From NCBI GenBank assembly GCA_018263335.1, contig JADFCY010000012.1, positions 1 through 56,335 on the forward strand: a stretch of DNA of 56,335 nt, written 5' to 3'. Position 1 is the stretch's first letter. Each line of letters opens with the position of its first letter. Both the position numbers and the translations under genes were made by a program. Source of the stretch: Methanolinea sp. (GTDB lineage Archaea; Halobacteriota; Methanomicrobia; Methanomicrobiales; Methanospirillaceae). A model generated the notes under the pieces. The model saw only the letters and a program-made list of their open reading frames with translations. It was not told where the DNA came from and ran no database searches. This document shows positions 1 to 56,335 of this stretch, piece after piece.

Positions 1-2
1 TG

Positions 3-1145
3 GTCTCGGGGATCAGGCGTTGCGGAAAGTCGACGCTCCTCCGGCAGTTCGCGGAGAAGACAGGCGATTTCCTGTATGTAAACCTTGACGACGAACGCTT
101 CTTCGGGTTCGTGCTCGGGGATTTCGAGAACCTCGTGCTGGTGTTCGAGAAACTGTATCCGGGCGTCAGGGTGATGCTGATCGACGAGGTCCAGAATGTC
201 GAACACTGGGAGCGTTTCGTGCGGAGGGTCCATGACGAGGGCTACAAGGTAATCCTTACCGGGTCGAACGCTCACCTCTTGAGTGCTGAGATGGGGACAC
301 GCCTGACAGGGAGATATCTGCAGATCGAACTCTTCCCGTTCTCGTTCCGGGAATACCTGCGGTGCAAAGGGGTGGAGACGGGGAACCTGACGACGCAGAA
401 GAAGGCAGAGATCCTGAACCATTTTGATTCCTACCTGCGGAACGGAGGATTTCCCGAATTCCATACAATTGGGGATGAAGAGGTGCTGAGAAGGACATAC
501 GAGGATATCCTGTTCCGGGATATCGTGGCGCGGTATGGCATCAGGGACGTGAAGATGTTCCGGCAGATGGCCCGCTACCTCTTTTCAAACTTCACGAAGG
601 AGGCGAGTTACCACTCGCTGAAGAATGCGCTGGGGATAAAGTCAGCGATGTCGGTGAGGAGTTATGCACGGTACATGGAGGAGGCATACCTGCTATTCGA
701 GATGTTCAATTACCAGCACTCGCTGAAGAAACAGTATGCGGGGACGAGAAAGTTCTTCGTGGTGGACAACGGGATGAGAAACGCCGTCTCGTTTCGGTTC
801 TCGGGTGACTGGGGGCGGATGCTTGAGAACCTCGTCTTCATCGAGTTGAAAAGGCGCGGGCTTTCCGTGTATTTCTGGCGGGAGGATGTGGAGTGTGACT
901 TTCTTGTTGAGAAGAATGGGAGGATCGTGGAGGCAATCCAGTGTTCCTGTACGATCGGCGAGAACAACAGGGAGAGGGAGATCTCCGGGCTTGTGGCAGC
1001 CATGGACCGCTGGAAGATTGACTCCGGGGTGATCATCACGTATACCCATGAGGAGGAACTGGATTTGCCTTGCGGCAGGAAGGTGCGGCTTATCCCTGCA
1101 TGGAAGTGGCTGACAGGGAACATGCCCCTATCCATGCAACCATGA
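3..1145 (+). CDS. ATP-binding protein, AAA_14/DUF4143 family (5' end outside window)
   Basis: The frame is open from the left edge, so the N-terminus is missing. The first visible codons give GIRRCGKSTLL, a Walker A P-loop. VMLIDEVQN about 55 residues on is Walker B, and TGSNAHLL fits sensor 1. The C-terminal half ends in a DUF4143-like nuclease-fold segment with ENLVFIELKRRG and YFWREDVECDFLVE. Proteins of this build are common, scattered accessory ATPases in archaea; their biological role is unknown. A GTG at 111 is internal because the P-loop lies before it. The gene opens the accessory region at the left of the window. Confidence 0.85.
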   Translation, partial: VSGIRRCGKSTLLRQFAEKTGDFLYVNLDDERFFGFVLGDFENLVLVFEKLYPGVRVMLIDEVQNVEHWERFVRRVHDEGYKVILTGSNAHLLSAEMGTRLTGRYLQIELFPFSFREYLRCKGVETGNLTTQKKAEILNHFDSYLRNGGFPEFHTIGDEEVLRRTYEDILFRDIVARYGIRDVKMFRQMARYLFSNFTKEASYHSLKNALGIKSAMSVRSYARYMEEAYLLFEMFNYQHSLKKQYAGTRKFFVVDNGMRNAVSFRFSGDWGRMLENLVFIELKRRGLSVYFWREDVECDFLVEKNGRIVEAIQCSCTIGENNREREISGLVAAMDRWKIDSGVIITYTHEEELDLPCGRKVRLIPAWKWLTGNMPLSMQP

Positions 1146-1232
1146 ACACCGCCCCTTTTGGTTGCATTTCCCCTACCCCTACCTTTTTCCCTCCCCTCCT
1201 CTAAAACCTCCAAGAAGGAGAACGATTATTGA

Positions 1233-1667
1233 ATGTCCCCCGCCACCACCCGCGAACTCACCCCCACCGAGTTCCCGCTCGCCGAGCAGGTATGGACCCA
1301 CTACCGGGGCCAGAAGGCAGACCCAAAGACCGAACGCATCTTCGGAGTCTTTGAGAACGGAACTCTCGCCGCCACTGCCCGCTGCACCCGCCACAAAGAT
1401 GGCCTCGAGATGGACTGCGTCTTCACCCTGGACGAGTACAGGGGGAAGGGATATGCGAGGGATGCGGTGGAGGCGCTGCTTGCGGTGTGCGGGAAGGAGA
1501 CAATCTACATCCACTCGACGCTTGTGCTGATCAAGTTCTACAGGTCTTTCGGATGGGTGCCCATCGGGGAGAAGGAGATGCCGCAGATGATCAGGGACCG
1601 GTTCATCTTCTGTTTCGGGGAGATGGAGGGGTGCAACGCGATGCCGATGGTAAGGAAGGGGCAGTGA
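1233..1667 (+). CDS. GNAT-family N-acetyltransferase
   Basis: A 144-residue single-domain protein. DEYRGKGYARDAVEALL (about residues 70-86) is the acetyl-CoA-binding motif A of GNAT enzymes (R/Q-x-x-G-x-G/A), and FYRSFGWVPIGEKE fits motif B. Substrate is not predictable. An AAGGAG Shine-Dalgarno lies about 12 bases before the ATG at 1233. The last 72 bases recur, 65 of 72 identical by eye, at 2494-2565, so a second copy once existed downstream. Confidence 0.75.
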   Translation: MSPATTRELTPTEFPLAEQVWTHYRGQKADPKTERIFGVFENGTLAATARCTRHKDGLEMDCVFTLDEYRGKGYARDAVEALLAVCGKETIYIHSTLVLIKFYRSFGWVPIGEKEMPQMIRDRFIFCFGEMEGCNAMPMVRKGQ

Positions 1668-1837
1668 GCGGAGCGGGTGGAAAGAGATGCTCTCTCTTTA
1701 TCAAAGATGATTTTGTTTCGCTTTTTTGAGAATGTGGGCGCATCACACAGACCGAATGGTAATTTTCCTGGCTGATACTATCAGATGGAAAAGGAAACGT
1801 GGAGAATGTATAAAAAGCGAAAGGTATGGGGTGATAA

Positions 1838-1884
1838 TTGTGCCAATTTAGCACATTTTGGTAAATATGCACATATTTTAATAC
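1838..1884 (+). promoter_or_regulatory. Promoter/operator of the toxin-antitoxin pair
   Basis: This AT-rich stretch holds the inverted repeat TGTGC-N7-GCACA (1839-1855), another GCACAT at 1869-1874 and a TATA-like ACATATTTTAATAC (1871-1884). The TATA sits about 28 bases before the ATG at 1906, so the message would be nearly leaderless. The repeat just upstream of TATA fits an autoregulatory antitoxin operator; that part is inference. Confidence 0.5.
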
Positions 1885-1905
1885 TGCGCTGTCTCAAGTA
1901 TAGGT

Positions 1906-2136
1906 ATGTCTTCCAGTATGAGTGGAATCGATAGTAAAATCAAACGCATTCCCGTGAAAGAGACGACCTGGAGGAATTTGCACGAACTGAAAGAAGCCGG
2001 CCAGAGTTATGATGATCTTCTTACAAGGATGATCCAGCGCGAGCAGGACTGGCGAGACTGGAAAATGATCGCCGAGATTGACAGGACCGGCGAATATGTA
2101 GCATTTGACCCGGACGAGATATTGAAGGAAGATTGA
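1906..2136 (+). CDS. Antitoxin of a RelE/ParE-type pair (DUF7557-like)
   Basis: A 76-residue protein. Its N-terminal KIKRIPVKETTWRNLHELK followed by GQSYDDLLTRMI is typical of short archaeal antitoxins that begin with a DNA-binding ribbon-helix-helix-like segment. The C-terminal tail (EIDRTGEYVAFDPDEILKED) would bind the toxin. It lies 21 bases before a RelE-like toxin gene, the normal antitoxin-first order. The start at 1906 follows a TATA element at the spacing of a near-leaderless message; ATG 1918 is an alternative. A degenerate relative lies at 2611-2766. Confidence 0.75.
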   Translation: MSSSMSGIDSKIKRIPVKETTWRNLHELKEAGQSYDDLLTRMIQREQDWRDWKMIAEIDRTGEYVAFDPDEILKED

Positions 2137-2157
2137 AAGGACCGGGGAGCGGAGTGC

Positions 2158-2439
2158 GTGTTTGCAATTGTTATTGAGAGGAGAGCACATGACTATCTTA
2201 TAAGGCTCCCTCACAAAACCCGTCGTATAATCGTAGAAAAGATCCTTGATCTCGGGAAAGATCCGTTTCCTGGGGGGAACAAGGAAAAACTTGACTATCC
2301 GGATCCTCCTGTACTGTATCGCCTCCATGTCAGCAGGGCGTTCACCATTTTTTATATGATTGATCACAAAGAGAAAATCGTAAAGATCAACAAAATCATG
2401 ACGATCGAGAAAGCCCACAAAGAATATTTTCGCAGGTAA
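2158..2439 (+). CDS. RelE/ParE-superfamily toxin
   Basis: A 93-residue protein with the RelE-like arrangement: an N-terminal strand (FAIVIERRAHDYLIRLP), a helix (KTRRIIVEKILDL), then strand-rich YRLHVSRAFTIFYMIDHKEKIVKINKIM and a basic C-terminus (KEYFRR). RelE toxins cleave mRNA on the ribosome, whereas ParE relatives act on gyrase; the sequence does not decide between them. The start is a GTG with GGAG a few bases before it. It looks intact, unlike the other toxins in this region, and is presumably co-transcribed with the antitoxin before it. Confidence 0.75.
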   Translation: MFAIVIERRAHDYLIRLPHKTRRIIVEKILDLGKDPFPGGNKEKLDYPDPPVLYRLHVSRAFTIFYMIDHKEKIVKINKIMTIEKAHKEYFRR

Positions 2440-2493
2440 TACTCAATTTTGAACAATAAGGTCTGAACCTTCTTTATTCCGATATTCCCCCGC

Positions 2494-2565
2494 GACCGAT
2501 TCATCTTCTGCTTCGGGGAGATGGAGGGGTGCAACGCGGTACCGATGGTGCGGAAGGGGCGGTGA
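2494..2565 (+). pseudogene. Remnant of a second GNAT acetyltransferase 3' end
   Basis: These 72 bases match the last 72 bases of the acetyltransferase gene (1596-1667) with seven differences and no gaps, including the TGA stop. The rest of the gene is absent. Together with the antitoxin relic downstream it marks an old duplication of the acetyltransferase-antitoxin block. Confidence 0.8.
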
Positions 2566-2610
2566 GTGGATAGGGAGAGGGAAATAAAGGGGGGCAGTTC
2601 AACCATAGTG

Positions 2611-2766
2611 ATGAGCGTGAATCAGATAGATACGAGTGATGGCAAAAGGCGTGACGGAATGACCCAGCGCGAGCGGGACTGGCGGGACTAGGAGATAATC
2701 GCCCGGATTGACAGGAGCGGCGAGTTTGTCGCATTTGACCCGGCTGATATCCTGCGGGATGATTGA
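2611..2766 (+). pseudogene. Degenerate antitoxin copy with in-frame TAG
   Basis: From ATG 2659 the 108 bases to the TGA at 2764 align without gaps to the last 108 bases of the antitoxin gene (2029-2136). The encoded tail is ARIDRSGEFVAFDPADILRDD against AEIDRTGEYVAFDPDEILKED. The Trp codon after WRD has become TAG (2689-2691). The reading frame continues upstream to ATG 2611 with a short unrelated-looking lead, so the middle of the gene is also missing. No toxin gene follows. Confidence 0.8.
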
Positions 2767-2860
2767 TTGCATCCTGCCATGTCCCACGGGATACCATTAT
2801 GTGTTCTACAGGATGAACAGGAATTGGACGAGGTGATGGGATATCGACGTATATGATCTT

Positions 2861-3133
2861 TTGAAAGAGAATAGACGGGAAATCCTGAAGATTGCATCAC
2901 GGTATGGTGCAATGGATATCCGGCTGTTCGGATCAGTTGCAAAAAGGAGTGCCACCGAAACAAGCGATATAGATTTCCTTGTCACGCTGGAACCCGGCCG
3001 GACCCTTTTCGATCTCGGTGGGCTTGCATACGAGCTGGAGCAACTCCTCGGAAGGCATGTAGATGTCGCTACCCGGCCAATCCTCCGTAAGGAAGTGCGG
3101 GAGAGGGTAGAGAAGGAAGCAATCCCATTATGA
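2861..3133 (+). CDS. Minimal nucleotidyltransferase (MNT) antitoxin
   Basis: About 90 residues. RLFGSVAKRSATETSDIDFLV is the nucleotidyltransferase signature G-S-x10-D-x-D. In the MntA/HepT systems this protein AMPylates and silences its HEPN toxin. The usual N-terminal lead (DIDVYDLLKENRREIL) is readable upstream of 2861, but no ATG or GTG is in frame before the stop at 2834. The start is therefore the TTG at 2861, or the original start has been lost. The last bases overlap the HEPN gene (ATGA). Confidence 0.7.
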   Translation: MKENRREILKIASRYGAMDIRLFGSVAKRSATETSDIDFLVTLEPGRTLFDLGGLAYELEQLLGRHVDVATRPILRKEVRERVEKEAIPL

Positions 3134-3477
3134 GAGACGATTCGCTTCGCTTCCAGGATATTCGGAATGCAATTGAGAATATTGAGAAGTATAGCAAATG
3201 CTCCAGGCAGGAGTTCATGCAGGATGAACTGGTGCAGGTTTGGGGAGTTCATCATCTCCAGATGATCGGCGAAGCGGCAAGGGGGATCTCTTCGGAATCG
3301 CGTGAGAAGTTACCGTAGATTCCCTGGCCAAAGATTATTGGTCTTCGGAATATTCTTGTCCATCATTATTTTTCAATCGATCCTGAAGAGATATGGCGTG
3401 TCCTGGAAGTGGACATTCCGAAACTGAAAGCAGATTTGGAGAAGGCGCCCGGTCCCGCAAGTAATAAGGATAGATGA
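3130..3477 (+). pseudogene. HEPN-domain toxin (DUF86/HepT-like), nonsense-interrupted
   Basis: The reading starts MRDDSLRFQDIRNAIENIEKY, typical for HepT, and stops at TAG 3316-3318 after REKLP. The same frame then continues IPWPKIIGLRNILVHHYF to a TGA at 3475, and that part carries the catalytic R-x4-H motif (RNILVH). The truncated product would lack the active site, so the toxin is probably dead unless the TAG is read through. It overlaps the MNT gene by four bases, as an intact pair would. Confidence 0.8.
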
Positions 3478-3586
3478 TCTTACTTGTTTGACCCTGAATC
3501 TGCTCGCATTCACCCAACGTTCAGGAATATCAACTTTTGAATGACCCAAGTAAGAACGGTGAGTTGAGCTTCCCGCACACGGCAGT

Positions 3587-4822
3587 TCAGAGGATCTCTT
3601 TGAGCCGCCTCTCCGCGGTCTCGCAGTACTTCTGCGAGATGTCGATCCCGAGGTAACTCCGGTTCAGCTTCTTTGCGGCAACGCAGGTGGTGCCGGCGCC
3701 GTTGAAGGGGTCGAGGACCACATCTCCCTCGAAGCTGAAGAGCTTCAGCGCACGCATCACCAGTTCTTCGGGGAACATCGCGGGGTGGTCGAAGCGTGCC
3801 ATCTGCTTCTCGGGCGCGATCGACCACTTCGCCACCACCCACTTCTTGAACTCGTCTGCGGTGATATCGGCATTCTCCCGCGACCCCTCCTTCTTTAAGT
3901 CGCCCTTGGCAAAGACCTCCAGAAACTCCCAGGTGTACTTGAGGTAGGGGTTGCCCGGGCTCTTCCAGCTGCCCCAGGCGGTGTACTTGCAGTTGTAGTT
4001 ATTCTTCTCCCAGAGGATCTCTCCCTTCCAGATGAGCTTCTTTTCCATGAAGTGGTGGGAGATTACGTGGTGGCTCGGGATGTAGTCTGAGAAGAGCGGC
4101 TGGATGTTCACGATGATCCGGCCGCCATACTTCAGGACGCGGATGCACTCGTCAAAGACGGAGAAGAGCTTCTTAAAATACCGTTCCCAGTCGATACCGT
4201 CCTCTGTAGTGTCGTACCCGAGCCCGAAGTTGTAGGGCGGCGAGGTGAAGACGAGGTCGATGCAGTTTTGGGGGAGCGCCCGGAGCACCTCTTCGCTGTC
4301 GCCGGTGATGACCGCGTTCCTGAACTCTTCTGGCAGCGCATTCTCCTCTCTCTCGAACCCGTGGCCGAGTGCATAGTACCACGACCCGCGTGCCTTCACC
4401 TTGCGCTCCCGGCCAGCCACCTTCCGTTCCCGGTTGAAGGTCGCATAGATGCGCTTCCTCCCCCGGATCCCGTAGCTTCTGACCGCGTCGATCCGGCTGA
4501 AGAGGTCCCCGAACACCTGGTGCATGCGGGGGGAGGCGCCCCCCTGCTCTCCAAGGCCGCCGAAGAGATCGAGGACAGTGCTCCTGAATGCCCCTGGGTC
4601 GAGGGACCGGACGTAGAAACGGAGGCTCTCTTCATCAACCTCGAAGAAGAACCCGTTCTTTCCCGAAGTGCGGCCGATTTCCCCGACGAGTTCCTGTTCG
4701 GGCCCGGTGAGGGGGGAATCGAGCGGGATCGCGATCAGGAGAGAGTCCGCCTTCTCTTCAGGGGTGCGAAAGTCCCTTGTTCCCTCCGGCATATCAGATG
4801 GCACCTTTCCCCCCCGCCTCAT
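3587..4822 (-). CDS. Site-specific DNA methyltransferase, beta class (orphan)
   Basis: A 411-residue protein. TSPPYNFGLGYD (about residue 195) is catalytic motif IV (SPPY), and LDPFNGAGTTCVAAKKLNRSYLGIDIS near the C-terminus is the SAM-binding motif I with F-x-G-x-G. Motif IV before motif I defines the beta class of N4-cytosine or N6-adenine methyltransferases. The first 150 residues are not recognised and may help recognition. No restriction endonuclease lies on either side, so it is an orphan methylase or a remnant of a restriction-modification system. The start is ATG 4822; ATG 4792 is also possible. Confidence 0.85.
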   Translation of the reverse strand: MRRGGKVPSDMPEGTRDFRTPEEKADSLLIAIPLDSPLTGPEQELVGEIGRTSGKNGFFFEVDEESLRFYVRSLDPGAFRSTVLDLFGGLGEQGGASPRMHQVFGDLFSRIDAVRSYGIRGRKRIYATFNRERKVAGRERKVKARGSWYYALGHGFEREENALPEEFRNAVITGDSEEVLRALPQNCIDLVFTSPPYNFGLGYDTTEDGIDWERYFKKLFSVFDECIRVLKYGGRIIVNIQPLFSDYIPSHHVISHHFMEKKLIWKGEILWEKNNYNCKYTAWGSWKSPGNPYLKYTWEFLEVFAKGDLKKEGSRENADITADEFKKWVVAKWSIAPEKQMARFDHPAMFPEELVMRALKLFSFEGDVVLDPFNGAGTTCVAAKKLNRSYLGIDISQKYCETAERRLKEIL

Positions 4823-5125
4823 CAGGGGAGAGCCGCCCTGTCGTCACGCTGGCAGACTCCTGCCGGGGGCCCAGATGAGGTCTTCGGCCGGTCCCGCACC
4901 CCGGCTGCCCGGCGAGAGGAATGGGGTGGCAACCCCGCATGGTTCATCGAGAGAGGTTGGACCTGCAAAAGAGAAATACCTGCAGGTTTCGTGATGAGCG
5001 AAGAGACCGTCCCCGCCTTTTACCCAAGTCTCGCAGAATCGCTTCGAGCCTGGACAGGGGCCTCCCGGCAGGTTTCTGCGCGCCCTGGGAAATTTTTTCC
5101 CAACACGTGACAAGACGAAAGAACC
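4823..5125. other. Intergenic region between divergent methyltransferase genes
   Basis: About 300 bases separate the DNA methyltransferase start from the methyltransferase pseudogene. No credible gene is present. The only clear structure is the inverted repeat at 5086-5102. Confidence 0.5.
5086..5102. repeat. Inverted repeat TGGGAAA-TTT-TTTCCCA
   Basis: Perfect 7-base arms around a 3-base centre, 24 bases before the ATG at 5126. It could be an operator of the downstream methyltransferase pseudogene or a small hairpin. Confidence 0.6.
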
Positions 5126-5925
5126 ATGCAGTGCATCACGTTCGACCGCTACATCGAGGCATCCAGGGTGCTTGAGAATTACTCTGTCGAGTACCCCTTC
5201 ATGCGCGACCACCTCCTCGGCGTCATCGAAGAGTGTTTCCCGGGAGATCTCTCCATGCTCGATATCGGCGCCGGGACGGGAAAATTCGCGAGGTCATTTC
5301 TTGAACGGTGCAGGGTTCCCGTCCGCGGCGATACCGCGATCGAACCGTCGAAGAACCACGTCGCGCAGATCCGGGAGAACCTGGACGGCATCCCGGTGGA
5401 AAAAGAGATCATTTGCGACCATTTCACTCCCGCGACTGTCGTTTTGGAGATCGTTCGACCTCGTCCTGCTCTCCCACTGCACCTACTGCTTCCTGCCCGA
5501 CCCCGAACCGTACCTCCTGCATGCCCTTGACCTGGTGGACAAACGCGGCGTGGCGGTCATCTACCACGGCAGCCCGACGAACTTCTGCTCAATCCTGAAC
5601 CTCCAGTTCGAAGAGATCCTTCCCTCCGAGCGGGTCACTGATCCCACCTTCACCAGCTGGGAGGTGCGGGACATCCTCGAGAAACACCGCATCCCCCACG
5701 AGGTGTCCTTTCTCCCCGGTGCATTGGAAGCAAAAGAGATCTTCCACGCCGGGCAACGAACACCTCCTCGACGAGCTGATCACGTTCTCTCTCATGGTGG
5801 AATCAGGCTCCCTTCCCCAAAAGGTCCTCGGGAGGGCCAGAGAATTTTTAAGGGCGATTGCATGCCCCGGCAGGAAAGGCCCGGTCCTGAACCTCGGGGT
5901 AGACGCGATCACGGTGTGCAGGTGA
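5126..5925 (+). pseudogene. Class I SAM-dependent methyltransferase with two frameshifts
   Basis: The first frame (from 5126) gives FDRYIEASRVLENYSVEYPF and the SAM motif MLDIGAGTGKFA. Near 5440 the meaningful reading moves to another frame (SFDLVLLSHCTYCFLPDPEP to GALEAKEIFHAG). Near 5745 it moves again (NEHLLDELITFSLMVESGS to the TGA at 5925). Joined, they make one methyltransferase of about 265 residues of the type that follows motif I with DLVLLSHCTY. Two shifts point to real decay rather than a single sequencing error. Substrate unknown. Confidence 0.75.
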
Positions 5926-5928
5926 CAT

Positions 5929-5960
5929 GTTTAATCCAGAACTTAATCCCGACATTAAAC
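5929..5960 (+). promoter_or_regulatory. Inverted repeat GTTTAAT...ATTAAAC before second toxin-antitoxin pair
   Basis: Seven-base perfect arms (5929-5935 and 5954-5960) with 18 bases between, 42 bases before the antitoxin ATG. A-T rich and well placed for a promoter and an antitoxin-binding operator; function inferred. Confidence 0.45.
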
Positions 5961-6002
5961 TAGTGCAAAGAAAGAAAAAGATGGAATTGAATACACACTG
6001 TC

Positions 6003-6224
6003 ATGTCAACGGATGTCACCCTGCAGGAGATATACCGGGAAATCAAGCAAATCCGTAAAGAAATGATTCGGCGCGAAGATCTTGATGAACTGGTTGATAC
6101 GATAGAATTGATGAGCAGTCCCGAAAGGATGGAGATGATACGCAAGAGTGAAGAAGATATCAGAATGGGAAGGGTGAAAGAGGTCTCGACAGTTGAAGAC
6201 CTCCTTACCGAGTCATCCCTATGA
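6003..6224 (+). CDS. Small antitoxin-like protein
   Basis: A 73-residue, highly charged, helical protein (TLQEIYREIKQIRKEMIRREDLDELVDTIELM then PERMEMIRKSEEDIRMGRVKEVSTVEDLL). The C-terminal EDIRxGRVKEVSTVEDLL pattern is frequent in RelB-like archaeal antitoxins. Its stop overlaps the ATG of a RelE-like gene (ATGA), the expected toxin-antitoxin arrangement. The family is not certain. Confidence 0.65.
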   Translation: MSTDVTLQEIYREIKQIRKEMIRREDLDELVDTIELMSSPERMEMIRKSEEDIRMGRVKEVSTVEDLLTESSL

Positions 6225-6494
6225 ATTGGACATTAAAGAGAACAGATACATTTCTGGCATCTTTTTCGAATTTCAGGGGATAATCCGGTTATCCTTAAAG
6301 AGCTCGAAAAGAAGCTCAGGAGATTAAAAGAGGATCCATTTCATGTGGGAGGGTGGCTCCATGGAACTCTACACGGAAAGCGGGCAACCAGAATTGCTCA
6401 TAAAAATCGCCTGATTTTCTCTGTTGACGAGCAATCGCATACTGTGTATCTCATTCTTTTCGACCACCGTGAGGATGTATATCGCAGAAAGTAA
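6221..6494 (+). pseudogene. RelE/ParE-like toxin with a frameshift
   Basis: Translation from ATG 6221 gives MNWTLKRTDTFLASFSNFRG and stops at TAA 6281-6283. From about 6275 another frame continues the protein: GDNPVILKELEKKLRRLKED, HGTLHGKRATRIAHKNRLIFSV, YLILFDHREDVYRRK, stop TAA 6492-6494. Joined, this is a RelE-type toxin of about 90 residues ending in the usual basic tail. One base has been gained or lost in the AGGGG tract, and the antitoxin remains intact. Confidence 0.75.
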
Positions 6495-6616
6495 TGTACT
6501 GGTGGCTCCAATTTTCTTTTGAACCTTTCATATCCGTTCCGAAAAGCATAGACCAGCGTCTTCGATGGGCGAGAGAGACATTCTTCCGTTAGGAATAATC
6601 CGGCCTCCCTCATCTT

Positions 6617-7138
6617 CTACTGCTGTTCATGGAACATGCAGTATCCGCCCGTATCCCTTACTACTACCGGCCGTTTTTCGAGCAGGTTCATGGCCTTTGC
6701 AAGTTTCGCCTTCAGCCGGAGGTTCTCCACTTCGAGGCGCCGGACCCTCCGGTGGAGGGGTTCGCGTCCCCTCGCCCCGCAGAGGCTCTCGATGTAGTGT
6801 TTCAGGAAACGGTCGGCCCGGTTCTCCCTCCGGGGGATCCAATGGATCTCGACCTTCAGGTGCCTGCTCGCGATGAGGTCCTCGATCTGTGCCTTCTTCC
6901 GGAGATAGGTCCCGGGACGCCTGGGATTTTTCGCGGAGAGGTGCCAGACCACCACCTGGCTGTCGGTGTATATCCGGGCGTGGGCCCGGGGAGGGAGGTT
7001 CTCGAGCGCCAGGATGACCGCGTTGAACTCCGCGTCGTTGTTGGACGCCCCCCGCTCGTACGTAAAGAAGACCTCCTCTCCGGGAAAGAGCGCGATGCTG
7101 TGCCCATCGCCGCTCCCGTCCACCATGATCTCGAACAT
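6617..7138 (-). CDS. RNase H-like protein with C-terminal coiled coil
   Basis: About 173 residues from ATG 7138. The four carboxylates of RNase HI are visible: FEIMVDGSGDG, NNDAEFNAVILALE, IYTDSQVVVWHLS and RRENRADRFLKHYIE. RNase HI cuts RNA in RNA-DNA hybrids. The C-terminus has a leucine-rich helix (RRLEVENLRLKAKLAKAMNLLE) that could mediate oligomerisation. The frame stays open upstream to 7540. A TATA at 7361-7370 could instead support ATG 7330 and a 64-residue extension, but that stretch has atypical codon use and no recognisable fold. Confidence 0.7.
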   Translation of the reverse strand: MFEIMVDGSGDGHSIALFPGEEVFFTYERGASNNDAEFNAVILALENLPPRAHARIYTDSQVVVWHLSAKNPRRPGTYLRKKAQIEDLIASRHLKVEIHWIPRRENRADRFLKHYIESLCGARGREPLHRRVRRLEVENLRLKAKLAKAMNLLEKRPVVVRDTGGYCMFHEQQ

Positions 7139-7493
7139 TGCGTTCCGCCGGGAGGGACAGTCCTTTGCAGGTACCATGGAGGATAAATCCGCGGCCGCCG
7201 GCTCTTCCGGGGCGGGGAAAAAGAGAATACTCTGCGGCTCAACAGCTAAAAGGACCGCGCAGCAAGGGAAGGGAGGTTCACCCGCGGGGTGAAGGGCAGT
7301 ACCGCCGGGATCAGCGCGTTCCTCGCTCATTCCCACCTGGAAGAGTGGTTGCACTCTCGCAGTATTTAAACATTTTCCTTGTCGTTTGGCTTTTTGCCCG
7401 GGTTTCACCAGTAATTTTCCAATCCACGCAAATAAAAAAGAGAAAAAAATATTCTGCGAAATATTCAAAATAACGGTCCTCTGTCCGTGTGTC
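7139..7493. other. Leader/promoter region between hisG and the RNase H-like gene
   Basis: About 355 bases. It holds a TATA-like AGTATTTAAA (7361-7370, read on the minus strand as TTTAAATACT) and an A-rich block at 7430-7456 that is T-rich on the minus strand after hisG. No independent gene is seen. Confidence 0.45.
7430..7456 (-). terminator. T-rich terminator after hisG
   Basis: On the minus strand this reads as two oligo-T runs (T7 and T6) about 40-60 bases after the hisG stop, the usual form of archaeal transcription terminators. Confidence 0.5.
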
Positions 7494-8366
7494 TCAACGG
7501 ACGATCTTGGTGATCGGGATCTCCAGGATATCCTCGGCACCCGCTGCTTTCAGGCGGGGGATAAGGGTATTGACATCCGCCTTGTGCACGACGGTCTGGA
7601 CGCTGTAGTAGTCGATCCCGTGCAGCCGGCTGACGGTGGGTTTTTTCATGGCGGGGAGAGCGGAGATCACCGTCTCCATCGAGGGGGTCGGCACGTTCAT
7701 CGAGAGGAGCACCTGCCGCCGTGCCTCCATCACGCCGGTGAGGAGGGTTACGATCTCCTCGATCGCCTTCCGCTTTGCCGGGTCCTCGAAAGACTCGCGG
7801 TTCGCGATGATCATCGTGTAGGACTCCATGATCTGCCCGATGATCTTCAGGCCGTTTTTCCGGAGCGTCGTCCCGGTCTCGGTTAGGTCCACGACCACGT
7901 CCATCAGGTCAGGCACTTTCGCTTCCGAGGCCCCAAAGGAGTGGAAGAGCTGGACGGGGATTCCCAGGCGGCCGAAGAACTCGCGGGTCAGCTCGGGGTA
8001 CTCGGTCGTGACGCGGCTGTGTTGGCGGATCTCCTTCACATCGTTGATCGGCTCGGACTGGTGCACCGCCACGACGATCTTCACCGTCCCCTCGCCGGTC
8101 TTGCTGTAGTTGAGCCTGGCCACCTCGCGGACCCGGGCCCCGCTCTCCTTCACCCAGTCGAGTCCCGATATCCCGAGATCGAAGTACCCCATCTCCACGA
8201 ACCGCGGGATCTCCTGGGGCCTCAGGATCTTCACCTTTGAGATGCGGCTGTCCGCGATCATGGGGTTGTAGTCGCGGTCAGACCGCCTCACCTCGAGGTC
8301 CGCCTCGCGGAAGAGGAGCAGGGTCTGCTCTTCGAGGCTCCCCTTGGGAAGTGCGATAGTGATCAT
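7494..8366 (-). CDS. hisG: ATP phosphoribosyltransferase, long form
   Basis: The first enzyme of histidine biosynthesis, joining ATP and PRPP. The 290 residues match the long, hexameric HisG form with a C-terminal ACT-like regulatory domain. MITIALPKGSLEEQTL is the N-terminal signature. MGYFDLGISGLDWV follows, then DLTETGTTLRKNGLKII (PRPP-binding loop, about residues 160-176). The last 75 residues (MNVPTPSMETVISALP to the end) are the regulatory domain that binds histidine in relatives. The gene stands alone, flanked by terminator-like sequences on both sides. Confidence 0.95.
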   Translation of the reverse strand: MITIALPKGSLEEQTLLLFREADLEVRRSDRDYNPMIADSRISKVKILRPQEIPRFVEMGYFDLGISGLDWVKESGARVREVARLNYSKTGEGTVKIVVAVHQSEPINDVKEIRQHSRVTTEYPELTREFFGRLGIPVQLFHSFGASEAKVPDLMDVVVDLTETGTTLRKNGLKIIGQIMESYTMIIANRESFEDPAKRKAIEEIVTLLTGVMEARRQVLLSMNVPTPSMETVISALPAMKKPTVSRLHGIDYYSVQTVVHKADVNTLIPRLKAAGAEDILEIPITKIVR

Positions 8367-8393
8367 TGCGCTCTCTAATGCGACGGCAGAGGG

Positions 8394-8427
8394 AAAAAAG
8401 GTATCATGAAAATCGCATCAGCGATTT
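8394..8427 (-). terminator. Hairpin plus oligo-T terminator after the DUF1015 gene
   Basis: AAATCGC-ATCA-GCGATTT (8410-8427) is a perfect 7-base stem with a 4-base loop. On the minus strand a T6 run follows at 8394-8400. It lies 19 bases after the DUF1015 stop. Confidence 0.6.
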
Positions 8428-8445
8428 CCATCCCTTGAAATCCTT

Positions 8446-9708
8446 TCAATCCAGCGTGTGGACGACGAGGCCGGAGAGGAGCTTTGGCTCAAACCAGGTG
8501 GACTTCGGGGGCATGATCCCCCCGGCATCCGCGATCTCGATCACGGATTCAACTCCCACCGGCTGCATCGAGAATGCCACCGCATACCCGCCGCTCCTCA
8601 CCATGGCCTCGAGGTCCGCGACGGGCCGGGCACCCCCAAGGTAATGGAGGCGCGGGTCTCCCCTCGGGTCGGTGATGCCGAGGATGCCGGTGAGCACCTC
8701 CCGCTGGAGGACAGAGACGTCAAGTGCCGCGATCCTGTCCGTGCCCTGTTCCCGGGGGCACCCGCACTCGTACCACGTGCCTTCGAGGAACATGTGGATG
8801 ACGTGGCAGTCTTCCGGTGCGAAATGGCCGGGCTGGATGTGGAATGCCCTCGTGTCCACGTCCCCGCAGGGGATGACCGAGAAGGACCCTTTCAGCCGGT
8901 CCATGAACTCCTGCGGGGAAAGTCCCGAGAGGTCGCTCACAAGGCGGCTGTAGCCGTGGATCTTCACGCGGTCGTGCGCAAAGATCACGCCAAGGAACCG
9001 TGTCGCCTCGGGAGAAAGCCTCCCTTCCACCTTCCGCATCAGACAGACGTTCACGGCGGACTTGGCGCGGTGGTGGCCGTCGGCGATGTAGAGCCGGGGG
9101 ATGGCACGGAAGATCCTCTCCAGAGAGGAGAGGTCCCCTTCCTTGGTGATGCACTTCACCCGGTGTACCGTGCCGTCATCCCACCTCACCTCGGCGTCTT
9201 CCTCCCCGAGCCTGTTCCAGAGTGCCTCAAGGTACCCGTGCGTGTCGTTCCTGTCCTCAAAGAGGAGCACCACGGGCCCGCTGTGCGCGTTCACCGCGTC
9301 GATGTGCCTTGTCCGGTCCTCCTCCTTGTCGTAGCGGGTCAGCTCGTGTCTCCGGATGGCGTTCTCCTCGTAGTCCCTGACAGAGACCGTGCACCCGAGC
9401 CCAAGGAAGTCGTTCCCGTTCCCGGTCACCCGGTAGAGGTACATCGCAGGGGAGCGGTCCTGCAGGAGGAGCCCACTTGCCCTGAACTCACCGAACACCT
9501 CTCGGGCCCTCGCATACACCGTGGCGTCGTATGGCGGAACGCCGGGAAGCTCGGCGTCGGGCCTGCTCACCCTGAGGAAGCTTGACCGGTTCTTCCGGAT
9601 ACACGCGGCCGCCTCATCGGTGGTCACGACATCGTAGGGGACCGCGGCGACGAGGGGAGCTGCACTGGCCGGGGGGCGTACCGCGGGGAAAGGAAAAATA
9701 TCCACCAT
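8446..9708 (-). CDS. DUF1015 family protein
   Basis: A 420-residue cytosolic protein starting VDIFPFPAVRPP and AAVPYDVVTTDEA, the signature of the conserved DUF1015 family of bacteria and archaea. Family hallmarks include RHELTRYDKEEDRTRHIDAVNAHSGPV and YIADGHHRAKSA (about residue 240). The biochemical role is unknown. The start is ATG 9708, chosen because GAGGGAG lies 4 bases before it; ATG 9723 lies within that upstream sequence. It is divergent from rimI. Confidence 0.85.
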   Translation of the reverse strand: MVDIFPFPAVRPPASAAPLVAAVPYDVVTTDEAAACIRKNRSSFLRVSRPDAELPGVPPYDATVYARAREVFGEFRASGLLLQDRSPAMYLYRVTGNGNDFLGLGCTVSVRDYEENAIRRHELTRYDKEEDRTRHIDAVNAHSGPVVLLFEDRNDTHGYLEALWNRLGEEDAEVRWDDGTVHRVKCITKEGDLSSLERIFRAIPRLYIADGHHRAKSAVNVCLMRKVEGRLSPEATRFLGVIFAHDRVKIHGYSRLVSDLSGLSPQEFMDRLKGSFSVIPCGDVDTRAFHIQPGHFAPEDCHVIHMFLEGTWYECGCPREQGTDRIAALDVSVLQREVLTGILGITDPRGDPRLHYLGGARPVADLEAMVRSGGYAVAFSMQPVGVESVIEIADAGGIMPPKSTWFEPKLLSGLVVHTLD

Positions 9709-9782
9709 TTCTCCCTCTATCATTCTCCCTGGCAGTATATTATAGCAATGAAGACCATAGTGTGAAGACTGGAGAACTCTCC

Positions 9783-10241
9783 ATGCTCGCCGATATCGCC
9801 ATACGCCGGGCAAGGCCACGTGACATCGACCGGATCTCCCAGATCGAGCAGGAGTCGTTCGTTGACCCCTGGAAGCCCGCGGTCTTCGCAGAGGCCCTCT
9901 CCTACTTCCCCGAGAGTTTCTTTGTCGCCACCGCCAGCGGCGAGGTGGTGGGATTTGTGCTCGGCGGCCTCGAAGACACAGAGGAGGAGATCTACGGGCA
10001 CATCTGCAACCTCGCGGTCACCCCTGCATGGAGAAAGCGGGGGATCGGGAGGAGACTCGTCGAGCGGGTGGAGCAGCAGTTTGCAGTGGACCTTGCAACC
10101 GGCGTGCAGCTCGAGGTCCGCGCCTCCAACCGGCCTGCGCAGCAGTTTTACCGCCGCCTCGGCTATCGCCCGGCCCTTCGGTTCGGGGGCTACTACGCGA
10201 ACGGAGAGGACGCCATCGTCATGATGAAGTGGTTCCGCTGA
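9783..10241 (+). CDS. rimI: N-terminal (ribosomal-protein) acetyltransferase RimI/ARD1-like
   Basis: A 152-residue GNAT protein. NLAVTPAWRKRGIGRRLVERV (about residues 79-99) is the acetyl-CoA loop, and LEVRASNRPAQQFYRRLGY is the RimI-type C-terminal signature. Archaeal RimI/Ard1 enzymes acetylate protein N-termini broadly. The start is ATG 9783, preceded by GGAG at 9769-9772. An in-frame extension upstream lies in the DUF1015 promoter area and is not supported. Confidence 0.9.
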   Translation: MLADIAIRRARPRDIDRISQIEQESFVDPWKPAVFAEALSYFPESFFVATASGEVVGFVLGGLEDTEEEIYGHICNLAVTPAWRKRGIGRRLVERVEQQFAVDLATGVQLEVRASNRPAQQFYRRLGYRPALRFGGYYANGEDAIVMMKWFR

Positions 10242-10252
10242 AGACCCCCCCG

Positions 10253-11458
10253 TCAGCGGCCCAGCGACTTGTGGGCCCGCGCCAGGTGCTGGGCGGCGAG
10301 TGCGCCAATGAGCGAGAGTTCCCCGGCGAGGACGCCCGCGGCGAGTACTTCGGCAAACTTTCGCGCGTTCGAGCCCGGGGGATCCCCTCCCCCCGCGACA
10401 CCCAGCAGCGCCAGGCACTCGGCCTGCGTCTCCACCCCGGTCCCGCCGCCGACCGTGCCGACGGGAAGGTCAGGGAGGGTGACTGCAACGTACAGCCCTC
10501 CTTCCCCCTCGTCGACCGTGGTAATCGCCATGCTCCCCTCTGTGACATGCGCGGGGTCCTGCCCGCAGGCGATGAACATCGCCGCCACGACGTTTGCGGC
10601 ATGGGCATTGAACCCGAGCGAGCCGGCCGCCGCGGACCCGACAAGGTTCTTCCGCCGGTTCACCTCGGCCATCGTGCGGGCGTCGGTCTTGAAGACCGAG
10701 GATATCAGGGCGTCGTCGAGCCAGACACCGGCGCAGACGCTCCTCCCCCGTCCCCGGACCACGTTCACCGCGGCCGGCTTCTTGTCGGTGCAGAGGTTTC
10801 CCGAGAGGGCCACGAGATGCGCCCCGGTCGCGCTGCTGATCAGTTCTGCGGCCTTCTCGCTCCCGATGGTGACCATGTTCATCCCCATCGCGTCTTTTGT
10901 GTCAAACTCCATCCGCACGAAGACCGAGGTCCCGACGACCGTCGTCACTGCGCCGAGGAACTTCCCGTGGGACGTCGTGGACTCCGCCGCCTGCGCCATC
11001 GCCTCCCCGTGGGCGGCGACCCAGTCCGCCACCTCGCGCGCGTGGGCGACGCTCCGGGCGGCAAAGACCGGCGCCCGCGTCATGCCGTCCCGGAGGATCC
11101 TGACCTCTGCTCCCCCGGCCCTGGTGACTGCCCCGCATCCCCTGTTCACCGAGGCCACGAGGGCGCCCTCCGTTGTCGCAAGCGGCAGGTAGAACTCGCC
11201 TTTTGCGTACTCCCCTCTGACTTTGAGCGGTCCCGCAACCCCGACCGGGACCTGGACCGCGCCGATCATGTTCTCGCAGTTCTTGTGGGCCACCCGGTCG
11301 ATCCCGATGGTATAGGACCCGACCTTCCCGAGCGAGACCCCGGTCTCCCCCTCGATAAAGCGCCTCCTCACCCTCACCGCCTCGTCAGGTGGAAGCTCCC
11401 CCTCGAGGGCATAGAGCTTGAGCGACCCGTCTTTCAGCCGCTGCAGGTACTCGTCCAT
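10253..11458 (-). CDS. hmgA: 3-hydroxy-3-methylglutaryl-CoA reductase (class I)
   Basis: Reduces HMG-CoA to mevalonate with NADPH, the committed step to the isoprenoid chains of archaeal membrane lipids. The 401 residues carry the class I signatures ENMIGAVQVPVGVAGPL, TTEGALVASVNRG (catalytic Glu), DAMGMNM, SGNLCTDKKPAA (catalytic Lys), GTVGGGTGVETQ and a late LARAHKSLG (catalytic His). There is no membrane anchor, as is normal for archaeal enzymes. It is separate from the HMG-CoA synthase operon 1.7 kb to the right and converges with rimI. Confidence 0.97.
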   Translation of the reverse strand: MDEYLQRLKDGSLKLYALEGELPPDEAVRVRRRFIEGETGVSLGKVGSYTIGIDRVAHKNCENMIGAVQVPVGVAGPLKVRGEYAKGEFYLPLATTEGALVASVNRGCGAVTRAGGAEVRILRDGMTRAPVFAARSVAHAREVADWVAAHGEAMAQAAESTTSHGKFLGAVTTVVGTSVFVRMEFDTKDAMGMNMVTIGSEKAAELISSATGAHLVALSGNLCTDKKPAAVNVVRGRGRSVCAGVWLDDALISSVFKTDARTMAEVNRRKNLVGSAAAGSLGFNAHAANVVAAMFIACGQDPAHVTEGSMAITTVDEGEGGLYVAVTLPDLPVGTVGGGTGVETQAECLALLGVAGGGDPPGSNARKFAEVLAAGVLAGELSLIGALAAQHLARAHKSLGR

Positions 11459-11558
11459 GCTCCATCATGGGAGGGGCGGGGGAATAACACTTCTTTTACA
11501 GGGGATACACTCATCCTCCCCGCCTCCCTCTGGTACATGAAAACGCAGGAAGGGTCAG

Positions 11559-12467
11559 ATGAGAACGCAGTGGTGCATAAGGGTCGAGAAGAGGGACGCA
11601 GAGGTGCGCAGGCAGGACCTCGTGCGCCGGGGAATCCTTGACGCGGCCTTAAAGCCCCGGAAAGAGGGAGACTGTGTCCTCTTCCCCGTCTCCTCGCCGG
11701 TCGATGGCGCAACCCTCGAGGAGTTCGAGGCCCATCCCGGGCAGGACGAACTCCCAAGGCACGAGCTGATCGGCGGCATCGCGGTCATGCAGGGACCCGA
11801 CCCGCGGGGTGCCGCCCGTCTCCTCGCATCGCGCCCGTCCCTCCACACGGTGCTCGTACCGGAGAGCGACGTGGAAGGACCGTGGCGCACCCGCAGGTTC
11901 GAGGTCCTTGCAGGCGAGCCGACGACGAGGACCCGGTACCTCGAGCACGGCCTGCGCTTCGAGATCGACCTCGCGGAGGCGTACTTCTCGGCACGCCTCT
12001 CGACCGAGCGGCAGCGGCTCCTCGCGGCAATGGACCGGGGCGAGCGGGTGCTCGACATGTTCGCGGGTGTCGGCCCCTGCGCACTCACGCTCGCCCGGAA
12101 GGCCGCGTTCGTGGCCGCTTCTGACCTGAACCCCGGCGCGGTCCGGCTGATGGAGAGAAACATCGCCCTGAACAGGGCAACAAACGTCCTCCCGCTCCTC
12201 TTCGATGCCTCGCACCTTCCCCGGGTCCTTCCCTGGAGGTTCGACCGCGTGGTGATGAACCTCCCGCTCGGAGCCGTTCGCTTCCTCCCCGTCGCAATCG
12301 CCCTCTGCCGCAAGGGCGGCACCATCCACTGCTATGCGCTCCAGGAGAAGGAGGAGGAGTTCCGAGGGGAGATCGAGACGTATCCCGTTGCATCTGTCAG
12401 GGAACGGTTCGTCAGGTCCTACTCACCGGGCCGCTGGCACGCGGTGTATGATATCGCGCTGAGATGA
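11559..12467 (+). CDS. trm5: tRNA (guanine37-N1)-methyltransferase Trm5
   Basis: Methylates N1 of G37 beside the anticodon, preventing frameshifting and, in archaea, feeding wyosine synthesis. Recognition rests on YLEHGLRFEIDLAEAYFSARLSTER (the Trm5 segment before the Rossmann fold), ERVLDMFAGVGPCALTLARK (SAM motif I), SDLNPGAVRLMERNIALN (motif II) and VVMNLPLGAVRFL (the N-x-P-x motif IV). At 302 residues it is near the usual archaeal size. It is divergent from hmgA, with a 100-base spacer. Confidence 0.9.
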   Translation: MRTQWCIRVEKRDAEVRRQDLVRRGILDAALKPRKEGDCVLFPVSSPVDGATLEEFEAHPGQDELPRHELIGGIAVMQGPDPRGAARLLASRPSLHTVLVPESDVEGPWRTRRFEVLAGEPTTRTRYLEHGLRFEIDLAEAYFSARLSTERQRLLAAMDRGERVLDMFAGVGPCALTLARKAAFVAASDLNPGAVRLMERNIALNRATNVLPLLFDASHLPRVLPWRFDRVVMNLPLGAVRFLPVAIALCRKGGTIHCYALQEKEEEFRGEIETYPVASVRERFVRSYSPGRWHAVYDIALR

Positions 12468-12706
12468 GCGCCCCACCGATCCCCCGCAGGTACCCGCCGG
12501 AAACGCTCTTCCCGAAGACAAGAGTTATCCTTTCAGCCCACATGTCTCCGGCAGGCGAGGCAATCTCCTGCGTGCTGGGCAGTCCGAAGACCGGTTACCG
12601 AAAGGATCCGTTGTTATTTGACGAGTCTTCCCAGCCCCAGTGAGACGCCCCGTGCATGTCTGCCATTCAGGGGAGAGGGGCACGCAACACGGAGAAAATG
12701 GGGTGT
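12468..12706. other. Intergenic region, convergent genes
   Basis: About 240 bases between trm5 and the DUF35 gene. No gene, tRNA or strong hairpin was seen. Confidence 0.4.
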
Positions 12707-13102
12707 TTATTCTTCCGGGACGTACTTTGTCCCGTAGTGGATGACGCCTGATTCGCCGTCTGCCGAGATGCGGCGGAAGACCGGCCTGACACGCATCCCT
12801 ATCCTCGCCTCTTCCGGGCTGCAGACGAGCTGGGCGGTGAAGAGGGGCCCCTCGTCAAGCTTTACAATCGCAAGGGCATAGGGCGTCATCTGCTCGAACT
12901 GCTCGCTCGCGGTGCGGATGATCGTGTAGGTCACCACGGTCCCTGTACCGGGGAACTTGTAACTGACAATCTTTCCCGCACGGCGGCAGTCGGGGCAGAA
13001 CGACCGTGGCGGGAAGAAGTACCTCCCGCAGGTGGTGCATCGGGTCCCGATAAGGTTGTACCGCTGGGGGATCTTCCTCCAGAACCGCGCAACCGAGGAC
13101 AT
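12707..13102 (-). CDS. DUF35 zinc-ribbon/OB-fold acyl-CoA-associated protein
   Basis: A 131-residue protein with an N-terminal rubredoxin-like zinc ribbon (TRCTTCGRYFFPPRSFCPDC) and a C-terminal OB-fold (GKIVSYKFPGTGTVVTYTII). In archaea this small protein bridges acetoacetyl-CoA thiolase and HMG-CoA synthase in one complex that channels acetoacetyl-CoA, as shown in Methanothermococcus. The start at ATG 13102 follows the thiolase stop by one base, which supports that role here. It is the last gene of the operon. Confidence 0.9.
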   Translation of the reverse strand: MSSVARFWRKIPQRYNLIGTRCTTCGRYFFPPRSFCPDCRRAGKIVSYKFPGTGTVVTYTIIRTASEQFEQMTPYALAIVKLDEGPLFTAQLVCSPEEARIGMRVRPVFRRISADGESGVIHYGTKYVPEE

Positions 13103-13103
13103 C

Positions 13104-14267
13104 TCACACCCCCATGATGTGCACGGCAACCGTTGCGCCCGTGCCGCCCACGTTGTGGGTCATCCCGATCCGTGCGCCGTCGACCTGCCGCTTCCCGGCC
13201 TGCCCGCGCAGCTGCATGACCACCTCGCAGACCTGCTTGATCCCGGTCGCACCGACCGGGTGCCCGCAGGCCTTGAGCCCGCCACTCGTGTTGACGGGCA
13301 GGTCCCCGTCAAGCGCGGTGACTCCCTCCTCTGTGAGCCTGCCTGCCTCGCCCTTCCTGCAGAAGCCGAGGTCCTCGATCGCGCAGATCTCGGCGATGGT
13401 GAAACAGTCGTGGACCTCCACGAGGTCGATCTCCTTTGGAGTGATCCCCGCCATCGCAAAGGCGCGCCTGCCGGCCGCGACAGTTGCGTCAAGGGTGCTG
13501 ATATCGCGGCGGTCGTGGAGGGCAATCGTGTCGCTTGCCTGTGCGCTCGCGAGCACCCTGACCGGGGTGTCGGTAAACTTCCTGGCAAGGTCCAGCGGCG
13601 CGAGGACGACCGCTGCGGCGCCGTCGGTGATCGGCGAGCAGTCGAAGAGCCGCAGGGGATCGGCGACGAGCGTCGATTTCAGCACCGTCTCGAGCGAGAT
13701 CTCCTGCTGGAACTGGGCGATGGGGTTCCTCGCGCCGTTGTAGTGGTTCTTCACCGCGACCTGCGCGAGCTGCTCCCTCGTCAGGGGATAGCGGCTCATG
13801 TACTCGTGTGCGATCATGGCATAGAGCCCGGGGAAGGTCGCTCCCACGAACCCCTCCCACTCGCGGTCCGCGGCGCCGGCAAGCGCGTCCACGCTTGCAC
13901 CGGAGGCGACATCCGTCATCTTCTCGACCCCTGCGGCCACGACGATATCCTCAAGGCCCGACGCCACCGAGATGAACGCCTGGCGGAACGAGAGCCCGCC
14001 CGAGGCACACGCGGCCTCGACCCTCGTCGAGGGGATGTGAGTGGACGCAAGGCCTGCGTAATCCGCGATCAGGGCACCGATATGCTCCTGCTCGATGAAC
14101 CGGCCGGCACTCATGTTGCCGACATACATGGCCCCGATCTGCTCGCCAGAGACCCCCGCGTCCTCGAGCGCAAGGGCGCCTGCCTCCACGAAGAGGTCAC
14201 GAAACGACGTGTCCCACTTCTCGCCGAAGGTGGTGCATCCCACCCCAATCACTGCAACGTCTCTCAT
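13104..14267 (-). CDS. Acetyl-CoA C-acetyltransferase (acetoacetyl-CoA thiolase)
   Basis: Condenses two acetyl-CoA to acetoacetyl-CoA at the entry to the mevalonate pathway. The 387 residues have the archaeal SCP2-thiolase-like layout: [13 protein letters not shown] at the N-terminus, [17 protein letters not shown] with the nucleophilic Cys (about residue 85), [12 protein letters not shown], and [20 protein letters not shown] near the C-terminus. The start overlaps the HMG-CoA synthase stop (ATGA), so the two are translationally coupled. Confidence 0.93.
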
Positions 14268-15316
14268 TTCTGCATCACGATCTTGCCCTTGTGTCTTGCG
14301 TACTGTGCATAGGTCACGAAGATCGGGCTCTCAAGGAGTTTCTCGACACCCGGGGCCGCACCCCGGCAAAACTCGCCCGACTCGATCGCATCGGTGACCT
14401 CGATGTCGAAGGCGTCGCTCCCCGCGCCTGACCCAAACGACGCGACAAAGATGCGGTCGCCGGGCTTCGCACAGTCGAGCGTCGCCGCAAGCCCAATCAT
14501 TGAGGACCCGCTGTAGGTGTTCCCGAGGCGCGGCACCACGAGGCCCGGCCTGATCTGCGCTGGGGAGAACCCAAGCATCTTTGCAATCCGCTGGGGGAAC
14601 TTGGCGTTCGGCTGGTGGAAGACCGCGTAGGTGTAGTCCCCTGGCCCTTTCCCCGTCTGCGCGAAGAGGAGGCGGACTGCACCCTCGATGTGGCGGAAGT
14701 AGCCGGGGTCTCCCGTGAACCTGCCGCCGTGGCGCGGGTAGTCCTGGCCCTCCCTCCTCCAGAAGTCAGGGGTGTCGGTGGTGAACGAGCAGGTGCGGTG
14801 GATCTCCGCGATGGGATCCTCGTTCCCGATCAGGAACGCGGCTCCTCCCGCGGCCGCGGTGTACTCGAGTGCGTCGCTCGGCGCACCCTGCGCGACGTCC
14901 GAGCCAATCGCGAGCCCGTATTTGACCATGTTGCTTGCGACAAGGCCCATGCAGGTCTGGATACCTGCAGTCCCCGCCTTGCAGGCAAACTCGTAGTCCG
15001 CCGCGGTCATTGTCGGGGTGGCACCGATCGCCTCTCCCACGGTGCACGCGGTGGGCTTGACCGCGTAGGGGTGGGACTCGCTCCCCACGTACACCGCTCC
15101 GATCTCCTGCGGGTCGATTGCCCTCCGCCGCAGCGCGTTTCGTGCCGCTTCCACCGCGATGGTCGCGGTGTCCTCGTCGAGGTCGGGGACGGACTTCGAG
15201 TAGACCCCGAGCCCCCCGCTGATATCGTCCGGGTTCGCCCCCCACACCCGCGCGATCTCCTCGACCTTGATGCGAAATCTCGGGATATATACCCCGTACG
15301 TGATGATGCCTACCAT
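14264..15316 (-). CDS. Hydroxymethylglutaryl-CoA synthase
   Basis: Condenses acetoacetyl-CoA with acetyl-CoA to HMG-CoA. The 350 residues begin [21 protein letters not shown]. They contain [22 protein letters not shown] (catalytic Cys, about residue 114), [21 protein letters not shown] (catalytic His) and [14 protein letters not shown], all typical of the archaeal enzyme. The gene lies between its regulator and the thiolase; its start lies inside the last codons of the regulator gene. Confidence 0.95.
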
Positions 15317-16020
15317 TGCTCATCCCTCAGAATATGCACGACCTTATCAACGTCCATTCCGGTGCAGAGCACCGTGATCCTGTCCTTCTCTGCCATCTTC
15401 GGCACCAGCGGGTGGACGAGCGCGGGTTCGATCCCCTGCAGCACGACCACGCGAGGCTTGAAGGGAGTGACCCGGATCGCCACCATCGGGGACTTGCCTG
15501 ACGTGACATCGGTGAAGATCAGCGCCCTCTCCGTGCTCCACCCGTAGATGCGGTTGAACTCGTTTGACGAGAGCTGGGTGATGGCGTTGAGGCTGTTGAT
15601 CACCGTGTACCCGTAGATGGACTGGGAGAGCGACCCGCAGACCGTCTGGCACTGGATCAACTCCGCGAACCGGGCCAGCGGGACCGGCGACGGGTAATCG
15701 TGGATATCGTAGATGACGTCGTCATCCACGTCGGAATAGAGGATCTTTGCGAATTTCTTGATGTACTTCCCCCCGCTCGCCTCGTCGATGGAGAGGATCG
15801 TGTCAACGATCTTTCCCACGACGGCCGTCCCGGGGCTCTTTCGCCTCCCGCTCTCGTAGTCGCTGATCACAGAAGGGGATACGTCCAGGCGCTCGGACAG
15901 CACTGCCTGGGGGATGTTGAAACTCATCCGCCACTTCTTCAGTGCCTTGCCGGGCGAGTCTGAAAGCGTAATCTCTCCGGCCATCTTTTCGGCCAGCCGA
16001 TTCCGCAAATCAGATTTCAT
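15310..16020 (-). CDS. HTH transcriptional regulator heading the HMG-CoA synthase operon
   Basis: A 236-residue protein with an XRE/Cro-type helix-turn-helix at about residues 24-70 ([37 protein letters not shown]). The C-terminal domain of about 150 residues ([24 protein letters not shown] and the following strands) is archaea-specific and might sense a ligand. It is the first gene of the HMG-CoA synthase/thiolase/DUF35 operon and overlaps the synthase gene by 7 bases, so control of lipid precursor supply and of itself is a reasonable inference. The regulator class is known in methanogens; its ligand is not. Confidence 0.85.
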
Positions 16021-16110
16021 GGCTCATTATGCGGGCGCCCCTTTTATATAATTAACGAATGAGGATTCGACATTTCACGAAAACAGGCTGCCTTTCCCCG
16101 GGGCAGGATA

Positions 16111-16122
16111 TCCATAAATAGT
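16111..16122 (+). promoter_or_regulatory. TATA box of ribK
   Basis: ATCCATAAATAG is centred about 26 bases before ATG 16144. That spacing puts the transcription start at or next to this ATG, giving a leaderless message and favouring 16144 over ATG 16123. Confidence 0.55.
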
Positions 16123-16143
16123 ATGCATCTCAATTCTGATATA

Positions 16144-16806
16144 ATGATCCTTCCAGAGGAGCTCCAGTGCCTGAAGGCGATCGCGCTCCTGGGCGGCTGC
16201 AGGGGGCCGGTCAGGGTCTCTTCGCAGTCGCTTGGGGCAACGCTTGGGACCAGCCCCCAGACCGCGTCGCGCCGGCTCCAGGCCCTCGAGCGCCAGAGGC
16301 TGGTGAGCAGGACGATTGCCCCCGACGGCCAGGATATCATCGTCACTCCCCTTGGCGAGGGCGAGCTCCGGAGAGAGTACCAGGAGTACAGCCGCATCTT
16401 CTCTGACCATCACGGGGGTTATATCCTGACAGGGACCGTCATCAGCGGGATCGGCGAGGGGAAGTACTACATGAGCCTTGAGCCCTACAAAGAGCAGTTC
16501 AACCGGCACCTCGGGTTCGAGCCGTACCCCGGCACGCTCAACATACGGCTCTCCGCGTCAAGCCTCCCGGTGCGAAAGAAGATCGAGGCGCTCGACTGGA
16601 CCCGTATCAAGGGGTTCTCGACCGACGGCAGGACCTTTGGCGATGCGCGGTGCATCCCCTGCCGGATCTCGGATATCCCCTGCAGTATCATCGTCCCGGG
16701 GCGGACCCATTACCCCGACGATGTCATCGAGGTGATCGCACCCGTCGCGCTCCGGAGGGTGCTTGGGCTCGAGGACAACGACACTGTCACTGTCGAGGTG
16801 GCTTGA
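16144..16806 (+). CDS. ribK: CTP-dependent riboflavin kinase with N-terminal HTH
   Basis: Phosphorylates riboflavin to FMN with CTP, the archaeal route. Residues 1-85 form a winged helix (LPEELQCLKAIALLGG, TSPQTASRRLQALERQRLVSR). Residues about 90-220 are the RibK barrel, with GYILTGTVISGIGEGKYYMSL, FEPYPGTLNIRL and RTHYPDDVIEVIAPVALR. The fusion to an HTH is common in methanogens and suggests autoregulation of flavin synthesis. ATG 16144 is chosen from the TATA spacing. It abuts ribB directly. Confidence 0.93.
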   Translation: MILPEELQCLKAIALLGGCRGPVRVSSQSLGATLGTSPQTASRRLQALERQRLVSRTIAPDGQDIIVTPLGEGELRREYQEYSRIFSDHHGGYILTGTVISGIGEGKYYMSLEPYKEQFNRHLGFEPYPGTLNIRLSASSLPVRKKIEALDWTRIKGFSTDGRTFGDARCIPCRISDIPCSIIVPGRTHYPDDVIEVIAPVALRRVLGLEDNDTVTVEVA

Positions 16807-17502
16807 GTGATCGGGGAGGCCCTTTCGGCCCTGCGGGACGGAAAATTCATCCTCCTCTATGATTTCGACGACAGGGAACGGGAGACCGACTTCGCGATCC
16901 GCGCCGATGCCGTCACGCCCCGCCACATCCTCCAGATGCGAAAGGACGGGGGCGGCCTGATCTGCACCGCCGTCCACCCCGTCGCCGCGAGGCGCCTGGG
17001 CCTCCCCTTTGCAAGCGACGCGCTCAGGGCGATGGCGGTCGCGGAGCGGGAAGGGGACATCCCCTACGACCGGAAGAACCACTCCTCATTCTCGCTCTGG
17101 GTCAACCACCGCGACACCTTCACCGGGATCACCGACAGGGACCGGGCCCTGACCGTAAACGCGATTGCAGAGCAGGTGAAGTGCGCGCTGAACGGAGGTG
17201 GTGCAAGGTTCCACGAGACGTTCCGGACCCCGGGCCACATGGCGCTGCTCAGGGCCGCAGACGGGCTGCTCTCCGTCCGGAGGGGACAGACCGAGCTCTC
17301 GATCGCGATGGCGGAGATGGCAGGGATCACCCCGGCGGTCACCATCTGCGAGATGCTGGACGACGAGAGCGGCTACGCCCTCCCGAAGGAAGGGGCAAAG
17401 GCCTACGCACGAAGGCACGGGCTCGTCTTCGTTGAAGGAGAAGAGGTGCTCGATGCCTGGGATGCGTTCGTCTCGGGCGGATCGCGCCCATCCCCGGCCT
17501 GA
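16807..17502 (+). CDS. ribB: 3,4-dihydroxy-2-butanone 4-phosphate synthase
   Basis: Converts ribulose 5-phosphate to the four-carbon precursor of riboflavin. Residues IGEALSALRDGKFILLYDFDDRERETDFAIRA contain the acidic metal-binding loop. DRKNHSSFSLWVNHRDTFTGITDRDRALT and RFHETFRTPGHMALLRAADGLL are also DHBP synthase signatures. At 231 residues it is the single-domain form without GTP cyclohydrolase II. The GTG start directly follows the ribK stop, so the pair is an operon for FMN synthesis. Confidence 0.95.
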   Translation: MIGEALSALRDGKFILLYDFDDRERETDFAIRADAVTPRHILQMRKDGGGLICTAVHPVAARRLGLPFASDALRAMAVAEREGDIPYDRKNHSSFSLWVNHRDTFTGITDRDRALTVNAIAEQVKCALNGGGARFHETFRTPGHMALLRAADGLLSVRRGQTELSIAMAEMAGITPAVTICEMLDDESGYALPKEGAKAYARRHGLVFVEGEEVLDAWDAFVSGGSRPSPA

Positions 17503-17515
17503 ACCGGCCAGTATC

Positions 17516-17530
17516 CGGGACTTTTTTTCC
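17516..17530 (+). terminator. Oligo-T terminator after ribB
   Basis: GGGACTTTTTTTCC lies about 15 bases after the ribB stop. A T-rich run alone is enough in archaea. Confidence 0.5.
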
Positions 17531-17711
17531 ATGCGCCGGGCCAGACACACGGCAACCAAAAAAGTCAGCCATGTGCACGTTGCATGCGGGCATACTGTGC
17601 CCGTCGCATGGCGAGGGGGCTTATTCCCCATCCTGCAGGGGTACCGGATGCATACCGGCATGAAAACCAGGCTGCACACCTGCAAGTGCCCCGCAACAAA
17701 AAAGGGGAGTG

Positions 17712-17873
17712 TTACTTCCCGGCAAGCTGGCGGAGCGTCTTTTCCGGGAGCATCTTTGCGATGGAGGTCTTCGTGGGGCAGCGTCCAGGCTTGATGCCGG
17801 CCTGCTTTGCCGCCTCCTTGAGTGTCTTGAGGTCGAGGTTCTTCACCATCTCCTGGATCTCTTCGTCCAACAT
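17712..17873 (-). CDS. Small conserved-looking protein at the end of the RPA operon
   Basis: A 53-residue protein, MLDEEIQEMVKNLDLKTLKEAA followed by KPGRCPTKTSIAKMLPEKTLRQLAGK. It is charged and helical, with no recognisable family. GGTGA four bases before ATG 17873 matches the archaeal anti-Shine-Dalgarno, and a TATA-like TTTTATC lies about 40 bases upstream, so it may have its own promoter as well as RPA-operon readthrough. An in-frame ATG at 17948 is less likely. Confidence 0.55.
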   Translation of the reverse strand: MLDEEIQEMVKNLDLKTLKEAAKQAGIKPGRCPTKTSIAKMLPEKTLRQLAGK

Positions 17874-17944
17874 ACGGTCACCAGAAAGATCTACCCTCGT
17901 CTCCAGGAGATAAAAGTTTGTGGTCCCGGGGAGGTACCCCGCGA

Positions 17945-18541
17945 TCAAATCTTCAGCTGCGCAAGGGCCTCGTACACCATCTTCCGGAAGAGGCCCGGGT
18001 CAATCGTGTACTCTCTCCTGGCCCGTTCCCCGTCCGGCGTCCCCGCAGAGGACTCTATCCTGTCAAGGGTCGCCTTCGCGCAGTCGAGCACCCACTGGTC
18101 CCGGATATCTTTGTCAACCCGGGTGATGGATTCGCAACGGATAGAGATGAGTACCGCCCCGTCAGGGGTCTGGTAGACGTTTGGTTTTCCCACGACCGCC
18201 ACAAAGCACGGGGGTTCAAGCCTCGCGACCTGCTGCATGGCCTCGGGCTGGTAACTGCCGGCCATCACGAAGAATGTCCCGGTGGGGTCCACCACCCGCG
18301 CCCGGTAGAACATGTTCTGTTCACCCTGTTTCTTCTTCTCCGTCAGCGTGCCTGCGATGAAGACCCGGTTGCACCGCGCCCCCGTAGGGAGGAGAATGAA
18401 ACTTGGACTTTTTTCATCCTGGCCTTCCTTGAAGTGCACCCGGCTCTCCTTCAGCTCCTGCGCAAAGACCCTGCGGGCGGGCTCACGCTCAAAGACGCCG
18501 TCCCTCCTCCCTGCCATGCCCTTCCCTGCCCCGTTCGTCAC
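17945..18541 (-). CDS. RPA-associated protein (COG3390-like)
   Basis: A 198-residue protein with an OB-fold-like core (CNRVFIAGTLTEKKKQ, FYRARVVDPTGTFFVMAGSYQPEAMQQVARL, PCFVAVVGKPNVYQ) and a C-terminal helical part. It is encoded directly after the RPA large subunit and overlaps it by four bases. In Haloferax and Methanosarcina the equivalent RPA-associated protein accompanies its RPA and takes part in single-strand DNA binding and repair. The family assignment rests on both context and pattern. Confidence 0.85.
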   Translation of the reverse strand: MTNGAGKGMAGRRDGVFEREPARRVFAQELKESRVHFKEGQDEKSPSFILLPTGARCNRVFIAGTLTEKKKQGEQNMFYRARVVDPTGTFFVMAGSYQPEAMQQVARLEPPCFVAVVGKPNVYQTPDGAVLISIRCESITRVDKDIRDQWVLDCAKATLDRIESSAGTPDGERARREYTIDPGLFRKMVYEALAQLKI

Positions 18542-19773
18542 AGAGAACCACCTGCCCGGTTGAGGAGGTCGGCCAGTTGTTCAGGCTGGTAGTGAAGGAT
18601 CTCGCATGCCGAGACGAGCAGGCGGTTGTCGATCTGGCGGCCCCTGCACGAGAGGTACCTCCCCACGAGGGCCTCGCGGAAGCGGAGGAAGACTTCATCC
18701 ATCCCGAGGGGGTTGTTCTCCGCGAGTTCCCGCGCCTGGTCCAGGCTCATTCCCACCAGGCCCTCGGTCTGCCCCCTGGAGACGAGGATCTCCCGCGTCT
18801 CCTCCCCGTTGTCGAGCCATCCCTTGATCCTGAGGTCGTAGTGGTAGCGTGACTGGATCTCGTGCACCGGGCAGTAGTTCTGCCGGGAGAGGACCCGGTT
18901 GCACCCCTCGACAGGGCAGCGGCGGACCAGCCCTGAACCCGGGGCAAGGTGCACGAACGCCCCCTGGAACGATTCGCTGCCGGTATTGACCTCGATATCC
19001 CCTTCCTCGGGGACCACGGTGGCGGAATTCAGGGTGAGGGAGAGACGGCCGTTGAAGTCGTCCACCGTCGCGTAATAGATGGTATAGACGCTTCCAGGGT
19101 TCAGCCTCTCCAGGCCCTCCTCCTTCCATATCACGAACCTGGCCGCACCTGTCTCGTCGGCGATCATCCCGGACTGGAGGATCCGGTCATGAGTGGCCTC
19201 CCATTCCTGGACCACCTTGCCCCGGACAGAGGTAACGCCCGGCGCAAGCCCCGCCACGGGGGTGATCTTCGGCTTGAGGGAACCTTCGTGGGGAACTTCC
19301 CTGATCGTGGTCCCGGAATGGACCTTCAGGTTCAGCATTCCCCTGTACTCGTCGACGACGGCAGACTCGAGGCGGTACCACTTGCCCTCCTCGAGGTGGG
19401 GTGCGTTTGCCCTTGACCAGACCACGAAGCGCATCGCAGCAGACTCGTCGGCCACGATCCCGGTCTGCGCAATGGCGGGGGAGGGCGAGGCGGTGAGCGC
19501 CACCACCTTGCATTCCACGGTCACCCATTCGCCGTTTGCGAGCGCAGCGAGCGATTTCTGCTCGACAGCCCCGCCACCCCCGCTCCCCTGGGACACGGGG
19601 AGGCCGAACTCCCTTGCAAGTTCGTTCATCACCGTCCTCTCGGCCTCTGCCGGGGGGACGCCGAACTCGTCAACGAGGCGCCGGAGCTTTGCTTCTATAC
19701 CGCTCTTCTCCACGGAGTGACCATGGGAAGTGATTTTCTGGGAGATTCTTTCAGCAGTGTGGGAAAAATCCAT
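18538..19773 (-). CDS. rpa: Replication protein A, OB-fold single-strand DNA-binding protein
   Basis: Coats single-stranded DNA in replication, recombination and repair. The 411 residues hold an N-terminal helical segment, then two OB-folds: about 85-165 (GEWVTVECKVVALTASPSPAIAQTGIVADESAAMRFVVW) and about 180-270 (SVRGKVVQEWEATHDRILQSGMIADETGAARFVIW). A zinc-binding C-x4-C-x8-C-x2-H block (CPVEGCNRVLSRQNYCPVH, about residue 290) and a C-terminal domain follow. The layout is that of euryarchaeal RPA41/RPA3-type proteins. ATG 19773 has GGAG about 8 bases before it; a GTG 20 codons in is possible. Confidence 0.92.
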   Translation of the reverse strand: MDFSHTAERISQKITSHGHSVEKSGIEAKLRRLVDEFGVPPAEAERTVMNELAREFGLPVSQGSGGGGAVEQKSLAALANGEWVTVECKVVALTASPSPAIAQTGIVADESAAMRFVVWSRANAPHLEEGKWYRLESAVVDEYRGMLNLKVHSGTTIREVPHEGSLKPKITPVAGLAPGVTSVRGKVVQEWEATHDRILQSGMIADETGAARFVIWKEEGLERLNPGSVYTIYYATVDDFNGRLSLTLNSATVVPEEGDIEVNTGSESFQGAFVHLAPGSGLVRRCPVEGCNRVLSRQNYCPVHEIQSRYHYDLRIKGWLDNGEETREILVSRGQTEGLVGMSLDQARELAENNPLGMDEVFLRFREALVGRYLSCRGRQIDNRLLVSACEILHYQPEQLADLLNRAGGSL

Positions 19774-19870
19774 TCATACATCTCCAGGAGAGTAGTCATA
19801 GAACCATGGGTACTTAAAGGATGCGAGTGGATGGTGAAACTGGAAATCCCAGGGTACCGCCTGCTGCAGG

Positions 19871-19879
19871 TTTATATGG
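19871..19879 (+). promoter_or_regulatory. TATA box of the DUF1858 gene
   Basis: TTTATATGG is centred about 28 bases before ATG 19903, fitting a leaderless or near-leaderless message. Confidence 0.5.
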
Positions 19880-19902
19880 AAATACCGGTACATACTGAGC
19901 GT

Positions 19903-20097
19903 ATGGCAATAACTGCAGACAGCACGATTTACGACCTCCTGAAAGCGAAACCCGAATCTGCAGAGGTCCTGTTCAAATTCGGCATGGGGTGCGTGGGGTG
20001 TGCCATCGCCCGCGGGGAGACCATCAAGGAGGCCGCAATGGCCCACGGCATCCCCCTGGAAGAGCTCGTGTCCGCGCTTGGCATCGGGCAGGAATAA
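19903..20097 (+). CDS. DUF1858 (ScdA_N-like) CxxC redox protein
   Basis: A 64-residue protein, the complete length of the DUF1858 domain: TIYDLLKAKPESAEVLFKFGMGCVGCAIARGETIKEAAMAHGI. The CVGC pair is the conserved redox or metal site of this family, linked in bacteria to hybrid-cluster proteins and Fe-S repair. The start at 19903 is supported by a TATA at the right distance; frames extending further left overlap the RPA promoter. It converges with cbiZ, leaving only two bases between stops. Confidence 0.85.
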   Translation: MAITADSTIYDLLKAKPESAEVLFKFGMGCVGCAIARGETIKEAAMAHGIPLEELVSALGIGQE

Positions 20098-20099
20098 CC

Positions 20100-20984
20100 C
20101 TATTGGGGCATCCCTTTTTTCCGCTTCAGCTCAGCGAGCGGAGCCTCCGGGTGCGCGAGGAGATAGTCTGCGATCTCCGGCTCATGCAGGAGGGTGCAGC
20201 CGCTGCAGTTCCAGACCTCGCCGTTTTGTGAGGCGCTCGCCACCCACTGGCCAAGGGCCTCGTCGCCGCAGGGATAGAACGGGCAGTAGCAGAAGTCGCA
20301 CCTCTGCCCGGGGAAGTGGCAGGGATAGTAGGGACAGCCCTCCGGTACCCATTCCACCCAGTGGCCCCCCTGGTATCTGCTGTAGATGAAGAAGGAGGGC
20401 GTATCCCTCCTGGCCCGCCCCTCGTGCCTGGACAGGGCCTCGGGCACTCCGAAGGAGACTGCCTCGCGGAGGCGCACCCCTATCTCTGACGCACTCCCGG
20501 CACTCTGGTGCCGCACCTCCCCTTCGCAGGCCACGATCACGCCATCAAGGGGACTGCCCCCGGCACCCCTGCCGGCCGAGCGAAGCGCCTCTTCCCTCGC
20601 GGCGGTCACCGTCATGATCGCTTCCAGGAGGGCGGCATCGGTCATTCCCTCGCGGCTGATTACGACCATGCTGACCGGCACAGGAGTTCCCCCGTCCCCT
20701 TGGGATGCGCCGGCAGCGAGGAACAATGTCAGGTAGTCATACTGCATGATGCAGATACTCTCCGCCCGCACCCCTCCAGTGAGAATGCCGAAATATTCCT
20801 GCGGGAGCCCTTCCCTGCGCAGGACCGCCTCCAGACGGCGAGGCGAATCCTCCCTGTCCGCCGGATCTCCTGATGCCTGGAAGAGGATTGTGGGGACCTC
20901 GCCGAGTCCTCCGGGCTTTCCGGTGCCGGCTGCACGGAACGTGCCGCGGAGGATCAGGGTCCGGGTTCGGAGGTAGTACCTCAT
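20100..20984 (-). CDS. cbiZ: Adenosylcobinamide amidohydrolase with C-terminal Cys-rich domain
   Basis: CbiZ removes the aminopropanol side chain from adenosylcobinamide so that scavenged corrinoids re-enter cobamide synthesis through adenosylcobyric acid. RTRTLILRGTFRAAGTGKPGG and EVPTILFQASGDPADRED form the N-terminal CbiZ signature. DGVIVACEGEVRHQSAGSASEIGVRLREAV is the conserved latter half. Residues about 200-290 (YSRYQGGHWVEWVPEGCPYYPCHFPGQRCDFCYCPFYPCGD) form a nine-cysteine metal-binding small domain seen fused to CbiZ in methanogens. Methanogens need cobamides for methyl transfer. Confidence 0.85.
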   Translation of the reverse strand: MRYYLRTRTLILRGTFRAAGTGKPGGLGEVPTILFQASGDPADREDSPRRLEAVLRREGLPQEYFGILTGGVRAESICIMQYDYLTLFLAAGASQGDGGTPVPVSMVVISREGMTDAALLEAIMTVTAAREEALRSAGRGAGGSPLDGVIVACEGEVRHQSAGSASEIGVRLREAVSFGVPEALSRHEGRARRDTPSFFIYSRYQGGHWVEWVPEGCPYYPCHFPGQRCDFCYCPFYPCGDEALGQWVASASQNGEVWNCSGCTLLHEPEIADYLLAHPEAPLAELKRKKGMPQ

Positions 20985-21015
20985 GCCAGGGGAGGGGTGT
21001 CGCGGGGTGGTTCAC

Positions 21016-21033
21016 CCTGGAAAAAAGGGGGTG
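21016..21033 (-). terminator. Oligo-T terminator after the ThiC-like gene
   Basis: On the minus strand this reads CACCCCCTTTTTTCCAGG; the T6 run follows the ThiC-like gene by about 150 bases and precedes cbiZ. Confidence 0.4.
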
Positions 21034-21182
21034 CGCTCTTTGTTGCATTCATGCCGAAAGAAGGAGTGAGTGCCCGGCGTTCCATCAGACTGATCGTTTC
21101 TCTCTCCTCCCAACAAATACCTTTTGAGCGGGGTGCGGTTCCCGGCCAACCCGAGGGGGATCTCCCCCACCGGGAGGCCACA

Positions 21183-22267
21183 TCACCGGGGCCCCTTGAG
21201 GTACCTCCTCATCAGGCGCAGTGCGCAGAAGTCCCCGCACATGGTGCACACTCCGTCCTCGTCGCCGTTCATTCGGGCCGCTTCCGGGTCAAGCGCAGAC
21301 ATGCGCTGCCCCTGCCTGTCCATCTGCGCCCTCTTCTCGGCCATCGTGCGGTCCTGCATGTCCAGGCCGAGCCTGGCGAGGTCTCCGATATGCGCCGCGA
21401 TTCTCCATGCGAGGAGCCCCTGCCTGACCTGTCCGGGAGTGGGAAGCCCGAGGTGCTCGGCAGGGGTGATCGAACAGAGGTAATCGGCCCCCGCCGCACC
21501 TGCCGCACTTGCCCCGACGCACCCGGCGATATGGTCGAGCCCGAGCGCGATGTCCGTTGGGAGCGGCCCTGCCACGAAGAGGGGAAACCTCGATGCGTTT
21601 TTGTAGCGCCTGATGGTCGGGGCTATCCTGTCGTACCTGATGTGCCCGCCAGCCCCCTCGATGATCACCTGGACCCCGGCACGGTGAGCCTCCTTCGCAA
21701 GTGCGATCTGTGACCGCAACTCCTCCTCATGTGCCGCGTCCCAGGCATCACCTATGCACCCGCTCCGCGCCGAGTTCCCGAGTGAGAGGACTATGCCGTG
21801 GGACCGCATGATCCCGAGGATCTCACCCCCTCGCGGGCCTGCGCGCGGACCGTGCCAAGGATATCTCCCTGAGTCATCGCCTCGATCCCGTGTTCTGCCG
21901 CGGCCTGGTAGATCGGCACGGTGGTGATCGGGACTGATGTGTGCGCGAAGATGAGGCGCCGGACCTCGCGAATGTCGCCGCCCATGGAGAGGTCCGAGAT
22001 GGTGTCGGCACCGCAGCGCTCGGCAACGACCGCCTTTTTCACCTCCTCGTTGGGGTCTGAACGGACATTCGAGGTCCCGAGATTTGCGTTCACCTTGATG
22101 CGAAGGCCCTTCCCGATGCCGACATACCGGTCTCTCCTCCCCATGATGACCACGCTCCCGGATCTGATACGCCTTTTGAGTACCCCGGCGTCGATCCGCT
22201 CGGCTTCGGCGACCGAGCGAATGGCATCCGGGTCCCTGGAGGGATTCGAAAGGAGAGACGGGCTCAT
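21183..22267 (-). pseudogene. ThiC-family radical SAM enzyme, frameshifted and internally deleted
   Basis: From 22267 one frame gives SGSVVIMGRRDRYVGIGKG, RIKVNANLGTS and DLSMGGDIREVRRLI up to AQAREG near 21836. Another frame continues EILGIMRSHGIVLSLGN, PLPTDIALGLDHIAG, YLCSITPAEHLGLPTP and the Fe-S site CTMCGDFC to 21183. About 50 residues normal for ThiC (DFMTIHCGV through the ENPLY block) are missing at the junction. ThiC makes the thiamine pyrimidine. The substitutions LSLGNSARSGC and EGAGGH for LSLGDGLRPGC and EGPGH suggest a paralog, perhaps the 5-hydroxybenzimidazole synthase BzaF, given cbiZ next door. The start is uncertain. Confidence 0.75.
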
Positions 22268-22385
22268 CTGTGCTGGCCCGCAGCCGTCCCTGAACAAAAG
22301 GCACACGCCGGGGTGGATCTCACACCCAGAAATCGGTTGCGCGGGGTGAAAAACGCTGTTGTCTCCCAAAAGAGCCCGCGGAGGG

Positions 22386-22748
22386 TCACGCCAGGGTGTA
22401 TCGAACCCGGTCCTTCAGCTCCTGCTGTTTTCCGGCGTTCCAGCCCGAGACCTCCTGGAGGTATCCGGTGACCCTGCTGATCTGGACCACGTCATGGCTC
22501 CCGCATTCCGGGCATACGGGGGAGCCGCAGAGGGGGCAGTACTCGATCGTAGAGACGATCTCGTGGGAACAGTGGCAATGGTCCAGGGGACACATGATCT
22601 GGAGGTGCGCATCGCCGCAGTTCGGGCAGGGCGTCTCGTCGACGATCAGGTGGCAGGTGTGGCACTTGTACTTCCGCTCCTGGACCGGGATGTCCTCGAG
22701 GCGGCGCACGGATCTGGCCATGTCAAGCTGTTCTTTGCTCCAATGCAT
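22386..22748 (-). CDS. Stand-alone NrdD-like glycyl-radical/zinc-ribbon protein
   Basis: A 120-residue protein. Its end ([39 protein letters not shown]) matches the C-terminus of anaerobic ribonucleotide reductase NrdD: the zinc site, the R-V-x-G-Y-L segment holding the radical glycine, and N-x-G-K-x-x-E. The catalytic barrel is absent. Ahead of it are more Cys/His pairs ([32 protein letters not shown]). Role unknown; it could be a spare glycyl-radical part or simply a zinc protein. ATG 22748 is chosen because a TTTAAAT lies about 28 bases upstream. Confidence 0.75.
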
Positions 22749-22857
22749 ACAATACGATGGATATTTTTCCATTTAAACCTTTAGTTTCGGCCAGATTTCG
22801 CCTCAGTCCACTCATAGGGGTCATCACCGGGAACGTCCCTCAGACAGGGTTGGATCA

Positions 22858-23493
22858 TCATCGGCGGAGGAAGCCGAGCGCTGCGGCCTCCCGGGCAGGG
22901 TCTTTGGCACCGTAGATCTGCCGACCCACGATTATCGCGTCCACGAGGCCTGCAACTGCGCGGGGATCACCCCCCTGGGCACCGACACCCGGGGACCAGA
23001 TCAGACGGTCACCGACGAGTTTCCTGAGCACGCGGACCCTCTCGGGGCGGGTGGCAGGGGCAATGATGCCGTCCGCGCCACAGCCGGCGGCCATCCGCGC
23101 GATCTGCTCTGCAACACCCCCGGAGAAGAACTCGAGGGCACCGGGGTGGCTCATCTCTGCCACCACCATGCACAAGCCGCCGGCGGACCGGGCAGCCCCG
23201 ACGCAGGCCTCGACCGAGTCCCTGCCCGTAAAACCCTGGCAGATCAGTGCCCTGAAGCCTGCAGAGAACACCTGCTCTGCGATCAGGCGGTTGGTATTGG
23301 GGATGTCGGCCACCTTGAAATCGGCAATGAGGGGGAGGCCGAGGTCGTCCAGTTCTCGTGCGACGGACAGTCCCGCCGAGAGGACGAGCGGATACCCGAT
23401 CTTGATGGCGTCCAGGTGGGGGGCGCACGCACGCGCGACAAGGAGTGCGCGCTCCCGGTCAGGCACGTCCAGGGCAAGGATGAGTTCCGTCAT
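22858..23493 (-). CDS. pyrF: Orotidine 5'-phosphate decarboxylase
   Basis: The last step of UMP synthesis. The 211 residues carry ILALDVPDRERALLVA at the N-terminus, LDAIKIGYPLVL, LPLIADFKVADIPNTNRLIAEQVF (catalytic D-x-K-x-x-D) and the C-terminal phosphate loop LIWSPGVGAQGGDPRAV with AIIVGRQIYGAKDP. Start ATG 23493 overlaps the stop of the deoxyhypusine synthase gene (ATGA), so the two are translationally coupled. Confidence 0.96.
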   Translation of the reverse strand: MTELILALDVPDRERALLVARACAPHLDAIKIGYPLVLSAGLSVARELDDLGLPLIADFKVADIPNTNRLIAEQVFSAGFRALICQGFTGRDSVEACVGAARSAGGLCMVVAEMSHPGALEFFSGGVAEQIARMAAGCGADGIIAPATRPERVRVLRKLVGDRLIWSPGVGAQGGDPRAVAGLVDAIIVGRQIYGAKDPAREAAALGFLRR

Positions 23494-24419
23494 GCGGCCA
23501 TCCTCTCCAGGACCGCTGCGACCAGGAGAGGGAGCGTGATGGTCGCATCGCCGTAGACCGTGACCGCGGTCGCAGACCCCGTGATCTTTCCCCACGAGCG
23601 GGCCTCGTCGAGGGTGGCCCCCGAAAGCCCCCCGAGGTCTGGGCGGTCGCCGGTCAGCTGGATCGCGTAGTCGAACCCCCGGGGAGTCATCAGCATGCTC
23701 TGGAGGATGAAGTTCTTGGGAACACCCCCGCCGACGAGAAGCGCACCCGCCCTCTTTGCCTCAAAGCAGGTGTCGAGGAGCGGCTGGAGGTCGAGGAACG
23801 CGTCAACGGTGACGCGGCGGGTCTGCGAGAAGAGCCAGTACTGGAGGCCTATCATCGAGTCTGCAAGGGCAGGGCAGTACACCGGGACCTCCCTCTCTGC
23901 CGCGGAGGCCAGGATCCCAGACGGCAGGGCACGGCCGATGACTGCGAGGAGTTCGCATATCTTCAGGGGTGCGCCTGTGGGCAGCCCCGAGAAGACCTCC
24001 TGCATGAACTCCTCGAACCGTATGAATGCGTCGTTTGGGAGGAACACGTCGTAGATACGGTTGATCTCCTCCGCACGGAGCTCGAGGTCGGAACACGCGG
24101 CAGATCCGTGGTAATGCCTGCAACCCAGCGCCTCGATGACGTCGTGGGTGAGATTGGCGCCGGTGGAGACCAGCACGTCCACGTAACCCCTCTCGACAAG
24201 GTCGGCCACGATCCCCCCCATGCCGGCGGGCACCATCGCCCCTGCAAGGCCCAGGAACTTCACCGCGTGTTCGTCCCTGAGCATGGTCTCGTAGACCGAG
24301 GCTGCCCGGGCAAGGGCGCCGCCGTTGTAGGCGCCCGCCCGCCCCATAGCGTCGACGAGTTCTCCTACGGTCATCCCCGCGCGGAGCGAGACCTGCTCGA
24401 CCGGATCTCCGCATTGCAT
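23490..24419 (-). CDS. dys: Deoxyhypusine synthase
   Basis: Transfers the butylamine of spermidine to a lysine of initiation factor aIF5A, the first step to hypusine. The 309 residues contain LVSTGANLTHDVIEALG, NRIYDVFLPND, LLVGGGVPKNFILQ and the active-site lysine in DEARSWGKITGSATAVTVYGDATITLPLL. The length is normal for archaea. It is the first gene of a pair with pyrF. Confidence 0.95.
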   Translation of the reverse strand: MQCGDPVEQVSLRAGMTVGELVDAMGRAGAYNGGALARAASVYETMLRDEHAVKFLGLAGAMVPAGMGGIVADLVERGYVDVLVSTGANLTHDVIEALGCRHYHGSAACSDLELRAEEINRIYDVFLPNDAFIRFEEFMQEVFSGLPTGAPLKICELLAVIGRALPSGILASAAEREVPVYCPALADSMIGLQYWLFSQTRRVTVDAFLDLQPLLDTCFEAKRAGALLVGGGVPKNFILQSMLMTPRGFDYAIQLTGDRPDLGGLSGATLDEARSWGKITGSATAVTVYGDATITLPLLVAAVLERMAA

Positions 24420-24463
24420 GGTACAGGATATGGTAAAAGGAAGAGAAGAGTCCTTCGTCCGGG

Positions 24464-25711
24464 TCAGGGATCAGGCACGAGCGAGAGGAGGTCCTCTCGC
24501 ACTCCCCTGCAGAGGGGCCGGGCAAGGTGCCGGCGGGCTGAAGGGGGCACTTCATACCAGCCGGGGAGGACGCGCCTCTCCACCAAGAGAAGCTCGGGTT
24601 CTCTGCCTCTCCCTCCGCACCGCCGGCACTTGTATCCCTTGCCTGTCCCGGCGCTGGTCATACGCTTCCCGCAACGCTCGCAGACAGGGGGCCTGGAGAG
24701 CCGAAGAGGGGGAGCGGAGATGACCTGGAGTTTCTCGAGGTTAATACTCCCCTGCTTGTAACTCCCCGCAACCCTCACCCGGTCACCGGGGAGGAGCGCC
24801 CGGACCACGTCCCGGAACTGCCTCGTGGGCTCGTACGCCATGCAGGTGAGGTGGCGGTCCCTGCACGCCAGTTCAAGAGAGACGTGGCCCCCCCGGTGAG
24901 TCACGGGAGCGAGGGACACGGTCCCGGCCAGGAGATACGAGCACCCTTCCCGGAGATCGGGGGCCTGTGCAGGAATGAGGTGGGCGTCAGTCCCCTGGTT
25001 GGTGGTCCAGACCTGTTCGATCGATGGTCTCTCTGAGACGACTTCCTCGCGGGCGAGCGCCACCCATCCTGGCCTCTCCCCCCGGATACCAAAGAGGACC
25101 GGGTCAGGGGTGTGCGGGACGCACACGACGAGGTCATTCTCCCGGTCGACGGTATCCCAGGTATGGGGGTACGTGTGGATATCCGCCAGAAAGAGACTCT
25201 CCCTCTCCACGAACCGCGGGGTCCCCCATGAGAAGGGATCGCGATAGGCGAGGATCTCGTAGGTGGGATCGTCGAGATCGCTGCAGGCCGCGGCAGTTGC
25301 TCCGATCAGCCCCCGCTTCTGCTTGTAGCCCCTTGAGAGTGCCCCTGCCCCGTCAATGATCTCACGCGCTTCATCGAGCGTGCAGAACTCCTGCACCGCT
25401 TTTTTGTAAAACCAGGAGGGCATTTCATCACCGGAAACAACCACTCCAGGGTGTGTGTGCTCGTGGGCAAGGTCCGCAAGCTCCCTGACGGTGTTGCAGG
25501 CAAGCCGGAACGCTTTTTCGGGGGACCCGTCTGCGATGAGGCACACGGCCGCGTTCCCCCGGGTCTTCCATGGGACGTTCGGGTTCAGGCGCACGAGCCT
25601 TGCCTCCCTGACCGTGATGCCGGCACGTGCAAGCCTCTTTCCGAGCACTGCCCCCAGGTACGTGGTGCACATTCCGCGGGGAGAGTCGGTGTCGTCGATC
25701 CCGATACGCAT
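24464..25711 (-). CDS. tiaS: tRNA(Ile2) 2-agmatinylcytidine synthetase TiaS
   Basis: Attaches agmatine to C34 of tRNA-Ile so that it reads AUA, an archaeal-only modification. The 415 residues begin MRIGIDDTDSPRGMCTTYLG (catalytic, ATP-dependent domain). There follow GNAAVCLIADGSPEKAF and YKQKRGLIGATAAACSDLDDPTYEILAYR, then an OB-fold at about 265-335 (SYLLAGTVSLAPVTHRGGHVSLEL). A C-terminal zinc ribbon (CERCGKRMTSAGTGKGYKCRRCG) completes the known architecture. Confidence 0.96.
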   Translation of the reverse strand: MRIGIDDTDSPRGMCTTYLGAVLGKRLARAGITVREARLVRLNPNVPWKTRGNAAVCLIADGSPEKAFRLACNTVRELADLAHEHTHPGVVVSGDEMPSWFYKKAVQEFCTLDEAREIIDGAGALSRGYKQKRGLIGATAAACSDLDDPTYEILAYRDPFSWGTPRFVERESLFLADIHTYPHTWDTVDRENDLVVCVPHTPDPVLFGIRGERPGWVALAREEVVSERPSIEQVWTTNQGTDAHLIPAQAPDLREGCSYLLAGTVSLAPVTHRGGHVSLELACRDRHLTCMAYEPTRQFRDVVRALLPGDRVRVAGSYKQGSINLEKLQVISAPPLRLSRPPVCERCGKRMTSAGTGKGYKCRRCGGRGREPELLLVERRVLPGWYEVPPSARRHLARPLCRGVREDLLSLVPDP

Positions 25712-25720
25712 CTTCAGCCT

Positions 25721-25732
25721 ATTATTTATACC
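25721..25732 (+). promoter_or_regulatory. TATA box of the COG1395-like regulator
   Basis: ATTATTTATACC lies about 30-35 bases before ATG 25761, giving a short leader. It is too close to the tiaS start (25711) to serve that gene. Confidence 0.5.
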
Positions 25733-25760
25733 AGGTCAGGCTAAATCCATTCGTAGTGGG

Positions 25761-26678
25761 ATGTCGCAGGAACGCCTTCTCTCCACGGTGACGAGTGTCT
25801 TGCTGATGGCAGGGTTCCGGGTCTCGGAGCGGTTCAGCATGAGGCCGAGGAGTTTCGACCTGATAGCCAGGCACAGGGAGATGATCCTCGTGATCAAGGT
25901 GGTCTCCCACATCGACAGCGTGAGCGAGGAGGTTGCGCGGGACCTCGACCATATCGCCCGGTACCTCAAGGGGGCACCGCTCATCATCGGGGAACGCGCC
26001 CGCGACGCCGACCTCGAACGGGGCGCAGTGTACGTGAGGTACGGCATCTTTGCCATCAGCGCCGCAACGCTGTACGATGCGTTCGTGGAAGGGGTCCCGC
26101 CCCTCGTATACGCCTCACCCGGCGGCCTTTACGTCAATATCAACGGCGAGGTGCTCAGGGAACTGCGGGAGAGGATGAACCTCTCGCTCGGGGACATGGG
26201 GACCCTTCTCGGGGTCTCACGGCGGACTATCAGCAAGTACGAGAGCGGGATGGGGACCACGCTCGAGGTGGCGCAAAAGATCGAGGAGATATTCGACGCC
26301 CCGCTCGTAAAGAGCATCGATCTCCTCGAATATACCTCGGTCTTCGAAGATGAGCCTGAGGAGGAGAAGGAGCCGACGCCCATGGGGTTCCTCCAGCGTA
26401 TCGGGGTGAAACTGCACGCGATGCACAGGGCCCCGTTCCAGGCCTTGATCGAGATATCGGACCAGTCCATCCTTACCGGGTACGGGTCGTCCCAGAAGGT
26501 CGTGAAACGCGCTGCACTCATCGGGAACATCTCTCAGGTCGCAGGGATGCACGCGATGTGCGTGCTCACGGATTACGCCAAGCAGAAGAAGATCGGAAAG
26601 ACCCTCGTGATTGGGGAACAGCGCCTTTTGGCCCTTGAAGACGGGGAAGAGCTGATCCAGCTCGTCAGTAAATCATAA
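25761..26678 (+). CDS. Archaeal HTH-type transcriptional regulator (COG1395-like)
   Basis: A 305-residue protein with an N-terminal nuclease-like or sensor fold (TSVLLMAGFRVSERFSMRPRSFDLIARHREMILVIKVVSHIDSVSEEVARDL). An XRE-type helix-turn-helix follows at about residues 125-185 (LRELRERMNLSLGDMGTLLGVSRRTISKYESGMGTTLEVAQKIEEIF), then an archaea-specific C-terminal domain. This is a conserved euryarchaeal regulator of unknown target. It directly precedes the thermosome gene, which has its own promoter, so control of chaperone expression is only a guess. Confidence 0.85.
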   Translation: MSQERLLSTVTSVLLMAGFRVSERFSMRPRSFDLIARHREMILVIKVVSHIDSVSEEVARDLDHIARYLKGAPLIIGERARDADLERGAVYVRYGIFAISAATLYDAFVEGVPPLVYASPGGLYVNINGEVLRELRERMNLSLGDMGTLLGVSRRTISKYESGMGTTLEVAQKIEEIFDAPLVKSIDLLEYTSVFEDEPEEEKEPTPMGFLQRIGVKLHAMHRAPFQALIEISDQSILTGYGSSQKVVKRAALIGNISQVAGMHAMCVLTDYAKQKKIGKTLVIGEQRLLALEDGEELIQLVSKS

Positions 26679-26691
26679 TTTTTATATAGAA
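26679..26691 (+). promoter_or_regulatory. Thermosome promoter (TATA box)
   Basis: ATTTTTATATAGA lies right after the regulator stop. It puts the transcription start near 26710 and leaves a leader of about 20 bases with GTGGAG before ATG 26730. Confidence 0.6.
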
Positions 26692-26729
26692 CCAATAACC
26701 AATTTTATCGCTACACGTGGAGAACAGTT

Positions 26730-28391
26730 ATGTCGCAGCAACTTGGAGGACAACCGATTCTCATCCTGAAAGAAGGAAGTTCACGCACCCGTGGACGTGA
26801 CGCACAGGGCATGAACATCACCGCGGCCAAGGCCGTTGCAAGTGCGGTACGGACAACGCTTGGGCCAAAGGGTATGGACAAGATGCTCGTCGACACTATT
26901 GGCGACGTGGTCATCACAAACGACGGGGTCACCATCCTTAAAGAGATGGACATCGAGCACCCCGCAGCAAAGATGATGGTGGAGATCGCCAAGACCCAGG
27001 ACGACGAGGTCGGCGACGGGACCACCACCGCGGTGGTCATCGCGGGCGAGCTCCTGAAGAAGGCAGAAGACCTCCTCGAGCAGGACGTCCACCCGACCGT
27101 GATCGCCCACGGATACCGCCAGGCCTCGGAAAAAGCCCAGGAGATCCTCCAGAGCATCGCGGTGACCATCAAGCCCAAGGATGTCGCCATGCTGAAGAAG
27201 ATCGCCGAGACTGCCATGACCGGCAAGGGAGCTGAAGGGTCAAGGCAGAAGATCTGCGACCTCGTCGTCAAGGCAGTGACGATGGTGGCCGACGAAGAAG
27301 GCACGGTGGACAAGGACTACATCAAGGTCGAGAAGAAGGTCGGCGGGTCAATCGACGACTGCGAGATCATCGAGGGCGTCCTCATCGACAAGGAGCGTGT
27401 CCATCCCGGCATGCCCCGCAAGGTGAAGAACGCGAAGATTCTCCTCCTGAATGCCGCGGTTGAGTTCAAGAAGACCGAGGTGGATGCCGAGATCAACATC
27501 ACGAGCCCCGACCAGCTCCAGGCGTTCCTCGACGAAGAGGAGCGGATGATCAAGAACATCGTCGACAAGATCGTGGACTCGGGCGCAAATGTCCTCTTCT
27601 GCCAGAAGGGTATCGACGACATTGCCCAGCACTACCTTGCCAAGGCCGGAGTCTTTGCAATCCGCCGGGTCAAGAAGAGCGACATGGAGAAGCTCGCACG
27701 CGCGACCGGCGGCAGCATGGTCTCAAGCATTGACGCCATCAGCAAGGAGGAGCTTGGGTACGCAGGACTCGTGGAGGAGCGAAAGATCTCCGGCGAAGAG
27801 ATGATCTTTGTCGAGGAGTGCAAGAACCCGAAGGCAGTCTCAATCATGGTCAGGGGCGGAACCGAGCACGTGGTCGACGAACTCGAGCGTGCCATCGAGG
27901 ACGCGCTGCGCGTGGTCTCCGTCGTATTCGAGGACAAGAAGCTTGTCGCAGGTGGCGGTGCACCCGAGGTCGAGCTCTCGCTCCGGCTCCGCGAGTATGC
28001 GGCGAGCGTGGGCGGCCGTGCACAGCTCGCCATCGAGGCCTTTGCGAGCGCGCTCGAGATCATCCCCCGCACCCTCGCAGAGAACGCGGGCCTCGACCCA
28101 ATCGACATGCTTGTCGAGCTCCGGGCTGCGCACGAGAAGGGCAAGAAGACCTTTGGCCTCAACGTCTTCGAAGGCAAGGCCGAGGACATGCTGAAGTCAG
28201 GTGTCGTCGAGCCCCTCCGCGTCAAGACCCAGGCGGTCGCGAGCGCCGCAGAGGCTGCAACGATGATCCTCCGCATCGACGACGTGATCGCTGCCTCAAA
28301 GACCGCAGCACCGCAGGGCCCGCCGGGCGGCGGCGGCATGGGCGGCATGGGTGGCGGCATGGGCGACATGGGCGGAATGGGTGACTTCTGA
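26730..28391 (+). CDS. ths: Thermosome subunit (group II chaperonin)
   Basis: An ATP-driven double-ring folding chaperone of the cytosol. The 553 residues show [35 protein letters not shown] (ATP site), [39 protein letters not shown] (catalytic Asp region), [19 protein letters not shown] and the typical Gly/Met-rich tail ([20 protein letters not shown]). Its strong promoter and GC-rich, well-biased codons fit high expression. Confidence 0.98.
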
Positions 28392-28425
28392 TCCAAAGGA
28401 TTGGACCCATTTTTCCCCCCCTTAT
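28392..28425 (+). terminator. Terminator after the thermosome gene
   Basis: TCCA-AAGGAT-TGGA directly after the stop is a short hairpin, followed by ATTTTTCCCC. A T-rich end of this type is usual in archaea. Confidence 0.5.
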
Positions 28426-28489
28426 ACCTTTACAACTCCATTTCCCCGTACAAGGGGAATCTTTTATCCAGGCAGGCTGACATTGTTAC

Positions 28490-28858
28490 ATGCAAGACCG
28501 GTTTATCTTCACCGCGTACCGGACCACCTGTTATCACTGCGGAAAGGATGCGGACCAGGTCATCAAGGCCGTCCCATACCAGGCCCAGGTCTCCTGCAGC
28601 AACTGCGGCGCCACACGGATCTTCATCCCCAGGATCCAGGACGTGAATAAACCGGGAAGCTTCACCAGGATCGGCTGTTACGACCTCTGGAACCTGGTCA
28701 CCGACGCTCCCTGCAGGAACTGTAAGGTACAGGGCCCCCACGACCTCGCCATCGGGTGCAATCACTTCACTGTCCGCTGCAGGAACTGCGGGTTCACGCA
28801 CTTTTACAAGTTCAACCTCGAGTATATCGCCCAGTGCCCGATCGAGGACCAGTCATAA
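28490..28858 (+). CDS. Small protein with four CxxC zinc-binding pairs
   Basis: A 122-residue cytosolic protein with CYHCG, CSNCG, CRNCK and CRNCG spread over the length, plus CPIED near the end. The spacing is that of two zinc ribbons (DRFIFTAYRTTCYHCGKDADQV, VSCSNCGATRIFIP; then APCRNCKVQGPH, VRCRNCGFTHFYKFN). No named family is recognised and no catalytic motif is visible. It lies downstream of the thermosome but after a terminator-like sequence. A role in RNA or protein binding is possible but unsupported. Confidence 0.7.
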   Translation: MQDRFIFTAYRTTCYHCGKDADQVIKAVPYQAQVSCSNCGATRIFIPRIQDVNKPGSFTRIGCYDLWNLVTDAPCRNCKVQGPHDLAIGCNHFTVRCRNCGFTHFYKFNLEYIAQCPIEDQS

Positions 28859-28966
28859 CCCCCTGGTGTTCCTCAAGAAGGACTTCGGCGATTCATGCCA
28901 GTGGCAGGGATGGGTCGGGGGGACCAGGACACACAGGGGGAAGGGCAGTCGGGAGAGAGGAGGAGC

Positions 28967-28984
28967 AAAAAAGGGGGATGCCCC
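28967..28984 (-). terminator. Hairpin-T6 terminator of the por operon
   Basis: On the minus strand GGGG-CAT-CCCCC is followed directly by TTTTTT, starting at the porD stop codon. It has the form of a bacterial-type intrinsic terminator. Confidence 0.6.
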
Positions 28985-29235
28985 TATTTCTCTTCCCGCT
29001 CCATCGTGATGGCTTTCTTCGGGCACTCGTGCGCGCAGATCCCGCACCCCTTGCAGAAGTCGAGATCGACCTCGAGGTCTTCTGAGATGACGGCATCCGG
29101 GCAGTACATCGCGCAGATCCCGCAGGCATTGCACTTCTCGCGGTCAACGACCGGCCGAAACACCCTCCAGGTACCGGTCTTCCCGCATGCCCCCTCTGTG
29201 GGGCTGCTCCGTGCAAGCCGGGTACGGGTGCTCAT
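28984..29235 (-). CDS. porD: Pyruvate:ferredoxin oxidoreductase, delta (ferredoxin) subunit
   Basis: An 83-residue protein with two 4Fe-4S clusters: CNACGICAMYC and CKGCGICAHEC, each followed by a distal CP. It moves electrons from the thiamine-diphosphate site to ferredoxin. It overlaps the gamma-subunit gene by four bases (ATGA) and is last in the operon. Confidence 0.93.
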   Translation of the reverse strand: MSTRTRLARSSPTEGACGKTGTWRVFRPVVDREKCNACGICAMYCPDAVISEDLEVDLDFCKGCGICAHECPKKAITMEREEK

Positions 29236-29759
29236 GCGACCAGCTCCCTGTACGCAGCCTCGGCGGCTGCGACGTTCCTCCTGTCCGAAAACATCTCCTC
29301 GATTGCCATCTTTGCCGACTCCATCGTGATGATCCCCATCTTTGCGAGCGCCCCGAGGACCGGGGTGTTCAGGATGGGGCTCCCTGCCACGACGAGGTTC
29401 TCCCTGAGGGCTATCCCGGTGAGATCGACTGCAAACGTGGGGAACCCTTTCATCTCGCGGGGCTCTCCTGCGTTCATCAGCACGCGCCCGCCCGGCTTCA
29501 TCCCGCTCAGCACGTCCACGACGTCCATGACGCTCGGGTCAAGGACAAGGACAAGGTCCGGGTGGCGTATCTGGCTGTACACCCGTATGGGGCGGTCGTC
29601 GATGCGCACATAGGAGACCACGGGGGCTCCACGCCGCTCGGCGCCGTAGAAGGGGCATGCGGTGGCATACTTGCCGTCCCTGATGGCGGCAAGGGCGAGA
29701 AGCCTGGCCGCCGTCACTCCGCCCTGCCCGCCGCGGGAATGGATACGGATTTCATACAT
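29232..29759 (-). CDS. porC: Pyruvate:ferredoxin oxidoreductase, gamma subunit
   Basis: A 175-residue protein. IRIHSRGGQGGVTAARLLALAA is the gamma-domain signature, with YGAERRGAPVVSYVRID and DLVLVLDPSVMDVVDVL after it. It is a structural subunit of the complex that oxidatively decarboxylates pyruvate to acetyl-CoA, or runs in reverse to fix CO2 in methanogens. Its start overlaps the alpha-subunit gene by eight bases. Confidence 0.93.
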   Translation of the reverse strand: MYEIRIHSRGGQGGVTAARLLALAAIRDGKYATACPFYGAERRGAPVVSYVRIDDRPIRVYSQIRHPDLVLVLDPSVMDVVDVLSGMKPGGRVLMNAGEPREMKGFPTFAVDLTGIALRENLVVAGSPILNTPVLGALAKMGIITMESAKMAIEEMFSDRRNVAAAEAAYRELVA

Positions 29760-30864
29760 CGGGCATCACCCCGAACCAGTACTCCTCTCCAGGCCGCCTG
29801 CTGCGCACGAAGCCGGCGATATCGTCGTAGGTGACTTCCTGCCCTCCGAGTCCCGCGATGACCGAGAAGGGCTTTGCACCCTCGGTTGCAGCAAGGCTCC
29901 TTGCGATCACACCGCCGAAGCCGAACGAGTAGTCACGGTCGATGACGACCACGTCCCGCCCCGAGAGGTCGAGGCGCGGGAATGGCCGGAGCCACCGGAT
30001 ACGCATGCTCCCGGCAGGGATTCCCTCCTTCCTGAGGAGGTCGACTGCGACCTCGGCCTCTTTCCCAAGGGTCCCCATCGCGACCACCACCACCTCGGCG
30101 TCATCGCACCAGTACTCCTCGACCGCGTCGTACCTCCTCCCGAACCTCTTTGCAAACTCGTCTTCTGTCTCCCTGATGACACCGACTGAATCGCGCATCG
30201 ACCGCTCGATATCCCATCTGAGTTTGAAGTACTGGTCAGGCCCTGTCAGCGTCCCGTAGCCCATGGGGTGTGCCGTATCGATGGCATGCGGGAGCCGGAG
30301 GGGGGGAATGAAGCCGCCTATCTCCACGGTCTCGAGGGGGTGCATGCTGTGCGAGAGGAGGAACCCGTCGAGGTTCACCATGACGGGGAGCAGGACCGAC
30401 TCGTGCTCTGCGATGCGAAACGCCATCAGGGTCGCATCGTAGGCCTCCTGGACAGAACCCACGTATACCTGGAGCCAGCCGGTATCCCTCTCCTGGAACG
30501 CGTCGGTATGCTCTGCCCAGATGTTCCACCCCGGCCCGAGGGCACGGTTGACGTTTGCCATCACGATCGGCAGCCTTGCCCCGGCCGCCCAGTTGACCAT
30601 CTCGTGCATGTAGTGGAGGCCGTGGGAACTCGTCGCGGTGAACGTCCTGGCCCCGGTGACGCTCGCGCCGATGCAGGCCGCCATCGCCGAGTGCTCGCTC
30701 TCCACCGGGATGTACTGGCTCCTTAACTCCCCCGATGTGACATACTCTGCGATCTGCTCGACAATCTCTGTCTGCGGGGTGATGGGGTACGCGGCCACGA
30801 CAGACGGGCAGGCCTGCTTCACCGCCGCGGCCACGGCCTTGTTGCCGGTTGCGACCGTCAGCAT
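29752..30864 (-). CDS. porA: Pyruvate:ferredoxin oxidoreductase, alpha subunit
   Basis: A 370-residue protein. AAYPITPQTEIVEQIAEYV, IPVESEHSAMAACIGASVTGARTFTATSSHGLHYMHEMVNWAAG and NRALGPGWNIWAEHTDAFQERDTGWLQVYV are typical of the pyruvate enzyme rather than the 2-oxoglutarate one. ATG 30864 is chosen because MLTVATGNKAVAAAVKQA begins the conserved domain and it overlaps the beta-subunit stop; longer readings run back into the beta gene. Confidence 0.93.
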   Translation of the reverse strand: MLTVATGNKAVAAAVKQACPSVVAAYPITPQTEIVEQIAEYVTSGELRSQYIPVESEHSAMAACIGASVTGARTFTATSSHGLHYMHEMVNWAAGARLPIVMANVNRALGPGWNIWAEHTDAFQERDTGWLQVYVGSVQEAYDATLMAFRIAEHESVLLPVMVNLDGFLLSHSMHPLETVEIGGFIPPLRLPHAIDTAHPMGYGTLTGPDQYFKLRWDIERSMRDSVGVIRETEDEFAKRFGRRYDAVEEYWCDDAEVVVVAMGTLGKEAEVAVDLLRKEGIPAGSMRIRWLRPFPRLDLSGRDVVVIDRDYSFGFGGVIARSLAATEGAKPFSVIAGLGGQEVTYDDIAGFVRSRRPGEEYWFGVMPDV

Positions 30865-31739
30865 ATCCCTTCCTCCTCTTTTTTCAGGCGCTGTGCATTC
30901 CGTTCGGCGACCGATCTGAGCAGGGCCCGTGCCTCGGGGCTTATGCCCTTGAACCGCCCCTGCGGCTCCAGGTACTCCTCGAGCGGTACCGGCTTGATCA
31001 TTGCAGCCTTCGAGGGCCCGCTGATGGTGACCTTCCCATACTCCCGCTCGTAGAGGATCCACATCCCGGACCTCACCGCGAGTTTGCCCATCTCGACACT
31101 CCTCTCAGAGGAATAGCGCCACCCCGGCGGGCAGGGCGAGAGCACGTGAATGAACTTTGGGCCCCGGATGGAGAGCGCCTTCTGGACTTTCGCGAAGAGG
31201 TCCTTTGGATAGGAGGCGCAGGCCGTGGCCATGTAGGGGGGATTATGGGCGGCGACGATGGCATCGAGGTCCTTCTTGGTCTGCCCCTTCCCCGCGGGAG
31301 TGGTGGTGGTCCTGGCCCCCGCAGGGGTCGATCCCGAACGCTGCATCCCCGTGTTCCCATAGGCCTCGTTGTCGTAGCAGATGTAGAGGAAGTCAGTGCC
31401 CCGCTCGAATGCGCCCGAGAGGGCCTGGATCCCGATGTCCACCGTCCCCCCGTCGCCGGCATAGACGATCACGTTCGTCTTCCTCCCCGCAGACTGGAAC
31501 GCTGCGCTCATCCCCGAGGCGCACGCAGCCGCTGCAGCGAACGCGACGTTATACACGGGGATATTCATGGCGGTATTTGGATAGATGCCCTGGATCACGC
31601 TGGTGCAGCACGCGGGAACCACCAGCACCGTGTCGGGTCCCGCCGCTTTCAGCACGTACCGAAGCGTGAGCGAGTCGCTGCATCCCGCACACGCAGAGGT
31701 GCACTTCAGTATGTATTCTTCCCTGGGAATGTCCGTCAT
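30858..31739 (-). CDS. porB: Pyruvate:ferredoxin oxidoreductase, beta subunit
   Basis: A 293-residue protein carrying the thiamine-diphosphate site (YAGDGGTVDIGIQALSGAFERGTDFLYICYDNEAYGNTG, about residues 93-130) and a ferredoxin-like cysteine pair at the N-terminus (CTSACAGC). It is the first gene of the order beta-alpha-gamma-delta, all overlapping, so expression is tightly coupled. This order differs from the gamma-delta-alpha-beta order common in other methanogens. Confidence 0.93.
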   Translation of the reverse strand: MTDIPREEYILKCTSACAGCSDSLTLRYVLKAAGPDTVLVVPACCTSVIQGIYPNTAMNIPVYNVAFAAAAACASGMSAAFQSAGRKTNVIVYAGDGGTVDIGIQALSGAFERGTDFLYICYDNEAYGNTGMQRSGSTPAGARTTTTPAGKGQTKKDLDAIVAAHNPPYMATACASYPKDLFAKVQKALSIRGPKFIHVLSPCPPGWRYSSERSVEMGKLAVRSGMWILYEREYGKVTISGPSKAAMIKPVPLEEYLEPQGRFKGISPEARALLRSVAERNAQRLKKEEEGIC

Positions 31740-31781
31740 CTAACTCGGGGTATAGGTTTCTCTGCCATCGGTAATAAGAGT

Positions 31782-31836
31782 ATATTTTTGGAAAACACGA
31801 AAAAAAAGTCAATATTTCTGGAAAGCCCGGAAAAAT
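31782..31836 (-). promoter_or_regulatory. por promoter with a 30-bp-spaced direct repeat
   Basis: Two copies of a 24-25-base element begin ATATTT(T/C)TGGAAA and end in CG(A/G)AAAAA, at 31782-31806 and 31812-31836. They match in about 20 of 24 positions and are exactly 30 bases apart. On the minus strand the copy nearer porB supplies the TATA element (CCAAAAATATAC) about 45 bases before the start. The second copy sits on the same DNA face, so this looks like tandem regulator sites. Alternatively the repeats are two overlapping promoters. Confidence 0.55.
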
Positions 31837-31923
31837 TTTGGGGGAATCTGTCTCGCCCGCAGGGGGACACGGTGGTTGTGTAAAAAACGGGGATATCAGT
31901 GAAGCCTGGTCTTCCCCGTGGAT

Positions 31924-33552
31924 TCACAGTGCAGGACTGGGTTCGCCTGCAAAGCCCTGCATGCCCACATCTTCAGGAGGCATCGCGGAAAAGACCTCGT
32001 CAGTGCTGCCCATTGCGACCACTTTGCCCCCCTTCATCCAGGCAACGCGGTCGCATACTTCACGCACGAACTCCATGTCGTGGGAGACGACGATGAACGT
32101 CTGGTCCATCTCCTGGCGTGCATGGAGGATCGAGTGCTTCACGTCGCGCTTGGTGAGGGGGTCCATCGTCCCTGTCGGCTCGTCAAGGATCACGAGGCTT
32201 GGCTCTCGTATCAGCACCTGCGCGAGTGCGACACGGTGGCGCTCGCCCTCCGAGAGCTGGTCGGGGTACTGCGAGAGGATGGCGGCACTCTTGCCTGGAA
32301 GGAACCCGGCCATCGAGAGGGTGATGTGCGCCTTCCTCATCGCAAGCTCTTTTGGGAACTCGAGCCCGATCGCATCGGTGAGGTTGTCGAGCACCGTCCG
32401 GTGAGGGTACAGGTCATACTCCTGGTGCAGGAGGCCGATATAACTCTTGGCCCTCCCTCGCTGGTCGATGCCGGGCTTTGTCATGTCTACCCAGTCATCG
32501 CCGACGAGGAAGTTCATCTCTCCCGCCGTGGGCTCGATGATCCCGGCGATGATGCGGGAGAGAGTCGTCTTTCCTGCGCCGCTCTTCCCAATGAGACCGA
32601 AGATCTCCCCCCGGTTGATCTTGAAAGAGACGCCGTTCACCGCCCGGATAAGCCCGCGGTCGGGGGACATGTAGCGCTTGGCCACGTCGCGGGCTACCAG
32701 GATCTCCTCTCCCAGTTCCACCTGCGAGATATTCTCCTCATCGTGGAAGTCCCTGAGGAAGTGGGTGATCACTGCATCAGGTGCCCCGATCTTCTCGATC
32801 CTTCCCTCCTCAAGGAGCATGGCCCTTGTCGCAATATCCTGGATGACCCGCGAGAAGTGGGAGGTGACGACGATTCCCATATGCGCGGTCTCCGCGGCGG
32901 AGAGGAGCATCTGGTGGACTACGCGGGCGGTATCAGGGTCAAGGGTGCCCGTGGGCTCGTCGGCAAAGAGGAGGCAGGGTTCCTTTGCAAGCTGGCGGGC
33001 GAGCACCACCCGCTGCTTCTCTCCCCCGGAGAGGTCCCGTGCAATGTGCATCATGCGGTGGGAGAGGCGGACCTGGTCGATGAGGTCGGCAGCGCGGTTT
33101 ACCGCCCTATCCTGGGGATACCCGATATCATCGAGGGCACGGAGCACATTCTCTATGACCCTGTCGTCACCGTAGAGTGCAAAGGTCCTCTGGAACATGA
33201 TGGCCGTGCGCCGCATGATGAGGCTCTTGAGATGCTCGTTCTCAGGCTGCCAGAAGTCCACATCGACTCCTGATAACTTCTCCCCGCAGCGCGGGCAGGG
33301 ATGCCCTTCCTCGCTCCGAAGTCCGATGTAGGAGCATCCGGGGCACCTGGAGAGGTGATATATGATCTTACCTTCCGTAGGGGGCTCATCCACACCGCGC
33401 AGCAGGTGCATCAGCACGCTCTTGCCTGCCCCGCTCCTCCCGATGATCCCGATGATCTCGCCTTCAGGAATATCGAATGAAAGGTTATCAAGGACTTTTT
33501 TTCCTGAAAAGGACATTGAGAGGTTCTGGACCGAAATAAAGGGGTGTTTCAT
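31924..33552 (-). CDS. atwA: Methyl-coenzyme M reductase activation component A2
   Basis: An ATP-binding protein required for reductive activation of methyl-coenzyme M reductase, the methane-forming enzyme. The 542 residues hold two ABC domains: the first with GRSGAGKS, DLSGGEKQRVVLARQ and LLFADEPTGTLD, the second with GKSGAGKTTL, QLSEGERHRVALAQ and LVILDEPTGTMD. A zinc-like insert (CPGCSYIGLRSEEGHPCPRCG) near residue 70 is characteristic of A2. No transmembrane segments are present. It is a single-gene unit, with a palindrome in its promoter. Confidence 0.93.
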   Translation of the reverse strand: MKHPFISVQNLSMSFSGKKVLDNLSFDIPEGEIIGIIGRSGAGKSVLMHLLRGVDEPPTEGKIIYHLSRCPGCSYIGLRSEEGHPCPRCGEKLSGVDVDFWQPENEHLKSLIMRRTAIMFQRTFALYGDDRVIENVLRALDDIGYPQDRAVNRAADLIDQVRLSHRMMHIARDLSGGEKQRVVLARQLAKEPCLLFADEPTGTLDPDTARVVHQMLLSAAETAHMGIVVTSHFSRVIQDIATRAMLLEEGRIEKIGAPDAVITHFLRDFHDEENISQVELGEEILVARDVAKRYMSPDRGLIRAVNGVSFKINRGEIFGLIGKSGAGKTTLSRIIAGIIEPTAGEMNFLVGDDWVDMTKPGIDQRGRAKSYIGLLHQEYDLYPHRTVLDNLTDAIGLEFPKELAMRKAHITLSMAGFLPGKSAAILSQYPDQLSEGERHRVALAQVLIREPSLVILDEPTGTMDPLTKRDVKHSILHARQEMDQTFIVVSHDMEFVREVCDRVAWMKGGKVVAMGSTDEVFSAMPPEDVGMQGFAGEPSPAL

Positions 33553-33652
33553 ATCATCCTCACACTTGTATGGGTTTCGACCACAGGATTTGACCCCGGG
33601 AGGCCGCAGCGGTCAGCGTATTGCCCGGTCACTCCGCATGGCTCGCCTATTA

Positions 33653-33668
33653 TTTCTCATATGAGTAG
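33653..33668 (-). promoter_or_regulatory. Palindrome TTTCTCATATGAGTAG in the atwA promoter
   Basis: The core CTCATATGAG (33656-33665) is a perfect 10-base palindrome. It lies just downstream of a TATA-like CTTTATTTC (minus strand) and about 100 bases before atwA. It matches the site at 34877-34892 in 14 of 16 positions. Confidence 0.55.
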
Positions 33669-33787
33669 AAAGAAATAAAGATGATGTAATTGTCATCTCC
33701 CCCCTCCTGCCGGGAGATTGAGCGGGAGGAGGGCCATCCAGGCCAAAATGACTTCCGGGGAGGGGGGGTGTGCAACCGGCCACACCA

Positions 33788-34162
33788 TCAGAAGTTGCCG
33801 GGGAACCGCGGACATTTCCGTGGGCAGACACCCCTCGCGGCGCGTGTGCATCCCCCAATCTGGAGACTCTTTCCGGTGGTGAGTGCATCAGCCACCTTTC
33901 TCCTTGCCGTGTGCAGGTCTCTCCAGACAGTCCTGCGTGATACCCCGAGGATTGCGGCAGCCTCCTCCTGCTCCATCCCCTCGAGGTCGACGAGCCGCAG
34001 AAGTTCCACCTCGTCTGGGAGGAGCGTGACCACCGCCCTCCCCTCGTCAGGCCAGCAATGGGGGGAATAACACCGGGAAGAGAAGGCATTCCCAATAACA
34101 CGCGGTGTCCTTGGCCTGCCCCTCCGCCGGGTTGCAGCAGGCACGGGAGCGTCTTCATCCAT
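33788..34162 (-). CDS. DUF134 (UPF0251) DNA-binding protein
   Basis: A 124-residue protein with an N-terminal RRRGRPRTPRVIG segment and a sigma-like helix-turn-helix (VDLEGMEQEEAAAILGVSRRTVWRDLHTARRKVADALTTG), the signature of DUF134. A cysteine-rich tail (GGCTRAARGVCPRKCPRF) is atypical. DUF134 genes are commonly beside DUF5320 and NifX-type genes in methanogens. It lies between two copies of a CTCATATGAG palindrome, which makes it the first candidate to bind them. Confidence 0.85.
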   Translation of the reverse strand: MDEDAPVPAATRRRGRPRTPRVIGNAFSSRCYSPHCWPDEGRAVVTLLPDEVELLRLVDLEGMEQEEAAAILGVSRRTVWRDLHTARRKVADALTTGKSLQIGGCTRAARGVCPRKCPRFPGNF

Positions 34163-34576
34163 GCATGTAGTATTCCTCCCGGCAGGTTGATTAGGTCTTC
34201 TGCTGTGAAGACCCCTGCCGGTGAACCGATCAGAAATGAGATGACTGGGACCCGGACTCTTTGCACGGCATGCGGGTGCCTACTTTGAGCCCGGGTCTTT
34301 CATGAGGTGGACAATATCCAGGTAGCGCTCCGGCTCTTCGCGGAATATCTTCCTCCGCGAGGATTTTGATCGCTGCCTTTCCCTTGCGATGCGAAGCGCG
34401 GTTCTCAACGGCACTGAGGTGACCTGGAAGTTTTCCCCCTGTACACAAGTTGAATGAGAAGACGAGGGGTATCCGAGGGCGTTGCCCCGGGCATCGCTGA
34501 TGTGTTCAGTCATTGGACCGACCACGCAGGTCTTTTTTGTCTCTCTCTGTTCTCATGGATACCAAAGAGCCCTGTC
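34163..34576. other. Spacer between DUF134 and DUF5320 genes with a possible decayed gene
   Basis: About 414 bases. No intact gene is evident; a possible two-frame relic on the minus strand is listed separately. Confidence 0.4.
34280..34525 (-). pseudogene. Possible decayed small gene, reading switches frame
   Basis: One frame starts MTEHISDARGNALGYPSSSHS (from ATG 34513) and ends KIFREEPERYLDIVHLMKDPGSK. In between, a second frame reads more plausibly (AVENRASHRKGKAAIKILAEED). Joining the pieces would give a protein-like sequence of about 75 residues, but the family is not recognised and the assignment is weak. Confidence 0.25.
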
Positions 34577-34840
34577 TTACCAGACACAGCGCCTGCGGCG
34601 TCCGCCTCCAAATCCCCGTCCGCAACCCCACGGGATACCCCCCCTGCCCAGTCCATAGTACGCGGGTGGAGCGTTTCCCGGCGGGACAGGAGTCGTTCCC
34701 TGCGGGGTCTCCTGTGTGCCTCCCGCAGCCTGCGCCTGGCCCTGCACGGGCAGTGGGATCCCGTATGCCCTGCAGCGGCCCCTTCCCCAACCTGTCATGG
34801 GACCGCGTCCCAGCGGTCCCGTTCCATCAAATCCTGGCAT
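34577..34840 (-). CDS. DUF5320 family Gly/Arg-rich small protein
   Basis: An 87-residue protein starting MPGFDGTGPLGRGPMTGWGRG, the signature of DUF5320, with a Pro/Gln linker and a Gly-Arg-rich tail (GRGFGGGRRRRCVW). Function unknown; in methanogens it travels with DUF134 and Mrp/NifX-type proteins connected to metallocluster handling. A perfect palindrome overlaps its promoter. Confidence 0.85.
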   Translation of the reverse strand: MPGFDGTGPLGRGPMTGWGRGRCRAYGIPLPVQGQAQAAGGTQETPQGTTPVPPGNAPPAYYGLGRGGIPWGCGRGFGGGRRRRCVW

Positions 34841-34876
34841 ATCTCTTGCGCCTTCCTGTGGGCCCTGCGCCCTTAA

Positions 34877-34892
34877 TTACTCATATGAGTAA
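34877..34892 (-). promoter_or_regulatory. Perfect 16-base palindrome TTACTCATATGAGTAA
   Basis: Self-complementary over 16 bases and located 37 bases before the DUF5320 start, directly downstream of a minus-strand TATA (GATATATTTTT, 34890-34901). A protein bound here would block initiation. A near-identical site lies in front of atwA. Confidence 0.65.
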
Positions 34893-35013
34893 AAATATAT
34901 CAAGGTGATGTTGGGGGCAACCTCGCGGGGAGAGGATCCGGATGGGGGGAAGTGGTCTTTGCATGACGCAAAGGGAACTGGAGATCTTCTCTTTGGATGA
35001 ACCATGCCGAAGG

Positions 35014-35505
35014 TCAGGAGTCGAACTGCTCGCAGGTGTACCCGTGCGAGGCGAGCACTGTCCTGCAGTGGCGGGCAAACTGCGCTTCGGGCAGGGTGGA
35101 GGAGGGCAGGACCTCGCGCTCCCAGATTTGCCGGAGCACGGGGTCGGCGGTCGAGAGCGAGGACTTTCCCTTCACCTTCCCCACTTCGGATCCCGCCTCG
35201 TCGAGGATGCGCATGGTGCAGCACCTGAAGGTCCGGCAGATGACGGGCCGCGAAGAGTAGATCGTGCAGACGAAGGTCCCGTCACCCTCCTTCCGAAGAA
35301 ATGGGCACCATCCTGTCTCGTAGGCGGGTGGCGTCCCCCAAAGGAAGAGGTCGCGAAAGGCAGGGTTGACCTGCACGGGGATGCGCTCGCCGGTCACCAG
35401 GACGCGGAGGGTGTGGGAGAATGGCGAGAGGCTCTTCTCGATGTGCATGTGGCGGCCGAGGCTCATACAGCACTTTCCGCACCGTGTACAGGTAAATTCC
35501 GTCAT
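35014..35505 (-). CDS. YkgJ-type cysteine-cluster protein
   Basis: A 163-residue protein. FTCTRCGKCCMSLG at the N-terminus is the CxxCxxCC cluster of the YkgJ (Fe-S or zinc) family. CPFLRKEGDGTFVCTIYSSRPVICRTFRC in the middle supplies the remaining cysteines. The function of the family is unknown. It is a single-gene unit. Confidence 0.8.
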   Translation of the reverse strand: MTEFTCTRCGKCCMSLGRHMHIEKSLSPFSHTLRVLVTGERIPVQVNPAFRDLFLWGTPPAYETGWCPFLRKEGDGTFVCTIYSSRPVICRTFRCCTMRILDEAGSEVGKVKGKSSLSTADPVLRQIWEREVLPSSTLPEAQFARHCRTVLASHGYTCEQFDS

Positions 35506-35537
35506 TTTATCTCGACTCCATCCGGCATTTCAGGAGA

Positions 35538-35575
35538 AAAAAGGGGCATGGGAGAAAGCCCTGCCCCTCGTCTGT
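35538..35575 (-). terminator. Hairpin and T6 run downstream of truA
   Basis: On the minus strand GGGGCAGGG-CTTT-CTCCCATGCCCC forms a near-perfect stem followed by TTTTTTC. It ends the truA transcript before the YkgJ-type gene. Confidence 0.55.
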
Positions 35576-35712
35576 ATCCCTCTCCTGGTTCACCATGGGA
35601 GCTTCCCTCCGAGGCGTATTCGCCCGGGAGGAAAAAAGACAGGGCAAGGGCGCGTGAACGAGGGAGTGTCACCGGCAGGTCCCCTCCCCTGTTCCCGTCC
35701 TCCTGATCTTCT

Positions 35713-36546
35713 TCATGCAGGCTCCCCGGCGTCCATGAACGCCTCAAGCACTCTCGTCATCGTCCTGTGGTAGCCCAGGCGCCCCTCGAGGAAACTTTCT
35801 GATCTCTCGTCCCGGGGCAGGGGAACAAAGGCGAACGGGTACTCGATGTCCCAGAGGACCAGGCCGCCCGGGGGAGCGGGGGCAAGCCTGGCGCCCGCGT
35901 CACCCTCCAGGCGGTCCGAGATGATCTCCTCCCCGCCGGCCCCTGTCCCTGCCAGGAGGAGTGCGCCGGCCATGTACCTGACCATGTGCCAGAGAAAGCT
36001 CTCGGCACGGACCTCGAAGACGCAGAGTCCGTCTTCCTCAAAGACAGTTGCGGTGAGTACCTTCCGGAGCGGGTCTCGTCCCTCGACCCTGGCAAAGAGC
36101 GAGAAGTCATGGGATCCCTCGAAACGCCGTGCAGCCCGCGCCATGGCGTCCACGTCAAGGGCCTGGTCCATGAAATAATACCGGTAGGTCCGGCTTATTG
36201 CATGGTGCCGTGGGTGGAAGCCGGGCTCAACCTTTGCGTACCCCGTGGTCCATATATCGGGCGGGAGCCTCCGGCCCAGGGCGGAGATGGCGCGTTCGGG
36301 CACGCGTGTGGTGAACGAGAACACCTGAGCCCTGGCGTGGACACCCCGGTCAGTTCTCCCTGCTGCAAGGAAACGCGAGTCACGGTGGCTGGAGAAGAGG
36401 CCAAGGTGAATGCATGCGCTGACATACTCGCCCTCCACCGTCCGGAGCCCCGGCTGCATCTGGGACCCGGAGAACCCGTCTCCCAGGTACCCGCAGCGGA
36501 AGGCCAGCCTCAGCGGGGCTGCATCCCCCTGGTGAACTTCTTCCAT
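35713..36546 (-). CDS. truA: tRNA pseudouridine(38-40) synthase TruA
   Basis: Makes pseudouridine in the anticodon arm. The 277 residues hold LRLAFRCGYLGDGFSGSQMQPGLRTVEGE, RFLAAGRTDRGVHARAQVFSF (catalytic Asp in GRTDRGVHA, about residue 60), FHPRHHAISRTYRYYF and ESFLWHMVRYMAGALLLAGTG. The start overlaps the end of the PHP gene by 37 bases, and no better in-frame start was seen. Confidence 0.95.
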   Translation of the reverse strand: MEEVHQGDAAPLRLAFRCGYLGDGFSGSQMQPGLRTVEGEYVSACIHLGLFSSHRDSRFLAAGRTDRGVHARAQVFSFTTRVPERAISALGRRLPPDIWTTGYAKVEPGFHPRHHAISRTYRYYFMDQALDVDAMARAARRFEGSHDFSLFARVEGRDPLRKVLTATVFEEDGLCVFEVRAESFLWHMVRYMAGALLLAGTGAGGEEIISDRLEGDAGARLAPAPPGGLVLWDIEYPFAFVPLPRDERSESFLEGRLGYHRTMTRVLEAFMDAGEPA

Positions 36547-37178
36547 GTGTTGCGCAGGGACTGCCGGGTGTAGGTCCGAAGCGGGGTCATCCTCCCCGTG
36601 GCGACGGTCCTGCCTGCCCGGATGGCCTCTATGATCGACGCACTGTCCGGCTCCGCGTCGACGAGCGTCCTTCCATACCCCACGAACCGTGCGTTGTGGG
36701 CATCGGACCCCCCCACGCAGGGTTTCCCTATCCTCCGGGCGATCCGCGCGGCTTTGCGGTTTGCTGAGCCCACGATGTACCTGCTGTTGAAGACCTCGAT
36801 CGCGTCCACCTCCGAGAGCGGTGACCGCTGCCTCCTTGCAACGCCGTGGCGCCAGATATGGAAGGGGTGCGGGAGGATCACGAGGCCGCCGAGCGTGCGG
36901 GCGTGCCTGATGGTCTCGGTCACCTCAAGTCCGCGAGGGATGGGGGTGGTGATCCCGAGGACCAGCAGGTGTCCCTGGAGGGTGGAGACCTCTATCCCCG
37001 GGATGATGATGACCCTCGACGGGACAGCCAGGGCATGGAGGGCGCCTTCGACCGTGTCATGGTCGGTGATGGCAATCGCATCAAGGCCCACAAGCTCTGC
37101 CCTCCTGATGACCTCTTCCACGCTGCTCTCACCGTCCCGGGAATACCTGGTGTGAATGTGCAGGTCGCAGTTCAGCAT
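36510..37178 (-). CDS. PHP-domain phosphoesterase
   Basis: A 222-residue protein. LNCDLHIHTRYSRDGESSVEEVIRRAELVGLDAIAITDHDTVEGA carries the HxH and DHD metal ligands of PHP motifs I and II. LVILPHPFHI and KPCVGGSDAHNARFVGYGRT give the further metal-binding histidines. Such proteins hydrolyse small phosphate esters or nucleotides; the substrate is unknown. ATG 37178 starts exactly at the fold. It is divergent from the DHPS-related gene. Confidence 0.88.
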   Translation of the reverse strand: MLNCDLHIHTRYSRDGESSVEEVIRRAELVGLDAIAITDHDTVEGALHALAVPSRVIIIPGIEVSTLQGHLLVLGITTPIPRGLEVTETIRHARTLGGLVILPHPFHIWRHGVARRQRSPLSEVDAIEVFNSRYIVGSANRKAARIARRIGKPCVGGSDAHNARFVGYGRTLVDAEPDSASIIEAIRAGRTVATGRMTPLRTYTRQSLRNTWKKFTRGMQPR

Positions 37179-37221
37179 CTGATCATACCTTTTTTTGTCC
37201 TCCGTGATATTAAGAAGACTT

Positions 37222-38634
37222 ATGCGAGTACTCCTCCCCACCGGGAGAGCGACCGTCGAGGTGGTCAGGCAGGCTGCCGCCGGGATCGACGCCCGTGTCG
37301 TGGTCACCGGGGAGATCGCCTCGTTTCTTGCGCCGGCCACGCTCCTCGCGCTCCTTTTGGAAGGGGACTATGACATGGCCATCGTCTCGGGGATGTGCAC
37401 CGCCTCGTTTGCGGCGGTAGAGGAGGAGACCGGCGTCCCTGTCTACCTTGGCCCCCGGCACGCCGCAGACCTCGCCCTCGTCCTCCCGCTGCTTCCGGAG
37501 ATCACGCTCTCAAGAACGGTCCCTGCAGACGAGTTCCTCGCCGGGGAGAGGCGAAGGGAAGCGGAGGTGCGTATCGCCCGCACCGAAAAGGAGGCTGATT
37601 TCCTCTATTCTGTCAGGGGGGTGAAGATCGGAGGCGGTTCACGCATCAAGGTCCTCGCAGAGATCATGGACGCCCACCGGGTGGCCGACCTCCACGCGAG
37701 GGTGGAGCACCTCTTCGCGGAAGGTGCAGACATTGTCGACCTCGGCTTTGGGTTCGATGCCACTCCCGATCAGGTCCGCGCCGCGCTCTCTTCCCTGGAC
37801 GATATCGACCGGCCACTTTCCGTGGACACGCAGGACCCGGCCCTGATCGAAGCAGCCCTGCCAAGGGCAGACCTGGTCCTCTCGCTCCATGAGGAGAACA
37901 TCCCCCTGGTGGGCACACAGGTGGGAAGTGCCGGCGCATGCGCAGTGGTGGTCCCCGGCAAAAACGGGCTATCCGCGAACCTGGCGATGGCAAGGGACGC
38001 AGGAGTCGAATGCCTGCTGGCAGATCCCCTCCTCCCCCCCGCGGGCTCGGGCCTGGTTCAGTCCCTGGCCAGGTTTGGAGGTTGGGATGTGCCGCTCTTC
38101 TTTGGGGCGGGCAACGTGGTCGAGCTCCTGGACGCAGACTCGATCGGTGCGAATGCGCTTCTCTGCGCAATGGCCGCGGAGGTCGGTGCCGCGGTGGTCT
38201 TCACGAGCGAGCACAGCGACAAGACGCGGGGTTCCGTCCATGAGATGAGGAGGGCGGCAGAGATGATGGTCCTCTCTTGCGGCAGGCCCTATCCCAAGGA
38301 CCTTGGCCTCGACCTCCTGGTGATCAAGGAGAAGCGGAGGCGGAGGGAGCCGCCCCTTGAATATCGTGACTGCGTGCAGGCAGGCCCGGTACCTGCAGAG
38401 ATCGTATACGACCCGTGCGGGAATTTCCGCATCGGGATAGAGGGCGGCGATATCGTCGCGGTCATAAGGGACCGGGCATACCGGGGGACCTCGTGGGCAG
38501 AGGTCTTCTCGACTCTCCTTGCCGCGGGCGAGGTCTCACTCCTCGACCATGCGGCGTACCTGGGTAAGGAGCTGTACAAGGCGGAGCTTGCGATCAGGTT
38601 CGGCCGCAGTTTCGAGCAGGACGGGCCATTCTGA
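37222..38634 (+). CDS. Dihydropteroate-synthase-related protein
   Basis: A 470-residue protein of methanogens. The central TIM barrel (IKVLAEIMDAHRVADLH, EGADIVDLGFGFDATPDQVRAALSSL, RPLSVDTQDPALIEAAL, VVVPGKNGLSANLAMARDAGVECLLADPLL) resembles dihydropteroate synthase. An N-terminal segment (RVLLPTGRATVEVVRQAAAG) and a C-terminal domain (FRIGIEGGDIVAVI) are specific to the archaeal family. It is linked to tetrahydromethanopterin metabolism by relation only; the reaction is not proven. The start is ATG 37222, at the beginning of conserved sequence. Confidence 0.85.
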   Translation: MRVLLPTGRATVEVVRQAAAGIDARVVVTGEIASFLAPATLLALLLEGDYDMAIVSGMCTASFAAVEEETGVPVYLGPRHAADLALVLPLLPEITLSRTVPADEFLAGERRREAEVRIARTEKEADFLYSVRGVKIGGGSRIKVLAEIMDAHRVADLHARVEHLFAEGADIVDLGFGFDATPDQVRAALSSLDDIDRPLSVDTQDPALIEAALPRADLVLSLHEENIPLVGTQVGSAGACAVVVPGKNGLSANLAMARDAGVECLLADPLLPPAGSGLVQSLARFGGWDVPLFFGAGNVVELLDADSIGANALLCAMAAEVGAAVVFTSEHSDKTRGSVHEMRRAAEMMVLSCGRPYPKDLGLDLLVIKEKRRRREPPLEYRDCVQAGPVPAEIVYDPCGNFRIGIEGGDIVAVIRDRAYRGTSWAEVFSTLLAAGEVSLLDHAAYLGKELYKAELAIRFGRSFEQDGPF

Positions 38635-38717
38635 CCGGAACACGGGGGCGCATTGTGCCTGCTGCCTTCCCTGTACCATGGTTTAATGCCGACGCCTTCC
38701 CAGTACGATGGAGGATC

Positions 38718-39089
38718 ATGCAAATACGGGGCATCAGCACGGACCTCCTCGACCTCCTGCTGGAGGTGGGGAGGGATCGCCATCCTTACGAGTTCGCGGG
38801 GGTGATCATGGAAGAGGGTGGCCTGCTCCAGGAACTCTTCCTCCTCCCGGGGACCGTGAGCAGCGAGGAGAGCGCAAGTCTCTTCTACGACATGATGCCC
38901 CTTGATACCCACGTCGCGGGGAGCGCTCACAGCCATCCGAGTGGCGTTCTCTCTCCCTCGAACGCCGATCTCTCCTTTTTCCCAAGGATCGGGCGCTACC
39001 ACCTCATCGTGGGATTTCCTTACACGAGGGAGGCCTGGCGGTGCTACCGGGCGAACGGGGAACCCATGGCGCTGGAGGTGGTAGGATGA
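38718..39089 (+). CDS. JAB1/MPN (JAMM) metalloprotease-like protein
   Basis: A 123-residue protein, just the JAMM domain: Glu25 in YEFAGVI and HSHPSGVLSPSNAD (His71, His73, Ser81, Asp84) are the complete zinc-protease motif. Archaeal JAMM proteins can cleave ubiquitin-like SAMP conjugates. GAGG lies 4 bases before ATG 38718. The stop overlaps the ribL start (ATGA). Confidence 0.88.
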   Translation: MQIRGISTDLLDLLLEVGRDRHPYEFAGVIMEEGGLLQELFLLPGTVSSEESASLFYDMMPLDTHVAGSAHSHPSGVLSPSNADLSFFPRIGRYHLIVGFPYTREAWRCYRANGEPMALEVVG

Positions 39090-39565
39090 AGCGGGTGGTT
39101 GCGACCGGGACGTTCGATATCCTCCATCCCGGGCACGTCTATTACCTCGAGGAGTCCAGGCGGCTCGGTGACGAGCTGTATGTGATCGTCGCCAGGGACA
39201 AAAACGTCCGCCACAAGCCAAGGCCCGTCATCCCCGAGGAACAGCGGGCAAGGATGGTCGCCGCACTCAGGCCTGTAGATCACGCGGTCCTTGGGGACCT
39301 CCATGACATGTTCAGGCCGATCGAGGAGATACGTCCCGCGGTCATCACGTTCGGGTTCAACCAGCACTTCGAAGAGGAGGGCATAAAGAGGGAGCTCGAG
39401 AGACGGGGACTTTCTGTCGAACTGGTACGGATCGGACGCTACCTGGGGGACCCGTACTGCAGCTCGAGCGGGATAGTCAGGCAGGTGCTCGCCCGCTGCC
39501 AGCATGGCCCGCAATCACGGGAGAGTGGGTTGAATGACGAACACTTTGACCGAAACGACCCCTGA
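39086..39565 (+). CDS. ribL: FAD synthetase RibL (cytidylyltransferase fold)
   Basis: Transfers AMP from ATP to FMN to give FAD. The 159 residues start MKRVVATGTFDILHPGHVYYLEESRRLGDELYVIVARD, with the HxGH nucleotidyl-transfer motif. FGFNQHFEEEGI and GDPYCSSSGIVRQVL (the S-S-S loop) are RibL-like. Archaeal RibL was first described in Methanocaldococcus. It is translationally coupled to the JAMM gene. The last 20 residues look unconserved. Confidence 0.88.
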   Translation: MKRVVATGTFDILHPGHVYYLEESRRLGDELYVIVARDKNVRHKPRPVIPEEQRARMVAALRPVDHAVLGDLHDMFRPIEEIRPAVITFGFNQHFEEEGIKRELERRGLSVELVRIGRYLGDPYCSSSGIVRQVLARCQHGPQSRESGLNDEHFDRNDP

Positions 39566-39623
39566 AGGCCGCCGGGTGCGATTCGGTGTCCCTGCTCCAA
39601 AGAGGGAACCATATTAATCTGAA

Positions 39624-39654
39624 AGGTAATATAAGGCTAACGAGGGGTCTCGTT
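39624..39654 (+). promoter_or_regulatory. Promoter and inverted repeat of the encapsulin operon
   Basis: GGTAATATAAGG (39625-39636) is a TATA-like element. Just after it AACGAG-GGGT-CTCGTT (39639-39654) is a perfect inverted repeat that would lie at the transcription start. A GAGGA Shine-Dalgarno precedes ATG 39692. The repeat is a candidate operator; which regulator is unknown. Confidence 0.5.
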
Positions 39655-39691
39655 CAACCAGGCCCTTGTACAATTTGAGGATTGATGAGGT

Positions 39692-40063
39692 ATGCCTGAA
39701 TTTGCGACTGCATTTTCTGGAATGAACAGCGACCGGAAGCTCTCCCACAGTGAACTTGTCAGGGCCATCCGTTTGATGATTGCCGACGAGTACGAGGCCA
39801 TCCAGGTCTACACCCAGCTCGCGGAGTCGATCGAGAACGAGCTTGCGCGTGAGGTGCTGCGCGACATCGCGAATGAAGAGCGGGTCCATGCAGGGGAATT
39901 TTTGAGGCTGCTCTACGAGCTGGCACCCGACGAGGCCGGGTTCTATGCAGAAGGGGCCGCGGAGGTGGAGGCAGAGATCGCAAAACTCGCCCCCCGCGGC
40001 ACATCCCCGGGAGCGGAGGAGAAGAAGGGTGGCGCGACCACTATCGGCTCGCTGAAGGAGTGA
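39692..40063 (+). CDS. Encapsulated ferritin-like protein (encapsulin cargo)
   Basis: A 123-residue helical protein. Glu33 (ADEYEAIQVY) and Glu63/His66 (NEERVHAGEF) fit the E...E-x-x-H iron ligands of encapsulated ferritins, and the spacing is close to that of the Rhodospirillum protein. Only one pair of helices is present, so two chains would build one ferroxidase centre. After residue 100 a flexible Pro/Gly/Glu-rich linker ends in TTIGSLKE, which matches the GSL-type targeting peptide that docks cargo inside encapsulin shells. The encapsulin gene follows 15 bases later. Confidence 0.88.
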   Translation: MPEFATAFSGMNSDRKLSHSELVRAIRLMIADEYEAIQVYTQLAESIENELAREVLRDIANEERVHAGEFLRLLYELAPDEAGFYAEGAAEVEAEIAKLAPRGTSPGAEEKKGGATTIGSLKE

Positions 40064-40078
40064 GGAGGAGATCAGATC

Positions 40079-40876
40079 ATGTCAGAACGTTACCTTGGGA
40101 GAGAAGACGCCCCGATAGAGGCCAGGACATGGGAGCTGCTCGATGCAGCGATGGTCGACGCGGCAAAGAGTGTCCTTGCCGGGCGCCGGCTCCTGCACAT
40201 CGAGGGGCCGTACGGCCTTGGACTGAAGGCAGTACCGCTCGAGGACTGCCAGGTGAACGAGTGCATGGCAGTCAGCCAGTTTGTGCCGGTGCACCTGATC
40301 AGCACGACGTTTACGGTAGGGATCAGGGACCTGCTGGCGTTTGAGCAGAACGGCCTCCCCTTCTCGGCCGCAGGCGCCGCGGAAGCGGCAATCGAGTGCG
40401 CACGAAACGAGGATACCCTCATATTCGAGGGTGCCGCAGGGAGCAAAGGCCTCCTCACGATGGAGGATTGCGGCATGCTGAAACTCTCCTCGTGGAATAC
40501 CGTGGGGAAAGCCGCCGATGACGTCATCCAGGCCATGATCCTCCTCGACGAGGCAGGGTATCACGGCCCGTACAGCCTTGCCCTGGCCCCTTCGCGATAC
40601 AACCTCCTCTTCCGCCGCTACCTCCAGGGGCAGAGCACGGAGCTCGAGCACATCAGGTCCATTGTGACGGACGGTGTGTACAAGGCCCCCGCCCTCAAGA
40701 GCGGGGGGGTCCTGCTGGCATCAGGAAAGCGCTATGCGTCCATAGTCCTCGGCCAGGACATGACTGTCGGGTTCATCGGACCCATCGGGGACAGCCTTGA
40801 GTTCTCCATCACCGAGAGCCTGGCACTCGTCGTGAGGGAACCCTCCTCCATCTGCGTCCTGAAGGACAAGGAATAA
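40079..40876 (+). CDS. enc: Encapsulin shell protein (family 1, HK97 fold)
   Basis: A 265-residue protein that self-assembles into a hollow icosahedral nanocompartment. Family 1 features in order: N-terminal REDAPIEARTWELLDAAMVDAAKSVLAGRRLLHIEGPYGLG, EDTLIFEGAAGSKGLL, DEAGYHGPYSLALAPSRYNLLFRRYLQG, IVTDGVYKAPALKSGGVLLASG and the C-terminal IVLGQDMTVGFIGPIGDSLEFSITESLALVVREPSSICVL. It is co-transcribed with the ferritin-like cargo gene, so the shell should store or mineralise iron or protect against oxidants. It converges with the helicase gene. Confidence 0.93.
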   Translation: MSERYLGREDAPIEARTWELLDAAMVDAAKSVLAGRRLLHIEGPYGLGLKAVPLEDCQVNECMAVSQFVPVHLISTTFTVGIRDLLAFEQNGLPFSAAGAAEAAIECARNEDTLIFEGAAGSKGLLTMEDCGMLKLSSWNTVGKAADDVIQAMILLDEAGYHGPYSLALAPSRYNLLFRRYLQGQSTELEHIRSIVTDGVYKAPALKSGGVLLASGKRYASIVLGQDMTVGFIGPIGDSLEFSITESLALVVREPSSICVLKDKE

Positions 40877-40879
40877 CCT

Positions 40880-43135
40880 TTATTTTTCTCCTCCATCCGC
40901 CCCTGATACAAGGGAGAGGAGGTACAGCGCCGCCGCCTTGTCAAGCGGCTGGTTGTCGCTCCCGCATTTCGGCGAGAGGATGCAGGCAGGGCACCCTGAA
41001 TCGCACCTGCACCCGCCGACGAGGTCTCGGGCGGTGCCGAGTATCTCTTCGCAGAGATCATAGCCCTTCTCAGCGAGGCCAATCCCCCCTTCGTACCCGT
41101 CATAGAGGTAGATGGTGGGGTCTCCGTGATCCCCCCCGCAGGGAACCGAGAGGCCACCAATGTCCCACCGGTCGCAGAGGACATAAAACGGCATCATCGC
41201 GATCATTGCATGCTCCATTGCGTGGAGGCCCCCTGCGAGGTCACCCTCCCGCTGCACGACCGCCTCGGCCGCACGGGGGGGTACCTCGACCCAGATTGCA
41301 CGGGTGGAGAACTGCAGCGGGGGGAGGTCGAGCGGCTCGATGCCGATGACGGTCTCGGATTTGAGGAGCTTATACGCGGTGTACTGCTCGGTCACCTCCA
41401 CGTCCCCGTAAGTGAGGACTGCCCCCGGCAGCGGGCGCCGGGCCCTCACCGCCGTGACCCTTACCTGCACCGATTTCAGGGGGCGGGTGTAGTACTCAAC
41501 CTCGACCGGTGTTGCATGGATGGTCTTTGCCGCGAGGTCGCACGTCTCAACCCGGTACTGCTCGCCCTGGTGGAGGAGGATTGCCCCCGGGTGAGCCTCC
41601 CGGAACGCCTGGGAGCGGTCCATCGTCTCAAGTACCCTGCCCTGTGAGAGGACCCGGAAGGTCTCGCGCGCACTGCCGGCGATCCCTACCAGGTCCGCTG
41701 CGCGGCGGCTCCCAGAGTAGATCCATCCTCTCCGGGTCTTCCCAAGAAGCGACTCCCTCTCGTGGGCGGCCACGATATCAGGGAGCGATGGGCCGAAGAA
41801 CTCACGGTCCCGCTCCGTGTCGAGGGGGAGCTCTGCCCCCGCGCAGAGAACCTGGCCGGAGAGGATATACGGGTTCTCGAGGTCGATGATCGCATGCTCG
41901 TGGGAAGCCCCGAAGAACGCGCCCGGGTGCCGCATGAAGTACTGGTCCAGGGGATTTGCAAAGGCCACCAGCACCGCAAGCGATTCCTCCCGGGAACGGC
42001 CTGCTCTCCCCGCCTGCTGCCAGGCGGCCATCATCGTGCCAGGGAACCCCGAGAGGATGACCCCTCCGAGAGAGCCTATGTCGATTCCCACCTCAAGCGC
42101 ATTCGTGGAGACGACGCCGCGAAGGGTCCCTGCGCGGAGCCCCTCCTCGATCCGCCTCCGTTCCTCTGGCAGGTATCCTGCCCGGTAGGCTGCAATCCCG
42201 GCTTCGGCCGGGGCCATCCGGCCCGCCCAGAGTGCCACGAGCTCCGCGGTCTTCCTGGCACCGGTGAAGCAGAGCGTCTGCGTCCCGCAGTCAATGCACC
42301 GGGACAGGATGAGTGCAGTGTCCCTGTGGACGGAACGAGCCACGGGCCATTCATTGAACGGGTTGTAGAAGAGAAACGTCCGGGGCCCGTGGGGAGACCC
42401 GTCCCTCCCAATCTCCCTGCAGGGTATCCCACAGAGCCTGGAGGCGAACTGCCCGGGATTTGCGATCGTCGCGGTTGAGAGGAAGAACGAGGGCTCTGAT
42501 CCATAGTGTCGCGAGACCCTGCGAAGGCGTCTCATCAGGAGGGCGACGTGCGATCCATAGACGCCCCTGTAGCGGTGGGCCTCGTCGAGGACAACCCCGC
42601 GAAGGCCCCGAAAGAGGCGGCTCCACTGGTGGTGCCAGGAGAGGATGTGGTGGAGCTCATGGGGATTCGTGAGGAGGATCCGCGCTGTCTGTCGGATTCG
42701 GGGCCTCCTTCCAGTCTCCGTGTCACCGTCGTACACGGCGGGGAACGCATGTATCCCCGTCTCTTCCCCAAGCGACTGGAAGGCACGCAACTGGTCGTTA
42801 GTGAGGGCCTTTGTCGGGTAAAGGAGGAGGAATGTGGCATCGGGTTCCTCGAGGAGTCGCTCGAATATGGGGAGGGCAAAGGCGAGGGTCTTCCCGGACG
42901 CAGTCGAGGTAGTGAGGATGACGCTCTCCTGGTCCCGGAAGGCCTTGATCGCCTCGCACTGGTGCGAGTAGAGCCGGATATTCCGGGAATCGAGGTATTG
43001 CCGGAGGGGGGCAGGGAGGTCGCGTTCGAGCGACCCGTATTCGGCATCACGGGAAGGGATCTCCTCCACGTGCACGATCCCCCGGGAGAGGTCGGCGTCG
43101 GCCAGGAGGGAGCGATGGATATCCCCGGCTCCCAT
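40880..43135 (-). CDS. DEAH-type helicase with C-terminal DUF1998 zinc domain (MrfA/YprA-like)
   Basis: A 751-residue superfamily 2 helicase. YSHQCEAIKAFRDQESVILTTSTASGKTLAF carries the Q-like motif and motif I, and VVLDEAHRYRGVYG is motif II (DEAH). FFLSTATIANPGQFA is motif III; STNALEVGIDIGSLGGVILSGFPGT and WQQAGRAGRS are motifs V and VI. The end (CRCDSGCPACILSPKCGSDNQPLDKAAAL) is the four-cysteine DUF1998 domain. This architecture is that of Bacillus MrfA, a DNA repair helicase. An exonuclease gene lies two bases upstream in the same unit. Confidence 0.93.
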   Translation of the reverse strand: MGAGDIHRSLLADADLSRGIVHVEEIPSRDAEYGSLERDLPAPLRQYLDSRNIRLYSHQCEAIKAFRDQESVILTTSTASGKTLAFALPIFERLLEEPDATFLLLYPTKALTNDQLRAFQSLGEETGIHAFPAVYDGDTETGRRPRIRQTARILLTNPHELHHILSWHHQWSRLFRGLRGVVLDEAHRYRGVYGSHVALLMRRLRRVSRHYGSEPSFFLSTATIANPGQFASRLCGIPCREIGRDGSPHGPRTFLFYNPFNEWPVARSVHRDTALILSRCIDCGTQTLCFTGARKTAELVALWAGRMAPAEAGIAAYRAGYLPEERRRIEEGLRAGTLRGVVSTNALEVGIDIGSLGGVILSGFPGTMMAAWQQAGRAGRSREESLAVLVAFANPLDQYFMRHPGAFFGASHEHAIIDLENPYILSGQVLCAGAELPLDTERDREFFGPSLPDIVAAHERESLLGKTRRGWIYSGSRRAADLVGIAGSARETFRVLSQGRVLETMDRSQAFREAHPGAILLHQGEQYRVETCDLAAKTIHATPVEVEYYTRPLKSVQVRVTAVRARRPLPGAVLTYGDVEVTEQYTAYKLLKSETVIGIEPLDLPPLQFSTRAIWVEVPPRAAEAVVQREGDLAGGLHAMEHAMIAMMPFYVLCDRWDIGGLSVPCGGDHGDPTIYLYDGYEGGIGLAEKGYDLCEEILGTARDLVGGCRCDSGCPACILSPKCGSDNQPLDKAAALYLLSLVSGADGGEK

Positions 43136-43137
43136 GG

Positions 43138-44208
43138 TCAGGACTCCTCCCGGAAGAGACAGAAGAGCCGGGCCAGCGAGACCAGGTCCTGGCAGTTGTG
43201 CTCCACGACCGGGATGAGCGGCCCGGGGTTCTGGGTGGTGAGGAAGGCCTCGTAGAACTCCGGGACCATCATCGAGGGCACATCCTCTTGGCGGTGAATG
43301 GAGAAGAGTTCCTGCTCCAGGGTCGAGAGGCGGCAGTCCGGAAAGGAGTCACGCCAGCGCCTCCTCGATGGGTGGAGCAGGTCGTAATGCGGGTTGTGGA
43401 TACCGCAGTCCTCCCCGTACATCGCATACCGCTCGACGAGGTAGGGGACATCGAAACTCCTTCCATTGTAGGTGACCAGCACCTTCTCTCTTGACAGGCA
43501 GTCCTTCGTCGCGAGGAGGGCCGGGAGTTCCTCTTCCATGCACCTGACGAGGTACTGGCAGGTGACGAGCCGGTCTCCCTCCACGAATGCGAGGCCGATC
43601 AGGATCACGGGGCGCTGGGAGAGGCCGAGCGTCTCGAGGTCGAGGAAGAGGAACTGTCCTTCCCGGTAGAGGCCGGCAGTGGAGAGGCAGCGAGGATCGG
43701 ATACCGGGTGCCACCGTGAAACGAGGGAGAGGACCTCTGCCGCGGTCCCCTCCCGGAGCACCCGGAGGGCTGCCCGGGCCGGCTCCCCGAACCGCCTGTG
43801 CTGCAGGAGATCGGGAATGGTGCGGTATCCCTTCCGCTTCAGGTCCCTCTCCTTCTGCTTCCCGATACCAAAGACGAGGGTGAGATCTGCCTCGAGCTGC
43901 CGCCGGACCCTCACCGGATCGCTCTTTGGGAGGCGTATCCCGTGCCGGCGGGTGATGCAGTATACCGGCCCTTCCGCAGTCTCTATGGTGTACCCCGGAA
44001 ACAGCACTTCGAGCGGGGTGTCCCTGTATCTCTGGAGGAGCATGTGCTTGAAGCGCTGGATCTCCCGGTACTCGGATTCAAGGACCGGGGAGCCCGATAT
44101 GCCGGCCATGAAGTGGCGGTCGTTTTTGATCACCGAGTAGTCGGGGGCCTCCATGACGCGGTCCCTCCAGAGTCGGCTGGCGGTCTCGAAGGCCAGGGGC
44201 ATGGTCAT
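43138..44208 (-). CDS. RNase H-fold 3'-5' exonuclease, YprB/MrfB-like
   Basis: A 356-residue protein with the DEDD exonuclease motifs: FLDLETLGL (Exo I), VTYNGRSFDVPYLVERYAM (Exo II) and VVEHNCQDLVSLARL (Exo III). Ahead of them is a helix-hairpin-helix-like stretch (DLTLVFGIGKQKERDLKRKGYRTIPDLLQHRRFG). The order fits YprB-like nucleases. ATG 44208 was chosen (MTMPLAFETASRLW) because the longer reading lies in non-conserved sequence. It is co-transcribed with the DUF1998 helicase, as MrfB is with MrfA. Confidence 0.85.
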   Translation of the reverse strand: MTMPLAFETASRLWRDRVMEAPDYSVIKNDRHFMAGISGSPVLESEYREIQRFKHMLLQRYRDTPLEVLFPGYTIETAEGPVYCITRRHGIRLPKSDPVRVRRQLEADLTLVFGIGKQKERDLKRKGYRTIPDLLQHRRFGEPARAALRVLREGTAAEVLSLVSRWHPVSDPRCLSTAGLYREGQFLFLDLETLGLSQRPVILIGLAFVEGDRLVTCQYLVRCMEEELPALLATKDCLSREKVLVTYNGRSFDVPYLVERYAMYGEDCGIHNPHYDLLHPSRRRWRDSFPDCRLSTLEQELFSIHRQEDVPSMMVPEFYEAFLTTQNPGPLIPVVEHNCQDLVSLARLFCLFREES

Positions 44209-44470
44209 TTCACTATCAGGTGCGTTATGAGGTGGTCTTGCACTTGAGCATTCACTGTGCACCGTGAAAGTAAAGAGGCCCCGCGGCGAACCTCTCGTGT
44301 GTGAATCACCCGCGCGGGAGAGGGAATGGAGCAAGCATGCAGCACCAGAAAGATGCCTGGCCGGCAGCAAGCCCGATGACGAAAACGGGAAGGCCACGCC
44401 CGGGCACTCTTCACCTGTGTGCCCCCTGCAGGGGAAGGATCACCCGCGCGACCAATCCCACGGGGTGTGT
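44209..44470. other. Divergent promoter region
   Basis: About 260 bases between the nuclease and HAD genes; no gene or clear hairpin was seen. Confidence 0.4.
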
Positions 44471-45256
44471 ATGAAGGCAATCCGCGGACTCCTTATCGAC
44501 CTTGATGGGGTGGTCTACACCGGCGGCGTGCAGATACCCGGTGCCAGGGAGGCCATCTCCTGGCTCGAGAGAGAAGAATACCCGTTCAGGTTCGTTTCGA
44601 ACACCACCCGGAGCTCCAGAGAGAGCCTCTCGGTAAGACTCAAGGGGATGGGACTCGAGATCCCGCCCGAGCGAATCTTCACTCCTGCGGTTGCCGCCGC
44701 GGCGCTGGTGCGGCAGAAGGGCGCGTCGAGGATTCTCCTCCTTACCACCGGCGATGTCCACCGCGACTTCGACGAGGCCGGGCTGCAGCAGGCCCGGGAA
44801 GGTGCGGAGGTGGTGGTGGTGGGCGATGCGGGGGACCGTTTCACCTACCGGGCAATGAACGAGGCATTCCGCCTCGTTCTTGATGGCGTCCCATTCATCG
44901 CGCTCGAGAAAGACCGCTACTGGATGGATACCGACGGGCTCTCGCTCTCGGCCGGGCCTTTCGTGAAAGCGCTCGAATATGCGACCGGAAAGAGGGCCGC
45001 ACTCGCGGGGAAGCCATCGAAGGCGTTCTTCCGGATGGCTCTCGATTCCATGGGGCTTCGTCCCGGGGAATGCGCCATGATAGGGGACGATGCCAGGAGC
45101 GATATCGCGGGGGCGATGGATGCCGGCATGGGAGGGCTGCTCGTCGAGACCGGGAAGTTCCGGCCGGAAGCGCTCACCAGGCTCGCGAGGCCACCCTCGG
45201 CAATCCTCCCTTCGATCGCGGCACTGCCCGGATACCTGCAGGAGAACGCACGTTGA
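44471..45256 (+). CDS. HAD-superfamily subclass IIA phosphatase
   Basis: A 261-residue protein. GLLIDLDGVVYTGG is motif I (Asp10 nucleophile, Asp12), FVSNTTRSSRESLSVRL motif II, LAGKPSKAFF the motif III lysine, and CAMIGDDARSDIAGAMDAGMGGLLVETGKF motif IV. Together with the cap this fits the NagD/LHPP-type group. The substrate is probably a small phosphorylated metabolite and cannot be read off. The ATG at 44471 starts exactly at the fold. The next gene begins directly after its stop. Confidence 0.9.
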   Translation: MKAIRGLLIDLDGVVYTGGVQIPGAREAISWLEREEYPFRFVSNTTRSSRESLSVRLKGMGLEIPPERIFTPAVAAAALVRQKGASRILLLTTGDVHRDFDEAGLQQAREGAEVVVVGDAGDRFTYRAMNEAFRLVLDGVPFIALEKDRYWMDTDGLSLSAGPFVKALEYATGKRAALAGKPSKAFFRMALDSMGLRPGECAMIGDDARSDIAGAMDAGMGGLLVETGKFRPEALTRLARPPSAILPSIAALPGYLQENAR

Positions 45257-46381
45257 GTGAGCGCCTTGAGAATCCTGTCTGCCCTCGTTCTCTCTGCCCT
45301 GCTCCTCTCGGCACTGGCATCATCCGGCTGCCTGGAAGGCCTCCCATGGCTCGGGTCTCCTGTCGTGTACCCGAGGATCGTCCCAACCGATGGGGGGACC
45401 ATGCCAGTCCCGCCGGTCTATGCGTTCCCCTTCCAGGACCGGACGGTGGTGGTGGACGTTTCGCCCGAAGCCGGCGTCTATGCCGGGGCAAAGGCCTCTG
45501 ACAAGAGTGCCCGCATCTATGACCACTCCATCCCTGACGAGGAGTGGAGGGCAGGGATCTACCGCGCACTCATCTCTGATCCCGGCCAGGACGGGTTCTT
45601 CTCGGCACTCCTCGCGGAATTCCACCGTGAACGGGAGGCAAACCGCATGGACCCCGACGAGTATGCAGAACTCCTCGCGGTGTTCGTCCAGTCGATCCCC
45701 TACGAGACCCAGGACGAAGCCAGCCCCCGGTTCCCTGTCCAGACATTCGTGGATGGGATCGGCGACTGCGATGACAAGAGCCTGCTGCTCGCCGCCCTCC
45801 TCAGCAGGGAAGGGTACCGGACAGCACTCCTGTATTTTGAGCCGGAACGCCACATGGCGGTCGGCATCGGCTGCCCGGGCACCGGGTACATGGGTTCCGG
45901 GTATGCCTATATCGAGACCACCAACGTGACGCTCGTGGGAAACCCCCCCCGCGAGCTCGCCGGCGGGACCACTCTTTCATCGGCGCCTCTTGTGATCTCC
46001 ATCGGAGAAGGGACCCTGGGCTATCGCCGCTGCAGCGAGACGGCGGAGATAGGGACGGCGATCGACGGGATGGGAAGAGAGCTCGCAACGCTCGGGGACG
46101 AGATCAGGGACCGGGAGCGCACCCTCGAGGAGAAGAGGGACCTGCTCGACAACGAGAAGGCGTCAATGGACCTGTTGCGATCGCGGGGGGACCTTGCCGG
46201 GTACAACATGCGGGTGGCAGCATACAATGCCCGCGTAGAAGAGTATAACCAGATGCGATCCGGCCTCCTCCTCCTGGTGGAGCGGTACAACCGCATCGCG
46301 GGTGCGCACAACCATCTCGTCAGCCACCAGTACGACCGGAAAGGACTGTATGCCTCGCTCTCTGCCTCCCAGGCGCCGTGA
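45257..46381 (+). CDS. Transglutaminase-like lipoprotein with coiled-coil C-terminus
   Basis: A 374-residue protein. The first 25 residues form a lipoprotein-type signal (a hydrophobic run ending LASSGC, Cys25), so it should be anchored outside the cell membrane. VQTFVDGIGDCDDKSLLLAALLSREGYRTALLYFEPERHMAVGI carries the transglutaminase/protease-like Cys171 and His199. The last 100 residues are a long charged coiled coil (ELATLGDEIRDRERTLEEKRDLLDNEKASM). Surface protease or structural role; substrate unknown. The GTG start abuts the HAD stop. Confidence 0.75.
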   Translation: MSALRILSALVLSALLLSALASSGCLEGLPWLGSPVVYPRIVPTDGGTMPVPPVYAFPFQDRTVVVDVSPEAGVYAGAKASDKSARIYDHSIPDEEWRAGIYRALISDPGQDGFFSALLAEFHREREANRMDPDEYAELLAVFVQSIPYETQDEASPRFPVQTFVDGIGDCDDKSLLLAALLSREGYRTALLYFEPERHMAVGIGCPGTGYMGSGYAYIETTNVTLVGNPPRELAGGTTLSSAPLVISIGEGTLGYRRCSETAEIGTAIDGMGRELATLGDEIRDRERTLEEKRDLLDNEKASMDLLRSRGDLAGYNMRVAAYNARVEEYNQMRSGLLLLVERYNRIAGAHNHLVSHQYDRKGLYASLSASQAP

Positions 46382-46476
46382 GCATCCGTCGGAGCCGGGA
46401 AGTGGTGTGCCGTGTCACAACCGTTTAATCCTTGTGCCATGAGATTATACTGCAACAGCTACCAGGGAGAGATAGC

Positions 46477-47208
46477 ATGCTGAAGATCGAGGACCTGCAT
46501 GTAAAGATAGGCGAGCGGGAGGTGCTCCACGATATCAACCTCCACATCAAGGAGGGGGAGACCCACGTGCTGATGGGCCCGAACGGATCCGGAAAGACCA
46601 CGCTGCTCAGGGCGATCATGGGGTTTGGGGGGCTTGATGTCACCGAAGGGCAGATTATCTTCAAGGGCAGGGACGTGACGAGGCTGCCCATCCAGGAGCG
46701 GGCGAAACTTGGCATGGGTATGCTGTTCCAGCGCCCACCCACCATCGCCGGCCTCAAGCTGGGCAAGCTCCTCGCCGTCACTTCCGGAGACCGCGCGGGC
46801 ATGGTCACCGAGTACAGCAGGTTCCTGCACATGGATACCTTCATGGACCGGGCGATCAACCTCGGGTTTTCCGGAGGGGAGATCAAGAGGAGCGAGGTCC
46901 TCCAGCTGATGGTCCAGCAGCCGGACTTCGTAATGCTCGATGAGCCCGAGAGCGGCGTCGACCTCGAGAACATCAGCCTGATCGGGACTGCCATTGCGAG
47001 ACTGCTCGAAAAAGACGTGCATATCGTGAACCGGAAGAAGAGCGGCCTCGTGATCACCCATACCGGCTACATCCTGGATTATCTTGACGCGGACTACGGT
47101 CACGTGATGTGCGACGGCGCCTTCCGCTGCCACGGGAACCCCCGGGAGATCCTCCGGGTGATCAAGACTTCGGGGTACAAGGAGTGCCTGGCATGCCAGA
47201 AGGTATAG
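46477..47208 (+). CDS. sufC: Fe-S cluster assembly ATPase SufC
   Basis: A 243-residue ABC-type ATPase of the Suf scaffold. Walker A GPNGSGKTTLLRAI, the Suf-type insert RLPIQERAKLGMGMLFQRPPTIAGLK, signature LGFSGGEIKRSEVLQL, Walker B FVMLDEPESGVDLENI. With SufB it forms the minimal SufBC assembly machine of methanogens. GGGAGAG lies 6 bases before ATG 46477. The end overlaps sufB. Confidence 0.95.
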   Translation: MLKIEDLHVKIGEREVLHDINLHIKEGETHVLMGPNGSGKTTLLRAIMGFGGLDVTEGQIIFKGRDVTRLPIQERAKLGMGMLFQRPPTIAGLKLGKLLAVTSGDRAGMVTEYSRFLHMDTFMDRAINLGFSGGEIKRSEVLQLMVQQPDFVMLDEPESGVDLENISLIGTAIARLLEKDVHIVNRKKSGLVITHTGYILDYLDADYGHVMCDGAFRCHGNPREILRVIKTSGYKECLACQKV

Positions 47209-48308
47209 AGAGGATGGAGGACCTCTCTCCGAGGGATAAGGAGCGCCTGACCCAGACCGGCCTTGAGGTCGGGATGAAGAACCGGTCAGGGAGCTTCTTC
47301 CAGGTCGACCAGGAGATCAGGCAGATTGCGGCGCTTGAAGAAGGGATCGAGGTCCTCTCCATCCAGGAAGCGCTCGCGAAATACCGCTGGCTCGAGGACT
47401 ACTCGTGGAAGCTCGTCAAGAAAGAGAAGGACCAGTATACCAGGTTCGTCGCGGACCAGCCGGATCCAAGGGGGTTCGTGGTCATCGCAAAAAAAGGGAG
47501 CAGGACCGTATTTCCCCTCCAGACCTGCCTCTTCCTGGCAAAGACCCCCGTCCAGCACGTGCACAACATCATCATCGCAGAGGAGGGCGCGGAACTGCAC
47601 CTCATCTCGGGGTGTGCGAGCGCATCCTACACAAAGACCGGCTCGCATATCGGGGTCTCGGAGTTCTACGTGGGCCGCAACGCCCGGATCACCACCACCA
47701 TGATCCACAACTGGGGCGACGAGATCAGTGTATTCCCCCGGAGTGCCGCAAGGGTGGAGGAGAACGGGGTCTTCCTCTCCAACTACGTCTGCATGCAGCC
47801 GGTACGCAAGATCCAGATGTCACCCGTGGCGGACCTGGCGGGGAAGAACTCCGTCGCACGGTTCTCGAGCATCGTGGTCTGCACGTCCGGCTCCCACATG
47901 GACCTCGGTTCGGTCGCACAGCTCTCTGCGGAAGGCGCCTCGGCCGAGCTGGTCACCCGTGCAATCACGACCGGGGGCACCATCATCTCGCGGGGGATGA
48001 TCGAGGGGAAGACCAGGCACACCAAGGGGCACATCGAGTGCAAGGGGCTCATCCTCAAGGACGGGATCATCCATGCCATCCCCGAGATCAAGGGCGACGT
48101 GGTCGACACCGAGCTCTCGCATGAGGCGGCGGTGGGAAAGATCGCAAAGGACGAGATCGAGTACCTGATGTCGCGGGGCCTTGACGAGGAGGTCGCGACC
48201 TCGACCATCATCCGTGGGTTCCTTGACGTGAAGATCGCCGGGCTCCCGGAGTCCCTCCAGAACCAGATTGACGCGGCGATTGACTCCGCGGAGAAGAGCG
48301 GGTTTTAA
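47193..48308 (+). CDS. sufB: Fe-S cluster assembly scaffold SufB/SufD
   Basis: A 371-residue beta-helix scaffold of the SufB/SufD family. HLISGCASASYTKTGSHIGVSEFYVGRNARITTTMIHNWG, TTGGTIISRGMIEGKTRHTKGHIECKGLILKDG and PEIKGDVVDTELSHEAAVGKIAKDEIEYLMSRGLDEEVA are the conserved core and C-terminal helical segments. Only one SufB/D gene accompanies sufC, as in many archaea. ATG 47193 overlaps the end of sufC and has GGAG at a spacing of 8. Confidence 0.95.
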   Translation: MPEGIERMEDLSPRDKERLTQTGLEVGMKNRSGSFFQVDQEIRQIAALEEGIEVLSIQEALAKYRWLEDYSWKLVKKEKDQYTRFVADQPDPRGFVVIAKKGSRTVFPLQTCLFLAKTPVQHVHNIIIAEEGAELHLISGCASASYTKTGSHIGVSEFYVGRNARITTTMIHNWGDEISVFPRSAARVEENGVFLSNYVCMQPVRKIQMSPVADLAGKNSVARFSSIVVCTSGSHMDLGSVAQLSAEGASAELVTRAITTGGTIISRGMIEGKTRHTKGHIECKGLILKDGIIHAIPEIKGDVVDTELSHEAAVGKIAKDEIEYLMSRGLDEEVATSTIIRGFLDVKIAGLPESLQNQIDAAIDSAEKSGF

Positions 48309-48337
48309 GAGAAAACCTGTCAGGCAGGGGAGGAGAG

Positions 48338-48988
48338 ATGCCGGTAGATCAGAGGGAGGGGGAGAGGAATGAGATGGTGGACACCCAGATCGCGGCCCGC
48401 GGCGTGAGAGACCCCCGGGTCCTTCGAGCCATGCGCACAGTCCCGCGGCACCTCTTCGTCCCCGCCTCCTACGAGGGTGCCGCGTACCGCGACGGCCCTC
48501 TCCCCATCGGGCACGGCCAGACCATCTCCCAGCCCTATATCGTCGCACTGATGACCGAGCTCCTTGACGTCTCTCCCGGAGACAGAGTGCTCGAGGTCGG
48601 GGCCGGCAGCGGGTACCAGGCAGCAGTGCTGGCGACGCTTGGTGCAGAAGTCATCACGATCGAGCGGATCCCTGAAGTTGCAGCACTTGCGGAGGAGAAC
48701 CTGAGAAAGGCAGGAGTGCAGGGAGTCCACGTGGTGGTCGCGGACGGGTCCGAAGGGTATCCCCCCGGGGCACCGTACCAGGCGGTCCTCGTCACCGCGG
48801 CAACGCCCCGCGTACCCGAGCCCCTCATCTCCCAGATGGCCGAGGGCGGCAGGCTGGTGGCCCCGGTGGGGGGGCGCGACGTCCAGGAGCTGGTCAGGCT
48901 CGTGAAGAGAGAGGGGAGGGTGGAGAGTACATTTTTCGGCGGCGTAGTCTTTGTGCCACTCCTCGGCCGGTACGGGTGGGAGGCCTGA
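48338..48988 (+). CDS. pcm: Protein-L-isoaspartate O-methyltransferase
   Basis: Repairs damaged aspartyl residues in aged proteins. The 216 residues have MVDTQIAARGVRDPRVLRAMRTVPRHLFVP, GHGQTISQPYIVALMTELLDV, RVLEVGAGSGYQAAVLATLGAEVITIERI (SAM motif I) and VLVTAATPRVPEPLISQMAEGGRLVAPVG, all typical of PCMT. It follows sufB by 29 bases with GGGGAGGAG before the start. Confidence 0.96.
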   Translation: MPVDQREGERNEMVDTQIAARGVRDPRVLRAMRTVPRHLFVPASYEGAAYRDGPLPIGHGQTISQPYIVALMTELLDVSPGDRVLEVGAGSGYQAAVLATLGAEVITIERIPEVAALAEENLRKAGVQGVHVVVADGSEGYPPGAPYQAVLVTAATPRVPEPLISQMAEGGRLVAPVGGRDVQELVRLVKREGRVESTFFGGVVFVPLLGRYGWEA

Positions 48989-48992
48989 AGCA

Positions 48993-49604
48993 GTGGCCTG
49001 GCACGACGTGACCCGCCCCCTGACCGGGGGGGTCGTCGTCTTTCCCGGTGACCACGTCCCCTCCATGGTCCAGGAGGACAGGGGCAAATACCTCCTCTCC
49101 TGCCTGCACCTCTCCACCCATTCCGGCACGCACATCGACGCACCATCCCACTATATCCGCGGCGGTGCCCCGGTCGATGCCATCCCTCCCGGCACGCTGA
49201 TCGGGAGGTGCAGGGTCATCGAGATAGGGGGGAAGGAGACAGAGATCGGGGCCGGGGCGCTCGTGCCCTCACTCGAAGGAGTAGAGCGCCTCCTCGTCAA
49301 GACCTGGTTCTCCAGGGAGCAGGGGTTCAGGGAGGACTACCCCGGGCTCTCTTGGGAGGCGGCAGAGGCGGTCGCAGAGGCCGGGATCGGGTGCGTGGGG
49401 ATCGACTCGCCGTCAATTGAGCCCTATGCGGGGGACGGAAGGGTGCACATGCGCCTCCTCTCCCAGGGGATTGCAGTCATAGAACTCCTTGACCTTTCGT
49501 GCGTCAGGGGGGGAGAGTACTGGATGGTGGCGCTGCCCCTCCGGCTGGAAGGGCTCGACGGCTCACCCTGCCGTGTGCTCCTCCAGGATACCGGATCATG
49601 GTGA
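48993..49604 (+). CDS. Cyclase/kynurenine-formamidase-like metal-dependent hydrolase
   Basis: A 203-residue protein of the putative cyclase family (PF04199). The metal site HLSTHSGTHIDAPSHYIRGG (H-x-G-T-H-x-D-x-P-x-H) is intact. AEAGIGCVGIDSPSIEP and GIAVIELLDLSCVRGGEYWMVALPLRLEGLDGSPCR follow in family order. Archaeal substrates are unknown. The GTG start lies 4 bases after the pcm stop. Confidence 0.85.
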   Translation: MAWHDVTRPLTGGVVVFPGDHVPSMVQEDRGKYLLSCLHLSTHSGTHIDAPSHYIRGGAPVDAIPPGTLIGRCRVIEIGGKETEIGAGALVPSLEGVERLLVKTWFSREQGFREDYPGLSWEAAEAVAEAGIGCVGIDSPSIEPYAGDGRVHMRLLSQGIAVIELLDLSCVRGGEYWMVALPLRLEGLDGSPCRVLLQDTGSW

Positions 49605-49609
49605 GTTGA

Positions 49610-50206
49610 ATGGATATTCTCCAGGACGCAGTACAAAAACTCAAAAGACTCTCACTGCACTCGGGGTGCGAAGACGGAAACATCGTCCTTATGGTGAACC
49701 CGGAACGCACAGTCTGCCAGTTCGAGCGCGGTGCCTGCATGGAAGCGGTCTTTGGCGGCCGGGTCGCGGAATTCGTCACATTCGAGCCCACCCGGGCCAC
49801 GACGAGGCTTGGGTTTCTCTTTGACGCAGCGCTCGAGAAGCCGGCACACAGGGCGGCGGCATGTGCCATCATCAACGTGATGGCCGGGTTCCTCTGCATC
49901 TCGCGGGTGCGAAGGTCGTGCTCCCCGGAGTGCCACGAGGCGTGCAGGACCGCTCTTATCCGGGAGTTGGGCGATCGGCGGGTGGGGGGACTTGAGGTCC
50001 CTGCACATGCAATGGAGGCGTTCCCCTCCCGGGGCACAGGCGTGTGTGACGTGACGCTTGTCGCCGGCGAGGGGCTCATCTCCCCTGAAGGCCGATCGCT
50101 CCTCGAAGGGCCGGACCGCGACAGGGCACTCCTCGTCGGCCCGTCCACGTCAGGAGTGGCAAGCCTCGAGAAACTGCGCCACTGGTGCCCCTACGGGAAA
50201 GGATAA
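49610..50206 (+). CDS. Unknown protein between cyclase and glmM
   Basis: A 198-residue protein with an unassigned fold. Visible features: a cysteine-rich middle (RRSCSPECHEACRTAL), a hydrophobic helix before it (AACAIINVMAGFLCI), LEVPAHAMEAF and a C-terminal GVASLEKLRHWCPYGKG. No transmembrane or signal segment is obvious. Cysteines in clusters suggest metal binding; that is only a guess. It is tightly packed between the cyclase (5-base gap) and glmM (30-base gap), so probably in the same transcript. Confidence 0.6.
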   Translation: MDILQDAVQKLKRLSLHSGCEDGNIVLMVNPERTVCQFERGACMEAVFGGRVAEFVTFEPTRATTRLGFLFDAALEKPAHRAAACAIINVMAGFLCISRVRRSCSPECHEACRTALIRELGDRRVGGLEVPAHAMEAFPSRGTGVCDVTLVAGEGLISPEGRSLLEGPDRDRALLVGPSTSGVASLEKLRHWCPYGKG

Positions 50207-50236
50207 CTCTATTTCTCACGTTTCCGATTCATATCC

Positions 50237-51514
50237 ATGCGTTTTGGCTCCTCCGGGATCCGGGCCCTCTACGGGCGCGAACTTGTCACCGCCGCGCTCG
50301 CGCTCGGGAAGGTCCTCGGGAGGCGGCATCCGGAAGTGGTGGTCGGGAGGGACACCCGGACCACCTCGCGTGTCATGGAGAACGCGTTTTCCGCGGGCGC
50401 GCTTTCAGAGGGAGCGGTGGTGCGTGCCGCGGGACTGGTCCCCACCCCCGCGGTGGCAGGGGCCGTCCCGGCGGGCAGTGCAGGCTGCATGGTCACTGCC
50501 TCCCATAACCCCGAAGAGTACAACGGGCTCAAGGTCTTCAACCCGGGGGGCTCTTCGCTCCTGAAGTCACAGCAGGAGGAGACAGAGCGTCTCCTTACAG
50601 AAGAGTTGACGGCGACAGGACTCACTTCACCTCCCCGACATTTCGGGACGGTGGCCGGAGACGACATCCTTGGCACGTACATCGAGGGGATCATCGATGA
50701 TGTGCACTGCGCGCGCGAAGTGAGGATGGTGCTCGACTGCGGGAACGGTGCCGGGAGCGTGGCAAGCCCCGGAGTACTCCGGGGTATGGGAGTCGACCGG
50801 AAGTGCATCAACTGCTGCCCTTCGGGCCACTTTCCCAGGCCTTCGGAGCCGCTTGAGGAGAACGTGGAATACCTCGGCTCCCTCGTGAGGAGATGGAATG
50901 CGGACGGGGCAGTGGTCCATGACGGGGATGCCGACCGAATGATGGCCTTTGACTCCCGTGGCCGCTATATCTCCGGCGACCACCTGCTGGTCCTCTTCAC
51001 CCGGTTTCTGGGAGCACAAAAGGTGGTGACCACCACCGATGCGAGCATGGCGATCGAGGAATGGGCGAAGGTAAGGCGGACGCCGGTCGGGGACAGCTAT
51101 GTATCTGAAGAACTGGTGCGGTGGGGGGATCTCGGAGGCGAGCCTTCGGGTGCTTGGATCTTCCCGGGGCACTCGCTCTGCCCCGACGGGCCGTACGCCG
51201 CGGCACTCTTCTGCAGGATGGCATCGGAATGGGATATTGCGGCCGAACTCGATGCCATTCCCATATACCCCGTCCTCCGGGCCTCGCTTCCCTGCACAAG
51301 GGCACCAGAGGTGATGAAGGCGCTCGGGGCGGCGGTTCCCACCGATGGCATACGGGTCGAGGAGGATGACGGGTGGTACCTGGTGCGGGCATCGGGGACC
51401 GAGCCGAAGATTCGGGTCACTGCAGAGGGAAGGACGCGCGGCGCGGCGGAGGCGCTCCTCGGGAAGGGCCTTTCTGCGGTCAGGCACTGGAAAAAGGAAA
51501 TAAAGCGGCAGTGA
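50237..51514 (+). CDS. glmM: Phosphoglucosamine/phosphohexose mutase (GlmM-like)
   Basis: Interconverts sugar 6- and 1-phosphates through a phosphoserine. The 425 residues contain MRFGSSGIRALYG, VTASHNPEEYNGLKVF (active serine loop), VVHDGDADRMMAFD (metal loop) and LVRASGTEPKIRVTAEG (phosphate-binding loop). Glucosamine versus mannose specificity is taken from the glmS/GlmU neighbours. Confidence 0.92.
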   Translation: MRFGSSGIRALYGRELVTAALALGKVLGRRHPEVVVGRDTRTTSRVMENAFSAGALSEGAVVRAAGLVPTPAVAGAVPAGSAGCMVTASHNPEEYNGLKVFNPGGSSLLKSQQEETERLLTEELTATGLTSPPRHFGTVAGDDILGTYIEGIIDDVHCAREVRMVLDCGNGAGSVASPGVLRGMGVDRKCINCCPSGHFPRPSEPLEENVEYLGSLVRRWNADGAVVHDGDADRMMAFDSRGRYISGDHLLVLFTRFLGAQKVVTTTDASMAIEEWAKVRRTPVGDSYVSEELVRWGDLGGEPSGAWIFPGHSLCPDGPYAAALFCRMASEWDIAAELDAIPIYPVLRASLPCTRAPEVMKALGAAVPTDGIRVEEDDGWYLVRASGTEPKIRVTAEGRTRGAAEALLGKGLSAVRHWKKEIKRQ

Positions 51515-51527
51515 GAGGATAATTGGT

Positions 51528-52727
51528 ATGCAATGCGTCATCCTGGCTGCAGGAGAGGGCAAGAGGATGCGGCCACTCACCGCGACGCGGCCCAAGGTCA
51601 TGCTCCCGCTCGCGAACCGCCCAATGCTGGAGCACCTTGTCCTGGCCGCACGCGACGCGGGGATCTCCGAGTTCCTCGTCGTCACCGGGTACATGGAGGC
51701 CGAGATCCGGAACCGTTTCGGCGATGGAGACGCGCACGGCGTCAGGATCGAGTATGTGGTCCAGCGGCACCAGCGGGGCACGGCTGACGCCCTCCTCCAG
51801 GCCAGGGACTGGCTCGACTCCGACTTCCTCATGATGAACGGGGACATGGTGATCACTCCTGCCGATATCGCCAGGATCCTCGCGGCGGGTCCGGACTGCA
51901 TGGCGGTCGCCACCTCGGACCACCCGGAAGATTACGGCGTGGTCCAGGTCGAAGGGGACCAGGTTGTGGGCCTGCAGGAGAAGTCCCCGGAGCCCCGTGG
52001 GAACCTGGTGAATGCAGGGCTGTACTGTTTCACCCCCGAGATCTTTTCGCTCCTCGAGAGAGTGGCGGTCTCTCCAAGGGGCGAGCTCGAGCTCACCGAC
52101 GCGCTGGCGCAGCTGATTAGGGAAGAGAGGCTTGCGGCGTGCAGGCTGGCGTCCTGGATCGACGTAGGCTACCCATGGGACCTCCTCTCTGCGAACGAGC
52201 AGATGATGCAGGACCTGGCCCCCTTCATCCAGGGGGTGCTCGAGGAAGGGGTGGTGCTCAAAGGGCCGGTCTCTGTGGGCGAGGGCTCGGTGGTCAGGGC
52301 AGGCACATGCATCGAGGGACCGTGCATCATCGGGAGGGACTGTCGGATCGGCCCCCATGCCTATATCCGCGGGGCGACGACGATCGGCGACGGGTGCCAC
52401 ATCGGCCACGCGACCGAGGTGAAGAACTCCATCGTGCTCCCAAAAACCAACCTCCCGCACTTCAACTACCTCGGGGACTCTGTCGTGGGAAGCGGGTGCA
52501 ACTTCGGGGCCGGGACAAAGGTCGCGAACCTCCGCCATGACCGCGCCGAGGTGAAGGTGCGCGGCATATCCACGAAGCGGAAAAAACTCGGGGCCATCGT
52601 TGGCGACAGGGTGCAGACCGGGATCAACTGCTCAGTGAACGTCGGCGCGGTGATAGGGTGCGGGGCACAGATAGGGCCCCATGTGCTCGTAGATGGGTAT
52701 ATCGCCCCGGGGGCAAAGATACGATAG
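51528..52727 (+). CDS. Bifunctional sugar-1-phosphate nucleotidylyltransferase/acyltransferase (GlmU-like, first copy)
   Basis: A 399-residue protein. CVILAAGEGKRMRPLTATRPKVMLPLANRPMLEHLV is the nucleotidylyltransferase signature, and MMNGDMVITPADI carries a catalytic Asp. From about residue 240 left-handed beta-helix repeats follow (GSVVRAGTCIEGPCIIGRDCRIGPHAYIRGATTIGDGC), as in N-acetyltransferases. Archaeal two-domain proteins of this type make UDP-GlcNAc or UDP-glucose/dTDP-glucose. It lies 13 bases before a paralogue. Confidence 0.88.
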   Translation: MQCVILAAGEGKRMRPLTATRPKVMLPLANRPMLEHLVLAARDAGISEFLVVTGYMEAEIRNRFGDGDAHGVRIEYVVQRHQRGTADALLQARDWLDSDFLMMNGDMVITPADIARILAAGPDCMAVATSDHPEDYGVVQVEGDQVVGLQEKSPEPRGNLVNAGLYCFTPEIFSLLERVAVSPRGELELTDALAQLIREERLAACRLASWIDVGYPWDLLSANEQMMQDLAPFIQGVLEEGVVLKGPVSVGEGSVVRAGTCIEGPCIIGRDCRIGPHAYIRGATTIGDGCHIGHATEVKNSIVLPKTNLPHFNYLGDSVVGSGCNFGAGTKVANLRHDRAEVKVRGISTKRKKLGAIVGDRVQTGINCSVNVGAVIGCGAQIGPHVLVDGYIAPGAKIR

Positions 52728-52740
52728 CAAGGAGGTCGAG

Positions 52741-53898
52741 ATGCAGGCAGTGATTCTTGCGGCAGGTGAAGGCAGGAGGCTCCGGCCGCTCACCCGGAGC
52801 AGGCCAAAAGCCCTCATCCCGGTCGGTAACAGGCCGGTGGTGGACTATGTGATCGATGCACTCCTGGCGTGCGGGATCAGGGAGATCATCGTGGTGGTAG
52901 GGTACCGGAAGGAGCAGGTGATCCGGCACCTGAACACCCTTGACGAGCAGGTCGAGGTCGTGGTGCAGGAGAAGCAGCTCGGGACGGCCCATGCCCTGCT
53001 CCAGGCAAAAGACCTCGTAAAAGGGCGTTTTTTGGTACTCCCAGGAGACAATTTCATCAACAGCGCGTCCATCGCCAGGATCAGGGACGTCAAGAACGCG
53101 GTGCTCGTGAAAGAGCACCCTTACCCGTCGAACTTCGGCGTCGTGGTGACGAAAAGGGGTTTTGTGACCCGAATCGTTGAGAAGCCTGCACTCGCACCGA
53201 GTTTCACGATATCCACCGGGATCTTCTCCCTCGAGCCTGACTTCTTCTCTTTCATCCGCGAGAATGATCTGACTGACGCGGTGGGGGCATTCATCGAGTC
53301 CGGGAAGAAGCTGCGGGCGGTCCCTGCGGACGACTGGCAGGATGCGGTCTACCCCTGGGACCTCCTGCAGATGAACCAGAAGCTCATCCCTTCGGCACCC
53401 CCCGAGAAGGCAGGGGAGGTGTCGGGGACCTCTGTCATCCAGGGTCAGGTCAGGATCGGGAAAGGGAGCAGGGTCGGACCGGCGACCTGCATCTTCGGCC
53501 CCGTCGTGATTGGGCCCGGGTGCGAGATCGGCCCCCATGCCTGCATCATGCCGTTCTCAAGCATCGGGGCGAGGGTCAGGATAGAGCCATTTACTGTCGT
53601 GGAGAACACCATCCTTATGGACGATTGCGAGGTTGGGTCACACTCGAGGATCAAGGACACGGTCATCGGGGAGGGCGTCCACCTCGAGGACCACGTAAGC
53701 ACGGTCATCACGGCCCCGCTCATGGAGATCCAGGGAGAGCAGATCAAGGGGCGGTTCGGCGCCATCCTCGGCGAGAAGGTCCGGGCCGGGCCGTTCACGA
53801 CGTTTGAGGGAGCGATCGTGGGCAACAGCGTGAGGATCGGGGGAGGGTCGCGCATACGGTCGACCACGGCCTATGAGGATGGGGGCCTGGTGGTGTAG
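52741..53898 (+). CDS. Bifunctional sugar-1-phosphate nucleotidylyltransferase/acyltransferase (GlmU-like, second copy)
   Basis: A 385-residue paralogue of the gene before it. AVILAAGEGRRLRPLTRSRPKALIPVGNRPVVDYVI, FLVLPGDNFINSASI, then beta-helix repeats from about residue 225 (GQVRIGKGSRVGPATCIFGPVVIGPGCEIGPHACIMP). The two copies differ in their second half, so one may prefer glucosamine-1-phosphate and the other another sugar. It is packed 2 bases before glmS. Confidence 0.88.
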   Translation: MQAVILAAGEGRRLRPLTRSRPKALIPVGNRPVVDYVIDALLACGIREIIVVVGYRKEQVIRHLNTLDEQVEVVVQEKQLGTAHALLQAKDLVKGRFLVLPGDNFINSASIARIRDVKNAVLVKEHPYPSNFGVVVTKRGFVTRIVEKPALAPSFTISTGIFSLEPDFFSFIRENDLTDAVGAFIESGKKLRAVPADDWQDAVYPWDLLQMNQKLIPSAPPEKAGEVSGTSVIQGQVRIGKGSRVGPATCIFGPVVIGPGCEIGPHACIMPFSSIGARVRIEPFTVVENTILMDDCEVGSHSRIKDTVIGEGVHLEDHVSTVITAPLMEIQGEQIKGRFGAILGEKVRAGPFTTFEGAIVGNSVRIGGGSRIRSTTAYEDGGLVV

Positions 53899-53900
53899 GC

Positions 53901-55640
<1,740 letters not shown>

Positions 55641-55650
55641 GGGCGCGGGA

Positions 55651-56335
55651 TCAGAGGGCCTCGTATACCTCCCGGATGAGGTCGCGGTTCTGCTCCCAGA
55701 AGCGGAAGTCACGGGGGAGAAGCGGTTCAGGGCTGACCCCGGTGAATGAGCGGATGGCCTTTCCAAGGGAGCTGGTAGGGACCACGTTGAGGTTTTTCCG
55801 GGGCTCTTCCATGGAAATACCGGAAGCGATGACCAGCTTGCCCATGTTGAGGTATTCGTTCAGCTTCCAGACTCCTTTGTCGGTGATATAGGGACTTACC
55901 GCGTTTTCGGAAAAAGGAATAATGCACAACCCTGCTTTTTTTATGAAAAATGGAATGAGAGAATGGGGTTGCCAACCGGTCAGGATCACGTTTGTATAAT
56001 GTTTCCAGAAATACAGGCGAGAAAATGGCCCTGATCCCACAACTAAAAAATTGATGTCAGGGAGGACTTTTATCAATTTCAATAAATTGTGTACTCCCTC
56101 ATGCTTGTCGATCCTTCCAACAAACAGCACAAAGGATTCATCAGGGAGCGAAGGAGGATCTTCCTGATTTTGTATCGCCATGAAAAAATCTGATGATGGA
56201 TAGTTCGGAATCACCCTTACAGGCTTTTCCCTCAGATCAACATCTTTTAAATAATCCTCCAATTTTCTCTTCAAGGGAGAATTTACAGTGATAAGGGCAT
56301 CAGCAGTTTTCGCAAGTTTCCTCTCGTAGTGCTCA
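55651..56335 (-). CDS. Glycosyltransferase family 4-like, truncated by the right window edge
   Basis: The C-terminal 228 residues of a GT-B glycosyltransferase: ADALITVNSPLKRKLEDYL, VRVIPNYPSSDFF, ESFVLFVGRIDKHEGVHNLLKLIKVLPDINFLVVGSGPF, NVILTGWQPHSLIPFFIKKAGLCIIPFSENAVSPYITDKGVWKLNEYLNMGKLVIASGI. The frame is open to the edge. Base composition is clearly more AT-rich than in the genes to its left, suggesting a different history, perhaps a surface-polysaccharide locus. It converges with glmS. Confidence 0.85.
   Translation of the reverse strand, partial: EHYERKLAKTADALITVNSPLKRKLEDYLKDVDLREKPVRVIPNYPSSDFFMAIQNQEDPPSLPDESFVLFVGRIDKHEGVHNLLKLIKVLPDINFLVVGSGPFSRLYFWKHYTNVILTGWQPHSLIPFFIKKAGLCIIPFSENAVSPYITDKGVWKLNEYLNMGKLVIASGISMEEPRKNLNVVPTSSLGKAIRSFTGVSPEPLLPRDFRFWEQNRDLIREVYEAL

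Follow-up and report, generated by a model that had tools for sequence, protein, structure and literature searches.

We analyzed a window of 56,335 nucleotides, by which we mean the whole stretch of Methanolinea sp. DNA under study. Two open reading frames lie on its forward strand, one at 39692–40063 (123 amino acids) and the other at 40079–40876 (265 amino acids), with a gap of 15 bases between them; the arrangement of a shell gene and a separate upstream cargo gene described in the first-pass annotation was therefore found. The upstream gene was assigned to a ferritin-like cargo (EncFtn/FLP) using NF058679, TIGR04535, PF02915, phmmer, and a structural model, and the downstream gene to a family 1 encapsulin shell with an HK97 fold using PF04454, NF041155, AlphaFold, and Foldseek. 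A putative Shine–Dalgarno-like sequence, GGAGGAGAT (40064–40072, forward strand), precedes the shell start within the intergenic gap, and an AT-rich element present genus-wide at the same position 5′ of the cargo gene (39611–39622, forward strand) may serve as the archaeal TATA-box region for the operon. A short inverted repeat (39642–39668), with GGG..CCC arms of varying letters and spacing, follows this element ahead of the cargo gene. The repeat recurs across the genus, including in a genome without the shell (G001), and is a candidate operator. Folding here was no better than that of shuffled sequences, and a conserved hairpin in the leader RNA was rejected.

The genes are ordered dihydropteroate synthase-like, JAB, cytidylyltransferase-like, cargo, shell, and a convergent helicase; SufC follows at a distance of a few kilobases. 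This order is conserved among relatives, the tested neighbors are all cellular genes, and the cargo gene is directly upstream of the shell gene on the same strand in all intact relatives examined. The CTP_transf_like gene 5′ of the cargo (39080–39562) has an HldE-type protein as its best partial match and is possibly an archaeal RibL-type FAD synthase; its neighborhood is conserved with or without the shell. As a possible flavin-supply partner, this neighbor is uninformative, because it stands beside the cargo in the shell-less G001 as well and no flavin family match was reached. The host genome encodes the methyl-coenzyme M reductase alpha subunit (mcrA; 227 bits), which bears out the earlier description of the host as a methanogen, and its nearest named relatives are Methanolinea and Methanoregulaceae metagenome-assembled genomes. 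Contamination of the draft genome was rejected because the neighboring genes are conserved and the locus is present in genomes of one to five contigs. Purifying selection acts on both the shell and cargo genes, with pairwise dN/dS values of approximately 0.03 to 0.2, many of the synonymous distances being near saturation. The locus is not a product of chance, given these dN/dS values, family E-values of 1e-28 to 1e-67, and the presence of the operon in 22 of 61 related genomes.

Identity of the shell and cargo proteins

The 265-residue protein matched PF04454 with 227 bits (residues 4–249) and NF041155, the NCBI equivalog model of family 1 encapsulin shells, with 212 bits (residues 6–261; cut-off, 100 bits), in line with the earlier proposal of a family 1 encapsulin over the whole length. 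A sequence search of solved structures with the shell returned encapsulins only. The AlphaFold monomer model, built with 35 sequences, had a mean pLDDT of 91.6; its best Foldseek hits were Myxococcus xanthus EncA (8v4q/8v4n, TM 0.86), and the TM scores against many solved encapsulins were 0.81 to 0.90. The stretch containing the E-loop (GPYG...RD, residues 43–84; 40205–40330, forward strand) is 42 residues long in the window, and this short form is common to the shell clade (42 residues, one shell with 45) as against 57 residues in EncA-type shells. In the shell tree, one clade (98/98) unites the methanogen shells with Thermoflexus, Thermoflexales, Atribacteria, and Armatimonadetes shells; M. 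xanthus EncA and most of the sampled Chloroflexota shells fall outside it. Judged by its gene and monomer model, the 265-residue protein is a family 1 (classical) encapsulin shell, a protein of viral descent. Self-assembly into icosahedral particles of 20–42 nm is a hallmark of this shell class.

The HK97 fold is shared with viruses, and within this phylum PF04454 picks up capsids of proviruses as well (G178 and Methanosarcina-type loci), so that the protein could instead be a provirus capsid protein or the remnant of one. We consider this negligibly probable. The first-pass annotation had named a better match to a phage capsid as grounds for abandoning the encapsulin assignment; tblastn against 50,697 phage records gave no match, and the best PHROG match had 28 bits. 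Structural similarity is far greater with encapsulins (E 2e-29, TM 0.86), the top viral model reaching E 2e-15 and TM 0.65 at 13% identity. The tested neighbors, which include the dihydropteroate synthase-like, cytidylyltransferase-like, helicase, and SufC genes in their conserved order, are cellular, no portal, scaffold, terminase, or head genes were found among them, and the shell gene is intact with low dN/dS.

PF04454 matches were found in 51 of 393 sampled genomes of the phylum and are a mixture of true encapsulins, Flp-fusions, and proviral capsids. The G178 gene (L074:7030–7857) adjoins head-morphogenesis, scaffold, and weak portal matches, and its provirus capsid product scores 144 bits against the NCBI family 1 encapsulin model (cut-off, 100), so that automatic annotation would label a virus capsid an encapsulin; this capsid may inform the origins of encapsulins. 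A locus in G174 (L078:8372–9244) and similar Methanosarcina-type loci also have PF04454 hits above the Pfam cut-off and are taken as proviral because a minor capsid/cement protein gene and a tail tape-measure gene adjoin them. Methanosarcina acetivorans, in the control set, matches PF04454 as well.

The HMM search proposed in the first-pass annotation for both proteins placed the cargo, like the shell, above the cut-off of its NCBI family: NF058679 (EncB_fam) matched with 100 bits (cut-off, 90). The older and narrower TIGR04535 (ferrit_encaps) gave 79 bits, below its cut-off of 125, and misses the Thermoflexus cargo too (88 bits). In a sequence search of solved structures, EncFtn proteins came first, the best being Pyrococcus furiosus EncFtn (5n5e; phmmer, 4.7e-13) and M. 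xanthus EncC (7s8t). In the monomer model, the helices have pLDDT values above 90 and the tail is disordered; Foldseek gave 5n5e as the best hit of this model, along with M. xanthus EncC and EncB. As the earlier description of a minimal ferritin with three ligands had it, E33 (39788–39790, forward strand) and the EXXH motif E63-x-x-H66 (39878–39889, forward strand) are predicted diiron ligands; all three are invariant in 26 homologues and correspond to Glu32, Glu62, and His65 of Rhodospirillum rubrum EncFtn, the diiron ligand role of which is documented (PMC11202242). Gene and monomer model together thus identify the cargo as an EncFtn/FLP-TP type protein with a ferritin-like core of approximately 100 residues and all of its diiron ligands. 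Hallmarks of this cargo class include a decamer with D5 symmetry and ferroxidase activity. Identity as a plain rubrerythrin was rejected: PF02915 gives a weak, partial match (33 bits) over residues 30–92 only, and the tail consists of a linker and a TIGSLKE peptide with no rubredoxin domain. A rubrerythrin without a link to shells, the other outcome held to tell against the encapsulin reading, was accordingly not what we found; the protein is an EncFtn linked to the encapsulin and bears a targeting peptide.

The C-terminal peptide and the shell-less relatives

The key link between the two genes is the C-terminal targeting peptide of the cargo, a feature absent from the first-pass annotation. 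TIGSLKE (40040–40060, forward strand) fits the FLP-TP targeting-peptide consensus tabulated in a review (PMC11202242). Its T and G are invariant in 26 shell-linked cargos, and the other positions of TIGSLK are conserved at 81% or more; the preceding disordered linker (39989–40039, forward strand; pLDDT mostly below 50) is variable, with the commonest residue at 20 to 35% in most columns. A pattern search of the genome for further cargos with a TIGSL-type tail gave three hits, none of them a genuine further cargo; the tail of the cargo described here is the sole genuine in-frame match.

The cargo family is spread more widely than the shell. Of 61 relatives, 22 have an intact shell and one (G019) a broken shell, and the cargo family occurs in 44, half of them (22) with an intact shell and half (22) without; within the genus, 12 of 13 genomes, the window included, have the shell. 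The peptide was found in 22/22 cargos accompanied by an intact shell and in 0/22 of those without, and in a wider set in 34/34 cargos beside a shell and in 0/40 sampled cargos without an intact shell. Shell detection relied on the shell sequence and did not involve the peptide. Most peptide-less cargos end at about residue 100, directly after the last helix. Mapped on the cargo tree, shell and peptide each require 7 changes, and every independent pair changes in the same direction; only three independent switches lie on well supported branches (seven on the best tree), which are too few for a significant sign test.

Shell loss goes with peptide loss, by clean absence in G001 and by decay in G019 and G306. 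In G001, which belongs to the same genus, the cargo stands between the same two neighbors without a peptide, and the shell is cleanly missing. In G019 (L073, approximately 8300–9190), the shell is a pseudogene with frameshifts, and the stop codon of the cargo cuts off the linker before the former tail; a degenerate TTLNSLK can be seen downstream of this stop. In G306 (L195), a peptide-less A-type cargo (A and B being the two cargo lineages treated below) is followed by a short shell remnant that resembles the strand PLSLI-KTFSLSKRDLA. The case of G385 (L075:7100–8520), in which a shell split by a frameshift adjoins a peptide-less cargo, may be an assembly error or decay because the broken frame lies against a masked stretch. 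Broken shells were also considered for G015 and G038 and rejected, as both open reading frames are intact with stops at their ends. Some shell-less genomes carry two diverged free ferritin-like copies (L198 of G383, in tandem; L140/L141 of G052). Replacement of ferritin by the encapsulin was not supported, since most genomes have PF00210 ferritins whether or not they carry the shell.

These observations bear on whether the cargo is merely a free rubrerythrin- or ferritin-like enzyme encoded beside the shell gene, the shell being empty or holding something else. The same protein occurs in many relatives without a shell and so works without one. However, the peptide is conserved and the linker before it is not, the peptide follows the shell (34/34 against 0/40), and the genome has no other genuine TIGSL-type tail among the hits of the pattern search. 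We therefore regard a free enzyme in the window as very improbable. Whether ferritin-like proteins that lack a targeting peptide are encapsulated is described as unclear in a review (PMC11202242). In the relatives studied here, the free proteins must work unencapsulated, because the near-complete genomes holding them show no family 1 shell.

Lineages of the cargo and origin of the partnership

The cargo cores form two deep lineages with full support, A (which includes the bacterial operons) and B (the window's clade together with free proteins from many families), and cargos beside shells come from both. Cargo cores are 67.7% identical within A and 52.9% identical between the lineages, whereas the corresponding shell identities are 57.2% and 55.8%; the shells thus show no deep division to match that of the cargos. 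Seven other sampled families have B-type cargos in the free form, and encapsulated ones are confined to part of a single family. The simplest reading of these sequences suggests that a shell joined a resident free ferritin-like protein, which then gained the tail. On balance, we lean toward the Methanomicrobiales shell being an exchangeable module, in which an incoming shell of the Chloroflexota/Atribacteria/Armatimonadetes type met a resident free ferritin-like protein that gained the TIGSL peptide, with repeated joint loss since, even within one genus.

If there was no such re-partnering, the ancestor of the B-type cargos would have been encapsulated and the shell lost many times. Shell losses are directly seen in G001, G017, G019, and G306, a single encapsulated/free split was not rejected on a smaller set of 45 rows (p-AU 0.355), and a single clade for the B-type operon shells was not quite rejected (AU p 0.066). 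By contrast, one grouping of all encapsulated cargos was rejected with 67 rows (p-AU 4.5e-5), and loss by itself sits poorly both with A and B cargo cores that are far apart when their shells are not and with the seven families of free B-type cargos set against encapsulation in part of one. Loss alone is accordingly a rather unlikely history in our judgment, and the joining of a shell to a resident free protein is the one that we prefer.

Predicted function and comparison with known systems

In all likelihood, this Methanomicrobiales locus is a classical family 1 encapsulin operon, in which the shell is predicted to assemble, the cargo to be loaded, and ferroxidase activity to lead to iron storage. 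The shell protein would self-assemble into a closed icosahedral compartment of HK97 fold, and the cargo would form a ring-like oligomer with diiron sites at the subunit interfaces and oxidize Fe(II). Loading would come about because the C-terminal TIGSLKE docks on the inner shell wall, so that ferric mineral would collect inside the shell. In the window's lineage, the partner of the shell is a ferritin-like protein that occurs free in many related archaea, with neither peptide nor shell. In EncFtn systems, Fe(II) is oxidized at interfacial diiron sites, and a peptide-binding shell holds the ferric product (PMC11202242).

Iron storage and oxygen defense, the two roles put forward in the first-pass annotation, are putative roles drawn from knowledge of the family. 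It counts against the storage scheme favored above that O2, with which EncFtn usually works as oxidant, is seldom encountered by a strict anaerobe, and the genome also has an ordinary ferritin (156 bits) and other rubrerythrin-family proteins; because of that separate ferritin, the shell is not the sole iron store. The compartment may instead serve mainly to remove an oxidant (O2 or H2O2) during brief exposure to air, the iron mineral being a by-product and not a store. The strictly anaerobic host and the classical ferritin already present speak for this possibility, as does the persistence of the shell-less cargo across many families, from which the chemistry may outweigh storage. Nevertheless, consuming an oxidant needs no shell, and characterized EncFtn systems accumulate iron mineral within theirs (PMC11202242); we hold oxidant removal as a tentative alternative to iron storage in a loaded shell. 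The cargo core persists as a free protein in many relatives, which suggests that its reaction is of use by itself; containment or storage may be what a shell contributes.

Two-gene Flp encapsulins appear common in one order of hydrogenotrophic methanogens, Methanomicrobiales, where they offer a natural series, partly within one genus, in which one predicted ferroxidase occurs with shell and peptide, with neither, or in states of decay. This is a natural experiment on the purpose of the shell, the contribution of which would emerge from a comparison of the free proteins with the shell and cargo of the window. The first-pass annotation had placed encapsulins in few archaea. The word "few" is dated: a survey reports family 1 encapsulins in four archaeal phyla and Flp cargos in two, with archaeal Flp-fusions mostly in Crenarchaeota (PMC8346489). 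A search of article texts gave no description of encapsulins in Methanomicrobiales, and the supplementary tables of the survey may already list the locus.

The two-gene system itself belongs to a known type, and the less ordinary part is the shell-less relatives that keep a peptide-less cargo. The window resembles the family 1 system of M. xanthus, EncA with the Flp cargos EncB and EncC, in its HK97-fold shell (TM 0.86, 32% identity) and in its ferritin-like cargo with a TVGSL/TIGSL-type C-terminal peptide, but its E-loop stretch is 15 residues shorter (42 against 57), one cargo gene was found instead of several, and the host is archaeal. The Flp-fusion encapsulin of P. furiosus (2e0z/5n5e) is likewise archaeal, and its cargo domain is the closest solved relative of the window's cargo. 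There, however, the ferritin is fused to the shell, whereas the window has two open reading frames, with a stop codon and 15 bases between them, and a targeting peptide, so that the separation of cargo and shell noted earlier is upheld; the shells are also far less alike, with 63 bits as compared with 130 for the highest-scoring encapsulin. The two-gene Flp operons of Thermoflexus, Thermoflexales, Atribacteria, and Armatimonadetes share the shell clade (98/98; 51–58% identity), the gene order, and the TIGSL-type tail, although they are bacterial and their type A cargos share on average 53% identity with B-type cargos from the clade of the window. Finally, the free homologues of the relatives resemble s-FLP, a short FLP with no targeting peptide (Nitrosomonas europaea, 3k6c), in having the three-helix ferroxidase core, and the window's cargo differs from 3k6c in its linker and peptide; identity to the window's cargo is approximately 70% for the free archaeal homologues compared with 18% for 3k6c.
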